53,622 nucleotides of DNA from Candidatus Mailhella merdavium. Its GTDB lineage: Bacteria > Desulfobacterota > Desulfovibrionia > Desulfovibrionales > Desulfovibrionaceae. This document shows, piece by piece, positions 1 through 53,622 of the stretch. The first letter of the stretch is position 1; each line of letters begins with the position of its first letter. The position numbers and the translations under genes were made by a program. The stretch is taken from NCBI GenBank assembly GCA_019119045.1, contig DWXS01000063.1, positions 1 to 53,622 on the forward strand, given 5' to 3'. The notes beneath the pieces were generated by a model. That model did not search any database, was not told where the DNA came from, and saw nothing but the letters and a program-made list of their open reading frames with translations.

Positions 1-258
1 GTTGGGGAATGTTTTCTTTAGTTAAGCGAAGTTGTACGTCTGGTGTCAGAGTCAGGAGATGGACGGAACATGATTGAGGTATATTTCAGTCCATGTTCTT
101 TGGGACGGAGAAAAGCCGTTTTCTGTATGTAGACCTTGACCGGAGCGAAACGGGAGAGAAATTTCAAGTATGGTCAGGATGCAGGCCGGTATGGGGATGG
201 AGGTAATAAAGGCAAATGCCGTTTGCGGGGATTCGCGAACAGTGTTTTATGAGGAGAT

Positions 259-337
259 GGAGCGAAGCGTCGCGGACTATGTTTGCGGTCAGCCTCACGA
301 GAGAGGGGGAAACGATGCTTCGCTTCTCGTGAGGCTG
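259..337. repeat. Two crossing inverted repeats downstream of selD
   Basis: The arm at 290-302 (CAGCCTCACGAGA) is the exact reverse complement of 325-337. The arm at 259-272 pairs with 313-326 over 14 positions, two of them G-U wobbles if the plus strand is transcribed. The two pairings cross and share two bases, so they are alternatives or would make a pseudoknot-like fold. No U-tract follows on either strand, so this is not a classical terminator, although it starts only about 20 bases past the selD stop. The rest of positions 1-357 holds no convincing gene; a short inverted repeat (GAACATG/CATGTTC, near 77-105) is also present. Confidence 0.6.
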
Positions 338-357
338 TTGATTCGTCCTCGTTAATC

Positions 358-1428
358 CTATCGTATTTCCAGAACAATTCCGTCCAGACGTTCCGGGAGA
401 ACTTCTCCGACAAGCCAGGCCTGTTCCTGCTCTTCCTTCAGCAGGGCAAGAGCGAGATCGAGTTTTTCTTCCGGTACGGCGAGGAGCAGGCCGCCGGAGG
501 TTTGGGCGTCGAATATGACGGAACGCAACAGCTCCGGTACGGAATCGGCAATTTCGCTTCCGCAGGCACAGAAGCGTTTATTGGCAAGGCTCCCGCCGGG
601 AACAAGGCCGTCGCCGGCATAGTCCAGCACTCTGTTCATAAGAGGAATGCGTTCTGCCTCGAGACGGACAGTCATACAGGAGGCGCGTGCCATTTCCATG
701 GCGTGACCGCCAAGACCAAAGCCTGTGATATCTGTGGCCGCCTGAAGTTCCAGCTCCCGAATGACCCGGCCGCCACCTTTATTCAGCCGGGTGGCCCAGG
801 CGCAGAATTCCTTTTCAGCCTCTTCCCAGCCGTCCCATTCCGCCTTGACGACTGTGGAAAGAATGCCTGTGCCGAGCGGCTTGGTGAGGATCAGTCGGTC
901 ACCGGGGCACAGACCTCGGTTTGCGGCAATATGATGCGGATCAATGATTCCGGAGACGGAAAGACCGTATTTGGGTTCCGGATCTTCAACAGTATGACCG
1001 CCGGCCAGAACTGCTCCGGCTTCATGCACCTTGTCGGCCCCACCCCGTAAGATTTCAGCCAGAACGTCAAGAGTCAGACCTTCCGCTTCAGCCTTTGCGC
1101 CTGTCGGAAAAAAGGCGATATTCATGGCGCACCATGGTTCGCCTCCCATGGCATAAACATCGGAAAGCGCATTTGCCGCGGCAATTTGCCCGAACGTATA
1201 GGGATCATTGCCGATGGGGGAGAGAATATCCACCGTCTGAACCAGGGCTTTGGATGCGGGCATGCGCACAACCGCAGCATCTTCGTTGCCTTCCGTGCCG
1301 CAGAGAAGACGCCCTTCCGGATCTTCAGAAGGAGGCAGATTTTTCAGAACACGCTCCAGAAACTCCGGAGCAAGTTTCGCCCCTCAGCCGGCGGCCCTGG
1401 CTTTGGACATCAGTGCCAACGTGGACAT
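358..1428 (-). CDS. selD: Selenide, water dikinase (selenophosphate synthase), selenocysteine-containing
   Basis: SelD makes selenophosphate from selenide and ATP, the selenium donor for selenocysteine. An ordinary ORF call starts at the GTG at 1269 and lacks the N-terminus. Reading upstream in frame gives a normal SelD N-terminus interrupted only by a TGA at 1384-1386. Translating TGA as Sec gives GUGAKLAPEFLERVL, matching the conserved catalytic Gly-rich Cys/Sec segment followed by the essential Lys (residue 18; Sec is residue 15). The ATG at 1428 has AGGAGG seven bases upstream; total length is about 356 residues, the usual size. Downstream are the conserved DILSPIGNDPYTFGQIAA and NALSDVYAMGG segments. 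It is divergent from dnaB. Sec in SelD is known for the family; the start and recoding here are read directly from the sequence. Confidence 0.93.
1359..1378 (-). promoter_or_regulatory. Candidate bacterial SECIS hairpin in selD
   Basis: On the coding strand a perfect 6-bp stem (GAAACT/AGTTTC) with an 8-base loop (TGCTCCGG) begins five bases after the in-frame TGA. Bacterial SECIS elements are stem-loops just 3' of the UGA that are bound by SelB. Location and size fit. The apical loop was not compared with a covariance model. Confidence 0.6.
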
Positions 1429-1684
1429 GGCGATACCTCCTGCCTTTTTCAGCCGATAATTGCCCTGAAATCTGAATCAGGACACTGTTGCTCGCCTGCT
1501 TTTTCGGGCTGCGGCATGAAGTAAGGGCGCGCAGGGGAGAAAGTGCGAAGCCATCCGAGCATGCCAGAGAGAGGGGAAAAGGTCGAGAGAAAATGCGGGG
1601 GCAAAGTCGTCGGGCAGCGATACGGAGCGGTTTGTCTTTTCCCCGGCGAATGTGTAGGTTGAAGCCGTGATCATGGAGGATGAC

Positions 1685-3139
1685 ATGCGTAAAGGAGAAG
1701 ATACACCCCACACAGCGGCCAGAACCGGCAGTCAGAACCGGACGGGGCAGGGCGCAAACGCAGATGCGGCTGATCGTGCCCGTGAAGATTTGCTTCGGCG
1801 TGTTCCGCCCCACAGTGTCGAGGCTGAACAGGCGGTACTCAGCGGAGTGTTTCTGCGCGCGGATCTGCTGCATGAAATCGTCGATCAGGTATCGGAGTCG
1901 GATTTCTATCTGCCTGCACATCGCATCATTTTTTCAGCCTTCAAGGCTCTGTATGCCAAGGGCGTTTCCGTAGATCAGGTGACGGTTTTCGACTGGTTGC
2001 GGGATCACGATCAGCTTGAGAGCGTCGGGGGGGCGGTGTACCTCGCCGAGCTTTCGCGTGCCGTGGTCAGCGGCGCAAATGCCACGCACTGGGCCAGAAT
2101 CGTGCGTGATAAGGCCATGCAGCGCGCGCTTATCGACGCCTCGGCTGAAATCATCGGCAACTGTTATGATGCGACAAAGGATGTCTCTCTGCTGCTGGAC
2201 GAATCGGAGAAGGCTATTTTTTCCATTTCCGAACGGGCGAACAGCAAGACATTTTCCAGCAGTGAGGAGCTTGTTCAGTCCGTATTTGAAAATCTGACGG
2301 CCCGTTACAACAACAAGGGATTGTCCACAGGGATTACCACCGGATATTATCAACTGGATAAAATTACTGCCGGAGGATTCCAGCCTTCGGACCTGATTAT
2401 TCTTGCCGCCCGTCCTTCAATGGGGAAGACGGCTTTCGCGCTGAATCTTGCCATGCGCGCCGCCATGCAGGGCGGTGCGACGGTCGCCATATTTTCACTG
2501 GAAATGAGCAAGGAATCGCTCATGGATCGTATGCTCTGCGCCTGGGGCAGAGTGGATATGGGGCGAGTCCGCCGGGCCGAGTTCCTGGACGACAGCGACT
2601 GGAAAAAACTGGCCGACGCGGCGGATGATCTCAGTCGGGCGAAGATTTTCATTGACGACACGGCCGCGCTCACACCGCTTGCGCTGCGCGCCCGATGCCG
2701 CCGCCTCAAGGCTGAACATGGTCTGGATATGGTTGTGGTGGACTATCTTCAGCTCATGCACTCTTCACGGAACGAATCCCGTGAATTGGAAATTTCCGAT
2801 ATCTCCCGCAATCTCAAGGCATTGGCCAAGGAACTGAAGATTCCCGTCATTGCGCTTTCGCAGCTCAACCGCAAGGTTGAGGAGCGTACGGACAAACGTC
2901 CGGTTCTGTCCGATTTGCGCGAATCCGGAGCCATAGAACAGGATGCGGACCTTATCATGTTCATCCATCGTGAGGATCAATACAACAAGAAGGGAGACAA
3001 GCCCAAGACCGGAATTGCGGAAATCATTCTGGGTAAACATCGAAACGGCCCCACGGGAACGGTGGAGCTTGCCTATCGATCCCAGTACACCGCTTTTGAC
3101 GATCTTGAAGCGTCCTATACTCCTCCGTCGGAAGGATAA
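1685..3139 (+). CDS. dnaB: Replicative DNA helicase DnaB
   Basis: Hexameric helicase that unwinds DNA at the replication fork. About 484 residues. The N-terminal DnaB domain begins near residue 36 (RVPPHSVEAEQAVLSGVFL). The RecA-like ATPase core carries Walker A ARPSMGKT near residue 243 and a Walker B-type segment VVVDYLQLM near 349, followed by the SQLNRKVEERTDKRP and DLRESGAIEQDADLIMFIHR segments typical of the family. There is no intein. The ATG at 1685 is chosen because GGAGG lies five bases upstream; an in-frame GTG at 1667 would add six residues. It precedes nifU by about 200 bases. The first 35 residues are a poorly conserved polar tail. Confidence 0.95.
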   Translation: MRKGEDTPHTAARTGSQNRTGQGANADAADRAREDLLRRVPPHSVEAEQAVLSGVFLRADLLHEIVDQVSESDFYLPAHRIIFSAFKALYAKGVSVDQVTVFDWLRDHDQLESVGGAVYLAELSRAVVSGANATHWARIVRDKAMQRALIDASAEIIGNCYDATKDVSLLLDESEKAIFSISERANSKTFSSSEELVQSVFENLTARYNNKGLSTGITTGYYQLDKITAGGFQPSDLIILAARPSMGKTAFALNLAMRAAMQGGATVAIFSLEMSKESLMDRMLCAWGRVDMGRVRRAEFLDDSDWKKLADAADDLSRAKIFIDDTAALTPLALRARCRRLKAEHGLDMVVVDYLQLMHSSRNESRELEISDISRNLKALAKELKIPVIALSQLNRKVEERTDKRPVLSDLRESGAIEQDADLIMFIHREDQYNKKGDKPKTGIAEIILGKHRNGPTGTVELAYRSQYTAFDDLEASYTPPSEG

Positions 3140-3345
3140 GGTTCGGGAGAGAAGGGCCTTTCTCTGGACAACGGACGGGAAGTGATTACTGTGTTTGACG
3201 ACGTATCGGCCTTTGCCTGAAGTTGTGAGGCCGCGCTGTGTCCGACCTGTACGGACGGACGTCGGCAGGACGGTTTGCCGCACGCCGTAGAGTTTTCTGC
3301 GGTACGCGGGGCCGGATTCGCTTTTATCTGAGGGAGACACAAAAT

Positions 3346-4185
3346 ATGTGGGACTATACCGACAAAGTTCAGGAACACTTCCTGCACCCGCGCAATGTGG
3401 GTGAACTTCCCGGCGCCAACGCCATCGGCGAAGTGGGCAGTCTTGCCTGCGGCGATGCTCTCAAGCTCTTTCTGAAAATAAATCCTGAAGGCATCATTGA
3501 AGATGCTTCCTTCCAGACCTTCGGTTGTGCCAGCGCCATTGCATCCAGTTCGGCATTGACGGAACTCATCAAAGGAAAGAGTGTGGAAGAAGCTTCCAAA
3601 ATCACGAACAAGGACATCGCAGCTTATCTCGGCGGTCTGCCGAAGGAAAAAATGCATTGTTCCGTGATGGGAGAAGAAGCTCTCGAGGCTGCCATTCGCA
3701 ACTGGAAAGGGCTTCCGCCCAAGGAGCAGGAGGAAGAAGGTCGGCTTGTCTGCAAATGCTTCGGCGTGACCGATACGCAGATTCGCAAGGCCATCCGGGA
3801 AAACGGTCTGACCACGGTGGAAGAGGTGACCAATTTCACCAAGGCAGGAGGAGCCTGCGGCGACTGCCGGGAGCAGATTCAGGATATTCTGGATGAAGAG
3901 CGTGGTACAGCAAAGAGTCTGACGGAAATTAAACCGGTGGCTCGTCCCATGAGTAATATTCAGCGCATGCAGAAGGTTATGCGTGTTATTGATGAAGATA
4001 TCCGCCCCCGTCTTGCCCAGGACGGCGGGGATATCGAACTGGTGGACATGGAGGGAACCAAAGTCGTTGTCGCCATGCGCGGGGCCTGTTCCAGTTGTCG
4101 GGCCAGTCAGCTGACCATCAAGGATCTGGTGGAAAAAACATTGCGTGAACAGGTGGATTCGTCCATCACCGTGGTGGAGGCGTAA
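3346..4185 (+). CDS. nifU: Iron-sulfur cluster assembly scaffold NifU, three-domain type
   Basis: Scaffold for Fe-S cluster assembly, working with the cysteine desulfurase encoded next to it. About 279 residues in three parts. The IscU-like N-terminal domain has its three cysteines (LACGDALK, FGCASAIASSSA, MHCSVMGEE). The central [2Fe-2S] BFD-like domain has CKCFGVTD and GGACGDC. The C-terminal NifU domain has the GACSSC pair. The ATG at 3346 has AGGGAG upstream; longer in-frame starts would add non-conserved sequence. Two bases separate it from nifS. No nitrogenase genes are visible here, so a general Fe-S assembly role is the likelier reading (inference). Confidence 0.95.
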   Translation: MWDYTDKVQEHFLHPRNVGELPGANAIGEVGSLACGDALKLFLKINPEGIIEDASFQTFGCASAIASSSALTELIKGKSVEEASKITNKDIAAYLGGLPKEKMHCSVMGEEALEAAIRNWKGLPPKEQEEEGRLVCKCFGVTDTQIRKAIRENGLTTVEEVTNFTKAGGACGDCREQIQDILDEERGTAKSLTEIKPVARPMSNIQRMQKVMRVIDEDIRPRLAQDGGDIELVDMEGTKVVVAMRGACSSCRASQLTIKDLVEKTLREQVDSSITVVEA

Positions 4186-4187
4186 TC

Positions 4188-5369
4188 ATGGCTGAACTTG
4201 TACATGGCGATTCCGTCATTTATCTGGACAATAATGCCACAACCAGAGTTGCTCCTGAAGTTGTGGATGTGATGCTTCCTCTCTTTTCCGATTTGTACGG
4301 CAATGCGTCCAGCATGCACACCTTCGGCGGTCAGATGATTCATCTGGTCAATGATGCCAGAGCCAGTGTCGCCCGTCTTCTCGGGGCGCAGCCCGAGGAA
4401 ATAGTGTTCACCTCCTGCGGTACGGAAAGCGACAGCACCGCCATATTTTCAGCTGTGGAAACGCAGCCGGAAAAACGCCATTTCATTACCACGCGCGTGG
4501 AACATCCTGCGGTTATCGCGCTGGGCAATCTGCTGGAAAAACGCGGTTATGAGGTGACCTGGCTGGGGGTGGATTCAAAGGGAAGACTCAATCTCGACGA
4601 ACTGGCCCGCTCCATCCGCAAGGACACGGCGCTGGTGTCCATCATGTATGCCAATAATGAAACGGGAACGGTTTTCCCCATCGACGATATTGCCCGCATA
4701 GTCAAGGAACGGGGCGCATTGCTGCATGTAGATGCCGTACAGGCTGTGGGTAAGGAACCTATCGATCTGTCGAAAACCCCTATTGATTTTCTGGCATTGT
4801 CCGGACATAAACTCCATGCCCCCAAAGGTATCGGCGTTCTTTATATCCGGAAGGGCACCCGTTTTCGTCCTTTCCTGCGCGGTGGACATCAGGAGCGCGG
4901 ACGTCGTGCCGGGACGGAAAATGTTCCGTATATCGTCGGCCTCGGCAAGGCCTGCGAACTTGCCGGATCGGCCATGGCTCAGGAACGGACACAGGTTGCC
5001 GCTCTGCGCGATAAGCTGGAAAAGGGACTGCTTGCCCAAATTTCGAACGCTATTGTCAACGGTGATGTGGAACACAGGCTGCCCAATACGTCCAGCATTG
5101 CCTTTGAATCCGTGGAAGGTGAGGCCATACTGCTCATGCTGAACGAATTCGGCATCTGTGCCAGCTCCGGTTCTGCCTGTACGTCCGGCAGTCTCGAACC
5201 GTCGCATGTGCTGCGTGCCATGGGGGTACCGTTTACCTATGCGCACGGCTCCATACGTTTCAGTCTGTCCCGTTATACGACGGAAGCGGAAATAGATAAG
5301 GTTCTGGAAGTCATGCCCGGAGTCATCAAGACGCTGCGTGAGATTTCTCCGTTTACGCGGCGAGGTTAG
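4188..5369 (+). CDS. nifS: Cysteine desulfurase NifS
   Basis: PLP enzyme that removes sulfur from cysteine for Fe-S cluster building. It is 393 residues, family length. The N-terminal IYLDNNATTRVAPEV segment, the PLP-binding lysine in SGHKLHAPKGIG (near residue 205) and the sulfur-accepting cysteine in SSGSACTSGS (near residue 327) are all present. It starts with ATG behind GGAGG and follows the nifU stop closely, so the two form one unit. A strong terminator follows at 5394-5430. Confidence 0.96.
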   Translation: MAELVHGDSVIYLDNNATTRVAPEVVDVMLPLFSDLYGNASSMHTFGGQMIHLVNDARASVARLLGAQPEEIVFTSCGTESDSTAIFSAVETQPEKRHFITTRVEHPAVIALGNLLEKRGYEVTWLGVDSKGRLNLDELARSIRKDTALVSIMYANNETGTVFPIDDIARIVKERGALLHVDAVQAVGKEPIDLSKTPIDFLALSGHKLHAPKGIGVLYIRKGTRFRPFLRGGHQERGRRAGTENVPYIVGLGKACELAGSAMAQERTQVAALRDKLEKGLLAQISNAIVNGDVEHRLPNTSSIAFESVEGEAILLMLNEFGICASSGSACTSGSLEPSHVLRAMGVPFTYAHGSIRFSLSRYTTEAEIDKVLEVMPGVIKTLREISPFTRRG

Positions 5370-5393
5370 ATAGTAATTCTTTTCAGAATGTTC

Positions 5394-5430
5394 AAAAAAG
5401 GAGCGGAAAACAGTTTTCCGCTCCTTTTTT
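5394..5430 (+). terminator. Rho-independent terminator after nifS
   Basis: A 17-base arm (AAAAAAGGAGCGGAAAA, 5394-5410) is followed by a 3-base loop and its exact complement ending in a T-run. The A-tract and T-tract on opposite sides would let it work in both directions. Confidence 0.92.
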
Positions 5431-6040
5431 GTTATTAATTGAAAATTCATTCAGGTACGAATTTCGGGAAAGATTTATGCTTCAGTCGCTAAATTTTTTT
5501 CTGACTGCGGTAAACAGTATATATTATCATATGTTGCAGGAATGTTTTAGTTAATATGGAATTGAGGGAAACAGAAATTGAAATAAATAATTAATTAAAA
5601 TATCTTTACCACTATGTAATAACTATATTTGATAGTTGTTATATTTATCCGTAGTGACGACATAAGATATCTTAGTGTATGATAAAATATTGTTAATTTT
5701 ATCCAAAAAGGCAAGGCAATCTGATACATACGGCGGCAAGAAATAAAGATGTATTTTTATACTTTTCCATACCGGCAATTCAGCGTAAGAACGGTATTTT
5801 TTATAATATGCCGGAGCCTGTAAAGGCTTCAGCCGTAATTATGAATCTTTTTAGAATGTTTGTGCGGAGTGATGACAGGCTTGTTCGCCTCTCAAGAAAC
5901 TCAAGCAAGGCATTACTGTCGTACCCTTTGTCTGGCGACATTTTTTCGTGCAGCCCGTCGTTCGGATTTGTGCTTTTCGAAAAAGTTTGTCTGGCGGTTT
6001 TAGCCCTGAGATTTTAATGTGCGCATAGGTTTTTTATAGG
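5431..6040. other. AT-rich intergenic region without a clear gene
   Basis: About 600 bases, markedly AT-rich to about 5770, between nifS and the alcohol dehydrogenase. No ORF here looks like a protein; a 69-codon ORF at 5808-6017 has no recognisable motif or ribosome-binding site. A TATAAT at 5802-5807 has only a weak -35 (TTCAGC) 17 bases upstream. Because a plus-strand terminator with no plus-strand gene lies at 6219-6256, an unannotated plus-strand RNA starting in this stretch is possible. Confidence 0.4.
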
Positions 6041-6093
6041 ACAAAAAAATAAAAGAGTCGAGCAGATGCTTAAAACATCTGTTCGACTCTTTT
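6041..6093 (-). terminator. Terminator beyond the alcohol dehydrogenase
   Basis: An 18-bp stem (6051-6068 with 6076-6093; a single non-complementary position that is G-T) and a 7-base loop. On the minus strand it is followed by CTTTTATTTTTTTG, a good U-tract. It lies about 170 bases past the alcohol dehydrogenase stop and is the likely transcript end. Confidence 0.85.
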
Positions 6094-6218
6094 GTTGAAA
6101 GGGACGGAATCGAGGAACATTCCGGATAGAGCAGACCCGGAATTGAGGCCCGCGGGAAGGGGTATAGGAGGATTCCCACGGACGAAAGCGGAAACCGTAC
6201 AATCCCGTCGTATGCATG

Positions 6219-6256
6219 GCAGCGGGAAAAGAGGAGGCTTTTCCCGCTGCTTTTTT
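6219..6256 (+). terminator. Plus-strand terminator with no obvious upstream gene
   Basis: A perfect 13-bp stem (GCAGCGGGAAAAG, 6219-6231, with 6238-6250), a 6-base loop and six T residues on the plus strand. It sits nine bases from the minus-strand alcohol dehydrogenase stop, but the T-run faces the plus direction. It either blocks antisense reading into that gene or ends an unannotated RNA. Confidence 0.8.
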
Positions 6257-6264
6257 GGTGTCGA

Positions 6265-7455
6265 TTACATGGCAGCTTTGTAAATGGCCGCACAGGCTTC
6301 CGCAGTCATGGTGCGGGGGTTGGTGAGCGAGCAGGCGTCCTTCTGGGCGTTGGCGACCATGGTGGGGATATCCTGTTCGGAAACCTTCTTGCCGTACTTG
6401 GCGCCCATGGCAACCAGACCATCCGGAATGCCGACGTCCTTGGACAGGCGACGGATGGCGACAATGGCGCGTTCGGAAGCGTCGCTCAGGTTCAGGCCTG
6501 CGGTGTTTTCACCCAGCATACGGGCGATGCGGGAGAAGCGGCCGCGACGGGCAAGCAGGTTGTATTCGCTCACATAGGGAAGGAGAATGGCGTTGCATTC
6601 GCCGTGCGGCAGGTTGTAGAAGCCGCCGAGCTGGTGCGCCATGGCGTGTACATAACCGAGGCTGGCGTTGTTGAAGGCCATACCGGCCATATACTGAGCA
6701 TAGCACATGCCGATACGGGCATCCATATCCTGTCCGTTGGCTACGGCGCGGCGCAGGTACATATTAATGAGTTCCATGGCCTTTTCAGCGCAGGCATCGG
6801 TCATGGGCGTGGCTGCGGTGGAAACATAGGCTTCCACGGCGTGGGTCAGCGCGTCCATACCGGTGGCGGCCGTCAGTGAAGGAGGCATGCCGACCATGAG
6901 AAGCGGGTCGTCAATGGCCACGTTGGGGGTCACGCGCCAGTCGACAATGGCCATTTTCACATGGCGGGCTTCATCGGTGATGATGCAGAAACGGGTCATT
7001 TCCGACGCGGTACCGGCGGTGGTGTTCACAGCCACATAAGGCGGGAAACGCTTGCTTGATTTGTCGATGCCTTCGTAATCCTGAATCTTGCCGCCGTTGG
7101 TGATGAGCAGACCCACGCCTTTGCAGCAGTCGTGTGAGCTGCCGCCGCCGAGGGAGATCAGGCTGTCGCAATTCTTTTCCTTATAAACGGCGGTGGCTTC
7201 GTTGACGTTCTTGGTGGTGGGGTTCGGCACAGTACCGTCATAGACTTCATACTTCATGCCATGTTCATCAAGAATATCGGTGATTTGCTTGAGAATACCG
7301 GTCTTTACGATACCCTGGTCGGTTACGATAAGAGGCTTATGACCGCCGAGCTGTTCAAGACGATCCGGGATAGCCTGTGCTGCGTGCATGCCGACGAGAG
7401 TGGTACGGGGAATGAAAAAGGAAGAAATAAGGGAAAGATCCACTTCACGTTTCAT
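6265..7455 (-). CDS. Iron-containing alcohol dehydrogenase
   Basis: NAD(H)-linked type III alcohol dehydrogenase, cytoplasmic, 396 residues (usual 380-400). It has GGGSSHDCCKGVG (dinucleotide-binding region, near residue 98), NTTAGTASEMTRF (near 145) and the metal-binding segment HAVEAYVSTAATP through MAHQLGGFYNLPHGECNAILLP (near residues 200-285). Start ATG 7455 is preceded by AAGGAG. It has its own sigma54-type promoter and upstream repeats and lies downstream of an activator gene on the same strand. It could oxidise or reduce ethanol or another short alcohol/aldehyde pair; related enzymes in sulfonate-using relatives act on sulfoacetaldehyde, but no taurine genes are nearby. The substrate cannot be read from sequence. 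Confidence 0.93.
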   Translation of the reverse strand: MKREVDLSLISSFFIPRTTLVGMHAAQAIPDRLEQLGGHKPLIVTDQGIVKTGILKQITDILDEHGMKYEVYDGTVPNPTTKNVNEATAVYKEKNCDSLISLGGGSSHDCCKGVGLLITNGGKIQDYEGIDKSSKRFPPYVAVNTTAGTASEMTRFCIITDEARHVKMAIVDWRVTPNVAIDDPLLMVGMPPSLTAATGMDALTHAVEAYVSTAATPMTDACAEKAMELINMYLRRAVANGQDMDARIGMCYAQYMAGMAFNNASLGYVHAMAHQLGGFYNLPHGECNAILLPYVSEYNLLARRGRFSRIARMLGENTAGLNLSDASERAIVAIRRLSKDVGIPDGLVAMGAKYGKKVSEQDIPTMVANAQKDACSLTNPRTMTAEACAAIYKAAM

Positions 7456-7523
7456 ATCAGGACTCCTTGAGTCATGGAATTGTTATCGTCGCTGTGCGAC
7501 AGGCCGTTATGGTCATGCTTATT

Positions 7524-7539
7524 ACAAAGAGCGTGCCAA
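7524..7539 (-). promoter_or_regulatory. Sigma54 (-24/-12) promoter of the alcohol dehydrogenase
   Basis: On the minus strand the sequence TTGGCACGCTCTTTGTA matches the sigma54 consensus (TTGGCACG, four bases, TTGCA) at all but one key position (TTGT for TTGC). It sits about 70 bases upstream of the start codon, leaving a leader of roughly 55-60 bases. Confidence 0.85.
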
Positions 7540-7593
7540 ATATAAAAACTAATAAAATCAATATATTATATTGTGATATTAATAACGCGAACG

Positions 7594-7729
7594 TGTCATT
7601 TTGAACAGTTTTTCCTGAAACGAAAGGGTAGATAGTTCTAAGAGGTGAAAATGCTTGAGTAAATAGATATGTGTCAATTTGATCCATATTGATGAATGTC
7701 TGTCCCTACTTTCGGATCAAAATGACACA
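7594..7729. promoter_or_regulatory. Three operator-like repeats upstream of the sigma54 promoter
   Basis: Three related sites occur in AT-rich DNA: TGTCATTTTGAACA (7594-7607), TGTGTCAATTTGATCC (7670-7685) and its near-exact inverted copy GGATCAAAATGACACA (7714-7729). The last two agree at 15 of 16 positions. Distances of about 70-200 bases upstream of the -24/-12 element suit binding sites of a sigma54 activator. The adjacent activator (8053-9552) is the natural candidate (inference). Confidence 0.65.
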
Positions 7730-7739
7730 AAATAAATAG

Positions 7740-8052
7740 GGCGAAGCTTATCAACAAGCCTGATAATGCGTGTCTGGTTTCAGGGGAGAGGAGATTACGG
7801 CTGGTGAAGAAGTTGTATGGTCGAAATACCAGCTCAATAGGCTACCGGGGTTTGTGAATTGTGTTTGCGCGGTTTGCTGGGGAAAAGGGATGAAAACACG
7901 GCTCTCTCTGCTTCGTTTGTCGCACAGTCAAGAGAAGACGTGGTCGCTTAAGCAGCAGTATGTGCCGTAGTCCCGCCGTTCAGACGGGGATAGTCTTGCA
8001 GTATGGTGTGAGAGTGTGCGGCCTGGAATTTGTTTCGGGGGCGATCGAAGGT
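7740..8052. other. Intergenic, nothing recognised
   Basis: About 310 bases between the operator-like repeats and the activator stop codon. ORFs here lack ribosome-binding sites and motifs, and I see no clear terminator for the activator gene. Confidence 0.4.
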
Positions 8053-9552
8053 TCAGGCCATGCCCCAGCCGGCAAGTTTTCGGTACAGCGTCCGTCGCCC
8101 TATGCCGAGACGTCCGGCGGCAAGCGTCCGGTTTCCGCCGCATTTTTCAAGGACGTGAAGAATATGGCGTTTTTCCGCCAGATCAAGGCGATCGCTTCCG
8201 TCGTCCCTGCTCAATTCTTCCGGGATATGGGGTATATCCCCTGTTGGAGGAGTCTTTTTATCGGAAGCCTGAGGATCCGGATCGGGCGAGAGGAGACAGT
8301 CGCAGTTCTGGAGGGCCGTTTCTTCAGGAGCGGAGGCCCGAAAAACGGCTCGACAGGCTTCGCTGGAGCAGGCTATTTCCGGAGGAAGGCCCTTGCCGGA
8401 AATGAGTCCGTCTTCCGCAAGAATAATGGCACGTTCGATCACGTTGCGCAGTTCGCGTACATTTCCGGGCCAGGAGTAGCTTTTCAGGCAGCCGTAAATG
8501 GCGGGGTCGACGCGCAGAGAGCGTCCTGCGGCCAGAGGCAGGACGCGCAGAAAGTGTTCTACCAGACGCGGTATGTCGTCCACATGCTCCGAAAGAGGGG
8601 GGAGTTCCAGGGTGAAGACATGGATTCTGTGATACAGGGCTTCGTTGAACGTCCCCGCTTCCACTGCGCCCGCCAGGTCTCTGTTGGTGGCAAAGATGAG
8701 GCGTACGTCGCAGGTGCGTGTTTCCTTGCCGCCTACGGGACGGTAGGTGCCGTTTTCCAGAACGCGCAGCAGTGAGGGCTGAACATCAAGGGGCAGATCG
8801 CCTATTTCGTCAAGGAACAGGGTTCCCTTATCCGCTTCCGCGAACAGTCCTATGCTGTCGGAGCTTGCTCCGGTGAAGGAACCCTTCATATGCCCGAACA
8901 GTTCGCTGCGGGCCAGTTCCTTGGACAGAGCGGCGCAGTTTTTGATGATGAAGGGGGCGCCGCTGCGCAGGCTCCGGCTTTGAATGGCGTGGGCCAGCAC
9001 TTCTTTGCCGGCCCCGCTGGGCCCGTGGAGCAGGACGGGAACATCCGTGGGGGCAACTTTTTCCAGCAGATAGCGTACCTGCTTCATGCCCGGGGAATCC
9101 CCGATGACCATATCCTCCACCGAGGAGAAGCTTTTCTGTCGCCGCGCTTCCCGGCGTAGAGCCGCTTTCTGGGTGGCTCCCGCCACAACCTGCAGGAGTC
9201 TGCCGGGTTCGATCGGTGTGCTGACATAGTCGTTTGCCCCGATTTTCATGGCCTCCACGGCGTCATGTACGTTTCCGTCTCCTGTGAGGCAGATGATTTC
9301 CATGTCCGGCTGGAGTTCCAGCAGTTCCCTCAGCAGGGAAAGCCCGTTAGAACCCGGCAATCCCAGTTCGAGAACCGCCACATCCACTCTTCTGGAACGG
9401 GCAAGCCCCAGAGCCTGGCGGGCTCTGGTAGCGGGCAGGAGTTTTCCCTGTCCATCCAGAATATTTTTCAGGAGAGTCTGAGTTGCGGCGTCGCCAGCAG
9501 CGACAAGAATATTGCTCAACAGGGAACGTATACCCATGGTATTTTTCAGCAA
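8053..9552 (-). CDS. Sigma54-dependent activator with degenerate receiver domain
   Basis: NtrC-type activator, up to 499 residues: receiver-like domain (about 14-130), AAA+ domain (about 148-385), Fis-type helix-turn-helix (about 455-497, ending NRTLAAGRLGIGRRTLYRKL). The AAA+ part has Walker A GPSGAGKE, the sigma54-contacting loop as GSFTGA, and Walker B GTLFLDEIGD. The receiver fold is recognisable but its phosphorylation site is gone: the phospho-acceptor Asp is Glu62 (LELGLPG), the acidic pair is Ala19-Gly20, and the conserved Lys is Thr112 (YVSTP); only switch Thr90 remains. The start is TTG 9552 or ATG 9537, neither with a strong Shine-Dalgarno. It lies 24 bases after the carboxyspermidine decarboxylase stop and upstream of the sigma54-promoted alcohol dehydrogenase. 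No partner kinase is present, consistent with kinase-independent control. Confidence 0.92.
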   Translation of the reverse strand: MLKNTMGIRSLLSNILVAAGDAATQTLLKNILDGQGKLLPATRARQALGLARSRRVDVAVLELGLPGSNGLSLLRELLELQPDMEIICLTGDGNVHDAVEAMKIGANDYVSTPIEPGRLLQVVAGATQKAALRREARRQKSFSSVEDMVIGDSPGMKQVRYLLEKVAPTDVPVLLHGPSGAGKEVLAHAIQSRSLRSGAPFIIKNCAALSKELARSELFGHMKGSFTGASSDSIGLFAEADKGTLFLDEIGDLPLDVQPSLLRVLENGTYRPVGGKETRTCDVRLIFATNRDLAGAVEAGTFNEALYHRIHVFTLELPPLSEHVDDIPRLVEHFLRVLPLAAGRSLRVDPAIYGCLKSYSWPGNVRELRNVIERAIILAEDGLISGKGLPPEIACSSEACRAVFRASAPEETALQNCDCLLSPDPDPQASDKKTPPTGDIPHIPEELSRDDGSDRLDLAEKRHILHVLEKCGGNRTLAAGRLGIGRRTLYRKLAGWGMA

Positions 9553-9576
9553 ACGTTCTGTTTATGGTTCTTGTAT

Positions 9577-10791
9577 TCAGGAAAGACGGGATTTGAAGTC
9601 TTCATAACCGAATGTTCTGCATATCCGGCGTTCGTCCGAGGCTGAATCCCACAGCGCAATGGCGGGCAGGCGCAGGCCGTTGAAGGTCGTGGTCTTGACC
9701 ATGCTGTAAATCGCCATATCGCCGAATATCACGCGGTCGCCCGGAACCAGCGGCGTATCGAAAGAATATTCTCCTATGACATCGCCGGCAAGGCAGGATT
9801 TTCCGGCCAGGCGGCATGTCCAGCGTTTTTCTCCCTTTTCGCCGGCTGGGCCGGACGGGCCTGCCGCCTCCGGGCGATAGGGCATTTCCAGCACGTCCGG
9901 CATGTGGCAGGCTGCGGAACAGTCCAATATTGCCACAGGCATATCGGCTTCGACCACATCCAGCACGGTGGATACCAGAACTCCGGCTCGCAGGGCAACG
10001 GCTTCCCCTGGCTCCAGATAGACCTGAACGCCATAACGATCCCGCACTTTTTCAATGCAGGCGCAGAGCAGATCAAGGTCATAGTCCGGTCGGGTTATGT
10101 GGTGCCCTCCACCGAAGTTGATCCATTTCATGCCGGAGAAATATTGACCGAACTTTTCTTCCACGGCCTTCAGGGTACGGGCCAGACAATCGCTGTTCTG
10201 CTCGCAGAGCGTATGAAAATGCAGGCCGGAAATACCGTCAAGCGCGTGGGGATCGCGTAGTTCCCGTGCGAAGACGTGCGGGCGGATTCCGAGGCGCGAG
10301 GCAGGATCGCAGGGATCATAGATGGGCACGGCTCCCTCGGAATGTTCCGGATTGATGCGCAGGCCACATTCCACATGCTTTCCTGCCCGACGGGCTGCTT
10401 CGATCATTGGGCGGAAACGTCGCCACTGAGAGAAGGAATTGAATACGACATGATCCGCCCACTTGAGGACTTCGGTCATGTCTTCCTCGCTCCAGCCTGC
10501 CGCAAAGGCATGAACTTCTCCACGGAATTCTTCCCTGGCCAGACGCGCTTCATCCGGAGAGCTTGCACAGCAGCCCCACAGCGGGCCGTCAAAGGCGCGT
10601 GAAAGTACCGGAAAGGCGGCCCATTGGGCAAAGCCCTTGAGTGCAAGCATGATCTTTGCGCCCGTGCGGCGCTGTACCGCGTCCAGAACGGCCGCGTTGC
10701 CGCGCAGCAGAGCAAGATCGGTAATAAAGCAGGGAGAAGGCCAGCTTTCAGGGTTCAGTTTTGCAAGATATTCAGGTTCAAGTCCGCGCAT
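9577..10791 (-). CDS. nspC: Carboxynorspermidine/carboxyspermidine decarboxylase
   Basis: PLP-dependent fold III decarboxylase making spermidine (or norspermidine) from the carboxylated precursor. About 404 residues. The PLP lysine is K52 in MLALKGFAQWA; other family segments are GLHFHTLCEQ, NFGGGHHITRPDYD, YLEPGEAV and CHMPDVLEMPYRP. ATG 10791 is chosen because AGGAG lies eight bases upstream; the frame stays open to 11097, but that extension runs back toward the preceding gene and is not conserved-looking. It follows the dehydrogenase that makes its substrate. Confidence 0.93.
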   Translation of the reverse strand: MRGLEPEYLAKLNPESWPSPCFITDLALLRGNAAVLDAVQRRTGAKIMLALKGFAQWAAFPVLSRAFDGPLWGCCASSPDEARLAREEFRGEVHAFAAGWSEEDMTEVLKWADHVVFNSFSQWRRFRPMIEAARRAGKHVECGLRINPEHSEGAVPIYDPCDPASRLGIRPHVFARELRDPHALDGISGLHFHTLCEQNSDCLARTLKAVEEKFGQYFSGMKWINFGGGHHITRPDYDLDLLCACIEKVRDRYGVQVYLEPGEAVALRAGVLVSTVLDVVEADMPVAILDCSAACHMPDVLEMPYRPEAAGPSGPAGEKGEKRWTCRLAGKSCLAGDVIGEYSFDTPLVPGDRVIFGDMAIYSMVKTTTFNGLRLPAIALWDSASDERRICRTFGYEDFKSRLS

Positions 10792-11000
10792 GGGCAACTC
10801 CTGCAGGCGGGGGAAAAAGGTGTCGGGCAGGCGTATTGGTGGTACGCCGGTGGGAGACGTCCGACGCGCGGATGTCGTGTTGGTAAAAGGATTGTTTCTT
10901 CGCAGGCATATGTCCGTCTGACGGGGAATTGCGACTGGAGCAGCCGGGATGCTCCGGCTTTGAGGGCGGATCATCGCTGAACGAACAGGGGCGGAGAGCG

Positions 11001-11028
11001 GGAAAGGCCCTTTCCCAAGGGCCTTTCC
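11001..11028 (-). terminator. Hairpin after carboxyspermidine dehydrogenase
   Basis: GGAAAGGCCC (11001-11010) pairs exactly with 11019-11028 around an 8-base loop, just past the dehydrogenase stop. There is no U-tract, so it may be a processing or partial attenuation element between two genes of the pathway. Confidence 0.55.
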
Positions 11029-11035
11029 GCATGTG

Positions 11036-12238
11036 CTACTTTTCTTCCGTGATTTCGCTGACCACCCAGGGCAGGCCGTAGCGGGCGAGTTGCTCAAGGA
11101 AGGGATCGGGATCCATCTGCTCCATGTTCCAGACGCCGGGTTTCATCCATTTGCCGGTGAGCATCATCATGGCGCCGACCATGGCGGGCACGCCGGTGGT
11201 ATAGGAAATGGCCTGCGAGCCAAGTTCTCTGTAACATTCCTGATGATCGCAGATATTGTAGATATAGACGGTACGGGGCCGATCGTCCTTCACACCGTGC
11301 ATGAGGCAGCCGATACAGGTTTTTCCTCTGGTGCGGGGGCCGAGAGAGGCCGGATCGGGCAGCATCTTTGCCAGGAACTGGAGGGGAACGATTTCCTGCC
11401 CCTGGAACTGTACCGGTTCGATGCCGGTCATCCCCACGTTCTTCAGCACCTGAAGATGGTTCAGATAGTTGTCCGAGAAGGTCATCCAGAAACGTGCGCG
11501 ACGTATGCCCTTCAGGTTCAGAACCAGAGATTCCAGTTCTTCATGGTACATGAGGTAGCAGTTTTTCGGGCCTATGCCTTCAGGAAAATCAAAGTTCATT
11601 TTCCAGGACAGGGGATCGGTTTCCACCCATTCACCCCGTTCCCAGTAACGGCCCCGGGCGGAGACTTCGCGTATATTGATTTCCGGATTGAAGTTCGTGG
11701 CAAAGGGAAGACCGTGGTCTCCGGCGTTGGCGTCGATGATATCCAGAACATGGATTTCATCCAGCAGGTGTTTTTGCGCGTAGGCGCAGAACACGTTGGT
11801 CACGCCGGGGTCAAAGCCGCTTCCGAGCAGGGCCATGAGTCCCTTGTCCTGAAACTTCTTCTGATAGGCCCACTGCCATTTATATTCGAATTTCGCGGTA
11901 TCCAGCGGCTCATAATTGGCCGTATCGAGGTAATGGACTCCGGCCTCGAGGCAGGCGTCCATAATATGCAGATCCTGATAGGGCAGAGCGATATTCATGA
12001 CCAGTTGCGGCTTGACCCGCCGGATCAGCTCCACCAGTTCGGGGACGTTGTCCGCATCCACACGCGCCGTTTCCACCGTGCGCCCCGTGCGTTCCCGCAC
12101 GCCGGCGGCAATGGCGTCGCAGCGGGATTTCGTACGGCTGGCAAGCACGATTTCGTCAAACACTTCCGCTGCCTGCGCACATTTGTGGACGACCACCGAG
12201 CTGACGCCGCCCGCGCCTATGATCAGCACTTTCGCCAT
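11036..12238 (-). CDS. Carboxy(nor)spermidine dehydrogenase, saccharopine dehydrogenase family
   Basis: NADPH-dependent enzyme joining aspartate semialdehyde to putrescine (or diaminopropane) to give carboxy(nor)spermidine. About 400 residues. The Rossmann motif is at the N-terminus (VLIIGAGGVSSVV). Family-typical segments include NIALPYQDLHIMDACL, YLDTANYEP, GFDPGVTNVFCAYAQK and AISYTTGVPAMVGA. The start ATG 12238 has AAGGAGACGGATT directly upstream. It lies 46 bases after speA and before the decarboxylase, which argues for a polyamine role over lysine metabolism. Confidence 0.92.
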   Translation of the reverse strand: MAKVLIIGAGGVSSVVVHKCAQAAEVFDEIVLASRTKSRCDAIAAGVRERTGRTVETARVDADNVPELVELIRRVKPQLVMNIALPYQDLHIMDACLEAGVHYLDTANYEPLDTAKFEYKWQWAYQKKFQDKGLMALLGSGFDPGVTNVFCAYAQKHLLDEIHVLDIIDANAGDHGLPFATNFNPEINIREVSARGRYWERGEWVETDPLSWKMNFDFPEGIGPKNCYLMYHEELESLVLNLKGIRRARFWMTFSDNYLNHLQVLKNVGMTGIEPVQFQGQEIVPLQFLAKMLPDPASLGPRTRGKTCIGCLMHGVKDDRPRTVYIYNICDHQECYRELGSQAISYTTGVPAMVGAMMMLTGKWMKPGVWNMEQMDPDPFLEQLARYGLPWVVSEITEEK

Positions 12239-12284
12239 AATCCGTCTCCTTTTTCTTGCTTTTTTCCTGCCGTCAGGGAACGGC

Positions 12285-14204
12285 CTAGCGTTCAAAGTAG
12301 GTATAGCCGCGCATTCCGTTGTCATAGGCCTGCATCAGGGCATAACGCTGTTTTGGGGTCATGCGTTTTTCCCTGACGGCCAGTTCGGCGGAACTGCGGA
12401 TATCTTCCAGTATCTTGCGCGGATCATACTCGACATAGGCGAGAATATCCGAAATGGAGTCTCCGTTCAGCTCGCGCACGAATTCATAACTTCCGTCTTC
12501 CTCGATGCGTACGGATACCACATTGGTATCGCCCAGCAGGTTATGCAGGTCGCCCAGCGTTTCCTGATAGGCTCCTACAAGGAAAACTCCCAGATAGTAT
12601 TCCTCGCCGTCGCGCAGGGGGTGCAGGGCCAGCGTGTTCCGCAGTCCCTGCGGATCGATGAAGTGGGTGATGCGGCCGTCGCTGTCGCAGGTCATGTCGG
12701 AGAGTATGCCCTGCCGCGTAGGCTCTTCATCCAGTCTGTGGATCGGCATGATGGGGAAAATCTGGTCGATGGCCCAGGAATCGGGCAGGGACTGGAATAC
12801 GCTGAAGTTGCAATAATAAATGTCGGCAAGGGTGGAATCAAGCTCGTTGAATTCCTTGGGAGTCTGCTTGAGTTTGCCCTTTTCCTGCGCAATGGCGCGC
12901 ATGACGGCCCAGAAGAAGCGTTCCGCCAGAGTGCGCTGACGCAGGGTGACGCGGCCCGTGATGAAGAGCTGACGCATTTCGTCATAATAATACACGGCGT
13001 CGTTATAACATTCCTGCATGTTGCGCAGATTAAGATTTTGCAGCGTTTCCCGCAGGTTGAGTACGGGGGCGGGGGTATCTTCCGGAAGATTTTCGGGCAA
13101 GGCGCCTACCTCGATGAGACTGACGTCCAGCACATTGAACAGAAGAATGGAATAATAGGCCACCGTAGCCCGGCCCGATTCCGTGATGATGTGCGGATGA
13201 GCGATGCCCTGCGTATCAAGAATGGTCATCACCGCTTCCACGACGTCGGTGCAGTATTCGTTCAGCGTGTAGTTGCGGGAACTGACGTAGTTGGTGTGGG
13301 AGCCGTCGTAGTCCACGGCGAGACCTCCGCCGAGGTCAAGATAGCCCATGGCCGCGCCTTCCTGCGCCAGCCCGGCGTAAATGCGTGTCGCCTCCATGAC
13401 GGCGGCGCGGATATCACGGATGTTCGGCACCTGAGAACCGAGGTGATAGTGCATGAGCTTGAGGCAGTCGAGCATGTCGTGCTGCTTCAGCGTATCCACC
13501 ACATCGACAATCTGGGCGGAGGTCAGGCCGAAGGCGGAGCGTTCGCCGCCGGATTCCGACCAGTGCCCGCTGGCCTTGGTGGTCAGCTTGACGCGCACGC
13601 CGATTTGCGGGCGCACGCCCATTTTCTTGGCTTCTTCAAGAATGGTATCCAGTTCCCCCGGCATTTCCAGAACAAAGAAGCAGTTCAGGCCCATACGCAG
13701 CGCGTGCAGACCGAGATCGATGAATTCTTCGTCCTTGTAGCCGTTGCAGATGAGGCAGGCCTTGTTGCTTTTAAGCTGGGAAACAGCAGCAATGAGTTCT
13801 GCTTTTGAGCCTACTTCAAGCCCGTGGTGGTAAGTGCGCCCGTATTGGGCGATGCGTTCCACAACCTGCTGCTGCTGATTGACTTTGATGGGGAATACGC
13901 CGCGGTATTCTCCCTTGTACCCCAGTTCTGAAATGGCCGCCCGGAAGGTCTGATGGAGCAGGGAAATCTGCGAGTCGAGAATATTTTCGATGCGCAGCAG
14001 CACGGGCATGTCGTAACCGCGTTCCTGAATGCCCCGGATAATTTCCGGCACGCTGACTTCAGGCCCGCCGTCGCGTCCGAAGGGGCGTATGACCACCTCG
14101 CCCTTCCGGGATATGTCAAAGTATCCTGCGCCCCAGTTGCGCACACCGTACAGTTCGGCGGAATCTTCCACGCCCCATTTCTGGATGGTCGTCATTTTTG
14201 CCAA
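12285..14204 (-). CDS. speA: Biosynthetic arginine decarboxylase
   Basis: PLP enzyme converting arginine to agmatine, first step toward putrescine. About 639 residues, close to the 630-660 typical of SpeA. Conserved parts include the N-terminal WGVEDSAELYGVRNWG, FPIKVNQQQQVVE (PLP-lysine region), MHYHLGSQVPNIRDIR, LDLGGGLAVDYDGS and ESGRATVAYYS. The start is probably TTG at 14204, because AAGGAG is spaced nine bases from it; the ATG at 14195 three codons later has no good ribosome-binding site. Enzymes taking agmatine to putrescine are not in this window. A 40-bp motif shared with the pgsA upstream region lies about 150-190 bases upstream. Confidence 0.94.
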   Translation of the reverse strand: MAKMTTIQKWGVEDSAELYGVRNWGAGYFDISRKGEVVIRPFGRDGGPEVSVPEIIRGIQERGYDMPVLLRIENILDSQISLLHQTFRAAISELGYKGEYRGVFPIKVNQQQQVVERIAQYGRTYHHGLEVGSKAELIAAVSQLKSNKACLICNGYKDEEFIDLGLHALRMGLNCFFVLEMPGELDTILEEAKKMGVRPQIGVRVKLTTKASGHWSESGGERSAFGLTSAQIVDVVDTLKQHDMLDCLKLMHYHLGSQVPNIRDIRAAVMEATRIYAGLAQEGAAMGYLDLGGGLAVDYDGSHTNYVSSRNYTLNEYCTDVVEAVMTILDTQGIAHPHIITESGRATVAYYSILLFNVLDVSLIEVGALPENLPEDTPAPVLNLRETLQNLNLRNMQECYNDAVYYYDEMRQLFITGRVTLRQRTLAERFFWAVMRAIAQEKGKLKQTPKEFNELDSTLADIYYCNFSVFQSLPDSWAIDQIFPIMPIHRLDEEPTRQGILSDMTCDSDGRITHFIDPQGLRNTLALHPLRDGEEYYLGVFLVGAYQETLGDLHNLLGDTNVVSVRIEEDGSYEFVRELNGDSISDILAYVEYDPRKILEDIRSSAELAVREKRMTPKQRYALMQAYDNGMRGYTYFER

Positions 14205-14355
14205 TTCTGCCCACTCCTTGGGAGAAAGGGGGAAAGCGGCGCGGAGCAACAGGCCGGTTTCAGGCCGAACTTTCCGCTTGCCGCAAAAGCGTATCATCCT
14301 TAGTCTCAATCCGCGACCGGCGACATGCCGGGCGGGCCTCCCTTCGGCAGGGGGG

Positions 14356-14395
14356 CAGAAAAGGTTTTCATCGGCTTGGCCGTCTTGTCAATCCA
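14356..14395 (-). promoter_or_regulatory. 40-bp motif, copy B (upstream of speA)
   Basis: Read on the minus strand: TGGATTGACAA, 11 variable bases, CGATGAAAACC, then TTTTCTG. It agrees with the copy at 40546-40585 at 32 of 40 positions, with two invariant 11-base blocks at the same spacing. It includes a TTGACA hexamer but no good -10 at 17 bases. Confidence 0.5.
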
Positions 14396-14465
14396 TTTTT
14401 TCCGGTTTCGTCGCGATGCCGGCCCGGGCTTGCGGAAACTACGGATCGGGAACGGAGAAAGGGGA

Positions 14466-15743
14466 ATGACAAATTTTTTCGAGGGGACGGAACCGCTTTC
14501 TCTGCGCTGGTTCATGCATGTCGACATGGACGCCTTTTTTGCGTCCATAGAGCAGCTGGACAATCCGGAACTGCGGGGCAAGGCTCTGATTGTCGGTCAG
14601 GGGCGCAGAGGCGTGGTGAGTACCTGCTCGTACGAAGCCCGCAAATTCGGCGTGCATTCCGCCATGCCCATAGGTGAGGCAAAGCGTCTGTGTCCGCACG
14701 GGATATTCGTGCCGGGCAGGCTCGAGCGGTATCGCGAAATGTCGCGCATTGTCGAGAGCGTTCTGCATGATTTCTCCCCTCTGGTGGAAATGGCTTCCGT
14801 CGACGAGGCCTATCTTGACGCGTCGGGCATGGAGCGTCTGTTCGGGCCTGTTGAAGAAATGGGGATGTGTCTTAAAGAAGCCGTACGCAGGGCCACAGGA
14901 GGCCTTACCTGTTCCGTAGGCATCGCGCCGGTGAAATTTCTTGCAAAGATATGTTCCGATCTCAACAAGCCGGACGGTCTGTATCTGCTGCGGCACGAGG
15001 ATGTGCCCCGTTTTCTCGAAAAACTTGAGCTGTCGCGTATTCCTGGCGTGGGAAGAAAGTTTCTCGCCGCACTGGCCGCTCAGGGCATACGCTCCGTCCC
15101 GGATGTGCTTGCGCGATCGGAGTCGTTCTGGGAACGTCGTTTCGGCAAGGCAGGGCTTGGTCTGTTACGGCGTGCGCAGGGAATCGACGGACGCGAAATA
15201 GTGCCCTGTACGCCTCCCAAATCGGAAAGTGCGGAAACTACCTTTGAACGGGATACGCGCGATCGGGATTTTCTCCGGACCTGGCTGCTCCGCCATGCCG
15301 AAAGAGTCGGCGCGCGTATGCGACGGAACGGGCTTGCAGGACGCACCGTTACGCTCAAAATAAAGTATGCCAGTTTCCATACAATCACGCGCCAGATGAG
15401 CCTGCCTGCCCGTACCAGCAATACGGAAACCCTGTATGAGGCGGGATGCTCGCTGCTGGAAGCTCTGTCGCTGGAGGAACCCGTCCGTCTGATCGGTTTG
15501 GGAATTTCCGGCTTTGAAAAGGAACGCCCTGTTCAGCTCAGTCTGCTGGACGCTGCACCAGAAAGGGAAAAAAGGGAGGACAGGGAAAAACGAAGGGCCT
15601 GTCTGGACGGCGCGCTGGACGAATTGCGGAGACGCTACGGCGGAGCGGTGATACAGCGGGGGCGACTCTTCACGGGGAAAGACGAGACTCAGAAGAAGGA
15701 AGGCGTTGTGCCGGACGTGCCCGTTCGGGACAGGGAAAGCTGA
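14466..15743 (+). CDS. dinB: DNA polymerase IV (Y family)
   Basis: Error-prone translesion polymerase. About 425 residues. Catalytic motifs are MHVDMDAFFASIEQ (near residue 18) and SVDEAYLD (near 115), with LTCSVGIAPVKFLAKI and the helix-hairpin-helix ISRIPGVG-type segment (LSRIPGVGRKF near 192). A beta-clamp-binding-like QLSLLD lies near the C-terminus, followed by a charged tail. ATG 14466 has GGAGAAAGGGG upstream. It is divergent from speA; no LexA-type box could be identified with confidence. Confidence 0.94.
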   Translation: MTNFFEGTEPLSLRWFMHVDMDAFFASIEQLDNPELRGKALIVGQGRRGVVSTCSYEARKFGVHSAMPIGEAKRLCPHGIFVPGRLERYREMSRIVESVLHDFSPLVEMASVDEAYLDASGMERLFGPVEEMGMCLKEAVRRATGGLTCSVGIAPVKFLAKICSDLNKPDGLYLLRHEDVPRFLEKLELSRIPGVGRKFLAALAAQGIRSVPDVLARSESFWERRFGKAGLGLLRRAQGIDGREIVPCTPPKSESAETTFERDTRDRDFLRTWLLRHAERVGARMRRNGLAGRTVTLKIKYASFHTITRQMSLPARTSNTETLYEAGCSLLEALSLEEPVRLIGLGISGFEKERPVQLSLLDAAPEREKREDREKRRACLDGALDELRRRYGGAVIQRGRLFTGKDETQKKEGVVPDVPVRDRES

Positions 15744-16056
15744 TGTCTGATGAATTTTGACTCAATGTCTGAAACAGGAATGCAGAAGTATTTTTTCAGC
15801 AATAAAAGAACATGTTATACCGATAAATCAAAGAATGATTCATTCTTGTAAAGAGTAAATTCAGTATTCATAATGATATGTCTTTACTTTATTATGTGCT
15901 GATTTTTCTGTGGAATATTACCCATATCAATAATTTTTCCGCCTGTAAAAACAGATTTTATAACGTTATAAAATCTGTATAAATGGTTTTCATGACGAAC
16001 ATGCAAGAAATTTGTATGTCCCGGGGAGAAGTAGTACGGAGTTTTCCGAGAGAGCT
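15744..16056. repeat. AT-rich intergenic region with a perfect 28-bp palindrome
   Basis: The region lies between convergent dinB and the LysR gene and contains no gene. At 15951-15978 the sequence ACAGATTTTATAAC is followed at once by its exact reverse complement. With no spacer it could be a cruciform or terminator-like stem for the LysR transcript, or a binding site for a symmetric regulator; there is no long U-tract. Confidence 0.6.
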
Positions 16057-16962
16057 TCAATCCCCTGAAACTGTCCGGAACCATTCGGGAAATTCTGCCG
16101 AATCGCGTGCCAGTTCATCTTTCATCCATGTGAAAAAAGCATCTATGCGCGGGATATGCCGCACGTTGGCCTCGCAGGCGGCTGCATAGCGGCTGTGTAC
16201 GGCTATGCTTTGCGGCAGGGGGGCGACAAGGCGGCCGCTGCGTATATCTTCCGCCACCATCAGGGAACTTCCCAGGGCCGGGCCTCTTCCGTCCATGGCT
16301 GCGCTCAGCGCCATATAGGCAAACTGAAACAATGGGCCGAAGTGAAGTGTCGGATGTTCTCCTGCCGCGGAAAACCATCTGTTCCAGGCATTTTCTCCTC
16401 CCTGTGGAAAGCGGAGCAGGCGATCCTGTTTCCACGCGTCTCCTCTGCGCTGGAAGTAGGCGGGGGAGAATACGGGGAAGAGTCGTTCTTCCGGCAGAGC
16501 AAGTACGAACAGTCCTGCCGAAGAGATCATGTCGGGGTAAATGACGATATCCACATCCGGGCCGAGCTCGGGGCGGCCGGGATGCGGGGCGATACGCAGA
16601 TCGAGATCCGGAAATCGTTCGCAGAAGCGGATCAGGCGCGGAGCAAGCCAGCGGTTCGCAAAGCTCGCTTCCGCCACGACGGAAAGCTGACCTCCTCCCC
16701 TGCGCAGGCGCGCGCTTTCCGTGCGCAGCGTGTTCAACGCGCCGGAAACGGCATGGTAGTATCGCTCTCCGTCCGGCGTCAGGCGAATGCCCGGCGCATG
16801 ACGGATAAAAAGCGGAACCCCCAGATACTCTTCGAGGTGTCTGATATGTTGACTGATCGCCGCCTGTGTCACGCACAGTTCTTCGCCCGCACGGGTGAAA
16901 CTGCCGAGACGGGCCGCAGCCTCAAAAGCGGCGAGGGCATTCAATGGGGGTGTTTCGAACAT
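16057..16962 (-). CDS. LysR-family transcriptional regulator (GcvA/AmpR-like)
   Basis: 301 residues. The N-terminal winged helix-turn-helix reads LNALAAFEAAARLGSFTRAG then VTQAAISQHIRHLEEYLG, followed by a substrate-binding effector domain (about 90-295). The helix-turn-helix wording is typical of the GcvA/AmpR/TrpI branch. It is divergently transcribed from the permease at 17142, the usual arrangement for a regulator and its target. A dyad overlaps its start codon, suggesting autoregulation. The effector is unknown. Confidence 0.93.
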   Translation of the reverse strand: MFETPPLNALAAFEAAARLGSFTRAGEELCVTQAAISQHIRHLEEYLGVPLFIRHAPGIRLTPDGERYYHAVSGALNTLRTESARLRRGGGQLSVVAEASFANRWLAPRLIRFCERFPDLDLRIAPHPGRPELGPDVDIVIYPDMISSAGLFVLALPEERLFPVFSPAYFQRRGDAWKQDRLLRFPQGGENAWNRWFSAAGEHPTLHFGPLFQFAYMALSAAMDGRGPALGSSLMVAEDIRSGRLVAPLPQSIAVHSRYAAACEANVRHIPRIDAFFTWMKDELARDSAEFPEWFRTVSGD

Positions 16963-16975
16963 AAGAAAAACTTAT
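16961..16975. promoter_or_regulatory. Candidate LysR-type operator
   Basis: ATAAG-N5-CTTAT, a 15-base dyad fitting the T-N11-A pattern of LysR regulators, overlapping the ATG of the LysR gene and lying in the 179-base divergent region before the permease. Confidence 0.5.
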
Positions 16976-17141
16976 CCTGAGATGTAATTAATATCGTTTG
17001 CGAAGCGGACATCTTTGCCGCATCTTTCCCCTTCTTCGCACAGCCTGCCGCAGCTCCTATATGCGGCGGGAGCGGAAAAAGAGAATTACGGGAAGGCGGG
17101 ACAGGGCAACATCGCTTTTGTCCGCCGTTCGGGGAAATGTC

Positions 17142-18080
17142 ATGCTGGAAGTTCTTATATTGCTGTTGCCCGTGTTCGTACTGATTTTTCTCGGTATGCT
17201 GGCAGAGCGTTTTCAACTTGTGCCGCCCTTCGGAGCGACAACCCTCAATCAATTCCTGGTAAACCTCGGTCTGCCGTCGCTCATTTTTCTGGCCATTGCG
17301 GAATGCAGGCCGGAAGACTTGAATCATGAAGCGTTTCTGGGCGGTTTTTCGGTATGCCTGTTCGTCACGTTCGGTCTGTTGATCCCGATATTCCACCGTT
17401 TTCTGCGGGCAGGCTATCGGGAGAGCGTGATGCTGTCAATGCTGGCGAGCTTTCCCAATGTGGTGCTGGTCGGACTGCCCGTACTCATGGCCCTGTATCC
17501 CGGGGAAAAGCTGGTTGTTCTGGCCAGTACGCTGACCAATATTCTGGAAATTCCGATTATTCTGGTTGCCCTGCTCATTCTGACCAACGACGGAGCCAAG
17601 GGGCGTCACCCCGTGCGGACGGTGGCCGTCACGCTCATAACCAACCCTGTTGTTCTGTCTACGGCATTCGGGGCCTTGTTCTATCTCTCAGGAATGCCTG
17701 TTCCGGTTTTTCTGGAATCGGCCTGCCGCGCTCTCGGCAATTCGGTCATGCCCTGCGCGCTGGTCTCTCTCGGAATCGTCATGGGGGCGCGCTTGCGCGG
17801 AGGCCAGGGGGGGCGTTTCCGGCTTGGCCGACAGGCGGTTATTCTCATCGGCAAACAGCTTGTTCAGCCGGCCATTGCCTGGTTTGCGCTTACAATGCTC
17901 GGAGCGGAGGCTTTGTGGCGTTCCATGGGCGTTCTGCTTGCGGCCATGCCCATAGGCACTATGGCCTATGCCATGAGCGATTCCTATAAAGTGGCGGAAG
18001 ACGACGCTGCGGCTGCGGTCATTGCAAGCACGCTCATCTCGTTGCTGCTCATGCCTCTGCTTGCCATGTTCATGAAATAG
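17142..18080 (+). CDS. Auxin efflux carrier (AEC) family permease
   Basis: 312-residue inner-membrane protein with about ten hydrophobic segments arranged as two halves around a more polar centre (near 150-170), as in AEC transporters of malate, malonate and other small organic anions. Family-like segments include NQFLVNLGLPSLIF and FPNVVLVGLPVLMALYP in the first half and NSVMPCALVSLGI in the second. The ATG at 17142 is the sensible start because the upstream frame codes for Arg-rich, non-hydrophobic sequence. It is probably controlled by the divergent LysR protein. The substrate is unknown. Confidence 0.88.
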   Translation: MLEVLILLLPVFVLIFLGMLAERFQLVPPFGATTLNQFLVNLGLPSLIFLAIAECRPEDLNHEAFLGGFSVCLFVTFGLLIPIFHRFLRAGYRESVMLSMLASFPNVVLVGLPVLMALYPGEKLVVLASTLTNILEIPIILVALLILTNDGAKGRHPVRTVAVTLITNPVVLSTAFGALFYLSGMPVPVFLESACRALGNSVMPCALVSLGIVMGARLRGGQGGRFRLGRQAVILIGKQLVQPAIAWFALTMLGAEALWRSMGVLLAAMPIGTMAYAMSDSYKVAEDDAAAAVIASTLISLLLMPLLAMFMK

Positions 18081-18107
18081 GCGTCTTGCGTCCGAGTGGA
18101 CATTTGT

Positions 18108-18153
18108 CGGGAAAGGAAGCGGATTTTGAAGGCGTCCTTTCCCGTATTTTTTT
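18108..18153 (+). terminator. Terminator after the AEC permease
   Basis: CGGGAAAGGA (18108-18117) pairs with TCCTTTCCCG (18135-18144), followed by TATTTTTTT. It is correctly placed 28 bases past the stop. Confidence 0.85.
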
Positions 18154-18228
18154 CAGAATATTGCGGCAAAGAGGATAGGCCGCGGAGCTGCTTTCATTGT
18201 GGAGTCTGTCAGCTTCGGGAATATTCCT

Positions 18229-20385
18229 TTACATGGGCAGGCTGTTGTCGCGGAATCGCCAGAACAGGTTCTGCCTGATCCAGCGGCTCATCCGTTCACG
18301 TAGGGGAAGAGGCGGCCGGGGATGCGTCAGAATATGACAGATTTCTTCCGGCCCGCAGAACTGCCCCGAATACCAGTCGTAATAGCTGGGATAGAGAATG
18401 AGGCATCCGGCGACAAGAGCGTCAAGTTCAAGAACCCGCGTTCGGCGGGAAAAGGCCAGCGCGTCGTTGGTCAGGCCCCAGCCGGCGTAGAAGGGCGTTC
18501 CCCATGTATTGACGGGAATCCCGTACAGCAGCGCGTAGAATCCTGCCAGAGAATCCACGGTATGCAGGGCGGAGATGCGGGACGCCCGATACAGCAGAGG
18601 GCCTGGATCGGGCAGTCGCAAGCGCAGATCTTCCGGCCCGGGTTCCCATTTTCTTACACGATGCCCGGATCTTCCGAAGACCACGCGGGCAAGAAGCGCG
18701 TCCGGATTTTTCCGGCGCAGAAAACGCAGCATTTCCTCCTCGCGTTCATGACCTTCCACGCGAGAATCTTTGCCTCGGGGCGTGGCCACAAGCTGACCCG
18801 CAACGACGATGAGCGGCCGTCCGTTCCGGTTTGCGTCCGCCCTGTCGAGTTCTTCCAGCATGGCGGAGGCTTCGGGATCATTCTCCGGGGCGGGATGGGC
18901 ATAGAGCGGCAGCATGGATTCGCGCAGGGCGCGGGCACGGGCAAGCAGATTTGCGTCCTTCAGCAGCGGGGAATCGGACAGAATGTGTTCCAGTTCGCTC
19001 GGGCGCGAAGCATCATAATAGATTCCCAGTCTGTCCTGCGCCAGAGAAAGGGGCAATGCGTCGGGAGCTTCCACAGGATGGCGCAGAATGCCCCAGGCCG
19101 TCCTGATCAGCGGCAGGGTAGCGGCGGCGCAGCGTTGAGCCAGTTCTTCCGGTTCCTGTGAGGAACGCACAACCACCCGTGCGTGGCCGGGCGTTTTTTT
19201 TCGCAGGGAGGCTTCGGCGAGCGCGGCGTTCGCATCGCGGAAGAACTGCATGTTGCCGCTGGTACTCCAGAGAAAATACCCAGCTTTGCGCACGGCTTTG
19301 CCGGAAAAGCCCAGACAGGCGGCATAGCCCCGGTTTGCATCGTTCTGGCGTCGCTGCCCGGCAAGAAGACGGATGATATCGTGGACGGAGCAGGCTTTTC
19401 CCGTAACCGGGTTCACATATCGGCTGCACAGAATATACGCTGCGGCGAAGATCTCCGTCACGCCGCGCCGTCGCGTCCGGCGCGGGCAGCTCTGTCGATC
19501 GCGGGTCAGACCCCATCCGGCATAAAAGGGCAGGCCGAAACAGTGAACGGGCTTTCCCTGCAACAGGGCTTCGAAGCCCATGAGCGACGAGACAGTGTAG
19601 ACTTCATCTGCCTGTGCCAGAAGCGAAGGGGCGGAAAAGTCATGCTCGATGACGCGCAGGCCGCGTTCCGCCGCCAGAGCGGTAAGGTAGCCGCGTTTTT
19701 TTCCGGCCAGGGTAAGAGGATGAGGCTTGACGAACAAGGCCGCGCCGGGATGAGCCTTGCACGCCTGTTCCAGCATGAGACGGAACGTGTCGGCGTCGGC
19801 CAGTCCGTGCGCAACTTTCGGATCGCCTTCCCATTGATCGATGATGAGAATGCGGGTCCGGTTGCTTGGTGTGGAAAGCTGATAGGGCGAGGCGTGGGGG
19901 GCGTGGTTGTACTTGCTGAGCCGCCCTTCAAGCATGGCCCGTATGGCCCGTTCTGCCTCGGCCATAAGGAGAGGACTTTCCCAGCCGGAGGAATTGAGCA
20001 GATCTTCCAGACGTGAAGGGTTGCCGGCATCATAGAAGAGCCCTACGTCGTCCAGAATGAGCGAACACGTCGGGGAGTCCCGTCCGGGCAGGGCAAGGGA
20101 GCGGAGAAAGCCGTCCTCCAGTGCGATATAGGGCAGATTGTGGGCTTCGGCCAGGGCTCTGGCCTTGAAGGCGGAAGTTAGCCCTTCTCTCCCTGCAAGA
20201 GCGGATATGGGCTGTTCTCCGAAGGGAAGAAGCGCAGGACGGAACAGGGGTCTGGAACCGATAAATTCCGCCAGATGAGGCATACGGAGCAGGGAACGGG
20301 AAAGAATCCCCACGGCGCCGCCGGAGGAAGGCTCTGCCGAGGGCAGAAAGGGAGAAAAGGAAGAGGGAGGAAGCAGATCGGACAT
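18229..20385 (-). CDS. kpsC: KpsC-like capsule Kdo transferase, two-domain
   Basis: 718 residues made of two related halves, as in KpsC, the dual Kdo transferase that builds the lipid-linked Kdo primer of group 2/3 capsules. The duplicated signature is plain: HCFGLPFYAGWGLTRD (near 285) and NTWGTPFYAGWGLTND (near 645), each preceded by YTVSSLMGFEALLQGKP or HTVDSLAGFYALLYGIP. Other paired segments are ALEDGFLRSL/LDDVGLFYDAGNPS in half one and LGIYYDASRPSELE in half two. No kpsS, kpsF, export genes or other capsule genes are within the window. It lies 105 bases after rlpA on the same strand. The start at ATG 20385 has a modest AAGG upstream. Confidence 0.9.
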   Translation of the reverse strand: MSDLLPPSSFSPFLPSAEPSSGGAVGILSRSLLRMPHLAEFIGSRPLFRPALLPFGEQPISALAGREGLTSAFKARALAEAHNLPYIALEDGFLRSLALPGRDSPTCSLILDDVGLFYDAGNPSRLEDLLNSSGWESPLLMAEAERAIRAMLEGRLSKYNHAPHASPYQLSTPSNRTRILIIDQWEGDPKVAHGLADADTFRLMLEQACKAHPGAALFVKPHPLTLAGKKRGYLTALAAERGLRVIEHDFSAPSLLAQADEVYTVSSLMGFEALLQGKPVHCFGLPFYAGWGLTRDRQSCPRRTRRRGVTEIFAAAYILCSRYVNPVTGKACSVHDIIRLLAGQRRQNDANRGYAACLGFSGKAVRKAGYFLWSTSGNMQFFRDANAALAEASLRKKTPGHARVVVRSSQEPEELAQRCAAATLPLIRTAWGILRHPVEAPDALPLSLAQDRLGIYYDASRPSELEHILSDSPLLKDANLLARARALRESMLPLYAHPAPENDPEASAMLEELDRADANRNGRPLIVVAGQLVATPRGKDSRVEGHEREEEMLRFLRRKNPDALLARVVFGRSGHRVRKWEPGPEDLRLRLPDPGPLLYRASRISALHTVDSLAGFYALLYGIPVNTWGTPFYAGWGLTNDALAFSRRTRVLELDALVAGCLILYPSYYDWYSGQFCGPEEICHILTHPRPPLPLRERMSRWIRQNLFWRFRDNSLPM

Positions 20386-20490
20386 GGAAAACGCCTTTTC
20401 CCGGAGAACAAGCGTGACCGGGGGAGAGTCTGCCGTTCGTGGTACGGCTGTTTTTCCCGGAGAAATGACAGGCGGCGGGTCGGCCTCCTC

Positions 20491-21297
20491 CTATTCTTCC
20501 ACCAGGAACAGACCTGAAAAACGTGTACTCAGGTTACGCATGGCCTCGCGGGCTTCCTGTCGGGTACGGAACGGCCCCGCCTGTACAATCTGTCGATTGC
20601 CGGAAGCGCGGATTCTGCCGCTGATCCCCAGATCCTTAAGGATTGCCGCAGCATTTTGACTGTTTGCAGAGGAGGAAAATGCGCCGACCTGAACATAAAT
20701 GCGTGCAAGCGCACGTCCTGCCTTTTCCAGTTTATCCATGGAAGCGTTGACTTTTTCCAAGGTATCCATGGCCTGGCGGGATTCTTCAGAATTGCTCAGG
20801 GTACGTCTGCTTGTCTTGGGTGTGATGGTCTCGATCCGTACACGGGCCGTACCGCTCTGGATCATCCCGATTTCCTCGGCGGCCTTTTTGGAAAGATCGA
20901 TGATGCGATCCTTGGAAAAGGGGCCGCGGTCATTGATGCGTACTGTGGTACTGCGGCCGTTTTCGAGGTTGGTCACCCGCACCATGGTGTCGAAGGGCAG
21001 TTCCTTATGTGCGGCTGTCAGCAGATTGGTATTGAAGCGTTCCCCGTTGGCAGTTTTTTTCCCATGGAAACCGGGGCCGTACCAGGAGGCTATGCCCGTC
21101 TGTGAGAAGTTGTCGGCCGATTCAAGGGGGTAATATGTCTTTCCCCGTATGGTATAGGACTTGCTGCGCGGCACATTGTTCTCAGAGGATATGCCGTAAT
21201 CTCCACCGTGTTCATAGGGCCGAACCGATGCACAGCCTGCACTCAGGACAAACAGACACAGAAGCAGGAAAAGAACGGAATACCTTGTCCGGATCAT
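20491..21297 (-). CDS. rlpA: RlpA-family septal/rare lipoprotein with SPOR domain
   Basis: About 268 residues. Lipoprotein signal peptide ending in the lipobox LSAGC (near residue 19). The RlpA double-psi barrel is near 65-165 (GIASWYGPGFHGKKTANGE, LPFDTMVRVTNLENGRS, VRINDRGPF). The C-terminal SPOR peptidoglycan-binding domain is near 195-268 (YVQVGAFSSSANSQ). RlpA proteins sit in the outer membrane at division sites and some cleave denuded glycan strands. Start ATG 21297 overlaps the azlD stop (ATGA), so translation is coupled to the azl genes. Confidence 0.94.
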   Translation of the reverse strand: MIRTRYSVLFLLLCLFVLSAGCASVRPYEHGGDYGISSENNVPRSKSYTIRGKTYYPLESADNFSQTGIASWYGPGFHGKKTANGERFNTNLLTAAHKELPFDTMVRVTNLENGRSTTVRINDRGPFSKDRIIDLSKKAAEEIGMIQSGTARVRIETITPKTSRRTLSNSEESRQAMDTLEKVNASMDKLEKAGRALARIYVQVGAFSSSANSQNAAAILKDLGISGRIRASGNRQIVQAGPFRTRQEAREAMRNLSTRFSGLFLVEE

Positions 21298-21620
21298 GCC
21301 GCACCCCAGCGAAGCAGGGCCACGGCCCCCATACCGACGGCAAGCGTCGCAAACAGGCTTTTTGTCTTCCATGCAGCGAGAACGGCGGGAAAGGCAGCCA
21401 GAAGAAAGGTATTGTCCAGCCCGAGAGAGAGTCTGCCGTCAACGAGAAATATTTCTGGGGCAACCAGTGAGGCAAGAATGGCGGCGGGAACGAATCCGAG
21501 CCAGATACGGGCCGCGTCAGGCAGAGGTCTGCCCGCGAGGAGGGTCATGGGCAGCACGCGGGGCAGAAATGTACCCAGAATCATACCGCCCGTACACAGG
21601 GCCAGTTCCAGATTGGTCAT
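21294..21620 (-). CDS. azlD: AzlD, small subunit of branched-chain amino acid exporter
   Basis: 108 residues with four hydrophobic segments; typical AzlD start (MTNLELALCTGGMILGTFLPRVLP). It works with AzlC to export branched-chain or related amino acids. It overlaps azlC by four bases upstream and rlpA by four bases downstream. The open frame extends to 21830, but that part is the azlC coding region in another frame. Confidence 0.9.
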   Translation of the reverse strand: MTNLELALCTGGMILGTFLPRVLPMTLLAGRPLPDAARIWLGFVPAAILASLVAPEIFLVDGRLSLGLDNTFLLAAFPAVLAAWKTKSLFATLAVGMGAVALLRWGAA

Positions 21621-22402
21621 GCGGAATCCTTTTCCGGAGGTGCCGCAACATGAGTGTTCCGGCAGGAAGGAGCTTTTGGGGCGGTTCTGTGTCTGCTCAG
21701 AAAAAGACCGATGGTTGCGGCGATTATGGTTGCGAGGATGATACTGCCTCGTCCCGCTCCGGCCATGGTGAAAAGAAGAGAGAGCAGAGCTGCCGAAATT
21801 GCCGTGGCGAGTTGCAGTCTGTCGCCACACAGGGGGAGAAGCAGAGCAAGAAACATGGCCGGCAGGGCAAAATCAAGTCCATACGGCCGGACGTCGCCTA
21901 TCAGAGAGCCGGAAAGCCCTCCCAGAGCGGTACCTATCACCCATCCGGACTGAGCCGTCAGGTTGCAGGAAAAAAGCCTCCATCCGTTGCATACGGCGCC
22001 GTTACGGAAATCTGCCATCTGCACGGCAAAAAGCTCGTCGGTGACGCCTGCTGCATATAAGGCCCGGGGCGCAGGAGGGAGGGATTGTACATGGGGAGTC
22101 AGCGCGGCGGACATCAGAATATGGCGCAGGTTAACCATGAGATTGGCCAGAGAAACGGCGGCAATGGATGCTCCTGTGCCGATCATGCCCGCAGCGATGA
22201 ACTGTCCGGCTCCGGCGAAAACCAGAACGGACATGGTTACGGCCCATATGGCCGGAACGCCGTTTTTGACCGCGAGTACCCCATAGGCGATTCCCAGCGG
22301 CACATAGCCGATGAAGATCGGCAATCCCATATGGATACCGGTCAGAATTTCTGATTTGACAGAAGGAAATGTCGGATGGTCAGGACGGCGTTGGGAAGAC
22401 AT
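21617..22402 (-). CDS. azlC: AzlC, large subunit of branched-chain amino acid exporter
   Basis: About 261 residues, multi-spanning. Family segments are GLPIFIGYVPLGIAYGVLA, FAGAGQFIAAGMI, NLRHILMSAAL and GVTDELFAV. ATG 22402 comes seven bases after the cheX stop; the longer ATG at 22456 would lie inside cheX. It overlaps azlD by ATGA, as is normal for this pair. Confidence 0.92.
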   Translation of the reverse strand: MSSQRRPDHPTFPSVKSEILTGIHMGLPIFIGYVPLGIAYGVLAVKNGVPAIWAVTMSVLVFAGAGQFIAAGMIGTGASIAAVSLANLMVNLRHILMSAALTPHVQSLPPAPRALYAAGVTDELFAVQMADFRNGAVCNGWRLFSCNLTAQSGWVIGTALGGLSGSLIGDVRPYGLDFALPAMFLALLLPLCGDRLQLATAISAALLSLLFTMAGAGRGSIILATIIAATIGLFLSRHRTAPKAPSCRNTHVAAPPEKDSA

Positions 22403-22409
22403 GGCGAAC

Positions 22410-22871
22410 TTATTGGAAACAGAATTCCAGTGTGAAAGAGCCGTGTTCTGTTTCAAAGGGAATGGCGATGGTCGTCACCTGGCCGGGGAAGGACAGGGAA
22501 TGGTTTGCTCCAAAGATGATGGAGGGCGTGGAGCCTTGCAGGGGCAGACCCATTTCGCTCAGTATGGCCCGGGCCTGACCGGAAATCATGTTGGTGATTT
22601 CTCCGACCGCATCGCGTGTGTCGGCCATGATATCTTCTATGGCATCGCCCAGCATGCCCTTGACCAGAGCAATGGCGCAGGACTGGGAAAACGAAAGAGC
22701 AATGGCGCCGCTTTTGCATCCGGTAATACCCACGATCGCGGATACGTCACCCTGCGCTTTGTCCGTTTTTTTGACATATGGTTTGCCGGGAACGGGAGAT
22801 AACCCCGTCATGGAGGTAAGCACATTGATGGTGGCCTGCACAAAGGGCTTGGCAAGTGCTACGTCGCTCAT
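22410..22871 (-). CDS. cheX: CheX-type chemotaxis phosphatase
   Basis: 153 residues. The CheX/CheC family motif is present as EITNMISGQAR (Glu and Asn of the ExxN phosphatase motif near residues 93-96), with the family GDVSAIVGITG and ALSFS strands. Such proteins remove phosphate from CheY-P. ATG 22871 has GGAG nine bases upstream. There are no other chemotaxis genes here; it heads a tight cluster with azlCD and rlpA. Confidence 0.88.
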   Translation of the reverse strand: MSDVALAKPFVQATINVLTSMTGLSPVPGKPYVKKTDKAQGDVSAIVGITGCKSGAIALSFSQSCAIALVKGMLGDAIEDIMADTRDAVGEITNMISGQARAILSEMGLPLQGSTPSIIFGANHSLSFPGQVTTIAIPFETEHGSFTLEFCFQ

Positions 22872-23139
22872 GACCGAAAGCTCCGGAAAGAACATTGTTT
22901 ACCCGTGAGTCCTGCGCATTTTCCTGAAATTTGCGATGTTCGCGGGTATAAAGCATATTACTAACATGAACGGAATTGGTCGTCCAGCACGGCATTTCCG
23001 GTTCTACATCTCAATAGGAGTCTGCGTATCAGGGGAATTATTCCGAGTTTTTTTACCGCGCGGGGGCAGGGGGAATCTTGCCTTGTGTCAAAGCTTGCGG
23101 CAGAATATGAGGATACGCGACGGAAGAAGGAGGCGTTTC

Positions 23140-23721
23140 ATGGACTTGCGTAAAACCCGCGAACAGCTCGGCCGCATACGGGTATATTACCTCAAGGGAG
23201 ATACGTTGCGGGCGCTGGCGTCTGCGGTTATGGCGTTGCGTGATCTGTCGCAGATGAGCAATCTGTCTACGGAGATGCGCAGCATGCTGCGTGAGGGTAT
23301 CGGCTATCTTGCTCGTGACGAGGAATTGAAACGTCACCTGGATCGTCCTCTGGCGTATCAGCCGGGGCAGGAACGGGCTTTGTTCGTTCAGCTCGGAAAG
23401 GCTTATAAGGAAATGGCGTCTCAGGCCGGAATGGAGAGCCGCGAAGAGACTTTTGCCCGTAAGCAGAAACTGGATAAGGCCCTGATTGTAGGGCAGAAGC
23501 TCGTGGCTCAGGGCAAGTTTTCCGAAGCGGAAGAGTCCTTCCGGGAAGCCGTGTCCTGTTATCGGGACGAACACCGTCTTTTCCAGATGATTGCGCAGAG
23601 CTTCATTGATGCCGGGCAGCCCCGAAGGGCTATCGACTACCTGCGCAAGGCCGTGGAGGCTGAGCCGGATAACGAAAGTGCGAAGGCTCTGCTGGAGAAA
23701 GTCAGCGCCATAAAGGACTGA
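23140..23721 (+). CDS. TPR-containing protein of unknown role
   Basis: 193 residues, no signal peptide or membrane segment. Two clear tetratricopeptide-like repeats lie at about 120-190 (ALIVGQKLVAQGKFSEAEESFREAV; AIDYLRKAVEAEPDNESAKALLEKV). The N-terminal half is helical (LGRIRVYYLKGDTLRALASAVMAL). ATG 23140 has GAAGGAGG upstream. It is divergent from cheX. A protein-interaction role is likely; the partner is unknown. Confidence 0.82.
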   Translation: MDLRKTREQLGRIRVYYLKGDTLRALASAVMALRDLSQMSNLSTEMRSMLREGIGYLARDEELKRHLDRPLAYQPGQERALFVQLGKAYKEMASQAGMESREETFARKQKLDKALIVGQKLVAQGKFSEAEESFREAVSCYRDEHRLFQMIAQSFIDAGQPRRAIDYLRKAVEAEPDNESAKALLEKVSAIKD

Positions 23722-24185
23722 ATGTTCCCCTGCATCAGAGACGCGCGTCATTCCGGAGGACGAATTCTGCGATATTCCGCCAGACAGAATTTTTCTGCGG
23801 CGGACAGAAACTCCGGGAAGAATATTCCATTCAATCTCCGCCTCTGTTCAGATCGGCTCAAACGGCAAGAATTCTCCGGAATTTTACTTGCAACATATGA
23901 ACAGACGATATGATCCCGTCTTTCGCCATGGGCAGCGGATTCGGCAGAACGCCGGAATCTCCCTGCCTGCGGCAGACAGACAGCACGGGCATGTCGGTGA
24001 GCCATATGCGCAGATAATACGCTAAGACTTCGTTCGTCTTCTGTCTGGTCTGTGTGCGGATTCCCGGCAGGTCTGGAGGATGCGTCAGAAGATGACGAAA
24101 AGCGGATTCGTGCGTAATCCTTCTTCAGGGAGAGGCCTGCCGGGGCGTCGGATTTCGTTCGTTCCGCCCAGAATGGGGAGAACTT
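23722..24185. other. Convergent intergenic region, no gene recognised
   Basis: About 460 bases between the TPR gene (+) and the PII-like gene (-). Several short dyads occur (AATTCTCCGGAATT near 23869-23882; AAGAC/GTCTT near 24025-24041), but none has a U-tract. Short ORFs lack ribosome-binding sites and protein-like composition. Confidence 0.4.
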
Positions 24186-24887
24186 CTACACTTTTCCAAG
24201 AGGGAAGAAATCGTCCACAGCAGAGCTGAAGGCTATTCCCATACCTGGTCGTTTCAGACATTCGGCGTCGCGCACGGCGTCGCGTACTGCATCGGCCTTG
24301 TCGCTCGGCACCAGCATAATCAGCACTTCTTTTTCCGGGAACAGGGTCAGTCCGAAGAAACGGGCATCCTCTCCGCTGGCCGTTCCGCGCGCCTTGAGTA
24401 TCGTTCCTCCGGGCGCCCCTGCCTTACGGGCTGCGGCCATGGCGTCGTCGGCGAATCCGGCATTGACAATAAGGCAAACAAGTTCATAAGGCGACTGATG
24501 TTGTTCTCTCATGGAAGGCTCCGGCAGGGAGTGTGTTGATTGGGAGTCCGGCGCAGGATTCGCTTCGTTTCGTTTGGGGCGCAGAACGTCGTCAAGATTA
24601 AGGCTGAAGGATATGCCGACGCTTGCGCGGGAATGGGCGGAGGTTGCGCGCCATACTGAAGCTACGGAATCCGTCTGATCCTTTGTGCCGAGAATTATTA
24701 GAATGTCCTTTTCCTGATCGGCAAGGCAGAGCAGCCCCAGCAGGCCCCCGGAAGCCGTTCCGCGTCCGGGCAGAATCGTGCCTCCCTTTGCTCCGGCGTC
24801 TCTGGCAAGGCGCATCAGACGTTCTCCCTGTCCGTGCCCGGAAATGGCGCAAATCAGTTTATCGGAAAGTTGGCCGGCGGGGTTCAT
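24186..24887 (-). CDS. Tandem PII-like regulatory protein
   Basis: 233 residues made of two PII-like (ferredoxin-fold) domains in a row: about 8-105 and 130-230. Each has the same core: GGTILPGRGTASG in the first, GGTILKARGTASG in the second, followed by a strand (ILIILGTKDQ / VLIMLVPSDK) and a C-terminal strand (VGISFSLNLDDVL / MGIAFSSAVDDFF). The linker (105-128) is polar and Pro/Ser-rich. PII-family proteins bind nucleotides and gate partner proteins, often transporters. The start ATG 24887 has GGAGG upstream and overlaps the stop of the DUF1538 membrane protein by four bases, so the two are made together. Ligands are unknown. Confidence 0.85.
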   Translation of the reverse strand: MNPAGQLSDKLICAISGHGQGERLMRLARDAGAKGGTILPGRGTASGGLLGLLCLADQEKDILIILGTKDQTDSVASVWRATSAHSRASVGISFSLNLDDVLRPKRNEANPAPDSQSTHSLPEPSMREQHQSPYELVCLIVNAGFADDAMAAARKAGAPGGTILKARGTASGEDARFFGLTLFPEKEVLIMLVPSDKADAVRDAVRDAECLKRPGMGIAFSSAVDDFFPLGKV

Positions 24888-26383
24888 GCCTTGTCCTCCG
24901 GAGCATGTTGGCTGTGCCTGGAAAGAGCCAGAGTTTTGTTTTCGGCACGGGTTACAAGTATTCCCAGCGCCTGTATGGCAATAAGTGGCGTCATGGCAAT
25001 GAGCGCAATGACGCCGAAAGCGTCAAGAATGGGGTTGCCGCCCAGAGCATTTGAGGCCCCGAGCGCAAAGGCCAGAATAAAGGTGGAGGCCATGGGGCCG
25101 GAGGCCACGCCTCCCGAGTCGAATGCTATCGCCGTAAACAGCGGGGGGCAGAAGCGCATGAGACCGAAACTCAGCAGATAGCCGGGAATGAGAAAATACC
25201 ACAGAGAAATGCCGTTCAATATCCGGAACATGGCCATGCCTACGGCGCAGGCCACACCGAGGGAAAGCGCGGCCAGCATCAGACTGCGCCTGATGCTTCC
25301 GCCGGAGATTTCTTCCACCTGCACGGTCAGAACCCATACGGCAGGTTCAGCACAGACGACCAGCGCGCCGAACAGGACTCCGGCCGAGATAAACAGGGCC
25401 GAGGGCTGCGTTCCCGCAATCAGCGCGCCCAGCTCACGCCCGGCAGGCATGAATCCGCCCTTGACGCCGAGAAAGAACAGCACAAGTCCGAGAAAGGTAT
25501 AGACAAGACCCATGATCAGACGCAGCAGCTGTTGTGACGGCATACGCACCAGCGTCAGCTGAAACACTGCGAAGAGCAGAAACAGCGGGCCGAGAGCTAC
25601 AAGCACTTCATGCAGAACTTCAGGGACAAGATTCAGGAAAGCTGCGAGCAGAGAGAGGCTTTCTCCCGCAGACTCCACGCTTTCCGCAGGGAGTTCTCCT
25701 GTGCCGGATGAGAGCATCCCCATGAGAAGGACCGCCATGATCGGACCGATGGACGCCAGCCCGATGAAACCGAAGCTGTCGTTTTCCGCATTACCTCCAC
25801 GCACGGCGGCAACGCCCATGCCCAGAGCCAGTATGAAGGGAACCGTCATGGGGCCGGTGGTTGCTCCTCCTGCGTCGAAGCCCACGCCGAGGAATTCCGG
25901 AGAGGAGAGCGCGGCACAGACAAAAAGCAGCGCGTAGAAGAGAAGCAGCAGTACGCGCAGAGAGAACTGAAAAATTACGCGCAGCAATGCGAGACTGACA
26001 AAAAGACCGACGCCTGCCGCGATCATGAACACCAGATTCCTTGCGGAAATGGAAGGAGCCACGTCCATGACCTGGGCGGCCAGTACCTGTACGTCGGGTT
26101 CCGCCACGGTGATGATGAAACCGATGATGAAGCCTGCGCCCAGCAGCAGGGGGAGGTTGCGTTTATGCACGAGTGCAGAACCGGCTCTCTGTCCCATGGG
26201 CAGGACGCCGATATCGGCTCCTACCAGGAAGAAGGACAGTCCGATGATGATCAGAACGCCCCCCAGCAGAAAGGGAGGAAATAATGCTCCCAGCGGCGCG
26301 ACGGCAAGATGAAGAAGGCTGACCAGCGCCATGATGGGCAGGACGGAAATGGCGGATTCCCGGAGTTTTTCCAGAAAAATCAT
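24884..26383 (-). CDS. DUF1538 membrane protein, internally duplicated
   Basis: 499 residues, about twelve hydrophobic segments. It is two DUF1538 halves fused: the first has TVAEPDVQVLAAQV and FDAGGATTGPMTVPFILALGMG; the second has CAEPAVWVLTVQV and FDSGGVASGPMASTFILAFALG, each followed by a Gly-Gly-Asn turn (RGGN / LGGN). A two-gene DUF1538 system (UmpAB) has, to my recollection, been described as a sodium/proton antiporter in Halomonas; if so this would be a fused version. The acidic and Gly-rich repeats inside the membrane suggest ion transport (inference). It is translationally coupled to a tandem PII-like protein. The upstream AT-rich region has a small dyad TACATAAATGTA at 26432-26443. 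Confidence 0.87.
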   Translation of the reverse strand: MIFLEKLRESAISVLPIMALVSLLHLAVAPLGALFPPFLLGGVLIIIGLSFFLVGADIGVLPMGQRAGSALVHKRNLPLLLGAGFIIGFIITVAEPDVQVLAAQVMDVAPSISARNLVFMIAAGVGLFVSLALLRVIFQFSLRVLLLLFYALLFVCAALSSPEFLGVGFDAGGATTGPMTVPFILALGMGVAAVRGGNAENDSFGFIGLASIGPIMAVLLMGMLSSGTGELPAESVESAGESLSLLAAFLNLVPEVLHEVLVALGPLFLLFAVFQLTLVRMPSQQLLRLIMGLVYTFLGLVLFFLGVKGGFMPAGRELGALIAGTQPSALFISAGVLFGALVVCAEPAVWVLTVQVEEISGGSIRRSLMLAALSLGVACAVGMAMFRILNGISLWYFLIPGYLLSFGLMRFCPPLFTAIAFDSGGVASGPMASTFILAFALGASNALGGNPILDAFGVIALIAMTPLIAIQALGILVTRAENKTLALSRHSQHAPEDKA

Positions 26384-26631
26384 GGAGATTCCGTTTGCTT
26401 GTCGAGGTTATGATACTGAATGTTTATTTTTTACATAAATGTATATTTTGAGCAAGTATTTTCTGTATCTTGCATCAGTCTCAGCAGCTATATATCGACA
26501 GTGTCGACAGGTACGGAAGAACAGTATTTCCCGAGCAGGCAGTCAGAAAAAAGAAATTTGTTCGTATCATTGTATGAATGATTGATATTCCGGCTGTATA
26601 ATAAGTACGGAAGCTGTACTATATGAGAAAT

Positions 26632-27513
26632 TCATTTTGACTTATGTTTATACTGGCCGCCCGCAATGTAGAAACTGTTCTGAACTGCAAAGAGAGCCTG
26701 AGGATCGCGTGAGGCGACAAGGTCTTCAAGATAGCGCAAGGCAAAATTGCTGGCGATGGTGATGACCACTTCCTTCGATTCGTGCGTATAGGCCCCGAAG
26801 GCCGGAACAATGGTCGCTCTTCCTCCGTTGGACATGATTGCCTGGCAGATTTCCTGTCCTTTTCCCGTGATGATGAATACCGTCTTGTGCCGGTTGGAGA
26901 GGCGTTGGACAAAATCCGTGGTATTGGCGGAAATGAAGACCAGAATGCCGGATACTATCACCATGTCCAGCGGGATGGTGGTGACGCTGGTAAGAAAGAG
27001 CATGATATTGAAGGCAAAGGAACATTGCCCGATAGGAAAATTCCAGCGTTTGTTCAGATAGACGCTGACCATGTCCAGACCGCCGCTGGACCCCTGGGAA
27101 CGGAGCATGATGCCGATTCCTATGCCTACAAGGACTCCGGCCAGAATGGCGGCATAAAAATCGTTTTCCACCGGTATGCGCACGGTATCCAGCAAAGCAC
27201 CCCAGGCGGAGGTGGCGAGCGTGCCGTAGAGGCTGTACCACACGAAACGGCGGCTGACCTTGAACCAGCCGAAAAGAAGCAGCGGCAGATTAAGCAGAAT
27301 ATTCCAGATGGGAGCGGTCAGAAGCCCTGTGCCGTACCACGTCAGCAGGCTCAACCCCAGCACTCCTCCGGTAAGGAACCCGTGATGCGCGGCAACAGCC
27401 TGTGATCCGAAAGCCATGAAGCCGGCTCCGACGGTGAGCAGCCAGATATTCCACAGCGGATGCAGGGAAAGTTTGCGGGAGGAAGGCAGTTTTCCTGTGT
27501 ACAGCTTGGGCAT
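26632..27513 (-). CDS. YitT-family membrane protein
   Basis: 293 residues. The N-terminal membrane domain has about five spans (GGVLGLSLLTWYGTG, GVLVGIGIGIMLRSQGSSGG) and the C-terminal soluble DUF2179 domain is near 215-285 (KTVFIITGKGQEICQAIM, YTHESKEVVITI). The Gly-Gly-X-Asp segment SSGGLDMVSVYLNK is typical. Function of the family is unsettled; some act in amino acid or anion transport. It lies 104 bases after the TauE-type gene on the same strand. Confidence 0.88.
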   Translation of the reverse strand: MPKLYTGKLPSSRKLSLHPLWNIWLLTVGAGFMAFGSQAVAAHHGFLTGGVLGLSLLTWYGTGLLTAPIWNILLNLPLLLFGWFKVSRRFVWYSLYGTLATSAWGALLDTVRIPVENDFYAAILAGVLVGIGIGIMLRSQGSSGGLDMVSVYLNKRWNFPIGQCSFAFNIMLFLTSVTTIPLDMVIVSGILVFISANTTDFVQRLSNRHKTVFIITGKGQEICQAIMSNGGRATIVPAFGAYTHESKEVVITIASNFALRYLEDLVASRDPQALFAVQNSFYIAGGQYKHKSK

Positions 27514-27617
27514 GGGACTCTCTGCGAGGGGCAGGGCGGACGTTTGCCGTCTGAAAGGTTACGGTTCGGGAAAGGAAGGGAACGGACTCCGCCGGACGGG
27601 CGGCGGGGAGAGTTTGC

Positions 27618-28418
27618 TCAGATGATGCCCCACAGCATTCTGGCGGCAGTAACGTACAGGAAAAGGGCAAAGACCTTGCGCAGGGTGCTTACGGGCAGGG
27701 CATGTGCCAGCTTTGCCCCCAGAGGGGCGAAAAAGATACTGGTACAGGCAATGCCCAGCGTGGCCGTCACACTGATGTACCCGAGCGACCAGGCCGGGAG
27801 TCCGGGCTGATTCCAGCCCGTCCAGACATAGCCGATGCTGCCTGCTATGGCGATGGGCCAGGAGAGAGCGGATGAAGTCCCGACGGCCTTGTGGATTTCT
27901 ACGCCGCACCAGCGCAGAAAGGGGACGGACAGGCTGCCGCCGCCAAGCCCGACCAGGCTGGAGACGCCGCCTATGAGAAAGCCCGCCAGACTGAGTCCGC
28001 CCATACCGGGCGCGCTGTGTCGCGCCCGCGGGTAGAAATCCAGCAGCATCTGCGTTGCCACGACAAGCAGGAAACAGACGAAGAAAATTTTGAGTCCCGT
28101 ACCCGACATGCCTGCCGCGAGGAAGGAGCCGCCAAGCGTACCCAGCGCAATGGCCGGAGCCATGCCCCGGACATAATTCCACAGCACCGATTTACGCCGG
28201 GCATGTGCCCGGGAGCTGGATATTGCAGTGAACAGAATGCTGGACAGGGAGGTGCCCAGAGCCACGTGCATGGCCAGCTCCGGCGACATATCCCCCTGTA
28301 TGGAAAAGATGAGGGTGAGAAGCGGGACGACGACGAGCCCGCCGCCTATGCCGAGCAGTCCGGCAAAAAATCCGGCGGCCGCGCCGGTACAGATGTACAG
28401 GAAGTAAATTTGCAGCAT
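27618..28418 (-). CDS. TauE/SafE-family anion exporter
   Basis: 266 residues, about eight hydrophobic segments, with the duplicated family signature: AAGFFAGLLGIGGGLVVVPLL at the N-terminus and IGGVSSLVGLGGGSLSVPFL near residue 155. The family exports sulfite, sulfoacetate, organosulfur compounds or other anions. The substrate cannot be told from sequence; in a sulfur-metabolising anaerobe a sulfur oxyanion is reasonable (inference). Confidence 0.88.
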   Translation of the reverse strand: MLQIYFLYICTGAAAGFFAGLLGIGGGLVVVPLLTLIFSIQGDMSPELAMHVALGTSLSSILFTAISSSRAHARRKSVLWNYVRGMAPAIALGTLGGSFLAAGMSGTGLKIFFVCFLLVVATQMLLDFYPRARHSAPGMGGLSLAGFLIGGVSSLVGLGGGSLSVPFLRWCGVEIHKAVGTSSALSWPIAIAGSIGYVWTGWNQPGLPAWSLGYISVTATLGIACTSIFFAPLGAKLAHALPVSTLRKVFALFLYVTAARMLWGII

Positions 28419-28518
28419 GATGACCTGCAGTTCTTGCAGTGGGAGAATGGAACCCGAGCGAGTCCGGGAGCGAATCCGGCGAGGGCGCGACGGATTCGCC
28501 GCGCCCCGCGGTCGGTCG

Positions 28519-29541
28519 TCAGGCCAGAATATGCGGACTGACGGAGGCGATGTCTGGGCATCCTGTGAGAGTCATTGCGGCAGTGAGTCCGGCGCGCAGA
28601 TCTTCGACATAGGCAGCAACCCCTTCGCGCAGACCGCCTACGGCGGCGACGCTGAACGGGCGTCCTACGAGGACGGCGCGCGCGCCGAGCGCGAGCATTT
28701 TGAGGACGTCCACGCCGTCACGGACGCCGCCGTCCGCGAGGACTTCCACCCTGCCGCGTACTGTTGCGGCAATACGGGGCAGCACTTCTGCCGTTCCCGG
28801 AGTGTGATCGAGAACGCGCCCTCCATGGTTGGATACGACAATGGCGTCGACTCCGGCGTCGGCGGCAATGCGCGCTTCGTCTTCCGTCATGATGCCCTTG
28901 ATCATGAACTTGCAGCCAGCTCCGTGTACATGCGCGGTAATGGCGGCGAGTTCTTCCGGGGTCTTCGGGGAAACGGGGCGTCCCTGTTTGCGCAGGGTAA
29001 TGAGTCCGGCTGCATCCACATCCATACCGATGACGGGGCAACCCGTGGCTGCTGCACTGTCGAGTTTGCGGTTCAGCTCTTCACCGTCCCAGGGCTTGAT
29101 GAAGGGAATGCCGTGCCCGCCGGCCTTCCGGATGGCTGCAAATGCGCTGTCGGGAATGATGTCGCCCACGCCGTCTCCGCCGCAGCCGATGATTCCGGCA
29201 TCCTTGCAACCGAGCATGACGGCGTCGGCATAGTCCGCTTCCGTCACGGGCGCGCCGCCCATATTGAAGGATACGCCTCCTATGGGCGCGGCCAGCACGG
29301 GCAGGGACAGCTTCAGTCCCAGTACGCTCTGTTCAAGTTCCGGCTGCACGGCTCCGTGCAGACAGCGCATGGCAAGGCGTATTCCCCGCAGGGCTTCGAT
29401 GTTGGCCCGGAAGGAAGCTCCCGTACCCAGACCGCCCATTCCCGGGACTTCTCCCGAACATGCGCGTCCGTCACATACCGGACAAACCCGGCAATATCCC
29501 TTCATCCGTTCTCTGGCCTGTTGCCTGATGGCGGCGTCCAT
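28519..29541 (-). CDS. FMN-dependent alpha-hydroxy-acid oxidoreductase with Cys-rich N-terminus
   Basis: 340 residues, TIM barrel. The active-site His-Gly-Gly-Arg is present (VVSNHGGRVLDHTPGT, near residue 237), as are the FMN-phosphate segments VLADGGVRDGVDVLKMLALG and GARAVLVGRPF. Unusually, residues 16-31 read YCRVCPVCDGRACSGE, a C-x2-C-x2-C-x4-C cluster suggesting a metal or Fe-S site. ATG 29541 has AAGGAG upstream; the frame is open to 29955 but overlaps purE there. It lies 55 bases after purE. Likely substrates are lactate, glycolate or related acids; as the organism looks anaerobic, a dehydrogenase is likelier than an oxygen-using oxidase. Confidence 0.86.
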   Translation of the reverse strand: MDAAIRQQARERMKGYCRVCPVCDGRACSGEVPGMGGLGTGASFRANIEALRGIRLAMRCLHGAVQPELEQSVLGLKLSLPVLAAPIGGVSFNMGGAPVTEADYADAVMLGCKDAGIIGCGGDGVGDIIPDSAFAAIRKAGGHGIPFIKPWDGEELNRKLDSAAATGCPVIGMDVDAAGLITLRKQGRPVSPKTPEELAAITAHVHGAGCKFMIKGIMTEDEARIAADAGVDAIVVSNHGGRVLDHTPGTAEVLPRIAATVRGRVEVLADGGVRDGVDVLKMLALGARAVLVGRPFSVAAVGGLREGVAAYVEDLRAGLTAAMTLTGCPDIASVSPHILA

Positions 29542-29596
29542 GCTTGTCTCCTTGAAAAAGTGGATCGGGCCTCCGTTTCGAAAGCGGCCCCCAAAA

Positions 29597-30097
29597 TCAG
29601 TTTGCGTATTTTGCTTCCAGCTCTGCGCCGGAACGTTCCACAGAGGTTTTGAAGGCGTTGCGTTCGGCGCGTATGGCCTCCGCCAGGTTTTCGTCATGCA
29701 GCGCAAGTATCTGCGCGGCCAGCCAGGCCGCGTTGCGTGCGCCGGCCTTGTCCAGAGCCACTGTCGCAACCGGAAATCCCGGAGGCATTTGTACTGTGGA
29801 AAGCAGGGCGTCCATGCCGCCGAGAGCCGATCCCGAGACGGGTATGCCGATGACCGGCTTTGTTGTCCGGGCCGCAACGGCTCCGGCAAGATGGGCGGCC
29901 ATGCCCGCCGCGCAGATGAAGACCTGACAACCCTCTTTTTCCAGTTCCTGAACAAGAGCTTCCGTGCGTTCCGGCGTGCGGTGTGCGGAAGAAATCGTAA
30001 AGCGGAAGCTGATACCCAGCTTCTTCAGAATGTCCGCACAGGGACTGATGACCGGTTCATCCGAGGCGGATCCGATGAAAATGGCAACTTGCGTCAT
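29597..30097 (-). CDS. purE: 5-(carboxyamino)imidazole ribonucleotide mutase / AIR carboxylase subunit
   Basis: Purine synthesis enzyme that carboxylates or rearranges the AIR-derived intermediate to CAIR. 166 residues, normal length. Motifs are [53 protein letters not shown] and [15 protein letters not shown], then [21 protein letters not shown]. Start ATG 30097 follows AAGGACAAGC. It is 74 bases downstream of purD. Confidence 0.95.
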
Positions 30098-30171
30098 AGC
30101 TTGTCCTTATGATGGGGTGCGGTACGGTTCAGACGGGGCGTGCCCCGTCGAAGCCGTGGAACACGCCGGGT

Positions 30172-31458
30172 TCAGTTCTTCTCCTGAAGACGTTTCAGGC
30201 CTTTCAGGCCGATGTCGTGGCGATAGAAGGAATCAGGCATGGAAATATGCTTCAGGGCTGCGTAGGCCCGGTCGCGGGCATCGGCGAGATCGCAGCCAAG
30301 GGCCGTTACGCACAGGACACGTCCGCCGCTGGAGAGAAGCCTGTCCCCTTCGCGGCGCGTACCGGCCTGAAATACCTGAACGGAGGCTGAAGATTCGGCT
30401 TCCTCAATGCCGGAGATGCTCATGCCTCTGGCATAGGAGCCCGGGTATCCTTGGGCGGCGACGACGACGCCGAGAGCCGCCTCAGGGCGGATACGCAACG
30501 TATGGCGTTGTGCGAGGGTCCCGTCGACGCAGGCGCGCAGCAGATCGAAAAGATCCTCGTCAAGGCGCATGAGCAGAGGCTGGCACTCGGGGTCTCCGAA
30601 GCGGACATTGTATTCCAGCACTCTGGGGCCTTCTGCCGTCATCATGAGTCCGGCGTAGAGAATACCCCGGAACGGCGTACCCCGTCGGGCCATTTCCCGC
30701 AGGATGGGCCGCACGGTGATATCCGCCATTTTTTCGAGGTCGGCGTCGGGCAGTACCGGCGCGGGGCTGTAGGCTCCCATGCCGCCGGTGTTCGGGCCCT
30801 GATCTCCGTCGTATGCGGCCTTGTGATCCTGGGCGGAGGGCAGGGGCAGGGCTGTTTCGCCGTCGCAGAAATAGAGCAGGGAAACTTCCTCGCCGCGCAG
30901 AAACTCTTCAAGAACCACGGTTTCGCCCGCCGAACCGAAGCGGCCGGAAAACATTTCGTCCAGAGCCTCGTCCGCTTCTTTTTCCGTCATGGCAATGACC
31001 ACGCCCTTGCCGGCGGCGAGTCCGTCGGCCTTGATCACCAGAGGGGCGCCGTGCGTTACGGCAAACTGCTTTGCCGCGTCTTTGTCGGAAAAGACGCCGT
31101 ATGCAGCGGTGGGCACGCCGGCTGCCTTCATAACTTCCTTGGCGAAGGCCTTGCTTCCTTCAAGGCGCGCGCAGGCTGCGCTCGGCCCGAAGCAGGGGAT
31201 TCCCGCCGCGTTCATGGCGTCGACGACACCAAGAGTGAGCGGCAGTTCGGGGCCTGGCACGACAAAGTCCACTCCGTGTTCACGGGCAAAGGCGACAAGC
31301 GCCGGTACGTCGCCGTCGGAGACGGGCTGATTTTGCGCCAGGGAGGCCGTTCCTCCGTTTCCGGGCGCGACAAAAATTTCGTCCACGCCGGGGCTTTGCT
31401 TCAGTTTCCAGGCAAGGGCATGCTCGCGCCCTCCCGAACCGATGATGAGTATGCGCAT
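30172..31458 (-). CDS. purD: Phosphoribosylamine-glycine ligase
   Basis: ATP-grasp enzyme joining glycine to phosphoribosylamine in purine synthesis. About 428 residues, family length. Shows RILIIGSGGREHALAWKL at the N-terminus, PGPELPLTLGVVDAMN, SKAFAKEVMKAAGVPTAAY, VIKADGLAAGKGVVIA, and GGMGAYSPAPVL. ATG 31458 has AGGAG upstream; the long upstream extension is not conserved. With purE and the FMN enzyme it forms a minus-strand unit. Confidence 0.96.
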   Translation of the reverse strand: MRILIIGSGGREHALAWKLKQSPGVDEIFVAPGNGGTASLAQNQPVSDGDVPALVAFAREHGVDFVVPGPELPLTLGVVDAMNAAGIPCFGPSAACARLEGSKAFAKEVMKAAGVPTAAYGVFSDKDAAKQFAVTHGAPLVIKADGLAAGKGVVIAMTEKEADEALDEMFSGRFGSAGETVVLEEFLRGEEVSLLYFCDGETALPLPSAQDHKAAYDGDQGPNTGGMGAYSPAPVLPDADLEKMADITVRPILREMARRGTPFRGILYAGLMMTAEGPRVLEYNVRFGDPECQPLLMRLDEDLFDLLRACVDGTLAQRHTLRIRPEAALGVVVAAQGYPGSYARGMSISGIEEAESSASVQVFQAGTRREGDRLLSSGGRVLCVTALGCDLADARDRAYAALKHISMPDSFYRHDIGLKGLKRLQEKN

Positions 31459-31587
31459 GGGGACTCCTGGCGCGGACGCGCCGCGTTGTCGTGAAAGGAG
31501 CAGCTCGTCGAAGATTCCTCCGTACGAGGTCTTTCCTTTGGGGGGAGCCGTGGCAGATCGGCTCTGCAAAAAAATGATCCCGGCAGA

Positions 31588-31616
31588 AAAATAGCCGCAT
31601 CCCGTGAAAATGACAA
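31588..31616 (-). promoter_or_regulatory. Candidate sigma70 promoter of the purD-purE unit
   Basis: On the minus strand TTGTCA, 17 bases, TATTTT. The -35 matches five of six and the -10 four of six. Transcription would start about 120 bases before purD, leaving a fairly long leader. Confidence 0.5.
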
Positions 31617-31954
31617 CTGTCGGGCAAGTTCCGGGGGGTACCCCGATGCCTGCGCCATCTTCCGACCCCGTTTCCAGGTATTCTGGATAAACGTTCGCCA
31701 TATCCGGTAGATCCGGGAAAAGCATGAGAGGCGTCCGGTGGCCAGGACGTCGGAGTCTGCCCCCCTGTTACGGAGGAAGGTTCCGCGCCGGGTCCGGCGA
31801 TATCCGGCCCGGGGATACGGGGTGGTTCGGCCGCGTGCGCAACTCTCCTTTTGATGCGGCGGAGCATGCGTCGCTCCCGCACAGTATGGAAGCTTCGACG
31901 CATTCAGTCCTTTGCCCGACAGGATGAAAAGTTTCTTTCCATGACGAGATTATG
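31617..31954. other. Intergenic, nothing recognised
   Basis: About 340 bases upstream of the purD promoter and before the terminator of the glycine-zipper lipoprotein. I see no ORF with a ribosome-binding site and no tRNA-like sequence. Confidence 0.4.
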
Positions 31955-31989
31955 AAAAACGCCGCTTGTGAATGTTCACAAACGGCGTT
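31955..31989 (-). terminator. Terminator of the glycine-zipper lipoprotein gene
   Basis: Long stem AACGCCG + TTGTGAA against TTCACAA + CGGCGTT with one mismatch and a two-base core, followed on the minus strand by GTTTTTC. It is 39 bases past the stop at 32028. Confidence 0.85.
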
Positions 31990-32027
31990 CCTTCTACGAG
32001 AAGGCAGACGGGGAAAAGGCGCAGCAC

Positions 32028-32258
32028 TTACAGCGAGTTGTACATGCCGCCGGCGAGGGCACCGAGACCGCCGCCAACAAGGGCGCCGACTCCGGCACTG
32101 CCCCCGGCAATGGCGGAAATGCCCGCACCGGCGAGGGCGCCTCCCGTTCCGCCTATCAGAGCGTTTTTCTGCGTCCGGGAAAGCTGGCAGCCGGTGGCCA
32201 GAGCCAGCATGAGGGCCAGGGGCAATATGACGAGGCCTTTACGAAGAGATGCTGTCAT
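32028..32258 (-). CDS. Small glycine-zipper lipoprotein
   Basis: 76 residues. Lipoprotein signal with lipobox LATGC (Cys at residue 24), then QLSRTQKNALIGGTGGALAG, a glycine-zipper membrane-inserting segment rich in Gly and Ala (about 33-72), like OsmB/SlyB-type envelope proteins. AAGGATATCGTC precedes the ATG. It probably sits in the outer membrane as a structural or stress lipoprotein; no specific function is known. Confidence 0.85.
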   Translation of the reverse strand: MTASLRKGLVILPLALMLALATGCQLSRTQKNALIGGTGGALAGAGISAIAGGSAGVGALVGGGLGALAGGMYNSL

Positions 32259-32502
32259 GACGATATCCTTCTGCGTTAGAGCGTTTTGTCTTTGAATGCG
32301 TCTGCAAGCCAGGATTCTGTGTTCCAGCCCGCAGCGTTCACGCCTCCGCCGGAGCTTGCGCGGCTGTCCGCGTCAGTTGTCCTGCGGGCTGTCCTTGTGC
32401 GGTTACGTCGCCGGACTTTGCGCTTACTCCGGCGTCGCGGAGTAGTGGGAGCATGTTCAAAACAGACATGACCTGGAGGTGAGCAGTCTTGGGGCGGACA
32501 GC

Positions 32503-32931
32503 CTATTTCCCTGCGGGCAGGGCAGGCACGATCAGTTCTTTCCAGACGACGTCGAGGACGTGTCTGTCCTTCTGATCGGGGTTATCGTCATAGAAAGTGT
32601 CGATGCCGTCCACAATAGTCTGCCGCGGGGTATTTTCAAAGGCGATGACCCAGCCCCGTTCAAAGGGAGAGAGGTTAAGGTTCTCCAGCGTGGGCTGCTT
32701 TCCGTTCCGCTTGGCCTGTTCCATGCCGATGGCGTATTCCACGGCAATGCCGTTTTCAAGCCCGAAAAGGAAACTCAGCTTGTTGTCGTTGCTGGTATCT
32801 TGCCAGACGTATCCGTCCAGTTTTGCAATCTGGGAGGCCTTGCCCTGATCAGCCGCAGAGGAAAGTGTCGGGAGCAGCGCAACGGATGCGCACAGGGCCA
32901 GAACGACAAAGGGCCGCAACAAGTGTTTCAT
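32503..32931 (-). CDS. Exported protein of unknown function
   Basis: 142 residues with a clear Sec signal peptide (MKHLLRPFVVLALCASVALLPT, cleavage near SSAADQG). The mature part is about 115 residues with no cysteine and no recognised motif (DGYVWQDTSNDNKLSFLFGLE; WVIAFENTPRQTIVDGIDTFY). ATG 32931 has AAGGAGGATCGT directly upstream. Likely periplasmic. It lies between the D-lactate-dehydrogenase-like gene and the small lipoprotein, all on the minus strand but widely spaced. Confidence 0.82.
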   Translation of the reverse strand: MKHLLRPFVVLALCASVALLPTLSSAADQGKASQIAKLDGYVWQDTSNDNKLSFLFGLENGIAVEYAIGMEQAKRNGKQPTLENLNLSPFERGWVIAFENTPRQTIVDGIDTFYDDNPDQKDRHVLDVVWKELIVPALPAGK

Positions 32932-33053
32932 ACGATCCTCCTTGACTCCTGCGGGACGCAATGGGGTCATTTTCAGAGAAGGGGGAAAGGACTTCCCCCA
33001 TTCTGGAGATAATGTTTGATCCCTGTTTGTTCCTGTGTCAATGAGCCGTTTGC

Positions 33054-36000
33054 CTAAAGGGCGTCTTCGTCCGGCGTATCGGGGACATCGGCGGGATCGC
33101 CGCCCATGTCTATGACGCGCACGCCATCCTGTATATTCCGCAGAGCCTGACGGCGGAAACGGCGCAGCCAGTTGCCGTCCGGGCATTCGGGAGCAAGCAG
33201 TGTCTCGGCCAGCCATTCCGCACTGTGCAGAACGGGGCGTTTGTTCAGACCGTCCGCGCTGTCCATGGTCATCAGGGTACGGGCAATCCCGAGACGGCAG
33301 GACGGGCAGCCGACAAGTATGGGGGAACCCGGCGTGAGACTCGGGAGAACTGCCGCCAGACGTCCGCGTTTGCGCTCCCGCAGCGCGTTGTAGATCCCAG
33401 GCGAGGTATAGGCGCCCGTACCGGATTCGCCGCAGCAGCCGGGAGTGATGCTGATGCTTGCGCCGCTCAGGCGTTCAAGGGCACGGGCAGCCTTTCCTCC
33501 GCCCTTGACCGCTTTTATACCGGACCATTCCGGGTGGCAGGACGCGTGGTAAAGCAGGTTCTGGCCGTCAAGCCGGCTCGCATGAGGGAGCTTATCGACA
33601 AGCAGTTGAACCAGATCGCTCTGCGGCATGGGGGAGCCGTCCGGCAGCGTCAGACCGTGGCGACTCAGGCTGTCCCGGCAGGAGCCGCAGGCCGTCAGCG
33701 TCATGTTGACGCGAAAACCGGCTCCTGCCGCTTCCTGAATGTATTCGTCGAGGGCCTTCCGGTTGCGCTCCAGATTTTCCCTGTAATTGCCCTCGGCTCC
33801 GGAGCTGAGCAGCGGATACCCGCAGCACAGGTGTTGACGGGGGACGACAACGGGAATCCCCGCCCGCATGAGCAGGGCGAGAGCAGAAAGGGCGATTCTG
33901 CGATAAAAGAGACTGCCGCCGCATCCGGGGAAATACAGAACCGCGTCGACCCCCTTTTCGGTCAGTTCCTTCTTCAGGGCCGCAGGCAGAAAAAGTCCTC
34001 CCCGGTCAAGGCGCAGAGCTTCATACAAATTGGCCATGCCCAGTTCCGGCCCTTTGTTGTTGAACAGAGGGCTTTCCAGACGTTCGCGCCACATGCGGGG
34101 AACGAATCCGATAACTCTGTTCTGGACCTTCTGCCCCAGAGCGGCGGCCTTGGCGGCTTTGGGTACGCGCTTTGCGGGATCGTGGGCCAGCCAGCTGAGA
34201 ACGCGGCTTTTGATGGGATGTCCTCCCATGCCTTCTTCTTTAAGGAAGGCCAGCATGGCAAGCGCGACGGATGCAGACTCGATTTTCACGGGACAGACGG
34301 ATGTGCAGCGGCCGCAGCCTGTGCAGTGTTCCACCATGTAGCGCAGTTCTTCCAGCAGCGCGGGGGCGGGTTTTCCGCTGGTGGCCTGAGCGTAGTAAAT
34401 GGCCTCGGTAATGGCGCCGAGGACCATGTTTTTGTTGCGCGGATGATACTGGTAGGAGCGTTCCGGATAAACCATGGGACAGACCTGCTTGCATTTGCCG
34501 CAACGGGTGCAGGTCTGTACCGTGGTCAGCAGCTTGATGAAGCGTTCCTTGTCCTGCAGACCGCTCTGACGGATATCCTCAATCAGTCTGTTGAAGGAGA
34601 AGGTGAAGGGGCGCACGGGAAGTTCCCGTTGTACCAGTTTCCCGGGGTTGAGAATGTCGCGGGGGTCAACGCGCTTTTTGAAGGCGCGCAGAGCTTCCAT
34701 TTTTTCCTTGGCGAGGAAGGAAATTTTGGTGATGCCTATGCCGTGTTCACCGGATACGGCCCCGCCCATTTCCTGCGCCTGCGCCATGGCCTGCATGGCG
34801 GCTTCTTCAGCCTGTTCCATCATGTGGGGGTCGTTGGAGTTGACCGGGATATTCACATGACAGTTGCCGTCCCCGGCGTGCATGTGGCTGGCGATGATGA
34901 TGCGGCTGGCCCGCATGTATTCGGCGATCTTCCGTATTTTTTTTGCCAGCCGGGGATAGCGTTCCTCCAGCGTGGCAAGAAAGGCTTCCGCCCGGGCAAG
35001 AACGTCGTCGTCGGTCAGGTCGCCGCTCTCGGAGGAGCCGTGTTCCTGCTGCTTCGGAGCTTCCCCCTGCGCAAGGCGCGAGGCGAAGGTAAATTCCCGG
35101 TTGACGTCCCGATCTTCAAGAGGAAAGCCCGGCAGACGTCCGACTTCCTGAAGCGCGTATCGGTAGGCGGCGGCGCTCATTTCCAGATTGAGCGTTTCAA
35201 GAAAGTGCGCAAAGTCCGGAATCGCCCGCATGGGAATGACCACGTCTTCGTTGATTTTGAATCCGGAAGTGCGCCGGGCTATGGCGGAGAGCTTGTGACG
35301 ATCCTCCCAGAACAGTTCCCCTTCCTTTTCATCACGGGCAACGGTGACGGCTACATATTCGTTGTCGCCGACCAGACCGACAATTTCATTGACGCACTGA
35401 TCGAGCAGGTATTCGTCGTTCCCGTCCACCTGCACGATGATCACTGAAATGGGATCGCCACTGTGGCGTATGGATTTGCGCTGGTAGCCTATGGCCTGAA
35501 CGTATTTGACATTGAATTCTTCCAGCGCGGAAAGATGGGCATAGTCGCCTTCCTGACGTATGCGGTCGCGCAGGGCTACGATTTCCTGAATGATTTCTGC
35601 GGCGGGACGCATGGATTTGCCGAAAACTTCCAGAACCAAGACCCGGGAAAAGGCGGGTTTTTCATGCAGAGTGAACGTGGCTTCGGTGATGATGCCGTCC
35701 ACACCTTCCTTCTGCATACCGGGAAGGCCGCCCAGAGCCTTGTTGGTCACGTCCTTGCCGAGTCCGGGCAGACGTATTTCGTCCCCTTTCAGTTCCACCA
35801 CGCTGCGCATGCCGCCGGAGGTATCCCGCACTTCAAATACGGCCGTTTCTTCCGGCAGAATTTTGTGCCGGGGATGATCCACGCGCAGCACGTCGATGAT
35901 TTCCCCTGTGGGCGTGACCATGCGCCAGGAAAGCAGGTTGTCCAGCGTGGTGCCGTATTCAAAGGCAAAGGGGCCGCCGGAATTTTCCGCCACGTTGCCG

Positions 36001-36716
36001 CCTATGGTGGAAGCCGTCTTGGATGCAGGGTCAACGGTGAAGAGCAGGCCTTCCTTTGCGCAGCGATCTATGGCGTCCTGCGTGATGACGCCGGCCTGAC
36101 AGGTCAGCGTCAGATGTTCCCTGTCCACGCTCATGGCGGTGAGGCGCGTCATGTTTACAATAACGCTGCGCTTGAGCATGGGGACTGCGCCTCCCGTCAT
36201 GCCGGAACCGCCGCCGCGCGGGATGATGGCAAATTTCATTTCGTTTGCCAGACGCACCAGCGCGCTGACCTGTTCCGTTGTCGCCGGTTCGACGACCAGA
36301 AGCGGCAGTTCCATGCGCAGGTCGGTTGCGTCTGTGGCGCATTCCACAAGCGCACTCGGGCGGGTAAGCACACAATCTTCAGGCATGATGGTTTTCAGCC
36401 GTTCCACAAGCTCCTGCCGGAAGCGGCGTTCGGCTTCATATGCGCTCCAGAAAATGGTGATCCCTTCGCTGATGGTGGTCACATATTGTTGGGCGAGAGC
36501 CTGCGATTCTCTGGTAAAGCGTTCGTTTACACTGGCGCGTACGGATTCCGGCTGAATAAAGGGATTGTAGGCGACGAGAAAAAGTTCTTCAGCAATGGAA
36601 ATGGCCAGTTCGCGTACGGATTCGGGCCAGTTTTCAAATGCCTCAAGGTTGATGCGGAGAATACGATTGACAACAAAATCCTGCGATATGGAAATATGAG
36701 GGCCTTTGTGCGCCAT
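33054..36716 (-). CDS. Large FAD / Fe-S D-lactate-dehydrogenase-like oxidoreductase (DUF3683 type)
   Basis: 1220 residues in one chain. The N-terminal about 110 residues are of DUF3683 type. An FAD-binding PCMH domain follows (IIPRGGGSGMTGGAVPM near 178; DPASKTASTIGGNVAENSGG near 248), then an FAD-oxidase C-terminal domain (HMHAGDGNCHVNIP near 618; GAVSGEHGIGITKISFL near 657). Two [4Fe-4S] motifs (CTRCGKCKQVCP near 735, CTGCGRCTSVCP near 800) and two CCG-type cysteine-rich domains (FPGCGG...CCGYP; ACGSC; SCHPE...CCGESG, about 960-1130) complete it. It thus fuses a GlcD/Dld-like flavin half with a GlpC-like half. It probably oxidises D-lactate or another 2-hydroxy acid and feeds electrons to the membrane pool. 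The substrate is an inference. Confidence 0.9.
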   Translation of the reverse strand: MAHKGPHISISQDFVVNRILRINLEAFENWPESVRELAISIAEELFLVAYNPFIQPESVRASVNERFTRESQALAQQYVTTISEGITIFWSAYEAERRFRQELVERLKTIMPEDCVLTRPSALVECATDATDLRMELPLLVVEPATTEQVSALVRLANEMKFAIIPRGGGSGMTGGAVPMLKRSVIVNMTRLTAMSVDREHLTLTCQAGVITQDAIDRCAKEGLLFTVDPASKTASTIGGNVAENSGGPFAFEYGTTLDNLLSWRMVTPTGEIIDVLRVDHPRHKILPEETAVFEVRDTSGGMRSVVELKGDEIRLPGLGKDVTNKALGGLPGMQKEGVDGIITEATFTLHEKPAFSRVLVLEVFGKSMRPAAEIIQEIVALRDRIRQEGDYAHLSALEEFNVKYVQAIGYQRKSIRHSGDPISVIIVQVDGNDEYLLDQCVNEIVGLVGDNEYVAVTVARDEKEGELFWEDRHKLSAIARRTSGFKINEDVVIPMRAIPDFAHFLETLNLEMSAAAYRYALQEVGRLPGFPLEDRDVNREFTFASRLAQGEAPKQQEHGSSESGDLTDDDVLARAEAFLATLEERYPRLAKKIRKIAEYMRASRIIIASHMHAGDGNCHVNIPVNSNDPHMMEQAEEAAMQAMAQAQEMGGAVSGEHGIGITKISFLAKEKMEALRAFKKRVDPRDILNPGKLVQRELPVRPFTFSFNRLIEDIRQSGLQDKERFIKLLTTVQTCTRCGKCKQVCPMVYPERSYQYHPRNKNMVLGAITEAIYYAQATSGKPAPALLEELRYMVEHCTGCGRCTSVCPVKIESASVALAMLAFLKEEGMGGHPIKSRVLSWLAHDPAKRVPKAAKAAALGQKVQNRVIGFVPRMWRERLESPLFNNKGPELGMANLYEALRLDRGGLFLPAALKKELTEKGVDAVLYFPGCGGSLFYRRIALSALALLMRAGIPVVVPRQHLCCGYPLLSSGAEGNYRENLERNRKALDEYIQEAAGAGFRVNMTLTACGSCRDSLSRHGLTLPDGSPMPQSDLVQLLVDKLPHASRLDGQNLLYHASCHPEWSGIKAVKGGGKAARALERLSGASISITPGCCGESGTGAYTSPGIYNALRERKRGRLAAVLPSLTPGSPILVGCPSCRLGIARTLMTMDSADGLNKRPVLHSAEWLAETLLAPECPDGNWLRRFRRQALRNIQDGVRVIDMGGDPADVPDTPDEDAL

Positions 36717-36986
36717 GAAAACACTCCTTGTCCCCTCCGGAGAACAAAGCCCGGAAAGGGGAAGCAGGTAGTATAGCGCGTCAGGACTCTTTTGCGCAAG
36801 TAAGGAAATGGAAATTTGTCCGGCTTGACCGAAATGGATTCGGGGGATAATAAAATTAAGATCCCGTATGCCCCCCCTCCGGGTCCGGCTGGGGAAGCCC
36901 GGAGGCGGGAGGCGTGTTGGCTTGGAACGGGCTTTCGGGGGGAGAAGCGGAAAGCGTGGCTGCGCTTCCGCTGAAGTCCTCTGATG

Positions 36987-37697
36987 TCAGTCGATATCAA
37001 AGGAAGGGGTTTCCGGCGAAATATAGTGGATGTCTACGCTTGCGCCTGTCCAGTTCTTTAAAAGTCCTGCCAGCTCTTCCGCGATGGAGGGCAGTTCGGT
37101 TTCGGCATGTTCCGTCATCATATCAAGATTGATTGCGGCTCTTGTCGTTGTGGGCAGGAGCTTGCTGCGGTCTCCGTTCTTCCAGCACCATGCCCGGCAG
37201 AACACATCTCTGTTGCCGGAATCCATGTAGATGACTTCTCCCACAGGCGGATGTTCCAGAACATCGGGCTGAGCGAGGGGAACATAATCCTCGTCCCCTT
37301 TTGCAAAGGTAAGGCAGAGATCTCCCGTGACGGCGTCAAGGTCGTCGCCTCCGCAGGGGATGAGGTGGCGCAGGCTCATGCAGTTGAACAGAGCCACCAG
37401 CGTATTGACATAGGGCAGCATGGTTCCCTTGCGTACCCGCTTGACCAGATTGATGACGGAGGGCGGATATCTTTTGGGGTTGAGGTGCATGGAACTGAAG
37501 GCGTCCGCCCAGGGCTTGAGGCGGGGATGCTCGTAAGGCGAGGCCAGTTCCCCGCCCTGGACGGATGTTTCGCTTTCGCGCAGCAGCGCGAGAACTTCCG
37601 GCACTTCCGTACTGTTATCCATGCCGCGCGCAATCAGAACCGCACGACGAAACAGCGGGTAGGTATGAAATATTTCCGGATCGACAAGGTAACGCAT
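36987..37697 (-). CDS. Stand-alone B3/4-domain protein (PheRS beta-like)
   Basis: About 236 residues. It resembles the B3/B4 editing domain of the phenylalanyl-tRNA synthetase beta chain as a free protein: NPKRYPPSVINLVKRVRKG, LPYVNTLVALFNCMSL and LIPCGGDDLDAVTGDLCL are the recognisable segments. Free B3/4 proteins are candidate trans-editing enzymes or tRNA/amino acid binders. ATG 37697 is chosen because GGGAG is eight bases upstream; an ATG at 37748 would add 17 residues without a ribosome-binding site. Confidence 0.75.
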   Translation of the reverse strand: MRYLVDPEIFHTYPLFRRAVLIARGMDNSTEVPEVLALLRESETSVQGGELASPYEHPRLKPWADAFSSMHLNPKRYPPSVINLVKRVRKGTMLPYVNTLVALFNCMSLRHLIPCGGDDLDAVTGDLCLTFAKGDEDYVPLAQPDVLEHPPVGEVIYMDSGNRDVFCRAWCWKNGDRSKLLPTTTRAAINLDMMTEHAETELPSIAEELAGLLKNWTGASVDIHYISPETPSFDID

Positions 37698-37838
37698 GAC
37701 GTTCTCCCGGGTGATTTGCCGCACGGCGGCAACCGGAGCCGTTTTCATGCGGATCGTTGAACTGCCGCCGGTTGCGGCCGTAGTTTGAAACCGTTCTCCC
37801 GCCCGGAGAGGACGGAATATCGCGGACGTATGTCCGGA

Positions 37839-39161
37839 TTATTTTTTCATGCGACTGGTGATGTTGTTCTGTACCCATTTGGCATCGAGCCATTCGAGAG
37901 GCTGCACCGGCACGCCGGACACAAGAACCCCGAAATGGACATGATCGCCTGCGGCAAGCCCCGTGGTGCCGGTGGTTCCTATAATCTGACCGCCCTTGAC
38001 CTCATCGCCTGGCTTGACGCGGAATTCGCTGAGGTGGGAGTAAAGCGTCATAAGACCGAGGCCGTGATCGATCACCACAATATTGCCGTAAATACCGAGT
38101 TCTTCCGCAAAGATGACGCGGCCGGCATTGGCTGCGGGCACTTCGGCGCGGGCGACGGATGCGAGATCCAGACCTGTATGAACCTGATGGTCGATCTTCT
38201 TGCCCCCGGACGTATAGGTGCGGGAGTCGCCGAAATTGGCTTTGACGGCAGAGCGCGGCAGGTGCTGGAATTTTCCGCTCCACAGGAAGGAAGGATTGCT
38301 CTTCTGCCCGAGTTCCAGAAGTTTGGCATCGTCGCGCAGGCGTTCGCCGTTGTTGACGCAGATATATTGTTCCAGCGTGGAGGCATTCTGTTTTTCCGGA
38401 CAGAGTCTGGCGAGTTCCTGCGCTTTCTGGTTGAGGAAATTTTCGCTGATGGGAAGCGTGTCGGAGGTGAAGTTGCGGCCTATGGCGTTGATCAGCAGAC
38501 GGCTTGAGGTGATATTGCCCGCATCGTCCCGGGCCATGATTTCCGGGTAGTAGTTGGCAGTGGTTTTCTGATGCGGGAAGGCGAACAGACAGGCCCATGA
38601 ACCGTCAGCCTGCTTGTACGCGGGAAAGAACAGATCGTCGGAACGAACGCCTGTTTCCGCAACGTCCTTGTTTATGGTGTAGACGATGACGGCGCAGCCG
38701 CCACGGCGTATGGCGGGCGGAACCGTACGTACCGCAATGCGCGGAGGCTGGGTATCCATGCGTACCGGGAGGGAAAGCGTTGTGGAATTGCCCGATCCGA
38801 AACCGGCAAAGGCCGTATCCCACGCTCTGATTTCCAGTTCGAATTCACCGTCGGGAAGACGCGTTTCGCTCAGATCGAAATTCAGCTTTGCGTCGTGTAT
38901 TTCCGGGGGAAAGTCCCTGCGCAGGACGGTCATGGATTTCCCGTTCTTGCGCACGGTGACCTGAACGGAGCGCAATCCGGATTCGTCGGAAAGCGTCAGC
39001 TCGAGAGGCTGGGTCGGGCCGAGACGTTCGGGATTTTCCGGCACGAGGTTGAGAACGGGGCCCGTCATGTCATGCATCAGCACATAGGCTCCGGCTCCGG
39101 CAAGGATAAGGCACAACAGAAGAAAAATGTGTGAGAGGCGCAGGCTTGATTTTTTTTTCAT
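37839..39161 (-). CDS. M23-family metallopeptidase, membrane-anchored
   Basis: 440 residues. An N-terminal membrane anchor (about 10-29), then a long beta-rich region (about 35-230, Ig-like: LELTLSDESGLRSVQVTVRK). The LytM/M23 domain is near 320-425 with zinc ligands in HTGLDLAS and HVHFGV, and GDEVKGGQIIGTTGTTGLAAG. Acts on peptidoglycan cross-links or regulates cell wall hydrolysis from the periplasmic side. Confidence 0.92.
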   Translation of the reverse strand: MKKKSSLRLSHIFLLLCLILAGAGAYVLMHDMTGPVLNLVPENPERLGPTQPLELTLSDESGLRSVQVTVRKNGKSMTVLRRDFPPEIHDAKLNFDLSETRLPDGEFELEIRAWDTAFAGFGSGNSTTLSLPVRMDTQPPRIAVRTVPPAIRRGGCAVIVYTINKDVAETGVRSDDLFFPAYKQADGSWACLFAFPHQKTTANYYPEIMARDDAGNITSSRLLINAIGRNFTSDTLPISENFLNQKAQELARLCPEKQNASTLEQYICVNNGERLRDDAKLLELGQKSNPSFLWSGKFQHLPRSAVKANFGDSRTYTSGGKKIDHQVHTGLDLASVARAEVPAANAGRVIFAEELGIYGNIVVIDHGLGLMTLYSHLSEFRVKPGDEVKGGQIIGTTGTTGLAAGDHVHFGVLVSGVPVQPLEWLDAKWVQNNITSRMKK

Positions 39162-39226
39162 GGCAGAAAACGGGAAGAAGCGGCGCGGTTTCCGGCCGGA
39201 ACTTTTTGGGGTTGTATGAAAAGTCT

Positions 39227-39649
39227 TCAGTCCTTTTTATCCAGCAGCATCATGGCAAGGCGCAGAAAGTCCGCTTCGGTCAGAATGCCCACAAGTTTGC
39301 GTCCTTCCAGCACGGGCAGGCAGCCGCACTTGTGTTCGAACAGCAGCCGGGCCGCTTCACGCAGCGGAGTATCGGGCGTCACGCATTCCACTTCGCTCTG
39401 CATGACGTCGGAAACACGGATGGCCGTGTCTATTTCTTCCTGAATTTTTTCGTCGATATCCGCGAGCCTGGAAATGGTACATGCCAGAAGATCCCGGTTG
39501 GTAATCAGCCCCACGAAGTTGCCTTCGTCGTCTGCTACCGGCGTGTTGCGGATTTTCGCCAGCTTCATGAGCGTGCGCGCGTCGTTGAGGGTATCCGTAG
39601 GCTGCAGCGTGAATACCGTATCAACCATGAGTTCGGAAACAGTATGCAT
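39227..39649 (-). CDS. Two-CBS-domain protein
   Basis: 140 residues: CBS1 (about 1-60, [41 protein letters not shown]) and CBS2 (about 78-137, [40 protein letters not shown]). A Bateman module alone, which binds adenosine nucleotides and usually regulates a partner. ATG 39649 has GGAGGAG upstream. The partner is not evident from the neighbours. Confidence 0.92.
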
Positions 39650-39824
39650 GGGGGTCTCCTCCGGGAAACAGGCCGCCGGGTACGCCTTCGAAGCGGCAGA
39701 GGGTTTGAAGTCCGGACAATTAACAGCTATAGTGTCGCATCCGAATGTCTCCGTCAAGGGGACTGCGGGGTCTGAGAAGTTCCGGCAGGAGCTTCGGACG
39801 GGAACAGGGAGAGGACAGAGTCAG

Positions 39825-40487
39825 ATGAGTGCTGCTGAAATGGATTATCGTATTCCCCGCCAGCGCATGGTGCGCGAACAGCTTGTCGCCCGTGGCATTG
39901 GAGATGCCCGCGTACTGGAGGCCATGGGGGGATTGCCCCGGCATTTTTTCGTGCCGGAGGCCTTTGCTCCTACGGCCTATGACGACAGGCCCCTGCCCAT
40001 AGGGCACGGACAGACCATTTCTCAGCCCTACGTTGTGGCTCGTATGTGCCAGATGCTGGAAGCCAGACCTGGTATGAGCGTATTGGAGGTCGGTACGGGA
40101 TCGGGCTATCAGGCCGCCGTACTGTACCGTATGGGGCTTACCGTGTTCAGCGTGGAGCGTCTGCGTCCGCTTTACATGGAGGCCAGAGAGCGTCTGACGT
40201 CGCTCGGAATGTACAACGTGCGCACGCTGCTTTCCGACGGAACGCTCGGATGGCCGGAAATGGCCCCCTTTGACCGCATCATTGTTGCCGCGGGTGGGCC
40301 GGGCATTCCCGAGGCCCTTGTCGACCAGCTTGCCGATCCCGGTATCATGGTCATTCCGGCCGGCAGACAGAGAGGAACCCAGAGGCTTGTCCGCGTTCAT
40401 AAGGAAAATGGCCGGGTCAATGTGGAGGACTGCGGTTCCGTGACCTTTGTGGATCTTGTCGGCAAGTGCGGCTGGAGCCAGAAATAG
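39825..40487 (+). CDS. pcm: Protein-L-isoaspartate O-methyltransferase
   Basis: SAM-dependent repair enzyme for isoaspartyl residues. About 220 residues. Motifs: [44 protein letters not shown] motif [15 protein letters not shown] (near residue 86), [24 protein letters not shown] 39825 has GAGAGGAC upstream. It is followed after about 200 bases by pgsA. Confidence 0.94.
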
Positions 40488-40545
40488 ACTTCCCTCTTCT
40501 TATCGTTCATTAAGTTCGCCTGTTTTTCCGAAGGGCGGCAAAATA

Positions 40546-40585
40546 TGGATTGACAAAACCGTCCCGGCGATGAAAACCCTATCTG
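40546..40585 (+). promoter_or_regulatory. 40-bp motif, copy A (upstream of pgsA)
   Basis: TGGATTGACAA, 11 variable bases, CGATGAAAACC, CTATCTG. It matches the copy at 14356-14395 (minus strand, upstream of speA) at 32 of 40 positions. It contains TTGACA (40550-40555) and may be a promoter or operator; no good -10 at standard spacing. Confidence 0.5.
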
Positions 40586-40684
40586 TACCATTCCCTCCGG
40601 CCGGAATGCGGAGGGCGGATGCAGACGAGTCGTCTGCTCTGTGAACTTGCCGGATTGACGGAACATCTTTTCGAGGAACGTGTC

Positions 40685-41320
40685 ATGCCTTCCCCTCTGT
40701 CGCTTTGGGCGCATATGAAGCGCCTCAACTGGGCCAACCGGATTACGCTGCTGCGCATCGGCGCGGTGCTGCCCATCGTCGTGCTGCTGCATTTTCCCTC
40801 CGTTCTGCTGTGCTGGATTGCGGCGATTCTGTTCGTTCTCGCTTCGCTCAGCGATTTTCTCGACGGATATATCGCCCGCCGGGAGGGTATGGTCACCACG
40901 TTCGGAAAGTTTCTCGATCCTCTGGCAGACAAGCTGCTCATCTGTTCCGTACTGGTGCAGATGGTGGCGATGGGCTGGGTTCCGGCATGGGTCACCATAC
41001 TCATCATCATACGCGAACTGGCCGTGACCGGCTTGCGGGCCGTCGCAGCAGATAACGGTGTGGTCATTGCGGCGGACAAATACGGCAAGGTGAAAACCGT
41101 ACTGCAGATTGTGGCTCTGGTGCCTCTGCTGATTCATTATCCCCTGTGGGGAATTCCCGTGCATGGTATCGGGATTTTTATCCTTTACATCGCTCTGATT
41201 CTCACGATAGTATCAGGCGTTAATTATTTTTATCGTTTTTATTGCGACTGGAGTTCTACCCGGGACGATGCGTCCACAAGCGGAACGTCGACGTCCGAGC
41301 ATCACGGGCAGCTCTCCTGA
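40685..41320 (+). CDS. pgsA: CDP-diacylglycerol-glycerol-3-phosphate 3-phosphatidyltransferase
   Basis: Inner-membrane enzyme committing CDP-diacylglycerol to phosphatidylglycerol. About 211 residues with four to five hydrophobic segments. The CDP-alcohol phosphotransferase motif is complete near residues 55-78: DFLDGYIARREG then TFGKFLDPLADK. ATG 40685 has GAGGAACG upstream; ATG 40715 is an alternative. The C-terminal 25 residues are polar and Ser/Thr-rich. Confidence 0.93.
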   Translation: MPSPLSLWAHMKRLNWANRITLLRIGAVLPIVVLLHFPSVLLCWIAAILFVLASLSDFLDGYIARREGMVTTFGKFLDPLADKLLICSVLVQMVAMGWVPAWVTILIIIRELAVTGLRAVAADNGVVIAADKYGKVKTVLQIVALVPLLIHYPLWGIPVHGIGIFILYIALILTIVSGVNYFYRFYCDWSSTRDDASTSGTSTSEHHGQLS

Positions 41321-41351
41321 ACGGAAAGGGCAGCTTGCAGGGATTCGGAAC

Positions 41352-41717
41352 ATGAGTGGTCGGGATGGATCTTCCCAGCTTTCCTTCTTCTGGCGTTTCA
41401 CCATTCTTGCGCTTGCGCTGTTTATGAATGTCACTCTGGCGGTTCGTCTGATGTGGGGTGACCAGAGCGTGCGCGAATGGCGCAACCTTAAAGGGTTGCA
41501 GAGCGCTCTTTTTGAGGAGCTTACAGGTCTGGACAAACGCATGGCCGAATTGAGCCAGGAAATACGCCTTCTGCAGACCGACCCGGCATATATGGAAAAG
41601 GTAATCCGACAGCGCCTCAATTATGTGCGCAGCGATGAAATTCTCTATCTTTTCGATGATGCCGGAGAGGAAGATTCCCCATGGACAGGAGCAGGAACGG
41701 ATGAATACAGCGAATGA
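41352..41717 (+). CDS. ftsB: FtsB/DivIC-like septum formation protein
   Basis: About 121 residues. A short cytoplasmic tail, one membrane segment (about 15-35), then a coiled-coil region (about 42-78, LKGLQSALFEELTGLDKRMAELSQEI) and the DivIC-type end with RQRLNYVRSDEILYLF. It belongs to the FtsQLB divisome subcomplex. The ATG at 41352 begins a typical FtsB-like layout; 31 bases separate it from pgsA. It overlaps the next gene by 17 bases. Confidence 0.85.
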   Translation: MSGRDGSSQLSFFWRFTILALALFMNVTLAVRLMWGDQSVREWRNLKGLQSALFEELTGLDKRMAELSQEIRLLQTDPAYMEKVIRQRLNYVRSDEILYLFDDAGEEDSPWTGAGTDEYSE

Positions 41718-42999
41718 CACGTTCCCTGACGCGAAGGGGCAGCATGTTTCCATGCAGTCTTCGACGGAGACGGAGGATGTGAAAGCCTCCATCGAGGAAG
41801 CCGTGAGGCGGGAAAAGCTTAACTGGTATCGCGAGGTACTGGACATTGAGCCGGGATCCAAGGTGTTTCTGCCTTTTGCCCGTATGCTCGTCGCGCAGGG
41901 ACTTTCCGGAGAGGCTGTCAAGATATTGCGGCGCGGGCTGGAGTTTCATCCCGAGTTTATCGAGGCCAGACTTCTGCTCATTGATGTCCTGCATAAAAAC
42001 GGAAGCCCCGCCGAGTGCGGCGCGGAGGTTGCAAGGCTTGCGGCTCTGTTCAGGGAATATCCCGGATTCTGGGATGCCTGGAGCGAACTGTCCGCAGCGG
42101 AAGGGGCCGCCTCGGATCTGTCTGCTTCGCTGGGCCTGCTCGGGGCTTTGCTGCGCGATTCCCGCGTGACGCTTGCGGAAGTCATTTCCGCAGGCTTGCG
42201 GGCCATGCAGCGTTCCGGTTCCTGCGGCGAGCCTGGAGATCTTCCCTCCGGACGGGAAAGCGGTTCGCCCCAGACTGTCTCAGGAACGGACGCTTCCTCT
42301 TCTGCGGAAACCCGTTCCGAACAGAAAGTGCAAAATACGCAGAATGAAGAGCCGGAAGAGCCTGCTGCTCCCGGCGCCGGAGCTTCCCCGTCTGAAAGGG
42401 AAGAACGCTCCGAAACGGAGAATGCTGCCGGAATTTCCAGCGAAGTTTCCGCCGCGGAAGGGCAGAACCCTGCCGGTACTTCGTCCGCAGGAGGGCCGGA
42501 GCTTGCCGCTCTGCGCGAGGCGGCTCAGGAGCTTGACGCCTTTCGCAACTCTTCCGCAGAAGTCTCTGAAGCTGGGACGGAAAACTCTTCTGCATCTGAA
42601 GAGCAGATACGGGAAAAGCTTCCTTCTGAAGGAAAATGCTCGCTGCGAACCCGTTCCATGGCTGAAATTCTGGCGGAACAGGGTGATTTGCGCGGGGCCA
42701 TGGATATTTATGAGGAGCTGGCGCAAACGGCTCTGCCTGAAGATCTGCCCGCCATTTATCGTCGTCTTGACAGTCTGCGGGCGGCTGCCGGCGGAGCTTC
42801 CGCACATTCCGGAGCCGCAGAGCCTGCGCCGTCTCCTGTCGCACCGCTATCCTCCGCAGGTTCTTCGCATGCCGCCGTATCCTCTTCCCAGAACATGCCG
42901 CTTGCCGTGCCGGCCCGGGCCGTGGACGCATCCTCTTCCCGGGGCGTTTTGGATATGCTGGAAAAACTTGCCGTGCGTCTGGAAAACAGAGCCTCTTGA
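41701..42999 (+). CDS. TPR-type protein with long low-complexity linker
   Basis: 432 residues, no signal peptide or membrane segment. The N-terminal helical repeat region is near 30-155 (WYREVLDIEPGSKVFLPFARM, KILRRGLEFHPEFIEARLLL). A Ser/Ala/Glu/Pro-rich linker of about 150 residues follows (about 165-310), then another TPR-like helix pair near 318-365 (MAEILAEQGDLRGAMDIYEEL), a second Ala/Ser/Pro linker and a short C-terminal helix (GVLDMLEKLAVRLEN). It starts inside the end of ftsB, so the two are coupled. Possibly a scaffold linked to division or the envelope (inference). Confidence 0.8.
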   Translation: MNTANDTFPDAKGQHVSMQSSTETEDVKASIEEAVRREKLNWYREVLDIEPGSKVFLPFARMLVAQGLSGEAVKILRRGLEFHPEFIEARLLLIDVLHKNGSPAECGAEVARLAALFREYPGFWDAWSELSAAEGAASDLSASLGLLGALLRDSRVTLAEVISAGLRAMQRSGSCGEPGDLPSGRESGSPQTVSGTDASSSAETRSEQKVQNTQNEEPEEPAAPGAGASPSEREERSETENAAGISSEVSAAEGQNPAGTSSAGGPELAALREAAQELDAFRNSSAEVSEAGTENSSASEEQIREKLPSEGKCSLRTRSMAEILAEQGDLRGAMDIYEELAQTALPEDLPAIYRRLDSLRAAAGGASAHSGAAEPAPSPVAPLSSAGSSHAAVSSSQNMPLAVPARAVDASSSRGVLDMLEKLAVRLENRAS

Positions 43000-43174
43000 G
43001 TCGATGAGCATCCGTTCCGGAAAGGCGTCTGATTTTTCAGGGTAAGAGGCGCGGTGATGTTCGTTGCAAAATGATGTTCGGGAGGATATCTTTCCGGGCT
43101 GGATTCGGAGCGGAGTTTCAGACTCCGATTATTGTATCTGATAAACCGTGCCTACGGCTGTGCAGGAGATATCC

Positions 43175-43951
43175 GTGGATCGTTTTTTTCGACTTGCCCC
43201 GAGCTGTGCCGTACTGATTTGCGTTCTGGCTGCGCTGCCCGGTTGCAGCACCTTGAAGGAAACGTCGGTCTGGAAGAAAACCAGCGGCCTGTATTATACT
43301 TATGTTAATCGTCCGATTAAGCTCGATTTGACTTCGGCGGAGGCCTTGCCTGAAGGCGAGAGTCGTCTTGCCTCCAGACTTATGTCGCTGGACTGGCAGC
43401 TCACCTCGCTTGAGCGGACGATGGAAGCTCTGGGGCCTGTTTCGGATCAGAATACGGCCGACATGCTTTTGCGGCGTTTTCCCTGGCTTTCCAGCGTGGT
43501 CATTCTGGATGCGGATGCCAATGTCTTCATGTCCGTACCGTCCATCCAGCTGAAGCAGCTCGATTATACGCCCCTGCTGACCGTTCCGCCGAAAAGCTCG
43601 CCTCGTGACCTGCGCGCCTTTGCTCAGGATACGGTTCTCGGGCCGGAAATCATTCTTGCCCGCCCCATTATGCAGGAAGCGGAGACGGTCGGCTTTTTCG
43701 CGGCGACGTTTGACTTTCGTTCCCTTCTGCCCTATGCCGACGCAACCGGCGACATAGTGGCCCGTGCCCCCGGAGTGACTTTGTGGTCGGGAGATCGCAT
43801 GTATGATGAAACTCCGCTGGCCGGAGTGGACTGGGACAATGTGCTGAATGAGCGTTCCTTCGGTCAGGTCGGCGAGGGCGAGGATGCGATGGTCTGGATT
43901 GTCCGTTATCTTGGTGGCATGCCGTTGGTCATAGCAGGTTCCGCAAACTGA
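43175..43951 (+). CDS. Lipoprotein with Cache-like sensor domain
   Basis: About 258 residues. The GTG start at 43175 is chosen because AGGAG lies seven bases upstream; the in-frame GTG at 43148 has none. The signal peptide ends in lipobox ALPGC (Cys near residue 24). The mature part resembles an extracytoplasmic Cache/PDC fold: a long helix (SRLASRLMSLDWQLTSLERT), then FPWLSSVVILDADANVFMSV and LARPIMQEAETVGFFAATFD. Unlike chemoreceptors it has no signalling domain. The ligand and partner are unknown; the Cache assignment is an inference from pattern. Confidence 0.75.
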   Translation: MDRFFRLAPSCAVLICVLAALPGCSTLKETSVWKKTSGLYYTYVNRPIKLDLTSAEALPEGESRLASRLMSLDWQLTSLERTMEALGPVSDQNTADMLLRRFPWLSSVVILDADANVFMSVPSIQLKQLDYTPLLTVPPKSSPRDLRAFAQDTVLGPEIILARPIMQEAETVGFFAATFDFRSLLPYADATGDIVARAPGVTLWSGDRMYDETPLAGVDWDNVLNERSFGQVGEGEDAMVWIVRYLGGMPLVIAGSAN

Positions 43952-44035
43952 AGGCAGCGGGCAGAACGCCTATTCGCAGATATCAGATAATGGCTCGTTA
44001 GCCGGGCCTGATACGTTTTGTCACGGGAGTTGTTC

Positions 44036-45043
44036 ATGCCAGAGATTACGGTCACCGAGCATCTGCTTTCCACGCAGAAAAGCAGTTCACCCCATGCGAC
44101 AGGTCAGTTCACTGCCCTGCTGCACGATTTGATTGTTTCTGCAAAAATCATTTCCCGTAATGTGAAGCAGGCCGGTCTGGTGGACATTCTCGGCGGTACA
44201 GGCAGGATCAATGTTCAGGGCGAGAACGTACAGAAACTGGATGAGTTTGCAAACAGCGTTCTCATATATCGAATGCGCGCCTGCGGCGCAGTGTGTGCTG
44301 TCGGCTCTGAAGAACTGGCCGAATCCCTGATCTTTTCTTCCAGAGGAGAGGAGCAGCCGAGGGGGCCATATATCATTTTCTTTGATCCCCTGGACGGATC
44401 TTCGAATATTGACGTAAATGTGAGCATAGGGACGATTTTTTCCATATACCGCCGTGCGGAGGAAAGCTGCGGCGACGTGAGTGAGCAGGAGCTTTTGCGT
44501 CCCGGGCTGGAGCAGGTTGCGGCCGGGTATTTCGTCTATGGCCCGTCGACCATGCTGGTGTATTCCACAGGGCAGGGAGTGAACGGATTCACTCTTGATC
44601 CGAGCATAGGGGAATTTCTTCTTTCTCATCCCAATATGCACATTCCAGAGACGGGAGCCATTTATTCCGTCAACAGCGCCTACTATCCCCACTGGGATGA
44701 GCGCACGCGCGAGGCGGTAGATACCTTTGCCCGCCCCGCGGACAGGGAACCTCACAGCCTGCGGTATGTGGGGTCACTGGTAGCCGATTTTCATCGTACC
44801 ATGCTGTATGGGGGAATTTTCCTGTATCCGGCGGAAGAGCGAAAGCCGAAAGGCAAGCTCCGTCTCATGTATGAAGCCTCGCCTCTGGCTTTTCTGGCAG
44901 AGCAGGCGGGCGGGCTTGCTACGGACGGTGCGGATCGCATTCTCGAAAAAAGGCCGCAGGAAATTCATGAGCGGACGCCTCTCTTTATCGGGTCCGCGCG
45001 CGATGTGGAAAAAGTCATGGCCATTTACCGGCGGCGCAGCTGA
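44036..45043 (+). CDS. fbp: Fructose-1,6-bisphosphatase class 1
   Basis: Gluconeogenic enzyme removing the 1-phosphate of fructose-1,6-bisphosphate. About 335 residues. Metal and substrate segments: [20 protein letters not shown] (near residue 120), [40 protein letters not shown] (near 245), [25 protein letters not shown] 44036 has GGGAG seven bases upstream. Seventeen bases before tsaD, so probably cotranscribed. Confidence 0.95.
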
Positions 45044-45060
45044 GCTGTAGGGAATCTGTC

Positions 45061-46149
45061 ATGCTTGTACTCGGAGTGGAAAGTTCCTGTGACGAAAGTG
45101 CGCTGGCGCTGGTGAACGAAAGCGGCGTGCTTGCGTCCGTCATGGCCACCCAGATTGATGTTCATGCGCTGTTCGGCGGCGTGGTACCGGAACTGGCCTC
45201 GCGCGAACATGCGCGCCTGATGCCGCGGCTTCTTGATGAGCTGTGGAGACGGGCCGGCTGGGAACATGATCCGGAGGCCGGTTGGGCCGGGGTGGAGCGT
45301 ATCGCCGTCACGCGGGGACCGGGGCTGCTGGGCAGTCTGCTCGTGGGGCTGGCCTTTGCCAAGGCTCTGGCTTTTGCCCGGAATATTCCGCTTGTAGGCG
45401 TCAACCATCTCAATGCCCATCTTCTCGTGGCCGGCTTGGAACGTCCTCTGGCCTTTCCGGCTCTTGGAGTGCTGGTTTCGGGCGGGCACACGCACCTGTA
45501 TCGTATGGACAGCCCCACGGAAATGACGGTTCTGGGAAAAACACTGGATGACGCTGCCGGAGAGGCCTGCGACAAGTTCGCCAAAATGGCAGGGCTTCCG
45601 TATCCGGGAGGCGCTCTTCTGGACGCGCTGGGGATGCGTGGGGAAGCAGACCCGCAGCTTTTTCCCCGTCCATATACGCATAACGACAATCTTGATTTCA
45701 GTTTCAGCGGATTGAAAACGGCGGGCGCCACATGGCTGACCCAGCATCCGGAGGCCCGTTTTCCTTCGGGCGAGGAGCCGGCGAAAGAACGACTCGACTG
45801 CGCTTCTCCGCTTTTGTGCGGGGCGGCGGCGTCCTATCTGCTGGCCGTGGCCGAAACTCTGGGGATCAAGGCTCGCCGGGCTCTTTCTTTGTTTCGTCCC
45901 CGGTCAATCGTCGTTGCGGGGGGCGTTGCGGCGAACAGCGTTGTCCGCCGTGTGTTCAGAGATCTGGCCGATGAGCAGAGTCTGGATCTGTATATTCCCT
46001 CTCCGGCACTGTGTACGGATAATGGCATCATGGTGGCGTGGAACGGCCTGCTGCTGGCCAGATCGGGATACAGACATTCGCTCGAGCTGTCGGCAATTCC
46101 CCGAGGGCAGGTCATTCCCTTCGACTGGCAGAGGGAGCCGGCGGCATAG
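45061..46149 (+). CDS. tsaD: tRNA N6-adenosine threonylcarbamoyltransferase
   Basis: Transfers the threonylcarbamoyl group to A37 of ANN-decoding tRNAs, with TsaB/TsaE. 362 residues, slightly longer than usual (337-345). Shows [15 protein letters not shown], the [12 protein letters not shown] segment, metal-binding NHLNAHL (near residue 118), [24 protein letters not shown] and [21 protein letters not shown]. Follows fbp closely. Confidence 0.96.
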
Positions 46150-46202
46150 AAAACGAGACGGCCCGGAGGCGTCCGCAGACCTCTTTGTCCGGCGCAGCCT
46201 CC

Positions 46203-46231
46203 TTGACAGCAACATTACCCGAACCTACAAT
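46203..46231 (+). promoter_or_regulatory. Sigma70 promoter of trxA-trxB-bamD
   Basis: TTGACA at 46203-46208, a 17-base spacer, TACAAT at 46226-46231. It is near consensus in both hexamers and spacing. Transcription would start about 112 bases before trxA. Confidence 0.82.
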
Positions 46232-46350
46232 ATGCTGATGGTACTGCGCATGTAGACTTTTCGACAGCACACTGTTCGCGCCCGCTCCGATGCAGCCATG
46301 ATCCGCAGGGGGCGCCATTTCAACTGCACCATAAATTGAGGAGTATTTCC

Positions 46351-46671
46351 ATGTCCGAACAAGTTACTGACGCTACTTTCGACAGCATGGTCATCAAGTC
46401 TTCCGAACCTGTTCTGGTTGATTTCTGGGCTCCGTGGTGCGGGCCCTGCCGCGGCCTTGCCCCGGTGATCGATGAAATTGCCCAGGATTATGCGGGGCGC
46501 GCTCATGTCTACAAAATGAATGTGGACGACAGCCCCATGACTCCCGGCCGTTTTGGTATCCGTGCCATTCCCACTCTGATTGTGTTCAAGAACGGCGAAG
46601 TGGTGGAACAGGTTACCGGAGCTGTGGGCAAAACTAGCATCGCCGCGATGATTGACAAGGCGCTTGCATGA
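46351..46671 (+). CDS. trxA: Thioredoxin
   Basis: 106 residues with the classical active site FWAPWCGPCR (Cys near residues 31 and 34) and cis-Pro IRAIPTLIVFKNGEVV (near 73). Reduces protein disulfides and is itself reduced by the reductase encoded next. GAGGAG precedes ATG 46351. Its stop overlaps the trxB start by four bases. Confidence 0.97.
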   Translation: MSEQVTDATFDSMVIKSSEPVLVDFWAPWCGPCRGLAPVIDEIAQDYAGRAHVYKMNVDDSPMTPGRFGIRAIPTLIVFKNGEVVEQVTGAVGKTSIAAMIDKALA

Positions 46672-47609
46672 AAAGCGTTGACGCCCTCATCCTTGGCGCC
46701 GGCCCTGCCGGTATGTCTGCGGCCCTGTATCTTGTCCGCGGCGGCGTAAGCACCGCAATTGTGGAAAGGGCCGCACCCGGAGGGCAGGTTCTCAGCACTG
46801 CGGAAATTGAGAATTATCCGGGGTTCCCCAAGGGGATCAAGGGCTGGGAGCTTGCCGATCTCTTCTCTGCTCACCTTGATGAGTACCCCGTGGAAAGGTT
46901 GCGCGGCGAGGTTGTTTCTCTTGGCGTTCCGACAGAGGAAGGGGGCTGGTATGAAGCCCGCTTTGCCGAGGGGCAGGAGCCTGTTCGCGCCAGAAGCGTG
47001 GTCGTCTGTACGGGAGCGCATCACCGCGCTCTGGGCGCGCCGGGCGAGGACAAGTTCACGGGGCACGGCGTTTCCTACTGTGCGGTATGTGACGGCAATT
47101 TTTATCGCGGGCGCGATGTCGCCGTGGTCGGAGGGGGAAATTCCGCGCTGGAAGAAGCCCTGTATCTGGCTCGCATCGTGAACAAGGTGTATCTGATACA
47201 TCGACGCGAAGGCTTCCGCGGCAGTAAGGTCTACGCCGATAAGATCGCCGCCATGCCGGACAAGATTGAACTGGTCACCAGCCATGTGGTCGATGAAATC
47301 CGTGGTGGAGAAAACGTTGAATCCCTTGCTGTCCGCAATGTCAACAGCGGGGAAACCAGGATTATTCCGGTAGACGGCCTGTTCATTTATGTGGGGATGC
47401 AGCCTCTGTCCGGCTTCCTGCCGGCAGAACTGGATATGGATGCTCAGGGCTTTGTCAAAACTGATGCCGAGATGCGCACCAACCTGCCCGGATTGTTTGC
47501 AGCCGGCGACATACGGGCAAAACTGTGCCGTCAGGTAAGCAGCGCTGTAGGTGACGGCGCCACTGCCGCTACCGCAGCCTTGTCCTATCTGGAGCGTGTG
47601 AATGCCTAA
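46668..47609 (+). CDS. trxB: Thioredoxin reductase
   Basis: 313 residues. FAD-binding [20 protein letters not shown] at the N-terminus, redox pair CAVCDG (near residue 138), NADP-binding [18 protein letters not shown] (near 156) and the C-terminal FAD segment [21 protein letters not shown]. Translationally coupled to trxA (ATGA) and overlapping bamD by eight bases. Confidence 0.97.
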
Positions 47610-48324
47610 GCTGCCCGTCCTGCCCCTGCTGGCCTGTCTCATGCTGTCCGGTTGCGGGCTCATTGACCAGTATTTCCTGCCCGTATCGGAAGATACGGTG
47701 CAGGAAATTTATGAAAACGGCAATGATGCCATGCGGGCAGGAGAGTATGCCAAGGCGGCCGAATCCTATGCCCGGATTAAAGATGATTACCCCTTCAGCC
47801 CTTATGCCGTGGAAGCCGAACTTTCTCTTGCGGACGCCTATTTTCTGAATAAGAAATACTGGGAGGCCGCAGACGCCTACGGAGAGTTTGAAACGCTGCA
47901 TCCGCGGCACAGTGCCATTCCCTATGTGCTGTATCAGCGCGGGATGTCTCTGAAGAACACTTACCGTTCAGTGGATCAGGCTTCCACGGAAGTGGCTGAG
48001 GCGCTGGAATATTTTCAGCGTCTGGTTCAGAGTTATCCCGGAACGGAGTACGCGGAAAAGGCTCAGCAGCAGATTGCGGAATGTCGCAGTCTGCTGGCTC
48101 AGCGGGAAGTGTATATTGCCGATGTCTTCTGGAGCATGGGGAATTATCAGGCGGCCTGGACGAGATATCGTTATGTCCTTGAGAACTATGGAGATGTAAC
48201 AGACGTGGCGGAATATGCCCGTAAAAAGGGCGAGAACGCCTATCTCCGCTTCCGGGAAAACAGCGCGGAGGCCGAACGTGAAAAACGTCAGGGCTCCTGG
48301 AAAGATTATTTCCGCTGGTTGTAG
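47602..48324 (+). CDS. bamD: BamD, outer membrane protein assembly lipoprotein
   Basis: 240 residues. Signal peptide with lipobox LSGC (Cys near residue 18), then TPR repeats typical of Bam[91 protein letters not shown]. Essential partner of BamA in inserting beta-barrel proteins. Eight-base overlap with trxB indicates one operon. Confidence 0.93.
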
Positions 48325-48350
48325 TTTTGTACGATAATTCAAGCAGGTAT

Positions 48351-48380
48351 GAGGTCGGCCGGGTAGATCCGGTCGGCCTC
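48351..48380 (+). terminator. Terminator-like hairpin after bamD
   Basis: GAGGTCGGCCGG (48351-48362) and CCGGTCGGCCTC (48369-48380) form a 12-bp stem with two G-U pairs and a six-base loop. Only a short T-rich stretch follows (TTACATTT). Confidence 0.65.
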
Positions 48381-48492
48381 TTACATTTAAGAAGCTCTTT
48401 ACAGAAGATCAGGTATTGTATATGTTCGATATCGAATAATCAGGCGTTGTTGTCATATATTTCAGCATGATGAAATTTCGGAGGGTAAGGGT

Positions 48493-49806
48493 ATGACACT
48501 GCAAAAAGAACATCCGGCATCTCAGCGTCTGAAGGCTCGTCAGAGTACCTTGAGTCCGCATATGGTTCGGGTGGGGGAAAGAATCTGGCAGGCTGTGAAC
48601 TGGGATGAGTCCAACGTTGCCATGATCGTGGGCGACGATGGTCTGATTCTTGTCGACGCCGGGATGCGGCCCTCCGTGACGGAAGAGATCAGAGCATCGT
48701 TCCGAAACATAAGCCCTCTTCCCATCCGGGCTATTATCTATACGCACGGACACGGGGACCATACGGGCGGTTCTCCTTCTTTTGTAACAGACGGGGAAGA
48801 TGTACAGGTCTGGGCCCGCTCGAATTTCGGAGCGGAGGCAGTGTTGTTTGAAGCTGCCGGTCTGCTTCCGCAATTTGCCGCCAGGGGCGGAAGGCAGAGC
48901 GGCGCAGGGTTGCCGGCGGAACGGCGCAGCGGGACAGGCCTTTCCTCTCTGAGCAGTCAGATGTCTTCGGGAATAACGTTCAACGGCAAGATAGGTTCCG
49001 TGCCGCCTACGCATTTCCTGGGCGAGGAGAGCAGGGAGCTGACATTGTGCGGCGTGCGCATGGAACTGCGTGCCGCACCTTCGGAAACGGCGGATGCCCT
49101 GTGTGTCTGGCTTCCCGATGACGGGGCCTTGTTCGTGGGGGACGCTTTGTATCGTTCCTTTCCCAATGTTTATCCGGTACGCGGTATGCCCTGCCGGGAT
49201 GTCCCGACCTGGATTGCGACGCTGGACATGCTGCGCGGCTATAATGCAGAAGCGTTATTGGTTGGACATACGGATCCATGGCTGGGGAGGGACGCCGTTC
49301 GACAGGCTCTGACCAACTATCACGATGCGTTAGAGCATGTTTTCCGGGAGACCGTGGCAGGTATGAACAGAGGTCTGGGGCCGGACGAACTCGTCCGGAC
49401 TGTAAAACTGCCGGAACATTTGGTTTCGCTTGACGAACTGGGAGAATATTACGGCAATGTGGCATGGACGGTGCGTGCGCTGTATGCCGCATACTGGGGC
49501 TGGTTTGATGGAAATCCCCGCCTGCTTCTGACGGAATTCGGCCCTTCGGAAGAGGCCGCCCGTATGCTGGAACTGGCCGGAGGAGAAGAAGAACTTTTTC
49601 GGAGAGCAGAGTCCGCGCTGCAGAATGGCGATACAGGCTGGGCACTGCGTCTGGTCGATCATCTCCTTGCCTTGCAGCCGGAACACTCTGGATATCGTCG
49701 TTTCAAAGCCGACGCGCTGGACGCCATGTCTGACGAAATGTTGACCACCACGGGCCGTAATTATGCGCGCACGGTGGCCATGGAATTACGGAAAGGCGGG
49801 GAATAG
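48493..49806 (+). CDS. Alkylsulfatase-like metallo-beta-lactamase-fold hydrolase
   Basis: 437 residues. The MBL fold carries the zinc motif THGHGDHTGG (near residue 88), further ligands near ETADALCVWL and FVGDALYRSFPNVY, and HTDPW. The C-terminal part (about 290-437) matches the alkylsulfatase dimerisation domain (LDELGEYYGNVAWTVRALYA, YWGWFDGNP). Type III alkylsulfatases such as SdsA1 split alkyl sulfates to alcohol and sulfate; those are longer and end in an SCP-2-like substrate domain, which is missing here. No signal peptide, so cytoplasmic. GGAGGG precedes the ATG. Released sulfate would be useful to a sulfate reducer (inference). Confidence 0.86.
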   Translation: MTLQKEHPASQRLKARQSTLSPHMVRVGERIWQAVNWDESNVAMIVGDDGLILVDAGMRPSVTEEIRASFRNISPLPIRAIIYTHGHGDHTGGSPSFVTDGEDVQVWARSNFGAEAVLFEAAGLLPQFAARGGRQSGAGLPAERRSGTGLSSLSSQMSSGITFNGKIGSVPPTHFLGEESRELTLCGVRMELRAAPSETADALCVWLPDDGALFVGDALYRSFPNVYPVRGMPCRDVPTWIATLDMLRGYNAEALLVGHTDPWLGRDAVRQALTNYHDALEHVFRETVAGMNRGLGPDELVRTVKLPEHLVSLDELGEYYGNVAWTVRALYAAYWGWFDGNPRLLLTEFGPSEEAARMLELAGGEEELFRRAESALQNGDTGWALRLVDHLLALQPEHSGYRRFKADALDAMSDEMLTTTGRNYARTVAMELRKGGE

Positions 49807-49956
49807 GCTTGTCCATATCTTCCGGGCAGAGCTGATTTCATGGCTGAATGGAAAGGTTACTCTGCAATTTCGCATCCGCGTTGTGTCCACGGGGGTTGGG
49901 GACGGAGAGGAGGCGGGAGAGGAGAGACGGGCGAGTTTTTTTGAATTTCTTTCGAA

Positions 49957-50019
49957 AAAGAATACCGAAAAAGGGGCAGGAAAACGGACGTCTTTCCTGC
50001 CCCTTTTTCGGTATTCTTT
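49957..50019. terminator. Bidirectional terminator with a 27-bp perfect stem
   Basis: Positions 49957-49983 pair without mismatch with 49993-50019 around a 9-base loop. The stem core is GGGGCAGG with A- and T-rich ends. It lies between convergent genes (48493-49806 plus; 50114-51199 minus). No other feature is seen in 49807-50113. Confidence 0.88.
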
Positions 50020-50113
50020 TCGGGCTGATGGAGTGAGCGTAGAAGGAAAATTTCATCTATGGGACAGGGAGGTTGCTGCTGTTCCCATCTGCCAAGGCTT
50101 TTACGTTCCTTTG

Positions 50114-51199
50114 TCAGGGACGGGGCAGTTTTCCCTGTGCAGCGAGCGTATAGGCTTCGCGTAACGGGTGATCGGAAGGGAAGCTTTCGCCCCAGAGCAG
50201 ATACATGAAGCGCAGGTAACGCCCTCGGATGTCCGCCGCCTTTTTGCGACGTTCCACAGCAAGTTGCGGCGGGAGTGCTTCCAGCAGGTTCCGCAACGCC
50301 AGTGTTCGATGGGAGGGACGATGATGCGCATTGATTTCATCCCAGGCTGCGCGCACCATACGTTTTCTGCGAGGTTCATCAGACAGAATCTCTCTGATCG
50401 CCTTTTCGGCATTGTCCGCAGCGACGCTGGCCATGCTTTCCAGCATGGAACCTTCCAGCGTCGGGGCGTCGGGAACGCATCGTTCAACAAGTCCCGGAAT
50501 GGCGTAGGTCTGCATATGAACGCCGGGGCGGAACAGCTCTTCCTGCCCGTTTCTGATGCACGGCGTGAGCAGAGCCGTTCCGCAGCCCATGCTCTCAAAA
50601 ACTCGAAAATTCAAATCGCCCTTTTCACAGATGTTGATGACAAGCCGGGCGCGGGGAAAAAGCGGGCGATAGTTTCCCGTTCTGAACGCTATGGGAATAC
50701 GCTTGCCCAGCAGTTCGAAAAAACGCTGCCGCAGCGGCGTTGTTTCCGGATTGATGGTTCCGACGAACAGACAGTCCCATTCCTTCGGCAGCTCGGGAAG
50801 TTCTTCATCTTCGGGCAGAGAAGGCGCGCAGGGAGGATGCCAGAGTACGCGCTCGGCAGGAAGTCTGCCGCCCCGCGCTCTGGTGAAGAGGGGCAGATGA
50901 TCGCGCAGACTAACGAGGCAGGCGTCAAAGGCCTGCCCGTAAAAGGGAAGCCAGCTGTGGATGTGGGTATCCACGGCATAAAAAATTGTGGGACAGGGAA
51001 AGTCTTCGACGCCGAGCAGATAGGGGGGGAGACTTGAATCTCCGGCAAGGACGGCGTCCGGTTCTCCTCGACAGAGTTTCACGCAGTCAGCCCAGGTGAG
51101 AAACGTGCCCGGTCTGATTTCTGCCCGGACAACATTCCATTCCGGCAGAAGTTTCGTCTCGAATCGGCTTGGGCCGCCTATCCAGAATAAGGTTTTCAT
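50114..51199 (-). CDS. Glycosyltransferase (CgeB/GT-B-like)
   Basis: 361 residues, no signal peptide. GT-B-like layout: N-terminal half with DAVLAGDSSLPPYLLGVEDF and IFYAVDTHIHSWLPFYGQAFDACL, C-terminal half with WDCLFVGTINPETTPLRQRFF and the donor-site segment INICEKGDLNFRVFESMGCG (near 190-210), then LTPCIRNGQEELFRPGVHM. This pattern is typical of glycosyltransferases of the spore-maturation CgeB type. Donor and acceptor unknown. It is alone, between two terminators. Confidence 0.8.
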   Translation of the reverse strand: MKTLFWIGGPSRFETKLLPEWNVVRAEIRPGTFLTWADCVKLCRGEPDAVLAGDSSLPPYLLGVEDFPCPTIFYAVDTHIHSWLPFYGQAFDACLVSLRDHLPLFTRARGGRLPAERVLWHPPCAPSLPEDEELPELPKEWDCLFVGTINPETTPLRQRFFELLGKRIPIAFRTGNYRPLFPRARLVINICEKGDLNFRVFESMGCGTALLTPCIRNGQEELFRPGVHMQTYAIPGLVERCVPDAPTLEGSMLESMASVAADNAEKAIREILSDEPRRKRMVRAAWDEINAHHRPSHRTLALRNLLEALPPQLAVERRKKAADIRGRYLRFMYLLWGESFPSDHPLREAYTLAAQGKLPRP

Positions 51200-51256
51200 G
51201 ACAGGAATATTTCGGGGAAAATATGACGGATGCTCAAGCGAGCTGTGTACAGGAAA

Positions 51257-51290
51257 GAGAAAAAAGCCGCCGTCCCGGCGGAGCGGCGGC
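51257..51290 (-). terminator. Terminator after leuB
   Basis: GCCGCCG (51266-51272) pairs with CGGCGGC (51284-51290); on the minus strand it is followed by TTTTTTCTCTTTCC. It is 12 bases past the leuB stop. Confidence 0.85.
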
Positions 51291-51301
51291 CTGTAATGTA
51301 A

Positions 51302-52375
51302 TTAAAGACGGGAAATGACCTGATCTCCCATTTCGCGGGTGGAGAGAAGGGTTTTACCTTCTTCCATGATGTCCCCGGTGCGGAATCCGACCTGAAGCGT
51401 CTTGTGAACTGCGCTTTCAATGGCGTCCGCTTCTGCGCCCAGATCGAAGGCATGGCGCAGCATCATCGCGACGGACAGAATGGTTGCCAGAGGGTTGGCC
51501 TTGCCCTGTCCGGCAATATCCGGCGCGGAGCCGTGAATGGGTTCAAAGAGTCCGAGCTGGCTGGAACCCAGAGAGGCAGAAGGCAGCATGCCGATGGAAC
51601 CGGTAATTACGCTGGCTTCGTCGGAAAGAATATCTCCGAACAGGTTGCCCGTAACGATGACGTCAAACTGCGAGGGATCGCGCACCAGCTGCATGGCGGC
51701 GTTATCCACATAGAGGTGGCTGAGTTCCACGTCGGGATAAAGCCTGCCCACCTCGATGACCACTTCGCGCCATACCCGGGACACGTCAAGCACGTTGGCC
51801 TTATCCACGGAACAGACCTTTTTGCGGCGTTTGCGTGCGGCCTGGAAGGCAACATGAGCGATGCGGGCAATTTCGTCCTCATTGTAGATCATGGTATTCC
51901 AGCCGGTGCGCTTGCCGTCGCGAACTTCCGTTCCGGCAGGCTTGCCGAAATAAATACCACCGGTCAGCTCGCGTACGACTATGAGATCCAGTCCGTTGCC
52001 CACGATATCGGGGCGCAGCAGACAGGCTCCGGCCAGTTCGGGAAAGAGCGTGGCCGGACGCAGATTGGCAAAGAGGCCGAGAGCCTTGCGTATCCCGAGC
52101 AGACCTTTTTCCGGCCGGATGGCGGGGTCCAGCGAATCCCACTTCGGGCCGCCCACGGCGCCGAGCAGAACCGCATCGGCTTTTTTGCAGGCTTCAATCG
52201 TGCTGTCGGGCAGAGGTACTCCCGTGGCGTCAATGGCGGAACCGCCGATGAGTGCGTTTTCCGTGCTGAATTCATGACCGAATTTTTTTGCCGCAGCGTC
52301 CAGAACGCGCAGCGCTTCTGCCACGATTTCCGGCCCGATACCGTCGCCGGGCATCACGCAGATATGTTTTTTCAT
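51302..52375 (-). CDS. leuB: 3-isopropylmalate dehydrogenase
   Basis: NAD-dependent oxidative decarboxylase of leucine synthesis. 357 residues. Segments: [107 protein letters not shown] and [20 protein letters not shown]. It lies 53 bases downstream of leuD on the same strand. Confidence 0.97.
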
Positions 52376-52428
52376 GGGAAAAACCTTGTCGTATGTTTTA
52401 TGGGAGAGGAAGGAGTCCTCCCCAAATG

Positions 52429-52926
52429 TTATTCGCCCTTAAGACGTTCCTTCACATAAGGAACGAGTCCGCCCTTATTCAGAATTTCCGCCATGGAAGG
52501 GGGCAGGGGAGGGAAGGGGATATGTTCGCCGGTGGTGAGATCGTGGATGACTCCGGCGGCTGCGTCGATGTCCAGCTCATCGCCGTCATGGATTTTGTCC
52601 ACATCGTCGCCCACTTCAAGCAGAAGCAGCCCCATATTGAAACTGTTGCGATAGAAGATGCGGGCGAAGCTGTGAGCAATAACCACGGGCATACCTGCGC
52701 CGAGAATGGCCACAGGGGCATGTTCGCGGGAGGAGCCGCAGCCGAAGTTGCGACCGGCAACCATGATGTCGCCTTTGGAAACACGCTTTACCCAGCCCGG
52801 TTCGAGGCCTTCCATGCAGTTTTCACCCAGTTTGACGGCATCGGTGGTGACCAGAAAACGTGCGGGTATGATCGCGTCCGTATCGATATGATCCCCGACT
52901 TTGTGCGCCTTGCCCTTGAAGTTCAT
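52429..52926 (-). CDS. leuD: 3-isopropylmalate dehydratase small subunit
   Basis: Swivelling small subunit of isopropylmalate isomerase. 165 residues, the short archaeal/HACN-like form rather than the about 200-residue enterobacterial form. Motifs: [30 protein letters not shown] and [18 protein letters not shown]. Start ATG 52926 with a weak AAAGGA; the frame stays open to 53061. The large subunit leuC is not immediately upstream, as would be expected in many relatives. Confidence 0.93.
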
Positions 52927-52960
52927 GGGAAAATCCTTTGCTGAATGTGGGAGCGGATAG

Positions 52961-52993
52961 GCGTCCGGGGATATCCGGACGCGCAAGTTTTTT
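52961..52993 (+). terminator. Hairpin with plus-strand T-run in the leuD leader
   Basis: GCGTCCGG (52961-52968) pairs with CCGGACGC (52975-52982) around GGATAT; TTTTTT follows at 52988-52993 on the plus strand. As no plus-strand gene precedes it, it may end an antisense transcript or simply be structure in the leuD 5' leader. Confidence 0.55.
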
Positions 52994-53060
52994 ATTTTAT
53001 GCAAAACAGTCCACCCCCGCAAGCAACATGTCGAGTGGAAAAATGCGGAGGGAATAAACA

Positions 53061-53117
53061 CATCTCCTCGCAGGAAGACGTAAAGCCTCGTCCTTTACGT
53101 CTTCTCGCGAGGAGATG
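53061..53117. repeat. 25-bp imperfect inverted repeat between leuD and the last gene
   Basis: The arm 53061-53085 is complementary to 53093-53117 at 23 of 25 positions, with a 7-base loop (CCTCGTC). There is no U-tract on either strand. It lies in the 310-base gap upstream of leuD; apart from this and the hairpin at 52961 I see nothing else in 52927-53236, which becomes AT-rich from about 53165. Confidence 0.75.
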
Positions 53118-53236
53118 AATCGTCGCAGTCTGCCGGAGGCTATGTTCAGCTTTGCCCTCGCTTCACCTTTCGATTAGCAGTATTTTGTAAAAATATCCTA
53201 TGATTATTATATGTTAAGCTCTGAAAGTTCTGCCTG

Positions 53237-53605
53237 CTAAAGGCGGATACGGCTCAACATCATACGGCGTTGCGACAGCCCCATGAGGAAGTTGCGTCGT
53301 GCTTCCAGTTGAGGTTCATAGGCACGGAAGAGATCGTTTCCCTTCAGAAGTGCGGATGCGTCCTCCCAGGAACAAAGGTGTTGCCGGAGAAGAGGAAGGT
53401 TGTCGGGGGCAAGCTCCGGGGTAGAGCTGTATTCCAGATAGTTCCGATCCACGGTATTCATACCGCCGCCCATACCTGCCGCGCGGAAGCCCTCATCCAG
53501 CAACAGAAGCCCCCAGATTTTTTTACTTTCCTCTGTTCCCATGTTCTCTCCCACTCCCCAAATTTGCTTTTTTGCTTCCATTAAATCTTCCTTACTATAT
53601 TCCAT
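53237..53605 (-). CDS. Small protein resembling the C-terminal tail of spermidine-synthase-like proteins
   Basis: 122 residues, complete: ATG 53605 has GGAGGG upstream. Residues about 29-61 (IWGLLLLDEGFRAAG, then NTVDRNYLEYSSTPEL) recall the end of SpeE-like aminopropyltransferase proteins, where a D-x-x-x-R...NTDDRPxLEY pattern is common. The catalytic Rossmann domain is absent, so this would be a remnant or a reused tail. The C-terminal half is Arg/Leu-rich and helical (LEARRNFLMGLSQRRMML). The similarity is a visual judgement; without it the protein is simply unassigned. Confidence 0.6.
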   Translation of the reverse strand: MEYSKEDLMEAKKQIWGVGENMGTEESKKIWGLLLLDEGFRAAGMGGGMNTVDRNYLEYSSTPELAPDNLPLLRQHLCSWEDASALLKGNDLFRAYEPQLEARRNFLMGLSQRRMMLSRIRL

Positions 53606-53622
53606 TGTTACCCTCCATAACT

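Follow-up and report, generated by a model that had tools for sequence, protein, structure and literature searches.

At positions 24186-26383 of the window, i.e. the whole analysed stretch of 53,622 nucleotides, two overlapping genes are encoded on the minus strand, with open reading frames at 26383-24884 and 24887-24186, exactly where an earlier note made from the sequence alone had placed them. The features of the pair are as follows:

24884..26383, minus strand: fused UmpAB-type antiporter-like protein of 499 aa, with two DUF1538 halves (PF07556, E 5.2e-128)
24186..24887, minus strand: tandem PII-like protein of 233 aa (PF00543), with an ATGA overlap with the transporter gene
24585..24860, minus strand: N-terminal PII-like domain (A3 profile, 9.2e-16), with its own conserved loop of the GRGTA...LGL type (group consensus)
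24198..24488, minus strand: C-terminal PII-like domain (A3 profile, 2.6e-36, with the window sequence itself as one row of that profile), with a conserved ARGT..FFG..PEKE loop

The two duplications described in the earlier note are both present in single chains: the membrane protein matches PF07556 in two stretches (425 bits, against a gathering cut-off of 22.6), and the regulator matches PF00543 in two stretches (29.7 bits, against a cut-off of 25). The stop of the transporter gene and the start of the PII gene share the four bases ATGA, again as described, and the two PII motifs quoted there are found in the translation. An overlap of this size is given by the closest start in 53 of the 90 short fused loci with adjacent PII. 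DUF1538 occurs in one place only in the genome of the window, and the closest named relative of the transporter, at 85% identity, belongs to a Mailhella genome.

Riboswitch control of the pair was rejected based on Rfam scans, as window 22000-29000 gave no match at the gathering score and 14 relatives gave tRNA and SRP RNA only, none adjoining DUF1538. A promoter scan found none, and terminator-like sites were fewer than the shuffled mean. The upstream neighbour at 26632-27513 of the window (minus strand) encodes a membrane protein of the YitT kind whose C-terminus carries DUF2179, a domain of the same Pfam clan as PII. An AzlC/AzlD pair and a TauE/SafE-type transporter also lie near (window 21294-22456 and 27618-28418).

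The DUF1538 halves of the transporter map to 24956-25582 and 25712-26332 (1.9e-62 and 2.6e-67), with boundaries at approximately residues 16-226 and 266-478 as determined using a profile built for this analysis. The N-terminal half is best matched by the UmpA profile and the C-terminal half by the UmpB profile, at 162.5 and 132 bits versus equivalog cut-offs of 490 and 500 (NF041627 and NF041628). Judged from these matches, the window transporter is a relative of UmpAB and not a proven equivalog, and with scores this far under the cut-offs the ions of the window protein may differ. In Halomonas zhaodongensis, the DUF1538 pair UmpAB is described as a two-component Na+(Li+,K+)/H+ antiporter in which both subunits are required and behave as a hetero-dimer; UmpA and UmpB sufficed in E. 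coli without other factors, and PII is absent from the main text of that paper (PMC5484666). Homologs of UmpAB are cited as salt adaptations in papers on cable bacteria (PMC10030654, PMC12093952). The window protein shares the Pfam family and the organization into two homologous halves, both needed in Halomonas, but differs from UmpAB in being fused in one chain, in its scores far under the equivalog cut-offs and in the PII gene that follows it. Antiport by the window protein would be expected by analogy with the Halomonas pair. Hydropathy analysis revealed 14 hydrophobic segments, seven per half, and the alternation of positive charges under the positive-inside rule, a crude measure, suggests that the two halves are inverted relative to each other, in which case they would not present equal cytosolic faces. 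Searches of solved structures with the transporter returned nothing useful (one chain, Nb6, at E 0.7, and none in a second search).

The 233-aa PII-like protein is assigned to no NCBIfam family, and a single-sequence search with it among solved structures retrieved none up to E 10. A3, the profile of the C-domain family, recovers solved PII proteins (best 9p1x at 6.6e-9, and also GlnB/GlnK), and the protein thus belongs to the PII superfamily by sequence homology. Canonical PII proteins carry a TGKxGDG motif in the B-loop and RTGE in the C-loop. An alignment to the GlnK encoded in this genome shows neither the C-loop nor the B-loop TGK in either domain, a departure from canonical GlnB/GlnK, with the position of the PEKE lysine kept in 97% of 89 C domains. 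As the canonical nucleotide loops are lost, a canonical response to ATP/2-oxoglutarate is doubtful. In each domain the T-loop stretch is conserved more strongly than the remainder (p 0.004 and 5e-5), and the T-loops of the N and C domains differ consistently, each being conserved. This pattern fits specialisation of the two domains, for which the earlier note had suggested different ligands, but points to no ligand. A canonical PII gene (5.7e-16) is located on another contig of the genome, adjoining an Amt-like open reading frame recognised by eye (L153), and the tandem PII is therefore an extra, divergent protein and not the nitrogen PII.

Adjacency of the two families was evaluated separately for each set of loci found via DUF1538. 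Adjacent PII was present at 14 of 17 fetched Desulfobacterota loci, the window being excluded, and at 76 of 79 Spirochaetota loci among the matches listed. The same arrangement was detected in 16 of 16 genome contig records, in all 7 fetched plasmid loci (of 9 records matched), in all 4 fetched phage-collection loci (of 7 records matched), and in 5 of the 6 later regions L209-L214, the miss being at a contig end. In these counts L090 appears twice, with two DUF1538 genes sharing one PII, and loci L168-L207, which were chosen by PII, have no bearing on the rate. Of the Desulfobacterota misses, L059 is a weak match that was considered spurious, L061 lies at the end of a contig and L063 is a fragment of a gene, while those of Spirochaetota (L075, L085 and L130) fall in genomes G605 and G591, both of which encode tandem PII elsewhere. 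Adjacency is thus conserved across lineages and extends to several phyla, those beyond Desulfobacterota and Spirochaetota being represented by plasmid and phage-collection records. On plasmids of Paraclostridium, Vescimonas, Peptoclostridium, Chelativorans and Methylocystis, neighbouring genes are labelled by NCBI as 'DUF1538 domain-containing protein' and 'P-II family nitrogen regulator'. Two scans of viral contigs revealed no relatives. We note two unusual arrangements: at L090:3486-7284 (minus strand) two fused DUF1538 genes flank a single tandem PII gene, and at L134:2435-8706 two divergent DUF1538-PII operons stand back to back, with three versus two PII domains.

Missing co-occurrence of the two families across genomes had been named in the earlier note as grounds for abandoning the coupling, yet they do co-occur: with PII counted at E 1e-12 using A3, which is built from 22 PII domains, 297 sampled genomes of the order of the window contain PII in 106, DUF1538 in 106 and both in 102, with PII only in 4, DUF1538 only in 4 and neither in 187. 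Among the matches listed for 296 Spirochaetota genomes, DUF1538 is found in 84, PII in 71 and both in 68, with PII only in 3, DUF1538 only in 16 and neither in 209. The associated Fisher p values, 4.9e-69 for the order and 2.8e-47 for Spirochaetota, ignore kinship, as the genomes are related and the counts are not independent. Eight of the 16 DUF1538-only spirochaetes correspond to fetched loci with a three-domain PII (L131, L132, L135-L138, L144 and L147), and five more have an adjacent PII with two to three domains detected (L209-L213), leaving G367 (under the family cut-off), G427 and G514 (contig end). Since PII is present at most of these loci, the DUF1538-only list largely reflects profile sensitivity. 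In one of the three PII-only spirochaetes the PII is located at a contig start (L207). Collectively, the genomic data strongly support the coupling of DUF1538 and PII. Five genomes gave weak PII matches that were set aside as PII genes of nif clusters, as judged by eye from their neighbours; these form a separate clade in the tree.

PII proteins of the same family recur beside unrelated antiporters. Each of the four genomes with PII only in the order sample has it directly beside NhaB (PF06450; L157, L192, L193 and L208, the NhaB of the latter assigned by similarity to that of L157). Two further NhaB-PII loci (L194 and L195) are found in genomes also carrying DUF1538-PII, and at L216 DUF1538, tandem PII and NhaB follow in a row, NhaB being identified by Pfam profile. 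The NhaB-PII loci are seven in number, with tandem PII in six and a single domain in one. At a single locus, L155, tandem PII precedes an NhaC-type antiporter (PF03553). In a PII tree based on few columns, C domains from PIIs linked to NhaB and NhaC, among the focus rows listed, group with DUF1538-linked ones. NhaB itself occurs in 54 of 179 family genomes, 15 with and 35 without a PII match and 4 outside the order sample, and it follows that NhaB usually does without this PII. Divergently oriented NhaB adjoins a split DUF1538-PII operon in two genomes (L174:157-4293 and G742:C1:469365-473503), which again hints at a common role in sodium/pH. At L157 an AcrB-type pump is next to PII on the opposite strand.

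These partners bear on what is transported. We consider it unlikely that DUF1538 here moves another solute, e.g. a metal ion, ammonium or an organic anion, with PII reporting the nitrogen/carbon state. The low UmpA/UmpB match agrees with that proposal, as do a related PII-like gene that follows a CitMHS_2 transporter (L196) and the ammonium, nitrate, urea and bicarbonate transporters given as PII-controlled in a review table (PMC10710835). However, Na+(Li+,K+)/H+ antiport is the activity of the DUF1538 pair that has been characterised (PMC5484666), the partner swaps go to NhaB and an NhaC-type antiporter, the canonical nucleotide loops are lost, and the genome encodes its nitrogen PII at another place.

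Alternatively, PII could sense the product or state of the antiporter and relay a signal to other targets rather than mainly gating, with GlnK sequestered by AmtB as a model. Such a role would account for the retention of tandem PII without DUF1538 in two spirochaete genomes (L205 and L206), where no recognisable transporter gene is beside it, and for PII unlinked to DUF1538 in two others (L154 and L155). In L205 and L206 the tandem PII is near a nucleosidase-like and a biotin-ligase-like gene, as recognised by eye, and two neighbour families that look like these recur at 21-22 DUF1538-PII loci, suggesting transporter loss there. A relay is distinctly unlikely in our view, as direct control of the partner agrees better with the gene overlap, with a fusion of the two proteins (L093, see below) and with the occurrence of PII beside different antiporters.

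The number of PII domains varies with the architecture of the transporter. The census comprises 146 loci with both DUF1538 halves, seven more that lack a full half or are spurious being left out, and includes hand reassignment of L044 (a broken fused gene) and L176 (where the second PII is canonical and beside an Amt-like gene). Among 32 loci with split subunits, 29 have one PII domain, including L062 with a broken first subunit, and three, all of one genus, have two. The 95 short fused loci have two PII domains in 90 cases, one in a single case at a contig end, three in L093 and no adjacent PII in three, while long fused loci have three PII domains in 17 cases and two in two (L134, and L145, which is cut by the contig end). 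Three short fused loci outside the census (L209-L211) have three PII domains with transporter frames of 498-582 aa, and the length of the long form was consequently dropped as the cause of three domains. In the tree only two independent pairs connect domain number to architecture, and with so few changes the association is descriptive only.

It had been proposed from the matching duplications that the two PII domains contact one membrane half each. The survey of single versus fused genes bore out the coupling of the families but contradicted a simple one-to-one rule for PII domains and halves. Split subunits with one domain (29/32) and short fused chains with two (90/95) follow the rule; nevertheless the transporter always has two halves, while the PII domains number one, two or three. 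Tandem PII occurs at the three split loci of one genus, three domains occur at the 17 long fused loci, L093 and L209-L211, NhaB takes tandem PII in 6/7 loci, the two independent pairs in the tree are too few for a test, and the halves look inverted by the crude charge pattern. We hence regard matched contacts as very unlikely.

At L093, DUF1538-DUF1538-PII is a natural fusion with a PII-like domain at the transporter C-terminus and a tandem PII gene upstream. The fusion was called by a PII profile built in this work and by A3 (62 bits), with Pfam at E 0.001 reporting DUF1538 only. The fusion and the degenerate-looking tandem PII occupy L093:3148-5016 and 4989-5660 (minus strand), and another PII C-domain of this genome is located where a contig begins (L156). 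Seeming DUF1538-PII fusions in several Mailhella loci, with open frames of approximately 450-850 aa, were rejected, as DUF1538 and PII are read in different frames there.

Based on these data we propose that the locus probably encodes a cation/proton antiporter of the UmpAB kind, with its subunits fused, together with its own two-domain PII-like regulator that controls it. The conserved T-loops of the regulator would most likely mediate its docking to the antiporter on the cytosolic side, and the docked PII would then open or shut the antiporter upon binding of a small ligand or in response to the ion/energy state. Precedents for such gating are the action of GlnK on AmtB and of SbtB on SbtA, and it is by analogy with these that we infer contact, direction of control and ligand. 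Beyond the window, one may tentatively envisage a PII family specialised for Na+/H+ antiporters, passed among unrelated UmpAB, NhaB and NhaC-type transporters and having switched between one, two and three domains per chain, where a three-domain chain could represent a whole trimer serving a transporter that is not a trimer; we rate this somewhat below an even prospect.

The arrangement resembles GlnK-AmtB in the coupling of a PII gene with a membrane partner and in the T-loop as the likely contact, but the PII here is a divergent tandem without canonical B- and C-loops and its partner is antiporter-like. Similarly, SbtB-SbtA combines a dedicated PII-like protein with a secondary transporter; however, the CGPEGC R-loop of SbtB (PMC10117731) was not found in the translation of the 233-aa protein. 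A partial precedent is provided by the PII-NG gene, which is in an operon with CzcABC in Geobacter (PMC7726332), i.e. a PII-family gene with a proton/cation antiporter, yet CzcABC serves in metal efflux, and Pfam tests of seven neighbouring ORFs in the window detected no pump of that type. We found no description of PII paired with UmpAB or NhaB in the open-access literature searched. The locus had been put forward as an undescribed system, which agrees with that search, but the two genes are already annotated next to each other by NCBI. Likewise, PII-gated DUF1538 transport had been called uncharacterised, and we found none described, although DUF1538 has a characterised pair in UmpAB (PMC5484666). 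New is the class of transporter that serves as PII partner, the pairing of PII with transporters itself being known. PII proteins are known sensors of nitrogen and carbon that act on the uptake of ammonium, nitrate, urea and bicarbonate. If the proposed control is correct, metabolic or second-messenger sensing would be tied to pH/sodium balance in many anaerobes and other bacteria, and an antiporter family for which we found no described regulation would be controlled at the level of activity. The idea lends itself to direct tests, given PII forms with one, two or three domains, partners of the NhaB and NhaC type and a naturally occurring fusion.

Related single-domain PII-like genes are also found beside non-antiporters or nothing clear (L158-L162, the second gene of L179, and L198-L200). 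Those of L158, L159, L161 and L162, away from DUF1538 and with a CIVQRG start, resemble the middle domain of three-domain PIIs. At L179:8691-10473 (plus strand) the single-domain PII-like gene is located just upstream of a CNNM/CorC-type protein, possibly another ion-transport pairing.
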